Shown: positions 1 through 21,940 of the stretch, piece by piece | Layout of the letters: each line of letters starts with the position of its first letter | Position numbering within the stretch: the stretch's first letter is position 1 | Virus record (IMG/VR): IMGVR_UViG_3300033995_000890 | Span: 1-21,940 of that record | Reading direction: 5' to 3' (one strand) | DNA length: 21,940 bases | From: a virus | Translations under genes and position numbers: made by a program | The notes under the pieces: model-generated | The model's database searches: none | Told to the model about the DNA's origin: nothing | What the model saw: the letters and a program-made list of their open reading frames with translations, nothing else

Positions 1-297
1 AAATCACAACTAAAACAACTAATCAGAGAAACAATAAATGAAGCCACACAACCACAAAAGGTTGTTGGAAAATACATTTATTTTGTTGATTCTAAAGAGT
101 TGTATAGTTTAAAGCCATATAAACTTGTTGCAAATCGTTGTGACATATCAGTAGCAAATAATTGGACAAAAGCAACATTAATGCAAGGAGAAGATGTTAG
201 AGATATGGGAATCGACAGCGTTACAGACATATCGGCTTGGTATATTGTAAACAATGCTCCGTCAGATCATACATTTGTTGGATATATTGGAAAATAA
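1..297 (+). CDS. Hypothetical tagged late protein, 5' end outside window
   Basis: The frame is open from base 1 to the TAA at 295-297 and gives 98 residues; the true start lies to the left, probably only a few codons away. The visible N terminus, KSQLKQLIRETINEA, is a short amphipathic helix with I-R-E and I-N-E|A steps, the (L/I)-x-E pattern cut by T4-type prohead proteases. The rest is a small mixed domain containing aromatic strands (YIYFVDSKELY, AWYIVNN) and the pattern CDISVANNWTKA. I do not recognise the family. It sits 3 bases before the next gene, in the prohead-core neighbourhood upstream of the protease, so a small core or packaged protein is a fair guess from context only. Confidence 0.7.
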   Translation, partial: KSQLKQLIRETINEATQPQKVVGKYIYFVDSKELYSLKPYKLVANRCDISVANNWTKATLMQGEDVRDMGIDSVTDISAWYIVNNAPSDHTFVGYIGK

Positions 298-300
298 AAT

Positions 301-792
301 ATGAACGACGCCAAAAAAATCATCCGTGAATTAGTTGAAGAAGTCATTGAAGAAATGACATCAACGGGTGCTGTTGCTGGTTATCAAACACCGGCGGCAT
401 TTCGTGGTCATAAAAGCAAAAAGAAAACAGCCGAACGTAGTATGCCAGGTGGCAAAGTTGTGGGCAAAGAAGACACAGATGATACAACAGTTGGTGAAGG
501 TGAAACACTGACACTGCGTCGTGATATTGGTATTATGGAAGGTCGCAGTCGGTATCGTAATTTCAAAGATAGTGACATGATGAAAAATCATGCCAAGATT
601 TCATATGGCATCAATCAAGCAAAAAAAATGCTTAATGAAGTTGAATATCTATTAAACATCTGTGAACGTCTCAAGACAGAAGCAAATGTTCCAGCCACAA
701 GTTTGTGGGCACGTACTCAACCAGACATGAAAGAAATTCATGGTCGATTGAAAGAAATTGCCAAAAGAATCAACAGAATGGGAAAAAAATAA
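301..792 (+). CDS. Hypothetical prohead-core-like protein with N-terminal helical tag
   Basis: 163 residues, starting at ATG 301 only 3 bases after the previous stop, with no Shine-Dalgarno. Residues 1-19 form a charged amphipathic helix (MNDAKKIIRELVEEVIEEM) with three (L/I)-x-E steps, followed by TSTGAVAGYQTP, a turn motif I associate with virion-related proteins of marine T4-like phages (from memory, not searched). Residues 35-90 are polar and probably disordered; residues 90-163 look helical and basic, ending in KRINRMGKK. The position before the gp21-like protease corresponds to T4 genes 67/68 (prohead core), but no sequence homology to those is evident. The assignment to core or cargo is inferred from location and tag. 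Confidence 0.8.
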   Translation: MNDAKKIIRELVEEVIEEMTSTGAVAGYQTPAAFRGHKSKKKTAERSMPGGKVVGKEDTDDTTVGEGETLTLRRDIGIMEGRSRYRNFKDSDMMKNHAKISYGINQAKKMLNEVEYLLNICERLKTEANVPATSLWARTQPDMKEIHGRLKEIAKRINRMGKK

Positions 793-797
793 AATTT

Positions 798-1340
798 ATG
801 AATCTAACAGACATTGCTAAAAAGATTTTGAAAGAAGACACATGGGGCAACAATCCATCTGCCGCTGGTGGTATGTCAACAGGTCGTGCACCAAACGCAG
901 TCACACCACCTGCTACACCAAATGCCAAGATGCTTGACATTTCTAATCAGTTTAAGAATTTCAAGACATCATTGGAAACTCAAGAAGATGCTGCTGTAAA
1001 GAAACTGGCTGATGAACTAAAGAAATCATTTCTAAAAAAGAATGTAATTGTAAAAGCATCCAAAGGCAGTGTTGGTCAAATTGAAAAAGAATATAACGTT
1101 TCTGTCAATAACATTGATGTTCGTTATATGAAAGACAAATATTATATTGTATTCATTGGAAAAGAAGGCAATGAATCAGAAAATGAATATTATTTGGATG
1201 ATTCACAAATACAAGTAAATGATGCTCCTCAAGCAAAATCACAAGCACCAGCAAGTTTGACACGCGGTCAAGTTGGCGGCATTCAATATCCACAAGTTAT
1301 GGGTATGAATTCTAAACGAAACATTGTACCAAGCAAATAA
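798..1340 (+). CDS. Hypothetical late protein with capsid-targeting-like N terminus
   Basis: 180 residues. I chose ATG 798, not an upstream in-frame ATG at 705, because 705 lies deep inside the preceding gene while 798 follows its stop by 5 bases and yields a typical tag: MNLTDIAKKILKEDTWG, with an L-K-E|D step. Residues 18-45 are Pro/Ala/Gly-rich linker. Residues 50-150 look like a compact domain: a helix containing LADELKKSFLKKN, then strands (VIVKASKG, VDVRYMKDKYYIVFIGKEG) and an acidic end. The C terminus is basic (NSKRNIVPSK). Family not recognised. It lies directly upstream of the protease, with 1 base between, so the two are co-transcribed and probably both act in prohead assembly. Confidence 0.8.
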   Translation: MNLTDIAKKILKEDTWGNNPSAAGGMSTGRAPNAVTPPATPNAKMLDISNQFKNFKTSLETQEDAAVKKLADELKKSFLKKNVIVKASKGSVGQIEKEYNVSVNNIDVRYMKDKYYIVFIGKEGNESENEYYLDDSQIQVNDAPQAKSQAPASLTRGQVGGIQYPQVMGMNSKRNIVPSK

Positions 1341-1341
1341 T

Positions 1342-1968
1342 ATGAGCAAACAACTATTAGTAGATTTTATACCATTTGATATTACTCCGCAGATGCTTAC
1401 AGAAGCAAAAGCAAATACTGGTGGTCCATTGGTTCTCAAAGGTCCATTACAAAAAGCCGGTGAAAAGAATCATAATGGTCGTGTATATCCACGCGAAGTA
1501 TTAGAGCGTGAAGTTGAAAAATATCAACAAATCATCAAAGAACGTCGTGCTTTGGGCGAACTTGATCATCCAGAATCCAGTGTGATAAATTTAAAGAATG
1601 TATGTCACAATGTTACAGAATGTCACTGGGAAGGTGATACTGTGGTTGGTACAATTGAAATTTTAACAACACCAAGTGGTAATATTGCAAGAGATTTGAT
1701 TAAAAACAATATTCGCATTGGTATTAGCAGTCGAGGTTTGGGAAGTGTTCGCAATGTGAATGAAAACACTGTTGAAGTACAAGATGACTTTGAACTATTG
1801 TGTTTTGACCTTGTATCTTCACCAAGCACACGTGGTGCTTATATGAATCTTGCCGAAGGCATAGATCGTGAAAAACAATTGATTGGCGGCAATCAAGATC
1901 GCAAAGACATCAACAAATATTTAAAAATTGAAAATATCATTCGTGATATATTGTCAGAAACTCGCTAA
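1342..1968 (+). CDS. 21: Prohead core protein protease (T4 gp21-like, MEROPS S80-type)
   Basis: 208 residues; T4 gp21 is of similar size. This protease acts inside the assembled prohead, cutting scaffold, capsid protein and itself after (L/I)-x-E so that the core is cleared and the head can expand. Family marks are GPLQKAGEKNHNGRVYP (residues 34-50), the His motif GELDHPESS with His76, and the Ser motif RIGISSRGLGSV with Ser129/Ser130, followed by DLVSSPSTRGAYM (156-168). The last 15 residues (KIENIIRDILSETR, an L-S-E step) resemble the helical tags of neighbouring proteins and may be a self-cleavage or core-binding tail. The start at 1342 is preferred over an in-frame ATG at 1324 because it follows the previous stop and matches the expected N terminus. 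Confidence 0.93.
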   Translation: MSKQLLVDFIPFDITPQMLTEAKANTGGPLVLKGPLQKAGEKNHNGRVYPREVLEREVEKYQQIIKERRALGELDHPESSVINLKNVCHNVTECHWEGDTVVGTIEILTTPSGNIARDLIKNNIRIGISSRGLGSVRNVNENTVEVQDDFELLCFDLVSSPSTRGAYMNLAEGIDREKQLIGGNQDRKDINKYLKIENIIRDILSETR

Positions 1969-1984
1969 AATTAAACTCGCTAAA
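1960..1984 (+). repeat. 10-nt direct repeat across the protease stop codon
   Basis: ACTCGCTAAA occurs at 1960-1969 and again at 1975-1984, 15 bases apart, duplicating the last codons and stop of the protease gene. It looks like a small slippage duplication and fills the short gap before the next ATG at 1989. Confidence 0.6.
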
Positions 1985-1988
1985 TTAT

Positions 1989-3116
1989 ATGAACGAAGCA
2001 ACAGCACCAAACGAAACAGAAATCAAGAAAATTGTGCAATATCTTGCTATAGAAGCCACCAAGTACCAAGATATGATTGGTCTTGATGCTGCACACGACA
2101 TTGATATTTATGGGCTACAGTCCGCAATTGAAGATTCCAATAACAAAAAGATTCTAAATTTTTGGAACAAGTTGAGCAGCAAGCAGAAGAACGAAATACA
2201 TGATATGGTGTCAACATATTTATATAATAAAGCACTGAAAGCAGACCCAGATTATTATGGTGACGACCAACCAACTCCAGTAAATTACAAACTTTCATCA
2301 AAAACGGCAACTCCAACCAATGCTCCCGCTGGTGGTAATGAAGCCAAGTTGATAAAATCTCTTGCAAAAAAAGCAGAAGATTGGATGAACTATGTTGATG
2401 TAGATTCTCCAGAAAACATATCTTATGATGATTTCGAGGAATTTGTCATAAACGATCCAAAAAACAAAAAGCTTCAAGCATTTTGGAATTCAATGGGAAA
2501 CAAAAAACAAGAAAATTTGTTCTATAAAGTAGTTGATGTTTTAGAAAAAAAATATGGCGATGGCGATGACATGTATGAGGGTCGCAATCTTTCCAACATC
2601 GCAAAGAAGATGATGAAAGAAAATAAATCAACACCTCTTATGCTAAATGGCAAGGCAGTTGATGAAAAATCAATTGAAATTGACGGAGTTGATCGTAGAG
2701 ATTATCCGGATTTTTCTGATGCTTATATTTCTGCTGCAAATTATATGGATGGTACACCACTCAGCGATAAAGAAATTGAAGAGTTGGATGATCAAAATAA
2801 TGAATTGGTTCATGAAAAAATTCAAGACGATCAATTGTATATGCAAGAAGGTGAAGAAGAAAAACTTGGTGGTTCTGCATATGACAAAGAAGACAAAGAA
2901 GAAAGAGGACAATACTCAAACAAACCAAAGATGGCTGGTATTACATTCTTCAATGTTCCGTCTGGTAAAGAATCAATTGCTACACAATATGGTTTGACTC
3001 AATTCAAGAGTAGCAAATGGGGAATCAAACATAAAATTGGTAGAGACTATACTGGTGCAGTTTCTGCGGCTGAAAAAATATTTGGTAAAGGTCGTTATTG
3101 GCAGCCAAATAACTAA
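1989..3116 (+). CDS. Hypothetical late protein: duplicated helical domain, internal tag, and DYPDFSDAY domain
   Basis: 375 residues with a modular build. Residues 12-84 and 120-190 are copies of one domain: NNKKILNFWNKLSSKQKNEI at 51-70 aligns with KNKKLQAFWNSMGNKKQENL at 158-177, and both are followed by a hydrophobic helix. A linker rich in Thr/Pro/Asn joins them (about 95-117). Residues 199-212 (RNLSNIAKKMMKEN) copy the style of the N-terminal tag of the protein encoded at 798-1340, but here the tag is internal. Next comes a small acidic domain with VDRRDYPDFSDAYISAANYMDG (234-255), an acidic linker, and a C-terminal domain 315-375 ending GKGRYWQPNN. No family can be named with confidence. 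It looks like a fusion of two tagged proteins and is probably packaged or core-associated, since it lies between protease and scaffold. Confidence 0.82.
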   Translation: MNEATAPNETEIKKIVQYLAIEATKYQDMIGLDAAHDIDIYGLQSAIEDSNNKKILNFWNKLSSKQKNEIHDMVSTYLYNKALKADPDYYGDDQPTPVNYKLSSKTATPTNAPAGGNEAKLIKSLAKKAEDWMNYVDVDSPENISYDDFEEFVINDPKNKKLQAFWNSMGNKKQENLFYKVVDVLEKKYGDGDDMYEGRNLSNIAKKMMKENKSTPLMLNGKAVDEKSIEIDGVDRRDYPDFSDAYISAANYMDGTPLSDKEIEELDDQNNELVHEKIQDDQLYMQEGEEEKLGGSAYDKEDKEERGQYSNKPKMAGITFFNVPSGKESIATQYGLTQFKSSKWGIKHKIGRDYTGAVSAAEKIFGKGRYWQPNN

Positions 3117-3156
3117 TTTTACACAATTTACATAAATTGATATATATTTATAACAT

Positions 3157-3888
3157 ATGAGCAACAAAATCACAAATCCATTTCTAAAACAACTTATCTC
3201 TGGTATATCTCAAAAAGCTACTCAAGGTCGTATAACAGGCGTTGATTGGAATATTCTTGAAGAAGCCAAGAAAAATAAAAAAGTTGCAAAGAAAACTTTG
3301 AAAAAAGAAGGTGATGAAAAAAAGAATCCAGCAGATGATGCTGGTGGAGAAGATGCTGGCGGATTACCACCACTAGGAGGCAAAGATGAAGCACCAACCA
3401 ATGAACCAAAAGCAAACGCGGGTGGTAAAGATGCAGGTGCTGATGCACCGCCCGATGGTGGAAAAGAAGACGCTGGTGATGATGCACTCGCAGGACTTGG
3501 TGGAGAAGAAGGTGGTACAGAAGAAGATTCTGAAGAAGCGCAGGCTGACGCTGCCGAAGCAAAAGCAGAACTAGAAAAAGCCAAAGCTGAAAAAGATCAA
3601 GCCGAAAAAGAAATCAAAAAACATTCTTATATAAAACTTGGTTCCAATTCTGGTACACAATTTCTATTAGGAAAGATTTTGGATCATGCGTTCAAGACCA
3701 ATACAATTGATGCACTGGCCGGTGAAATGGTACAAAAACTAAAAATCACCACTCCAGAAGACATCAATGCATTTAGTGAAGAAACTGCATCATACAGAGT
3801 AATTCCAGGTTTTCCAGAACTGTTGTCTTCTATGAAAACAATGGCAACCAAACAACCAGAAGAAACTGAAGAAGAACCATCAGCTTAA
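3157..3888 (+). CDS. Acidic, low-complexity prohead core/scaffold-like protein
   Basis: 243 residues. Residues 1-36 are helical and end in ILEEA, which offers two (L/I)-x-E steps. Residues 37-56 are Lys-rich, and residues 57-125 are Gly/Ala/Asp/Glu/Pro low complexity, probably disordered. Residues 126-157 form a strongly charged Ala/Glu/Lys coiled coil. Residues 158-230 look folded (YIKLGSNSGTQFLLGKILDHAF, then VIPGFPELLSSMKTM) before an acidic tail. Acidic, coiled-coil core proteins are usual partners of gp22-type scaffolds, and this gene lies two genes upstream of the scaffold, so a core role is likely; homology to a specific T4 gene is not visible. There is no Shine-Dalgarno; TATTTATA at 3145-3152 ends only 4 bases before the ATG. 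Confidence 0.82.
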   Translation: MSNKITNPFLKQLISGISQKATQGRITGVDWNILEEAKKNKKVAKKTLKKEGDEKKNPADDAGGEDAGGLPPLGGKDEAPTNEPKANAGGKDAGADAPPDGGKEDAGDDALAGLGGEEGGTEEDSEEAQADAAEAKAELEKAKAEKDQAEKEIKKHSYIKLGSNSGTQFLLGKILDHAFKTNTIDALAGEMVQKLKITTPEDINAFSEETASYRVIPGFPELLSSMKTMATKQPEETEEEPSA

Positions 3889-3896
3889 TAATTTTT

Positions 3897-4346
3897 ATGA
3901 AAATACTTAAACTAAGACCTCTGATTGAAGGTATTGACCAACCAACCAACAATGCTCAACAAAAAGAATGGACTAATGAAGAAAAGAAATCTGCACTTGA
4001 TTCCATTGGCCGTTATAACGAATATGGAAATCTTTTGCGTCGTCCACCAGAAGGTAATTTGATGGAGATTGCTCATACATTAAGCAAGATTACAGAAGCT
4101 GCTGAAAAATTTACTCTCAGTGAAACTGGTGACGATTGGTTTGATAAAAACACTGTGTCACGCAACATGAAAGATTTGCGCCGTGTTAGTGAAGAATTCA
4201 ACAAACTTGCTAAAGAAGCACACACTGTTCAACAACGTATGGAAGCATTATATGAAGATGGTGGGCATGTATTGGGTCGTTACTTTGAAATTAAAGATTT
4301 GAACGAAGGCACTGGTCCAGCAATCAGTAAAATTGCAAAAAAGTAA
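3897..4346 (+). CDS. Hypothetical helical late protein with LIE|G tag
   Basis: 149 residues. The N terminus MKILKLRPLIEGIDQ resembles the lysozyme tag MRIIKLKDLLHE further right and contains L-I-E|G, a possible prohead-protease site. The remainder is mainly amphipathic helix: residues 20-45 with the Arg-rich turn GNLLRRPPEGN, a long helix over 50-75, DDWFDKNTVSRNMKDLRRVSEE, a coiled-coil-like stretch to about 120, and a C-terminal GRYFEIKDLNEGTGPAISKIAKK. Family not recognised. The start is 8 bases after the previous stop. It is the last gene before the 140-base gap that precedes the scaffold, so it closes the first run of core genes. Confidence 0.78.
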   Translation: MKILKLRPLIEGIDQPTNNAQQKEWTNEEKKSALDSIGRYNEYGNLLRRPPEGNLMEIAHTLSKITEAAEKFTLSETGDDWFDKNTVSRNMKDLRRVSEEFNKLAKEAHTVQQRMEALYEDGGHVLGRYFEIKDLNEGTGPAISKIAKK

Positions 4347-4405
4347 ATAATATTATATATTTTTACGTTTTTTGTAAGTGTGTATATATTTATTTATTAT
4401 AAAAT

Positions 4406-4422
4406 GCACTATTATTTAGTGC
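4406..4422 (+). other. Small hairpin upstream of scaffold gene
   Basis: GCACTA (4406-4411) and TAGTGC (4417-4422) are perfect complements with a 5-base loop. There is no T-tract, so it is not a classical terminator. It lies in the 140-base gap 4347-4486, which is very AT-rich, encodes no protein, and contains only imperfect matches to a T4 late promoter (for example TATAAAAT at 4398-4405). The hairpin may mark a processing site or the start of a structured leader. Confidence 0.35.
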
Positions 4423-4443
4423 GAGACAGTTCAAAATTTCATT

Positions 4444-4489
4444 TGAAACTCTAATAGTTTCATCAACCAAAAAGGATAAAACTATTATG
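4444..4489 (+). promoter_or_regulatory. Structured leader of scaffold mRNA with alternative hairpins around the ribosome site
   Basis: Two mutually exclusive stems are visible. Stem A pairs TGAAAC (4444-4449) with GTTTCA (4457-4462). Stem B pairs TAATAGTTT (4452-4460) with AAACTATTA (4479-4487), a perfect 9-bp match whose 3' arm includes the first base of the start codon at 4487 and whose 18-base loop holds the Shine-Dalgarno AAAGGA (4471-4476). Both use 4457-4460. The stems are AT-rich and weak, so regulation is inferred only. This is one of only two genes here with a clear Shine-Dalgarno. Confidence 0.35.
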
Positions 4490-5839
4490 TCAGATCTATT
4501 AAAACAAGCAATTGCCGACGCCAAAGCCGTTCGTGCCACTGCTCTATCAAACGCAAAAGCTGCTCTCGAAGAGCACTTTGCTCCGAAACTACAAAGCATG
4601 TTGTCTGAAAAGCTACGTGCCGAGATGGAAGGCGAAGAAGAAGTCGCACCAGCACCAGAAGCTCCAGCACCAGAAGCTCCAGCACCAGAAGCTGCATTGC
4701 CAACCGATGATATGGGTGGCGAAGAAATGGCTGCACCAGAAGCTCCATTGCCAATGGATGATATGGGTGGCGAAGCTGCTCCAGCACCAGAAGCTCCATT
4801 GCCAACCGATGATATGGGTGGCGAAGATGAGTTGTCTGAACTAAATATTGAAGATGACACTGGATATATGACCGAAGGTGAAAAAGCTTCTGGTGATTAC
4901 AAAAAGACCACCAAGGGTCACAACACAGAAGATCCAGGTAAGAAGATGGTAAAGTCGGTTGGAGCCGCAATCGGCGGAACCAAAGGTTCTCTACCAGCCG
5001 CCAAGAAACACGCAAAAGCGTCGTCGGACTATACCAAGACCACAAATGGTCACAAGACTGATGATCCACAAGGTCAAGGAAATGAAGTATCCAACGGCGG
5101 ATATGACAATGACACAACAGCCTTGAAAGAAAACGAAGAAGTTGATGAAGCTTCTTTGGATGAAATCCTAAAAGAATTGGAAGACGGTCTGAATGACGTT
5201 GGTGGCATGGAAGATGTGGCAGCTGAAGAGGCTCCAGTTTCCGAAGCATCCGACGAAATAGTCGATCTTGATGAACTTCTATCTGAAACGGACGATAAAG
5301 ACGCCGAAGAAGAAATTGAAGAAGGAAAGCTTCCAAAGGGTCTTGCTGATTACCAAGCCAAAAAAGCTGGTAAATCAAAAGACGACGACGATGAAGAAAA
5401 AGAAACCGTCAAAGAAAATATTTCGTTGAAGAAGGAACTAGCAGAATACCGTAGCGCAGTCGTTTATCTACGGGACCGCATCAATGAAGTTAACCTGCTC
5501 AATGCCAAGCTGTTGTATACGAACAAGTTGTTCAAACAAGCCAGCCTAAACAATGAGCAAAAACTAAAAGTAATCGAGTCATTTGACCTCACGAAATCGG
5601 TTCGTGAAGCCAAACTTGTTTACGCTACGTTGGCCGAATCATTTAATTTCGGTGGAAAAAAGACAGTTGTTGCAGCACCAGCCACTAAAAAGGTTGTTTC
5701 TCAAACTGTTAGATCCATCACCGAAGGACTCGCCTCCAAGCCAGTTGCATCAACAAGACCGACAAAAGCCGCTGTTCTTACAGAAGGAGCCGAAATGGCA
5801 AACCGCTTTAAGAAATTGGCCGGTATTCGCAGTAAATAA
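4487..5839 (+). CDS. 22: Prohead scaffold/core protein (T4 gp22-like)
   Basis: 450 residues, longer than T4 gp22 (about 270). The scaffold forms the inner core on which the capsid shell assembles and is later degraded by the gp21-type protease. Residues 1-48 are helical (MSDLLKQAIADAKAVRATAL, then LEEHFAPKLQSMLSEKLRAEM). Residues 49-125 are an acidic Ala/Pro/Glu repeat region. Residues 130-210 include two similar segments, SGDYKKTTKGHNTEDP and SSDYTKTTNGHKTDDP. The conserved C-terminal part starts at about 313 with a coiled coil (SLKKELAEYRSAVVYLRDRI, NLLNAKLLYTNKLFKQASL, KLKVIESFDLTKSVREAK) and ends MANRFKKLAGIRSK, a terminus I recognise from T4-like scaffolds of aquatic phages. The expansion is in the disordered middle. 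Strong Shine-Dalgarno, GC-richer codons than the upstream genes, and position just before the capsid gene all support the call. Confidence 0.85.
   Translation: MSDLLKQAIADAKAVRATALSNAKAALEEHFAPKLQSMLSEKLRAEMEGEEEVAPAPEAPAPEAPAPEAALPTDDMGGEEMAAPEAPLPMDDMGGEAAPAPEAPLPTDDMGGEDELSELNIEDDTGYMTEGEKASGDYKKTTKGHNTEDPGKKMVKSVGAAIGGTKGSLPAAKKHAKASSDYTKTTNGHKTDDPQGQGNEVSNGGYDNDTTALKENEEVDEASLDEILKELEDGLNDVGGMEDVAAEEAPVSEASDEIVDLDELLSETDDKDAEEEIEEGKLPKGLADYQAKKAGKSKDDDDEEKETVKENISLKKELAEYRSAVVYLRDRINEVNLLNAKLLYTNKLFKQASLNNEQKLKVIESFDLTKSVREAKLVYATLAESFNFGGKKTVVAAPATKKVVSQTVRSITEGLASKPVASTRPTKAAVLTEGAEMANRFKKLAGIRSK
4655..4830 (+). repeat. Tandem Ala/Pro/Glu repeats in scaffold gene
   Basis: The DNA encodes APAPE and APEA units, then three copies of a longer unit built on PLPTDDMGGE (once PLPMDDMGGE, once ALPTDDMGGE). 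Nucleotide identity between copies is high, so the tract is a likely site of length variation. Confidence 0.75.
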
Positions 5840-5868
5840 GTAAGTAAAAACAATCAACACCTAAATAT

Positions 5869-5882
5869 AGGAAATTATTATG
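5869..5882 (+). promoter_or_regulatory. Shine-Dalgarno of the capsid gene
   Basis: AGGA at 5869-5872 lies 7 bases before ATG 5880. Along with the scaffold gene this is the only clear Shine-Dalgarno on a start in the window, and it settles the capsid start. Confidence 0.6.
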
Positions 5883-7490
5883 TCAGACATCAAATCACTA
5901 CTAAGCGAGACATCGAACCCAATGGTTCAACTAATGTCTCAAACCCGTGGTCTAATGACCAAATGGGAAAAAACAGGGCTTCTAGAAGGCATCAAGACCG
6001 ACATGGAAAAGTCACACATGTCTATCCTTTTGGAAAATCAAGCAAAGCAACTAATTGACGAAGCTACCCGCACAGGTACCTCCGCCAATTCCGAACAATG
6101 GGCGGGCGTTGCTCTACCACTGGTTCGTCGCGTTTTCGCTGAAATCGCAGCCAAGGAATTTGTATCGGTTCAACCGATGAATCTTCCTTCTGGTCTAGTA
6201 TTCTATCTGGACTTCAAATATGGTTCCAACCAAGCCGGTAAACCAAGCTTCAGCGGACAATCGCTGTTCGGCGGTACAGGCACCAAGTTGGGTTCTACCG
6301 ATAGCGCAACCAATGGTCTATATGGCCAAGGTCGTTTCGGTTATACCATGAATGACTCAACAACGTCCCTAACCGGAACTGCTGCTACTGGTTCTTGGCT
6401 CGACGCAAAGTTCGTTCCAGAACTTTCCGCGTCTGTAGATGCTACCCAAATATTCCGCGTTACCGCTGACTTGACAGGTACAGGCTATGATGCAACAGGC
6501 ATCCGAGCTTTCACCGTTTCTGGTTCTGGAATCGTTGATTTCTATCCAGCATTCACCACTGTTGACACAGCCACTGACGTTGTAACATTCGTCGTATCTG
6601 GTTCCGCAATTGGAGCAACCCCAACCGTGCTTGTTGCTTATCATAAGCAACCAGAAGCCACCTCCCGTGGTGACTTTGAAGATCAAGGTGCTGGATTGCC
6701 AAACGCCACTGGCGTAGCAAACGACATTGGTATTCCAGAAGTCAATCTGGAACTGAAGAGCGAAGCCATTGTTGCCAAGACTCGTAAGTTGAAAGCCGTC
6801 TGGACACCAGAATTGGCTCAAGACTTGAATGCATATCACTCTATCGACGCAGAAGCCGAGCTAACCGCTCTTCTATCTGAATACGTTTCGATGGAAATTG
6901 ATTTGGAAATCTTGGACATGTTGGTCACAGCTGCTCCAGCTGCCACAACTGAATTCTGGTCAGCTCGCGTTGGCGCTGAATACAATGCTACTCTTGGTAA
7001 GTTCCAAGACACAGCTGCTAACCGCACTGCATATGTCAAGAGCACATGGTTCCAAACCTTGGGCAACAAGATCCAAAAGGTCTCGAACAAGATTCACCAA
7101 TTGACACTGCGCGGCGGTGCAAACTTCCTAGTTTGCTCACCAGACGTTGCTACAATCATTGAATCCATTCCAGGCTTCAGTACCAACACGGACGGCGACC
7201 AAGCCAAGTTCGCAATGGGCGTTGCCAAAGTTGGCGCTCTGAGCAACCGTTGGACAGTATACAAGAACCCATACATGACAGACAATGTTATGTTGGTAGG
7301 TTTCCGTGGAACAAACTTCCTAGAAACCGGCGCTGTTTACGCTCCATACATTCCACTGATTCAAACACCGTTGGTGTATGACCCAGTGAACTTTACTCCA
7401 CGTCGTGGCGTAATGACACGTTATGCCAAGAAGATGCTCCGCCCGGAATTTTTTGGGAAAATTGTTATCGGCAACTTGGACGAAGTATAA
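5880..7490 (+). CDS. 23: Major capsid protein (T4 gp23-like)
   Basis: 536 residues; T4 gp23 is 521. It forms the hexamers of the head shell after prohead maturation. Recognisable blocks are VSVQPMNLPSGLVFYLDFKY (residues about 95-114) and the central KTRKLKAVWTPELAQDL followed by DAEAELTALLSEYVSMEIDLEI, which match gp23 (KTRKLKA...ELAQDL...DAEAEL). The C terminus carries RYAKKMLRPEFFGKIVIGN. The N-terminal 61 residues are the cleaved propeptide by analogy: I59-D60-E61|A62 fits the protease consensus and lies close to the T4 cleavage site (after residue 65). Codons are GC-richer and more uniform than in neighbouring genes, as expected for the most highly expressed protein. A terminator follows directly. 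Confidence 0.95.
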   Translation: MSDIKSLLSETSNPMVQLMSQTRGLMTKWEKTGLLEGIKTDMEKSHMSILLENQAKQLIDEATRTGTSANSEQWAGVALPLVRRVFAEIAAKEFVSVQPMNLPSGLVFYLDFKYGSNQAGKPSFSGQSLFGGTGTKLGSTDSATNGLYGQGRFGYTMNDSTTSLTGTAATGSWLDAKFVPELSASVDATQIFRVTADLTGTGYDATGIRAFTVSGSGIVDFYPAFTTVDTATDVVTFVVSGSAIGATPTVLVAYHKQPEATSRGDFEDQGAGLPNATGVANDIGIPEVNLELKSEAIVAKTRKLKAVWTPELAQDLNAYHSIDAEAELTALLSEYVSMEIDLEILDMLVTAAPAATTEFWSARVGAEYNATLGKFQDTAANRTAYVKSTWFQTLGNKIQKVSNKIHQLTLRGGANFLVCSPDVATIIESIPGFSTNTDGDQAKFAMGVAKVGALSNRWTVYKNPYMTDNVMLVGFRGTNFLETGAVYAPYIPLIQTPLVYDPVNFTPRRGVMTRYAKKMLRPEFFGKIVIGNLDEV

Positions 7491-7524
7491 TAGTTCATCT
7501 CTTAAACAGAGATTTTATAAAAAA

Positions 7525-7551
7525 GACCGCTCGAAAGGGCGGTCTTTTTTT
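7525..7551 (+). terminator. Rho-independent terminator after the capsid gene
   Basis: Stem GACCGCTC (7525-7532) pairs with GGGCGGTC (7537-7544), 8 bp with one T-G wobble, closed by a GAAA tetraloop and followed by seven T. It separates the head operon from the accessory island. A in the -4 to -1 positions would also pair with the T-run, so it may work in both directions. Confidence 0.93.
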
Positions 7552-7613
7552 GTTTATTTATTTTGCTTTTTGGTTGGACTGGTATGTATTTATGAGTATA
7601 ACTCAATCTATTT

Positions 7614-8360
7614 ATGGTAAAATCTGGAATATACAAAATAACAAATGAAATAACTGGAAAATTTTATGTCGGATCTTCTATAGATATAGATCAGCGTTTT
7701 TTGGATCACAGGAGGGATTTAAACAATAAAACTCATGTAAATATAATATTACAACGCTCGTGGGAAAAGCATGGCGAAAAAGCATTTTCTATCGCAATAT
7801 TAGAAGAATGTTCTCCGGAAAAGTGCTTTGAAAGAGAACAATATTATCTAGACACACTTCAACCATATAAATCAATCGGGTATAATATTGGAAAACATGC
7901 CGGTGGGGGTGACAATTTTACACACAATCCAAACAAAGAATCTATGCGAGAAAAAAACAGACTGATGTCGTCGGGAGAAAATAATGCAATGTTTGGAAAA
8001 AATCACACAGACGAATCAATAGAAAAACTTAAAAACAAAGCAAAAGGTCGTTTTTCTCTTGAATGGTTTGTAGAACGAAATGGTCAAGAAATTGGTACTC
8101 AAAAATATCAAGAACGTCGTAAAATGCTATCATCTCGTAAAATCAATTATAGCCACGTAAATAAAAATAAAGGAAAAAAGATCGTTGTAGAATCGACTAG
8201 AGGAGATAGTGTGAGCCGTGGAAGAAATGCACTAAAAGGTAGAAAAGAAGAATTTTTACTTGATATATCTAATCAAGAATTGTCTAGTAAACAGATTGCT
8301 GACAAGTATGGAATATCAACTGCGGCAGTAAAGTATCACAGAAACAAGTTGAAAAAGTAA
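7614..8360 (+). CDS. GIY-YIG homing endonuclease, free-standing (Seg-like)
   Basis: 248 residues. The GIY-YIG nuclease domain is at residues 1-95: G5-I6-Y7, Y18-V19-G20, catalytic-type Arg28, and Glu75 in FEREQYYLD, matching the Arg and Glu of this family. Residues 118-146 (SGENNAMFGKNHTDESIEKL) are a NUMOD3-type DNA-binding module found in such enzymes. The C terminus (about 214-248, LLDISNQELSSKQIADKYGI) is a helix-turn-helix. These enzymes cut DNA of related phages lacking the gene and spread it by recombination. It stands alone just after the capsid terminator, as T4 seg genes stand between late genes. The ATG forms TATTTATGG with the upstream T-run and has no Shine-Dalgarno. AT-rich codons differ from the capsid gene next to it, which fits independent acquisition. 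Confidence 0.93.
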   Translation: MVKSGIYKITNEITGKFYVGSSIDIDQRFLDHRRDLNNKTHVNIILQRSWEKHGEKAFSIAILEECSPEKCFEREQYYLDTLQPYKSIGYNIGKHAGGGDNFTHNPNKESMREKNRLMSSGENNAMFGKNHTDESIEKLKNKAKGRFSLEWFVERNGQEIGTQKYQERRKMLSSRKINYSHVNKNKGKKIVVESTRGDSVSRGRNALKGRKEEFLLDISNQELSSKQIADKYGISTAAVKYHRNKLKK

Positions 8361-8367
8361 CCGTATA

Positions 8368-8383
8368 TATAATATATATTATA
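8368..8383 (+). promoter_or_regulatory. 16-bp AT palindrome before the nuclease gene, possible -10 element
   Basis: TATAATATATATTATA is a perfect palindrome ending 2 bases before ATG 8386, and it begins with a sigma70-like TATAAT. No -35 is obvious. It could drive the nuclease gene separately, or be chance in AT-rich DNA. Confidence 0.25.
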
Positions 8384-8385
8384 CC

Positions 8386-9180
8386 ATGCTTATGAAGAAA
8401 ATATATTACTATTCATTGTGTTTGTTAACATTGGTTACTGTTTTGGTTGCCAATCCAATTGATGACAAAGCATCTCAATTTGTTGTGAATGGTGCGCCAA
8501 TCAGCAAAATTGTAAAAGATACTCAGTATATAATCAAAAAGAATTATGCTATACATTATCGCTATGATACCAAAACAGCTGAATATGTTGTAGAACATCC
8601 AACACTTGAAAAGATCAATGGAAAATCAAAACGTAAAGATGATTTTAGACCAGACCCAGAAATAGCAAAGCAACATCAATCATTATTAAGTGATTATGCT
8701 GGAAATCCATTTGATCGTGGTCATCTTGTGCCTGCTGGAGACAATACTCAAAATGATGATGTTATGAGTGAAAGTTTCTTTCTTTCTAATATGGTTCCTC
8801 AAGTTCCTAATCATAATAGAGGAATTTGGAAACAATTGGAAACTGCTGTTAGAAATTGGGTAATTGAAGGCAAAGATGTATATGTTATAACTGGCACATT
8901 TTATAACAAAGGATATAAAGAAATTGGTAATAACAAAGTTGGTATTCCAGATTATATGTGGAAAGTTATTGTAGATTCAAAATCAAACAAGGGTATTGCA
9001 TTTATGTTTCCTAATGCTCCACTGCCAGTTGAAGACCTTCATAAATATATTGTATCTATATCAGAGATAGAAGTCAAGACTGGAATAAATTTCAATCCAA
9101 AGTTGCCAGAAAAACAACAAAATGAATTGGAAAAGTCAAAAGCAGATCAAAAAGATTGGTCTAGCTTAACAAAGAAATAA
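8386..9180 (+). CDS. Secreted DNA/RNA nonspecific endonuclease (DRGH, Serratia nuclease/EndA type)
   Basis: 264 residues (262 if ATG 8392 is used, which gives MKKIYYYS and a cleaner signal peptide). Residues 1-22 are a Lys-Lys start plus a hydrophobic stretch (LCLLTLVTVLVA), a likely Sec signal with cleavage near residue 22. The nuclease core has FDRGHLVPAGD with D110-R111-G112-H113 (His113 general base), then N144-R-G-I-W-K-Q-L-E152; the Asn-to-Glu spacing of 8 equals N119/E127 of the Serratia enzyme, whose Asn binds Mg. Expected activity is Mg-dependent cutting of DNA and RNA outside the cytoplasm. A secreted form is unusual next to phage structural genes: it would avoid the phage genome inside the cell and act in periplasm or medium. 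It converges with the lysozyme gene with 1 base between the stops. Confidence 0.9.
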   Translation: MLMKKIYYYSLCLLTLVTVLVANPIDDKASQFVVNGAPISKIVKDTQYIIKKNYAIHYRYDTKTAEYVVEHPTLEKINGKSKRKDDFRPDPEIAKQHQSLLSDYAGNPFDRGHLVPAGDNTQNDDVMSESFFLSNMVPQVPNHNRGIWKQLETAVRNWVIEGKDVYVITGTFYNKGYKEIGNNKVGIPDYMWKVIVDSKSNKGIAFMFPNAPLPVEDLHKYIVSISEIEVKTGINFNPKLPEKQQNELEKSKADQKDWSSLTKK

Positions 9181-9181
9181 T

Positions 9182-9838
9182 TTAACCAGCTGCTTTAAAT
9201 ACAGCAGCGTTCCAGTCCATACGTTTTTTTACACCACGATTGTTTGTGCTGCGATATTCTCTGTGGTTTAAATATTCCTTTGCAGCATCAGCAAACTTGT
9301 TTTGGTTCAACAACTTTATTGTTTTTGGTCCCATGTCACCACGATATAATGCATTGATTGTTGCAATTCTCACGGTTAATGGCATACTATCAAATTTTTC
9401 TATATGTTTTTTGGCAACATCAATCTTTTTATTAGCGTCTTTTTCAAGTAATTTCAATGCATCATCGTCAGTTATACCTTTGCTAAAATCTTCATTTGGT
9501 TGAATTTTGTGACCATAAGCAATTGTGTCACTGCCGCCTTCAACACTTTTATGTGGAAACCATAATTTCTTGACTTTATTATATCCACCTTTTGGATTGT
9601 TGATGTTGTTTTCAAATTGCTTGATTATATTCACAGCGCGAGTTGTTAAGTCGCCTGTGTCTCCTCTGTCGCTAAAATCAATATTATGCTGAGTATATGG
9701 CTTTCCTGCGCCATCCCCCGCTGGCTGTGCATATGCATGTTGTGCGGGAGGTGCAACAAGTTTGACTGGCGGTAAATCTGCCACGGCTTCAATGAGTTTT
9801 TGTTCATGTAACAGATCTTTCAGTTTTATTATACGCAT
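9182..9838 (-). CDS. Tagged lysozyme (GH24, T4-lysozyme-like)
   Basis: 218 residues and the only convincing minus-strand gene. Residues 1-20 (MRIIKLKDLLHEQKLIEAVA) form a charged helix with L-H-E|Q and L-I-E|A steps, like the tags of the head genes, not a signal peptide. Residues 21-60 are Pro/Ala-rich linker. The lysozyme domain starts at about 64: IIKQFEN with catalytic-type Glu76, an insertion GGYNK..KLWFPHKS, then EGGSDTIAYGHKI, where T105 and G109-H110 match the T-I-G-x-G-H strand of T4 lysozyme. The aspartate equivalent to D20 is shifted (E100 or D104). The C-terminal helices contain TINALYRGDMGPKT and end NRGVKKRMDWNAAVF. Expected role is cutting peptidoglycan, at lysis or, if the tag packages it, at infection. 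Confidence 0.85.
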   Translation of the reverse strand: MRIIKLKDLLHEQKLIEAVADLPPVKLVAPPAQHAYAQPAGDGAGKPYTQHNIDFSDRGDTGDLTTRAVNIIKQFENNINNPKGGYNKVKKLWFPHKSVEGGSDTIAYGHKIQPNEDFSKGITDDDALKLLEKDANKKIDVAKKHIEKFDSMPLTVRIATINALYRGDMGPKTIKLLNQNKFADAAKEYLNHREYRSTNNRGVKKRMDWNAAVFKAAG

Positions 9839-9885
9839 ATATATTATAAGTATCTATGAAACATTTATTCTATGCGTATAATAAA
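9825..9885 (-). promoter_or_regulatory. 15-bp inverted repeat pairing lysozyme leader with its start codon
   Basis: TTTATTATACGCATA at 9825-9839 and TATGCGTATAATAAA at 9871-9885 are perfect reverse complements 31 bases apart. The proximal arm holds the lysozyme ATG and first four codons. A transcript started upstream of 9885 (minus strand) would fold a 15-bp stem over the start. An AATAAATG sequence (minus strand, 9869-9862) lies inside the loop and could start a shorter RNA without the distal arm. T4 lysozyme is controlled this way; here it is inference from the repeat. Confidence 0.5.
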
Positions 9886-9887
9886 TA
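9880..9887 (+). promoter_or_regulatory. Candidate late promoter for the neck operon
   Basis: AATAAATA differs from the T4 late element TATAAATA at one position and lies 38 bases before ATG 9926, a normal leader length. It overlaps the inverted repeat at 9871-9885. No other promoter candidate is seen for this operon in the 87-base gap. Confidence 0.35.
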
Positions 9888-9913
9888 TACCGATGTAAAT
9901 CCGAACAGATTCA

Positions 9914-9921
9914 TATTTATA
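9914..9921 (-). promoter_or_regulatory. Candidate T4-type late promoter for lysozyme
   Basis: The minus strand reads TATAAATA, the exact -10 element of T4 late promoters, about 75 bases upstream of the lysozyme start. The same bases read TATTTATA on the plus strand 4 bases before ATG 9926, so the match may instead belong to a plus-strand start context. Confidence 0.35.
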
Positions 9922-9925
9922 TAAA

Positions 9926-11143
9926 ATGCCCGACACAAGTATAAATTACAATATTGATTCTGACAGAGTACGCTGGCCTGGTTCTGGCTCCGCTATCACA
10001 ACCGGAAGTACTCCATTTGGATTTTATGAAACCGACTCGCAATTCATATCAGAAGCACCAAATGCTGCCAGATGGGCAGCAACTCGTTTGGGTTATCCCA
10101 TTGTTGATATTGAAATGATAGACATAAATTTTTATGCATGTTTTGAAGAAGCTGTGAATGAATATGGAGCACAAGTAAATCAATTTAATATTCGTAATAA
10201 TATTGGTGTGCTACAAGGAACTTCCGCAAATGTAAATCTTACTCAAACAAATGTGGCTGGCAGTGGATTGCCACAACTCATAAAATTAGCTAATGGATAT
10301 GGCACAGAGTTTGGTGTGGGTGGAAATGTGGATTGGAAAAAAGGTTATGTTGATGTTCAAAAAGGACAACAATCATATGATCTACAAGCATTGTGGGGAG
10401 ATGTGAGTGAAAGTTTTGATAGAATTGAAATTCGCAGAATTTTTCATAACTCACCTCCAGCATCCGCTCGTATATATGATCCATTTAGTATGACAGGTAT
10501 GAGTTACAGCAATGTATTAAATGAAATGGGATTTGCTGGTTATTCTCCTGCTACTCAATTTTTGATGACACCAATATTTGAAGATTTGTTGCGTATGCAA
10601 GCAATTGAGTTCAATGATTTGGTTCGTAAATCTGGATATAGCTTTGAATTGGTTAATAATAAAGTAAAAATATTTCCAATTCCTACTTATGACTACAAGA
10701 TGTATTTTGAGTATCTGCTTGTTAAAGACAGAGACAGTCAGGGCATTTATAATTCTGGTTCATTTTATACAGCAAGCGGTTCGTATGTTTCTTCCAATAC
10801 CATTGGAGATTATAGCAATGTTCCATACAATAATATTCCATACAGTGGCATCAATAGTGTTGGCAAGCAATGGATAAGAAAATACTTTTTAGCATTGTGC
10901 AAAGAACTATTGGGCAGTATTCGTCAAAAGTATCAAACGATTCCAATACCAGGTGCAGAAGTTACATTGGATGGTGCTGAACTGCGTCAAGAAGCATCTG
11001 CTGAAAAAACAGATTTGATTACACAGTTGAGAGAGAATTTAGAAGCAACTGGTCGCAAGGCTCAGATGGAAATGCGTGAAGCAGAAGCACAACAGATGTT
11101 ATCCACTCTACAAAAAGTTCCGCTTGGAATTTATATTGGTTAA
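9926..11143 (+). CDS. Neck protein (T4 gp13-like candidate)
   Basis: 405 residues; T4 gp13 is about 309. The N-terminal block FGFYETDSQFISEAPNAARW, LGYPIVDIEMIDINFYACFE, EAVNEYGAQVNQFNIRNN (residues 31-95) is a pattern I associate with the gp13-type neck protein of aquatic T4-like phages, from memory. Further regions: YDLQALWGDVSESFDRIEIRR, a loop DPFSMTGMSYSNVLNEMGF, PIFEDLLRMQAIEFNDLVRK, and a Gly/Ser/Tyr-rich insertion at about 270-312. The C-terminal part (WIRKYFLALCKELLGSIRQK, PIPGAEVTLDGAELRQEA) ends in a charged helix. Neck proteins cap the portal after DNA packaging and form the tail docking site. It starts the right-hand operon, and the following genes are spaced by 3-8 bases. Confidence 0.65.
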   Translation: MPDTSINYNIDSDRVRWPGSGSAITTGSTPFGFYETDSQFISEAPNAARWAATRLGYPIVDIEMIDINFYACFEEAVNEYGAQVNQFNIRNNIGVLQGTSANVNLTQTNVAGSGLPQLIKLANGYGTEFGVGGNVDWKKGYVDVQKGQQSYDLQALWGDVSESFDRIEIRRIFHNSPPASARIYDPFSMTGMSYSNVLNEMGFAGYSPATQFLMTPIFEDLLRMQAIEFNDLVRKSGYSFELVNNKVKIFPIPTYDYKMYFEYLLVKDRDSQGIYNSGSFYTASGSYVSSNTIGDYSNVPYNNIPYSGINSVGKQWIRKYFLALCKELLGSIRQKYQTIPIPGAEVTLDGAELRQEASAEKTDLITQLRENLEATGRKAQMEMREAEAQQMLSTLQKVPLGIYIG

Positions 11144-11146
11144 AAA

Positions 11147-11554
11147 ATGAAACCTTTTTCTATATTAGATATGATAATGTCCAAAGGTGAAAGACGACGA
11201 CTAAAGTATGTTGGTGTGAAGAAAACTATGAAGCCGCCAACAAATTTTACTTCATTAGAAATAAAGTATTATAATATGCTTGATGAAATTGGTGTGTATT
11301 TTATTCATCAATATCCAATGGGTGGTAGATTTTATGATGCATATCTGCCAGATGAAAATATTTTATTTGAATTTGATGGAGCATTTTGGCATCCAAAAAC
11401 TGCTGAAGATGCAAAGTATATATTTCAAAAAAAGAGTATGAGAGTAGATGAGCTAAAAAATAAAATAGCTGCTGATAAAGGATACAAAATTATTCGCATA
11501 CGCGAAGATGAACCAATCACATCAGAACAAATGAAAAAGTTGATATTTCCATAA
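11147..11554 (+). CDS. Vsr-like (EDxHD/DUF559-type) nuclease
   Basis: 135 residues. The core RFYDAYLPDENILFEFDGAF and WHPK shows D64 on one strand and E75-F-D77-G-x-x-W-H82 on the next; the D-G-x-F-W-H style is typical of Vsr mismatch nucleases and related EDxHD homing enzymes. D101 in RVDELKNKIAADKGYKIIRI completes the set, with E37 in the N-terminal helix as a candidate first acidic residue. The basic N terminus (KGERRRLKYVGVKK) could bind DNA. Such small nucleases are found in phages as free-standing homing endonucleases. It is wedged between two structural genes with 3- and 6-base gaps and the same direction, so it is co-expressed late. A repair role is an alternative. Confidence 0.78.
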   Translation: MKPFSILDMIMSKGERRRLKYVGVKKTMKPPTNFTSLEIKYYNMLDEIGVYFIHQYPMGGRFYDAYLPDENILFEFDGAFWHPKTAEDAKYIFQKKSMRVDELKNKIAADKGYKIIRIREDEPITSEQMKKLIFP

Positions 11555-11560
11555 AAGTAT

Positions 11561-14311
11561 ATGCCAATAAAATATTTAAATAGAAGTAATATACCAACTG
11601 TTTTAGCAGGAACTCAAAAAGCAATATTTGGGTATGGAGCTACAAGTGTCGCTGTTTCAATGACAAATCTTGTTAGTAACACGGGTGTAGTAGCAACAGA
11701 CACGACGGGTGTTGGAACGGCAAGATATTCTCTAGCCGCAGCGGGTTATGGTACAGACAAAGCAATATTTGGATACGGATACTCAACCACATATGTTTCA
11801 ATGACCAATCTTGTAAGTGATACAGGAGTTGTATCAACTGATACAGCCGGTATTGGTACGGCTAGATATGAATTAGCAGCAGCAGGTTATGGAGTGGGCA
11901 AAGCTATATTTGGATATGGAAGGACGGCTAGTGGTACAGCAACAACCAATCTGGTAAGTAATACAGGTGTTGTGGCGAGTAATACAACGGGTGTTGGCAC
12001 AGCCAGATTTCAACTAGCAGCGGCGGGTTATGGAAATGACAAAGTTATATTTGGATATGGAACCACGGGCACTGTTACGGCAGTAACCAATCTCGTAAGC
12101 AATGCGGGTGTAGTAGCAACAGACACGACGGGTGTTGGAACAGCAAGACAAGGTCCAGCAGCAGCCGGTTATGGTAGTGACAAAGCAATATTTGGGTATG
12201 GATATACCGCCGCTGCTTATGCGTCAATAACCAATCTTGTAAGTAATACAGGTGTAGTGGCAACCGATACAACTGGCGTTGGCACAGCCAGATATATATT
12301 AGCCGCAGCAAGTTATGGATCAGATAAAGCTATATTTGGATATGGAGATAATGGTCCGGTTCTATCAATGACCAATCTGGTAAGCAACACTGGTGTTGTA
12401 GCAAATAACACAACGGGCGTGGGAACAGCAAGATATGGTCTAGCAGCGGCGGGATTTTCAATAACTACAATACCAGCGCCCGGTGGAATAAAATATAAGA
12501 ATATTAGTAATGTTCCAACTACACAAAAAGCTATATTTGGGTATGGGTATAGTGGCGGCAATGTTTCAATGACCAACCTTGTTAGCAACAATGGTGTTGT
12601 AGCAAATGATACAACGGGTGTTGGTACTGCGAGATATCTACTAGCAGCGGCGGGGTATGGCACCGACAAAGCTATATTTGGATATGGACAAAATGGTTCT
12701 GTCGTATTTTCAATGACAAATCTGGTTAGTAATACGGGCGTCGTAGCAAATGACACGACCGGCGTGGGTACAGCAAGAAATCAAATAGCGGCGGCTGGGT
12801 ATGGTACTGACAAAGCAATTTTTGGATATGGAAACAACGCTGTGGTCGATCAGTCAGTGACCAACAAAGTAAGCAACACCGGCGTTGTAGCAACTGATAC
12901 AGCGGGAGTTGGTACAGCAAGACCCGCTCTAGCAGCAGCTGGCTATGGAACCGATAAAGCTATATTTGGTTATGGATATGTTACTTTATCAATGACCAAT
13001 CTAGTAAGCAACACTGGTGTTGTATCAACAGACACAACAGGTGTTGGAACGGGTAGATCATATCCATCGGCAGCGGGTTATGGGTCAGATAAAGCTATAT
13101 TTGGATATGGATATAATGGCTCTGTCACATTTTCAATGACCAATCTTGTTAGTAATACAGGCGTTGTAGCAACCGATACAACTGGCGTTGGAACGGCGAG
13201 GAGTGGTTTGGCAGCAGCGGGCTATGGATCAGACAAAGCTATATTTGGATATGGACAAAATGGCGCAACTTACTACTCAATGACAAATCTTGTAAGCAAC
13301 ACAGGAGTTGTAGCAACAGATACAACGGGGGTTGGTACAGCAAGAGCCGCTCTAGCAGCAGCAAGTTATTCAAGTTCAATACCAGCACCAAGTGGATTAA
13401 AATTTAGAAAAGTATTTGCTGATCCTATTATTGTATCAGGAACACAAAAAGCTATATTTGGATATGGAGATAATAGTTCCGTTTTAACTACAATCACAAA
13501 TCTTGTAAGTAATACAGGTGTTGTAGCAGCTGACACAACGGGGGTTGGAACTGGGAGACGTGGTTTAGCAGCGGCTGGTTATGGAAGTGACAAAGCAATA
13601 TTTGGATATGGATATAATGGCACTACACATTATTCAATGACAAATCTTGTTAGTAATACGGGTGTTGTAGCAACAGACACGACCGGTGTCGGTACGGCGA
13701 GACAAATTCTAGCAGCGGCGGGTTATGGAACAGACAAAGCACTGTTTGGATATGGTACGGTAGGTTTTACAACATTTTATTCAATAACTAATCTGGTAAG
13801 CAACACAGGTGTTGTATCAAATGACACAACGGGTGTTGGCACATCTAGATTTGGTCCAGCAGCTGCTAGTTATGGAACAGATAAAGCTATATTTGGATAT
13901 GGATATAATGGTATAGGTTTATCAATGACCAATCTTGTAAGTAACACCGGTGTTGTATCAAATGATACAGCGGGTGTTGGGACTGCAAGGTGGGTCTTGG
14001 CGGCGGCAGGTTATGGAACAGACAAAGCACTATTTGGATATGGATATAATGGTTCTGTCGGAGTATCAATGACCAATCTTGTAAGTAATACAGGTGTTGT
14101 AGCCACAGACACGACTGGTGTTGGTACTGGGAGAGATTCTCTTGCAGCGGCGGGTTATGGTAGTGATAAAGCAATATTTGGGTATGGATATACCACGGTT
14201 GCAGTTTCAATGACCAATCTTGTAAGTAATACTGGTGTTGCAGCAAATGACACAACCGGTGTTGGAACGGCAAGATTTGGTCTAGCAGCAGCAGGATACT
14301 CACTAACATAA
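11561..14311 (+). CDS. Giant repeat adhesin: three six-bladed propeller-like blocks
   Basis: 916 residues made of 18 repeats of 45-49 residues in three groups of six: residues 20-302, 323-607 and 630-916. Each repeat reads KAIFGYG, a variable stretch of 5-9 residues, then S-x-TNLVSNTGVV, xxDTTGVGTAR, 2-3 variable residues, and LAAAGYG[TS]D. The groups are joined by linkers of about 20 residues (IPAPGGIKYKNISNVPTTQ and IPAPSGLKF...), and residues 1-19 resemble the same linker. Sets of six with a short four-strand-like repeat suggest kelch/RCC1-like beta-propellers. Similar FGYG/FGGG repeats occur in aquatic phage proteins (from memory). No signal peptide. Between neck genes it is probably a virion-borne receptor or glycan binder. 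The gene has no Shine-Dalgarno; the ATG is 6 bases after the nuclease stop. Confidence 0.85.
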   Translation: MPIKYLNRSNIPTVLAGTQKAIFGYGATSVAVSMTNLVSNTGVVATDTTGVGTARYSLAAAGYGTDKAIFGYGYSTTYVSMTNLVSDTGVVSTDTAGIGTARYELAAAGYGVGKAIFGYGRTASGTATTNLVSNTGVVASNTTGVGTARFQLAAAGYGNDKVIFGYGTTGTVTAVTNLVSNAGVVATDTTGVGTARQGPAAAGYGSDKAIFGYGYTAAAYASITNLVSNTGVVATDTTGVGTARYILAAASYGSDKAIFGYGDNGPVLSMTNLVSNTGVVANNTTGVGTARYGLAAAGFSITTIPAPGGIKYKNISNVPTTQKAIFGYGYSGGNVSMTNLVSNNGVVANDTTGVGTARYLLAAAGYGTDKAIFGYGQNGSVVFSMTNLVSNTGVVANDTTGVGTARNQIAAAGYGTDKAIFGYGNNAVVDQSVTNKVSNTGVVATDTAGVGTARPALAAAGYGTDKAIFGYGYVTLSMTNLVSNTGVVSTDTTGVGTGRSYPSAAGYGSDKAIFGYGYNGSVTFSMTNLVSNTGVVATDTTGVGTARSGLAAAGYGSDKAIFGYGQNGATYYSMTNLVSNTGVVATDTTGVGTARAALAAASYSSSIPAPSGLKFRKVFADPIIVSGTQKAIFGYGDNSSVLTTITNLVSNTGVVAADTTGVGTGRRGLAAAGYGSDKAIFGYGYNGTTHYSMTNLVSNTGVVATDTTGVGTARQILAAAGYGTDKALFGYGTVGFTTFYSITNLVSNTGVVSNDTTGVGTSRFGPAAASYGTDKAIFGYGYNGIGLSMTNLVSNTGVVSNDTAGVGTARWVLAAAGYGTDKALFGYGYNGSVGVSMTNLVSNTGVVATDTTGVGTGRDSLAAAGYGSDKAIFGYGYTTVAVSMTNLVSNTGVAANDTTGVGTARFGLAAAGYSLT
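11618..14308 (+). repeat. Eighteen 135-150-bp coding repeats in three blocks of six
   Basis: Block borders are 11618-12466, 12527-13381 and 13448-14308. Protein framework is nearly constant but codons differ between copies (for example AATCTTGTTAGTAACACG versus AATCTGGTAAGTAATACA), so the repeats are old or codon-diversified, not freshly copied. Variation in amino acids is confined to two short windows per repeat. Confidence 0.85.
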
Positions 14312-14319
14312 AAATTTAT

Positions 14320-14787
14320 ATGAAAGGAAGATATTTTAGCACACGCGACTTAAACTTAATCAATTCTCTTAATGGTGAATTGATGGGAAATATTATTGAA
14401 AATCTTATTCAAATATTTAAAATTTGTCCAAATGAAACCAAAACAAATATATATGGTGAAACTTCATCAGAAACTGGTAAATGGTATTTTCCAGCAGTTC
14501 AAATATCTGCACTTATTGAAAGAGCTGAAATGACGGCAGAATTTGACGATTTCGGACCAAATAGAAATCAAGATCATATTTTCAAGATGCGTGAAAAAAT
14601 GTTAAAGCAATTAGAATTTTATCCAGAAATTGGCGATGTAGTATCTTGGAATGATAGATATTATGAAATTGATAATGTAATACAAGAACAGCTACTTGGA
14701 GGTCAAAGCGACAAGAGTCATAGTATAGTTTGTAATAGTCATTATACCAAATATACATCACTCAATATAATGGAAAGAAATCAATAA
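14320..14787 (+). CDS. Neck/head-closure-like structural protein
   Basis: 155 residues, starting 8 bases after the adhesin stop. The pattern RDLNLINSLNGELMGNIIEN, NIYGETSSETGKWYFPAVQI, FDDFGPNRNQ, YPEIGDVVSWNDRYYEIDNV, then HSIVCNSHYTKYT is compact and highly conserved-looking; I recall similar proteins in aquatic T4-like phages in the neck gene cluster, but cannot name the T4 homologue with certainty (gp14 is much longer). IGDVVSWNDRYYEID resembles the beta-barrel of head-closure/adaptor proteins. A role at the head-tail joint is inferred from its place between the gp13-like gene and the next structural gene. No membrane or signal segment. Confidence 0.6.
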   Translation: MKGRYFSTRDLNLINSLNGELMGNIIENLIQIFKICPNETKTNIYGETSSETGKWYFPAVQISALIERAEMTAEFDDFGPNRNQDHIFKMREKMLKQLEFYPEIGDVVSWNDRYYEIDNVIQEQLLGGQSDKSHSIVCNSHYTKYTSLNIMERNQ

Positions 14788-14791
14788 TTTT

Positions 14792-16108
14792 ATGGCATGG
14801 CGTGGACCAACAACTAAACCAGTGGCAAATAAACCACCACATAATCCAATAAATCATGGACATGAAATGGCTGAATCTAAAAAGCCAGTAGTAGAGGCTG
14901 CTTATGGTCCAAATCACAAGCCAAATAGAGCATATGATTTACGCAGAGACACAGATACTCAAAAGAATTTTTCAGTTACACTCATTGATATTGATACTGC
15001 TATTTTAACACATCTTGATACTGTTATATCTCCTACAATAATAGATGCTGGTCGTCAAATAAAAGTGCCAATAAATTATGCTTCACCAGAAAAATGGAAA
15101 TCTATTCAACAAGATGGTGTGATCAGAGATCATAATGGTAAAATACAAACACCAGTTATTGCTTTTCGCAGAAGCACCATGCAACGCAATGATAATTTAA
15201 TTACACTCAATCGTTACTTACAATATCCAGCAGTAAAACATTTTTCTGAAAAGAATAAATATGATAGATTTTCTGCCATGTCTGGATTTATGCCTGTGAA
15301 AGAAATTTATAGTGTAGCAATGCCAGATCATGTTATTATTAACTATGAATTTATTATATGGACAGAACTGATTGAACAAGGCAATGCTGTTGTAGAAGCA
15401 ATAAATTTTGCTACAGAAGATTATTGGGGTGATAAAAATAGATTCAAATTTAGAACAAGTATCAGCGATTATAATTTTGAAACAACAAATGATGCTGGTC
15501 AAGATCGTATTGTACGCAGCACATTTAGCATGATGGTAAATGCTTATCTATTACCAGATAAATTTGAAAATTATAAATCAGTTGTTCAAAAAGCATTTAC
15601 ACCAAGAAAAGTTGTATTTGATGTTCATGAAAAAATTGTTGGTACAATTGGACAATCTGGAGAACGTACATCTGTGTCTGTTAATGATGGAAACTTGGCT
15701 GATTCAAATCAACCACCAATTTCTCAAAATATAAATTATAATATCGTAAATCAAAACAGTACATTGGAAGTGTTGAATATTGTTGGTGGAGGGGATGGTG
15801 GAGCTACTGGATCATTCACCGCAAACTCTGTAACAATTTCTGGTTCTGCTGATATAGATTCTCAATTGATTGGCGATGGAAATGCAGCAAGATGGTTGGT
15901 TTCTATTTCTAATGGATCTGACATCAAAGTTAATGAAGTTATGTCAAGTTGGAACAATGTGTCTTCCAGTTTTTATGTAACAGAAGTAAGTCAAATTGGA
16001 TATGTGCCAGTATCATTGTCTGTAAATAATGTGGGTGGTAGCATACACTTGTTGGCTACTCCTTTATCTGGAACATGGACACTTAAATATATAAAGATGG
16101 TTGTATGA
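14792..16108 (+). CDS. Conserved neck/tail structural protein with fibre-like C-terminal domain
   Basis: 438 residues. Residues 55-280 form a conserved-looking core: FSVTLIDIDTAILTHLDTVI, KVPINYASPEKWKSIQQDGV, YDRFSAMSGFMPVKEIYSV, MPDHVIINYEFIIWTELIEQ, EDYWGDKNRFKFRTSI and AYLLPDKF. I recognise this block from T4-like aquatic phages as a virion protein next to the neck genes, perhaps the tail terminator (gp15 role), unproven. After a linker (285-325) comes a separate beta-rich domain (about 345-438) with ARWLVSISNGSDIKVNEVMS, YVTEVSQIGYVPVSLSV and LATPLSGTWTLKYIKMVV, which looks like the terminal domain of phage fibre proteins. The stop overlaps the next ATG (ATGA at 16105-16108), implying translational coupling with the fibre. 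Confidence 0.65.
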   Translation: MAWRGPTTKPVANKPPHNPINHGHEMAESKKPVVEAAYGPNHKPNRAYDLRRDTDTQKNFSVTLIDIDTAILTHLDTVISPTIIDAGRQIKVPINYASPEKWKSIQQDGVIRDHNGKIQTPVIAFRRSTMQRNDNLITLNRYLQYPAVKHFSEKNKYDRFSAMSGFMPVKEIYSVAMPDHVIINYEFIIWTELIEQGNAVVEAINFATEDYWGDKNRFKFRTSISDYNFETTNDAGQDRIVRSTFSMMVNAYLLPDKFENYKSVVQKAFTPRKVVFDVHEKIVGTIGQSGERTSVSVNDGNLADSNQPPISQNINYNIVNQNSTLEVLNIVGGGDGGATGSFTANSVTISGSADIDSQLIGDGNAARWLVSISNGSDIKVNEVMSSWNNVSSSFYVTEVSQIGYVPVSLSVNNVGGSIHLLATPLSGTWTLKYIKMVV

Positions 16109-18519
16109 TTCAAAACGCATTTATAGCTTCAAATGGCTTGATTGTAAATGGAAATGCCGAAATTAACGGAGATTTGACCGTGAGCGGCTTTGCATATGCT
16201 TCATCAAGTTATGCTATCACAGCAAGTTATGCTTTGAGTTATAGTGGAACAAGTGGAACAAGTGGTGCCAACGGAAGTAGTGGTGCCAGTGGAACAGACG
16301 GCAGCAGTGGAACCAGCGGAGCCAACGGAAGTAGTGGTGCCAGTGGAACAGACGGCAGCAGTGGAACCAGCGGAGCCAACGGAAGTAGTGGTGCCAGTGG
16401 AACAGACGGCAGCAGTGGCACAAGCGGAGCCAACGGAAGTAGTGGTGCCAGTGGAACAGACGGCAGCAGTGGAACCAGCGGAGCCAACGGAAGTAGTGGT
16501 GCCAGTGGAACAGACGGCAGCAGTGGAACCAGCGGCAGCAGTGGAAACACCGGAGCCAGCGGCAGCAGTGGCACAAGCGGCAGCAGTGGAAACACCGGAG
16601 CCAGCGGCAGCAGTGGCACAAGCGGCAGCAGTGGAAACACCGGAGCCAGCGGCAGCAGTGGCACAAGCGGCAGCAGTGGAACCAGCGGAGCTGGCACCAT
16701 TTCTGGCGGAACATCTAATTATGTTGCAAGATTTACCGGTGCAACAACATTAACTACCGGTTCAATATTTGACAATGCAACAAATGTTGGCATTGGAAAA
16801 GCAAATCCAAACGCAAAACTTGATGTATACGGTGATACAATAATTACAGGTAGTTTATCAGTGACTGGGAACATTACTAATATAGGTAATGTCAGTGCAA
16901 ACAGCATAACGGTTGCTGGGCAACCAACAACTTATGGTACAGTAAATCCTGATTATATTAACGCAGGTAGAATAACTTCCGACCAAACCGGTGCAGGTTC
17001 AGGTAGTGATATTATATTTAATTATGCACCTGTAAGTAGTGGTATATCTCTTAACACATCAACGGGTGTATTCACATTAACCGCAGGTAAAACATACAGT
17101 TTATTTGCAGAATTAAGTTTCAGCAATTTTAGTGATACAGCAAATGGTTATGAAATATACGATTGGGTAGATGCAACAACAAATACTAGATTAGTCACAA
17201 CTGGTATAGGTGCTGGTATAGGTGAGAATATCAATAGAAATACAAATGAATTTAATGCAACATCTACTACTTTAATTTATACCCCAACTACAAACCAAAC
17301 TGTAAAAGTTCGTATTGTAGAGGCGGCGGGAACAGTAACTGTCAGAGCAGGTATTGGAACAAAAGCAATTATTCAACAAATAAATCCCACCATAGCTATT
17401 CAAGCAACTGCTACTGGTACGGTTAGCACGAACTATGCAAAATACACAAGGTCTGCACAACAAACTGGGTTATCAAATGGATCTGTTGTTGTTTGCAATG
17501 TGATAGAAAATGCAGGTGGATCGGCAATATCAGTCAATACAGGAAGTGGTCAAGTTACATTGTCCGCTGGTAAAACTTATAGATTAAAAGGAATGATTCC
17601 CGGTTTCACTACTAGCGGTGCGAACGTAAGACCACAGTTCTGTTGGTATAATGAAACTACATTAACATATATAGGTTCGTCTGCCGAATCATACAGTCCG
17701 AGCGATGCTGCTGGATACGGAGCATTTGGAGGCACAGCTGAAGCAATTATTACCACAGCCGCAACAACCGTGACATCGTTTAGATTATTAGCAGGTGCGA
17801 CCAATTTAGCAGGTATAGGCGGTAATGCCGATTTTTCTACTACCGGAAGTTATCCGTGGATTGACATACAAGAAATAGGATCAATCTTTGCTCTAAATGC
17901 ATTGGACACAATGACCCTAACAGGCGCTGTTTCAGCCAGCGGTAATGTAACCGGACAAAACTTAATATCATCAAACGCAAGTGGTAATGAAGGTGGAGAA
18001 ATACAACTTGCTAAATCTCCAAATAGTACCTTATCTGGAAGTAATGTTGTCATTGATCAATACATTGATAGAATTAGATTTTTTGAAAGCGGCGGTAGCT
18101 CAAGAGGTGCATATATTGATCTATCAACAGCACCGTCGGGGGTAGGTTTTTTAATTAATAATAGAGCAAGTGGTATTGTTGATGCCGGTACAGATGTTAC
18201 ATTAGGAAATTTGAAAGTAAGATTATCAACATCGGGAAATAGAAGTTTGCAAGTATCAACTGTTTCAGGAACATATTCAGTTTATGGCAGTAGTGTATAT
18301 AGTACGGGAGGTCCAGGCGGTACATCAATAACAGACAATGCGCCATTAACAATTACAACCACACCCACATATATTAATGCGGGATATAGTTTTGGGCTAG
18401 GAGGATATACTGATACTTGGTTGCTTATGTCCACGGCCAGTAACATTGCTTGGAGAATAACATTGATAGTTGGTAGTAGTTACAACAACAATATGATATG
18501 TATTGAAAGATTGGTATAA
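16105..18519 (+). CDS. Collagen-like fibre with twin C1q-like domains
   Basis: 804 residues. Residues 1-46 are a beta-rich attachment region (NGNAEINGDLTVSG, then SYAITASYALSY). Residues 47-196 are uninterrupted Gly-X-Y triplets without proline, built from five 18-residue and three 15-residue units. Residues 200-260 hold YVARFTG..TTLTTGSIFDNATNVGIG and NPNAKLDVYGD, a motif common in phage tail fibres. Two similar beta-sandwich domains follow: FTLTAGKTY at 323-331 and VTLSAGKTY at 484-492, each after a Gly/Ser/Asn-rich strand pair; order and motif recall C1q-like domains. Residues 600-804 contain further beta structure (NEGGEIQLAKSPNS, RGAYIDLSTA) and a terminal domain. A trimeric rod with binding heads is expected. 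It is coupled to the upstream neck/tail gene by overlap. Confidence 0.85.
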   Translation: MIQNAFIASNGLIVNGNAEINGDLTVSGFAYASSSYAITASYALSYSGTSGTSGANGSSGASGTDGSSGTSGANGSSGASGTDGSSGTSGANGSSGASGTDGSSGTSGANGSSGASGTDGSSGTSGANGSSGASGTDGSSGTSGSSGNTGASGSSGTSGSSGNTGASGSSGTSGSSGNTGASGSSGTSGSSGTSGAGTISGGTSNYVARFTGATTLTTGSIFDNATNVGIGKANPNAKLDVYGDTIITGSLSVTGNITNIGNVSANSITVAGQPTTYGTVNPDYINAGRITSDQTGAGSGSDIIFNYAPVSSGISLNTSTGVFTLTAGKTYSLFAELSFSNFSDTANGYEIYDWVDATTNTRLVTTGIGAGIGENINRNTNEFNATSTTLIYTPTTNQTVKVRIVEAAGTVTVRAGIGTKAIIQQINPTIAIQATATGTVSTNYAKYTRSAQQTGLSNGSVVVCNVIENAGGSAISVNTGSGQVTLSAGKTYRLKGMIPGFTTSGANVRPQFCWYNETTLTYIGSSAESYSPSDAAGYGAFGGTAEAIITTAATTVTSFRLLAGATNLAGIGGNADFSTTGSYPWIDIQEIGSIFALNALDTMTLTGAVSASGNVTGQNLISSNASGNEGGEIQLAKSPNSTLSGSNVVIDQYIDRIRFFESGGSSRGAYIDLSTAPSGVGFLINNRASGIVDAGTDVTLGNLKVRLSTSGNRSLQVSTVSGTYSVYGSSVYSTGGPGGTSITDNAPLTITTTPTYINAGYSFGLGGYTDTWLLMSTASNIAWRITLIVGSSYNNNMICIERLV
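16267..16671 (+). repeat. Near-identical 54-bp x5 and 45-bp x3 tandem repeats
   Basis: Five 54-bp units (16267-16536) encode ANGSSGASGTDGSSGTSG; units 1, 2 and 4 are identical, unit 3 differs at two bases and unit 5 at one. Three identical 45-bp units (16537-16671) encode SSGNTGASGSSGTSG. The identity indicates recent expansion or ongoing homogenisation. Confidence 0.95.
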
Positions 18520-18535
18520 TCAAACATATTCAAAT

Positions 18536-18553
18536 ACTGAGAACATTCTCAGT
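18536..18553 (+). terminator. Hairpin after fibre gene, possible weak terminator
   Basis: ACTGAGAA (18536-18543) and TTCTCAGT (18546-18553) are perfect complements around a 2-base centre, 17 bases after the fibre stop. There is no T-run after it, so termination is uncertain; an operator or RNA-end stabiliser is equally possible. The rest of the gap 18520-18660 holds the promoter below and no gene. Confidence 0.4.
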
Positions 18554-18597
18554 TAAATAACTGACGCAACATTGTCTGTATAATTTCTTTGTATTAT

Positions 18598-18605
18598 TAT
18601 AAATA
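18598..18605 (+). promoter_or_regulatory. T4-type late promoter, perfect TATAAATA
   Basis: Exact match to the T4 late -10 element read by the gp55-type sigma factor, in the gap before the last two genes and 55 bases before ATG 18661. With the hairpin upstream it marks a new transcription unit for the fibre genes at the right end. Confidence 0.6.
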
Positions 18606-18660
18606 ATTTTAGAGCATATGATATTCTTGGAGATATTTATGGTGAGTACTAATTACATTT

Positions 18661-19374
18661 ATGTCAAAAAGATCAGATGAGATAGATAAAAAATTTATAT
18701 ACACGGATACCAATCCGGAAAATATAGTCGTTGCTAAAAAGAACGCAATGTTTTATCGCAGAGGCAATGAATTTTATGTTAATCATAATGGAGTAGTAAA
18801 TGGAAAGTGGGAAAAACTTCCATATAAAACAGTTATCATTCCACATCCGCCAAAATCAAAGGTCATAAAATACAAAAAAGAACAAGAACTTTGGGTAAAA
18901 ACAACTGATGGACTTTTGGATGAGTTTGACGACTTATTGCCAGACACAGGTTGGAAGTTTCTCAGTTATCAAAATATATTTGCTGCTGCTCCTACGGCTG
19001 CTTTCAGCATCAAAAATCTTAATTGGATATTTCCTGTGCCAGTATCTTCAAATGATACAGCTGGAAACAACAACAGCAGAAGTTATGATGAAAATTATTT
19101 TTATGCCAAGATTTCTAATAAATGGGTCAGAACTCCAATTACAATATTTGATTATGCTGGAAATTCTACATCAGATAATGAAAATTTAAATAATTTTCTA
19201 CCATTTGTTGCTCCACCAAGATTTTTACCAGTGCCAGCAACATCAGCAACAATTAATGATGCGGTGATAGGTGATCAAACATATGATGCAGATTTTTTTT
19301 ATATAAAACCATCTGTTTCAAAAAGATCCATATTAAATGTTTATTATAATAGTAATAAAATGACAAGATTTTAG
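18661..19374 (+). CDS. Hypothetical late protein preceding the collagen-like gene
   Basis: 237 residues. Family not recognised. The N-terminal half has a short polar start (MSKRSDEIDKKFIYTDTNPE) and a beta-rich region (AMFYRRGNEFYVNHNG, GKWEKLPYKTVIIPHPPKSK, QELWVKTTDGL). The second half is Asn/Ser/Phe-rich and contains two similar short segments, SRSYDENYFYAKIS (about 140-153) and DQTYDADFFYIKPS (about 208-221), each followed by a basic turn, hinting at a duplicated strand pair. No signal peptide or membrane segment. The start lacks a good Shine-Dalgarno (GGTGAG is 14 bases away). It is 18 bases upstream of the next gene and shares its promoter, so a fibre base or structural partner is plausible from position only. 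Confidence 0.7.
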   Translation: MSKRSDEIDKKFIYTDTNPENIVVAKKNAMFYRRGNEFYVNHNGVVNGKWEKLPYKTVIIPHPPKSKVIKYKKEQELWVKTTDGLLDEFDDLLPDTGWKFLSYQNIFAAAPTAAFSIKNLNWIFPVPVSSNDTAGNNNSRSYDENYFYAKISNKWVRTPITIFDYAGNSTSDNENLNNFLPFVAPPRFLPVPATSATINDAVIGDQTYDADFFYIKPSVSKRSILNVYYNSNKMTRF

Positions 19375-19392
19375 TATTTATATAAAAATATC

Positions 19393-21940
19393 ATGAGTCT
19401 AGACCCAAAAACCATTTACAATGTTCAGAGATCATCAGACGGTGCTGCATGGGAAGAAATATACATAAGCGGCAGCAACTTGGTATTACACACAAATGAA
19501 AATGGTGTATTAACGGGTTCTTCAGTATTGCCTGCTGCTATTACAGCAAGTTATGCTTTGACTGCATCATATGTGATTGGCGGTGGTGGAACCAATGGCA
19601 GCAGCGGCACCAGTGGAGAATCTGGATCAAGTGGAACAGACGGCAATAGTGGAACCAGTGGAACCAGTGGAGTCAACGGCAGCAGCGGCACAGATGGCGC
19701 AAGTGGAAGCAGTGGAAGCAGCGGAACCAGTGGAGCCAACGGCAGCAGCGGAACTAGCGGCAGCAGCGGTTCAAGTGGAAGCAGCGGCAGCAGCGGCAGC
19801 AGCGGTTCAAGTGGAAGCAGCGGCAGCAGCGGCAGCAGCGGCACAGGTGGTTCAAGTGGAAGCAGTGGAGCTGATGGTACTGATGGAGCAAGTTTTGATT
19901 GGGAGGGTGGGTGGTTAAGTATTTCTACATATCTAAAAAATGATGTTGTTTTTTACGAAGGAAGTTCTTGGATAGCTTTAGATAATATTTCAAGTGGTGG
20001 ACAATCACCACCACTAGCAACAGGTTCATGGTCTATCATGACCGCAGCTGGTACTTCTGGCACAGCAGGTAGTAGTGGTTCTAGTGGCACAAGTGGACAA
20101 AATGGATCTAGTGGCACTTCTGGTTCTAATGGTACAAGTGGTACTGATGGCACAAGTGGTTCAAGTGGATCTACCGGCACAAGTGGCTCGTCAGGCTCTA
20201 CAGGAACAAGTGGTTCAAGCGGAACAGACGGTTCGTCTGGCACAAGCGGTTCAAATGGCTCAAGTGGCTCAAGTGGCTCGTCAGGCACAAGCGGCACTGA
20301 TGGCACAAGTGGAACTTCTGGCACAGACGGTACGAGTGGTTCGTCAGGCACTGATGGTACAAGTGGAACTTCTGGCACAGACGGCACAAGTGGTTCGTCT
20401 GGCACAAGTGGCACAGACGGTACTTCTGGTACTGATGGAACAAGTGGCTCGTCAGGCACAAGCGGCACTGATGGTACAAGTGGAACTTCTGGCACAGACG
20501 GCACGAGTGGTTCGTCTGGCACAAGTGGCACAGACGGTACAAGCGGTTCTAGTGGAACCAGTGGCACGGATGGTACCAGTGGAACTTCTGGCACAGACGG
20601 CACGAGTGGTTCGTCAGGCACTGATGGTACCAGTGGAACTTCTGGCACAGACGGCACGAGTGGTTCGTCAGGCACAAGTGGCACAGACGGTACAAGTGGT
20701 TCTAGTGGAACCAGTGGCACGGATGGTACAAGCGGTTCTAGTGGAACAAGCGGAACAGACGGCTCTAGCGGTACAAGCGGCACAGATGGTACAAGTGGTA
20801 CAAGTGGTACAGACGGTTCGTCTGGCACAAGTGGCACGGATGGTACAAGCGGTTCTTCTGGTACAGACGGCTCTAGCGGTACGAGCGGCACAGATGGCAC
20901 AAGTGGTTCATCTGGCACAGACGGCTCGTCTGGCACAAGTGGCACAGACGGGTCGAGTGGCACAAGTGGTACTGATGGTACGAGTGGTTCTTCGGGAACT
21001 GATGGTTCAAGTGGCACAAGCGGAACAGATGGCACAAGTGGAACAAGTGGATCATCTGGCACAGACGGTTCAAGTGGAACGAGTGGTACGGACGGTTCAA
21101 GTGGAACGAGTGGTACGGACGGTTCAAGTGGAACAAGCGGAACAGATGGTTCAAGTGGAACAAGCGGAACAGATGGCACAAGTGGATCTTCTGGCACAGA
21201 CGGCTCATCTGGTACGAGCGGTACAGACGGTTCAAGCGGCACAAGCGGAACTGATGGTTCAAGTGGAACAAGTGGTACGGATGGTTCTAGCGGTACAAGT
21301 GGCACAGACGGATCAAGCGGCACAAGCGGAACAGATGGTTCGTCTGGTACAAGTGGTACGGATGGTTCTAGCGGTACAAGTGGTACGGATGGTTCTAGCG
21401 GTACGAGCGGAACAGATGGCACAAGTGGATCATCTGGCACAGACGGTTCGTCTGGTACGAGCGGTACTGATGGTACGAGTGGATCATCTGGCACAGATGG
21501 CACAAGTGGTACAAGTGGTACAAGTGGTACAGACGGTTCGTCTGGCACAAGTGGCACGGATGGTACAAGCGGTTCTTCTGGTACAGACGGCTCTAGCGGT
21601 ACGAGCGGCACAGATGGCACAAGTGGTTCATCTGGCACAGATGGCTCATCTGGCACAAGTGGTACCGATGGTTCTAGTGGCACAAGTGGTACAAACGGTT
21701 CAAGTGGAACAAGCGGAACTGATGGTTCAAGTGGAACAAGTGGCACAGACGGTTCGTCTGGCACAAGTGGCACAGACGGTTCTAGTGGAACAAGTGGAAC
21801 AGACGGTTCAAGCGGCACAAGCGGCACAGACGGTTCGTCTGGCACAAGTGGCACGGATGGTTCAAGCGGAACAAGCGGAACAGACGGCTCTAGCGGTACG
21901 AGCGGCACAGACGGCACAAGTGGTTCATCTGGCACAGACG
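19393..21940 (+). CDS. Very long proline-free collagen-like fibre, 3' end outside window
   Basis: At least 849 residues, open to the window edge. Residues 1-62 form a globular start (MSLDPKTIYNVQRSSDGAAW, EEIYISGSNLVLHTNENGVL) ending in ITASYALTASY, the same adaptor as in the 16105 fibre. Residues 66-166 are Gly-X-Y triplets rich in GSS. Residues 168-217 are a small Trp-rich domain (WLSISTYLKNDVVFYEGSSW, then SPPLATGSWSIM) resembling chitin-binding CBM5/12 folds. From residue 220 the chain is unbroken Gly-X-Y to the edge, at least 210 triplets, mostly GTS, GTD and GSS. No proline in the repeats, unlike animal collagen. Expected to be a long trimeric virion filament. Start ATG 19393 lacks a Shine-Dalgarno and follows TATTTATA (19375-19382). 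Start choice is moderate; the reading frame is certain. Confidence 0.85.
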   Translation, partial: MSLDPKTIYNVQRSSDGAAWEEIYISGSNLVLHTNENGVLTGSSVLPAAITASYALTASYVIGGGGTNGSSGTSGESGSSGTDGNSGTSGTSGVNGSSGTDGASGSSGSSGTSGANGSSGTSGSSGSSGSSGSSGSSGSSGSSGSSGSSGTGGSSGSSGADGTDGASFDWEGGWLSISTYLKNDVVFYEGSSWIALDNISSGGQSPPLATGSWSIMTAAGTSGTAGSSGSSGTSGQNGSSGTSGSNGTSGTDGTSGSSGSTGTSGSSGSTGTSGSSGTDGSSGTSGSNGSSGSSGSSGTSGTDGTSGTSGTDGTSGSSGTDGTSGTSGTDGTSGSSGTSGTDGTSGTDGTSGSSGTSGTDGTSGTSGTDGTSGSSGTSGTDGTSGSSGTSGTDGTSGTSGTDGTSGSSGTDGTSGTSGTDGTSGSSGTSGTDGTSGSSGTSGTDGTSGSSGTSGTDGSSGTSGTDGTSGTSGTDGSSGTSGTDGTSGSSGTDGSSGTSGTDGTSGSSGTDGSSGTSGTDGSSGTSGTDGTSGSSGTDGSSGTSGTDGTSGTSGSSGTDGSSGTSGTDGSSGTSGTDGSSGTSGTDGSSGTSGTDGTSGSSGTDGSSGTSGTDGSSGTSGTDGSSGTSGTDGSSGTSGTDGSSGTSGTDGSSGTSGTDGSSGTSGTDGSSGTSGTDGTSGSSGTDGSSGTSGTDGTSGSSGTDGTSGTSGTSGTDGSSGTSGTDGTSGSSGTDGSSGTSGTDGTSGSSGTDGSSGTSGTDGSSGTSGTNGSSGTSGTDGSSGTSGTDGSSGTSGTDGSSGTSGTDGSSGTSGTDGSSGTSGTDGSSGTSGTDGSSGTSGTDGTSGSSGTD
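19588..19890 (+). repeat. First Gly-X-Y repeat tract of long fibre
   Basis: About 100 codons of Gly-X-Y, with the stretch 19738-19850 made almost purely of 9-bp GSS units (such as GGCAGCAGC). This is a slippage-prone minisatellite inside a coding sequence; insertion or loss of a unit keeps the frame. Confidence 0.85.
20050..21940 (+). repeat. Main Gly-X-Y repeat array, continues past window
   Basis: A 9-bp period (Gly-X-Y) with a frequent 27-bp higher unit encoding GSSGTSGTD. Gly codons alternate GGC/GGT/GGA, Thr ACA/ACG/ACT, Ser AGT/AGC/TCG/TCT/TCA, so adjacent units are protein-identical but scrambled in DNA. Longer exact copies also occur, such as 20787-20921 and 21507-21641 (135 bp, offset 720), with a near-identical partial third copy from about 21883. 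Confidence 0.92.

Follow-up and report, generated by a model that had tools for sequence, protein, structure and literature searches.

A putative adhesin of three proposed Kelch-type propellers encoded at an exchangeable site among the neck genes of a T4-like virus

Introduction

The hypervariable scaffolds known to serve phage host recognition are mainly C-type lectin folds altered by retroelements. In the four-stranded meander of a propeller blade, the BC and DA loops emerge on the same face. In phage T4, the wac gene lies near the neck genes, in the order wac-13-14-15. Its product, fibritin, is a virion collar appendage that contacts gp15 and the long tail fibres (PMC3004832). Several described propellers are relevant to the locus reported here. 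In Keap1, the C-terminal strand serves as strand A of blade 1, and the BC and DA loops form the substrate face (PMC4668279); in KLHL20, each of the six DA loops and all but one of the six BC loops touch the ligand (PMC6720452). The PLL and PHL lectins are seven-bladed, with sites based on Trp (PMC5584973). A Kelch-like protein of a giant phage, CBB_552, has been found in the mature virion (PMC5259590). Finally, the propellers surveyed by Pereira and Lupas in 2022 have a median blade identity above 60%, a widely varying blade number and recent amplification (PMC9218822).

We analyzed a 21,940-nucleotide stretch of DNA from a T4-like water virus of bacteria (positions 1 to 21,940 of IMG/VR record IMGVR_UViG_3300033995_000890; hereafter the window) that encodes a long repetitive protein. 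We consider it probable that this protein serves as an accessory adhesin of the virion, consists of three closed six-bladed Kelch-type propellers arranged one after another, and is carried as an exchangeable module. The ring type is already known; of the family, its exchange site and its loop variation there appears to be no earlier description.

Results and Discussion

Eighteen blades in three blocks of six

The gene occupies positions 11561 to 14311 of the plus strand as a single unbroken reading frame of 916 aa, in which the motif K[AV][IL]FGYG is present in 18 copies. The copies start at residues 20, 67, 114, 161, 208 and 256 in the first block, at residues 323, 370, 418, 466, 511 and 559 in the second and at residues 630, 678, 726, 775, 822 and 870 in the third. 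Consecutive copies are 45 to 49 aa apart inside a block; the two linkers widen this distance to 67 and 71 aa. The three blocks of six Kelch-like blades, called rings below, all lie on the plus strand: ring 1 at 11618..12466 (residues 20-302), ring 2 at 12527..13378 (residues 323-606; 74% identical to ring 1) and ring 3 at 13448..14308 (residues 630-916; 72% identical to ring 1).

The repeat consensus reads KAIFGYG-W1-TNLVSNTGVVATDTTGVGTAR-W2-LAAAGYGTD, and each of the repeats is 72-85% identical to one reference repeat. W1 was defined as the stretch of 6-10 aa from FGYG to TN[LK]VS, and W2 as the two residues after GT[AGS]R. In blade 1, for instance, W1 is ATSVAVSM (BC loop; 11639..11662, plus strand) and W2 is YS (end of the DA loop; 11726..11731, plus strand). 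W1 is different in every one of the 18 blades, and W2 takes 17 distinct forms. The end of W1, usually S[MI], is semi-conserved, which leaves a truly variable part of about 5-7 residues. Translation of the reading frame thus confirmed, at the same residues, the exact 6+6+6 arrangement counted in a preliminary description of this DNA, and all 18 blades had the fixed frame with two variable segments which that description had recognized.

Ring 1 is predicted to be a closed six-bladed propeller

An AlphaFold2 model of ring 1, built on an alignment of 149 family rings, reached a pLDDT of 96.1 and a pTM of 0.93. Prediction of block 1 from the single sequence had given a pLDDT of 36 and was discarded; the 149-member alignment cured this low confidence. 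When the model was submitted to Foldseek, the top solved structures were nearly all six-bladed Kelch domains (Keap1, KLHL12, KLHL17, KLHL20 and KLHL3), with E values of about 1e-14, TM scores of 0.77-0.81 over about 295 columns and about 14% identity. The modelled chain opens with strand B (KAIFG) and closes with strand A (AAAGY), so that the final strand A completes blade 1. Ring 1 is confidently predicted to be a closed six-bladed Kelch-type propeller; the propeller reading first proposed for the three blocks was upheld for block 1, and its alternative, an open solenoid, was not borne out. In the model, W1 lies between strands B and C and W2 immediately ahead of strand A. Given this strand order and the loop usage of Keap1 and KLHL20, W1 (in the BC loops) and W2 (at the ends of the DA loops) would share one face, corresponding to the ligand face of Keap1.

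We then used an iterated profile to count the repeats of 193 distinct ORFs of IMG/VR relatives, 175 of which were not truncated by a contig end. The repeat number was a multiple of six in 168 of the 175 complete ORFs (160 single rings, the others with 12 or 18 repeats). The seven remaining ORFs include one with six repeats and an insertion (L129), two that together make up a frameshifted six (L149) and four genuine exceptions with 5, 3, 2 and 2 repeats. Six is therefore strictly held, as ring closure demands.

The predicted ring 1 thus resembles the Kelch domains of Keap1, KLHL12 and KLHL20 in its six-bladed closure and in having BC and DA loops on one face. It differs from BTB-Kelch proteins in being viral, in its near-identical blades, in having no BTB domain and in the low identity (about 14%) noted above. 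No match to the 916-aa protein was found in Pfam at E <= 10, Kelch included, and no NCBIfam model of value matched; PHROG 17682 matched at E 0.007 only. A tblastn search of INPHARED phages gave no match, a result to which the low-complexity filter may contribute. Single repeats gave no signal with Kelch, RCC1 or WD40 profiles, and when single blades were aligned by hhalign with 170 bacterial Kelch repeats, the probability was 0.2%. The only PDB family with sequence-profile similarity was that of the PLL/PHL lectins (E 3.7e-7 over five repeats). The score of 20.9 bits exceeded both the period-preserving shuffles, which reached 5.5 at most, and the other-propeller controls. The repeats of these Photorhabdus lectins, like those of the phage rings, are about 48 aa long and in the same register (..RLEVFARGTDNALWHIWQ.. 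versus ..RYGLAAAGYGTDKAIFGYG..). However, the phage rings have six blades, their framework holds no conserved Trp, and the sugar-binding Trp residues are absent. The fold is accordingly filed as Kelch-type, and the sequence family is a separate one, distantly similar to PLL/PHL. Kelch-type propellers are also known in phage from CBB_550, CBB_552 and CBB_554, but these are not reported as multi-ring, slot-based or loop-hypervariable (PMC5259590), and the sequence of the model shares 13% identity with the CBB Kelch-like protein in BFVD. The closest viral model, A0A6J7XFV6 from an uncultured Caudovirales phage, is 68% identical and belongs to the same family as the 916-aa protein, but it is a single ring of 311 aa, uncharacterised, without name or assigned function.

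Variation is focused in two segments of each blade

Column entropy over 1,122 blades from relatives rose to 3.8 bits in W1 and to 3.7 and 3.6 bits in W2, and was mostly below 1.5 bits in framework columns. The ratio pN/pS was taken from pairwise comparison without a tree. In pairs 85-98% identical at the DNA level, it was 0.30 for the framework, 2.64 for W1 and 1.81 for W2; this band is dominated by non-independent ring pairs of two contigs (L118 and L138) and so does not represent many independent events. In pairs 75-85% identical the values were 0.21, 0.90 and 1.20, respectively. Pairs at least 98% identical revealed no clear excess of W1 and W2 change over frame change, and hence no sign of ongoing hypermutation. 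When the window was compared with locus L163, which also encodes three rings, W1 and W2 were as different as those of random blades. Entropy, pN/pS and this comparison all agree with the earlier suggestion that variation is concentrated in the two segments and not spread evenly.

Among the 18 blades of the 916-aa protein, framework pN was 0.083 and framework pS 0.53, which is near saturation, whereas pN was 0.51 in W1 (pN/pS 0.92) and 0.68 in W2 (pN/pS 1.32). With synonymous sites near saturation and so low a pN, the sameness of the frame must be held by selection and not by young duplication. The phage rings share a median blade identity above 60% with the propellers of Pereira and Lupas, but differ from them in their near-invariant six and in blade synonymous sites close to saturation. 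Recent blade amplification is rejected for this protein, since framework pS is 0.53 and a blade resembles its neighbours in the same ring no more than it does the blades of a different ring. Recent blade copies were detected in a few relatives (8 pairs at least 95% identical). Whole-blade shuffling is unsupported as the main route of change, as of 35 pairs of blades with identical W1 only 3 also had W2 in common.

The restriction of variation to short segments on a fixed scaffold, together with the Mtd N-terminal domain present in some members, would be expected if a diversity-generating retroelement kept W1 and W2 variable by hypermutation, a proposal that concerns the origin of the variation and not its function. 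We regard a retroelement as a very improbable cause, since reverse transcriptase (RVT_1) was found in none of 37 carrier viral records and the codons of W1 and W2 are not solely NNC/NNT (TGG, CAA, TTA, GAG and AGG occur); the very close pairs, with no clear excess in these segments, also argue against it.

Another reading is that the rings are a structural decoration without ligand, whose loops drift unconstrained. The W1 and W2 ratios among the 18 blades are compatible with mere relaxation. In the 85-98% band, however, both ratios exceed one. Moreover, the residues of W1 and W2 carry almost no charge and are rich in Tyr, Ser, Thr, Asn and Gly, and the scarcity of charge and enrichment in Tyr are unlike free drift. 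Lectin-like LamG domains also swap into the same slots (see below). These points leave mere decoration with a low probability. The composition of W1 and W2 would instead fit binding of glycans or polymers.

The gene is one filling of a site among neck genes

As the preliminary description had it, the gene lies among neck genes. The upstream anchor is a head-tail adaptor of the Ad2 type (9926..11143, plus strand; phrog_211, E 7.5e-12). Directly upstream of the three-ring gene is a homing/HNH endonuclease-like ORF, labelled VSR, which is conserved at the site (11147..11554, plus strand; phrog_559, E 7e-13). The downstream anchor is a 155-aa neck-region gene recognized by conserved synteny, with no family match (14320..14787, plus strand). 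It is followed on the same strand by a T4 gp15-like tail sheath stabiliser (14792..16108; PF16724 at E 3e-4, below the curated cut-off) and by a collagen-repeat tail fibre-like protein (16105..18519; PF01391 at E 1e-20, and tail fibre PHROGs).

In blastn alignments, two loci (L160 and L162) pass from window position 11552 directly to 14311. The stretch they precisely miss (11553..14310, plus strand) contains only the three-ring gene, so the cassette is a single gene. Identity on the two sides of the empty junction is 93.7 and 93.4% for L160, and 91.1 and 77.4% for L162. Using Ad2 as bait, we read 80 loci of the same virus group, which gave 47 non-redundant sites: 30 were empty or held the endonuclease only, 7 held rings, 2 LamG only and 8 other content. 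Since 30 of the 47 sites are empty or contain the endonuclease only, the cassette seems dispensable for infection in general. Between the window and L163, pS was 0.475 for the ring framework and 0.10-0.35 for flanking genes; this higher divergence of the rings indicates that the cassette was exchanged or evolved apart from its flanks. Going beyond the preliminary description, these sequence comparisons identify the three-ring gene as an accessory, exchangeable cassette at the neck-gene site. It is part of the overall reading that we favour, and hold to be likely, that entire cassettes are gained, lost and swapped at this site in a T4-like virus group. The endonuclease gene stands beside 8 of 9 cassettes, yet many sites hold the endonuclease only, and in view of their number we do not claim an association between the two.

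The position of the gene between the Ad2 and gp15-like genes also raises the possibility of a neck whisker or collar appendage like T4 fibritin, which would handle tail fibres or sense conditions, its loops binding the virus's own fibres. In L078 a tail fibre is followed by three rings, then by Ad2 (gp13-like) and Hc2 (gp14-like), with gp15 further downstream, close to the wac-13-14-15 order of T4. Contacts of T4 fibritin with gp15 and the long tail fibres (PMC3004832) are in line with such a role. Fibritin is, however, a trimeric coiled coil, whereas the ring protein is predicted to be all-beta, with no coiled coil, no fibritin family match and no sequence or fold similarity to fibritin. In addition, other members are found on tail-fibre N-termini, or form several clusters on one contig, with up to 17 ring matches. 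We consider this main rival unlikely as the explanation of the protein; it is compatible with the adhesin reading, and both may be true.

Further genes were noted in this region. Three ORFs of the window (7614-9838) separate the major head protein from the neck genes. The first is a homing endonuclease (7614-8360); the second is a DNA/RNA non-specific endonuclease (8386-9180; PF01223, E 2e-51), and the third, on the minus strand, is lysozyme-like (9182-9838). L163 and L164 contain a 468-aa minus-strand ORF, absent from the window, between the 155-aa gene and gp15; by comparison of gene order, insertion into the neck cluster has also occurred at this second point. A 660-aa ORF at 19953-21935 of the window (minus strand) consists of a VPLVPLEPS repeat and is most likely the antisense reading of a plus-strand collagen-like (GTSG/GTDG) fibre gene that leaves the contig end.

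Three slot peptides precede different modules

Each ring of the 916-aa protein is preceded by a short plus-strand segment: the slot 1 peptide MPIKYLNRSNIPTVLAGTQ (11561..11617), which in relatives precedes LamG or other modules, and the conserved linkers of slot 2 (..PAPGGIKYKNISNVPTTQ; 12467..12526) and slot 3 (..PAPSGLKFRKVFADPIIVSGTQ; 13379..13447). These three peptides recur in order (M[PA][IL]KYLN..N, [GT][IM]K[YF].N..N and K[FLMI][RK]KV..D) in other viruses at the site, where zero to three modules, namely rings, LamG lectin-like domains or others, stand behind them. The slots hold ring/ring/ring in the window and L163, LamG/ring/ring in L022 and L021, LamG/LamG/ring in L194 and LamG/LamG/other in L187 and L191. 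A different repeat domain follows the slot peptides in L161, L181, L182 and L184, and no module is present in the first slots of L172 and L175. As the same ordered peptides precede different modules, the protein can be described as a three-slot carrier. No virion attachment domain was recognized in the 916-aa protein itself; the slot peptides may be virion anchors. The ring protein of L172 (11823-12926) keeps the first two slot peptides without modules. In L181 (3967-5943), L182, L184, L016 and L161, the ring is preceded in slot 1 by a different short-repeat domain (TSTDGITWTARS..YGNGLFVAV), probably a second kind of propeller.

For the adhesin reading, we propose that each ring keeps its strand frame fixed and that its six blades would present one variable face, built from their BC loops (W1) and, in the DA loops, from the inner ends (W2); the 36 segments would then make three separately tunable binding faces. 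Receptor binding is suggested by this architecture, and the ligands would most likely be glycans on the bacterial surface or other polymers of the host surface. The protein would be carried on the virion, presumably at the neck or collar, and might contribute to host range. The gene would be one filling of an exchangeable site whose slots take rings, LamG or other modules. More tentatively, the family may be a natural binding scaffold, a constant six-bladed ring with twelve variable segments on one face, used as plug-in modules by many T4-like and very large viruses and exchanged as cassettes at the neck site, where the neighbouring endonuclease gene may drive exchange by homing; we view this wider picture as possible but doubtful. 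A near-symmetric Kelch-type ring, with variation presumably on one face, no retroelement found and a swappable module, is a different scaffold from the C-type lectin folds. It offers a test case for how uncultured T4-like and very large viruses alter binding, and a means of marking adhesin genes that currently count as uncharacterised. It is also a natural counterpart of engineered symmetric propellers such as the designed SAKe protein, which was among the Foldseek matches.

Ring proteins in other viruses and in one bacterium

A scan of IMG/VR gave 381 related stretches, from which 79 loci were kept, and a second scan, started from a divergent member, gave further loci. In other viruses, comparison of domain content reveals rings fused to predicted tail-fibre and adhesin N-termini. 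The ring is joined to a Phage_T7_tail N-domain in L059 (a marginal match, E 2e-5, just below the cut-off), to Mtd_N in L027, to Laminin_G_3 in L060 and L065, and to fn3 in L018.

A search of about 85,000 species yielded a single bacterial member, which comes from a metagenome genome of the Oligoflexia (L156, 7749-8885); 143 further Oligoflexia genomes contained no ring member. The L156 ring has six blades, is 68% identical to phage rings and lies near an ABC transporter gene; it has a Tat-like signal (SRRKFF) and no virion context. This chromosomal copy with its export signal, and the fact that the nearest folds are Kelch substrate-binding domains, could suggest a secreted or intracellular effector outside the virion, whose rings bind host proteins like Kelch substrate adaptors. 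Against this, the gene of the window lies among virion genes, rings are joined to tail-fibre and Mtd N-termini and to LamG domains, and the 916-aa protein has no effector or signal domain. We judge an effector role improbable.

Ring modules number one to three per protein and up to about 17 per contig. Three loci (L015, L036 and L038) belong to one contig of 524,565 bases (IMGVR_UViG_3300027749_002876), which has 17 ring matches in several clusters, and another contig, of 170,963 bases, has 8. In L031 (1-11601), ring proteins with up to three rings have long TTTTTTAGPG mucin-like linkers, and one of them is a 1,654-aa ORF with a glycine-rich C-terminal part.
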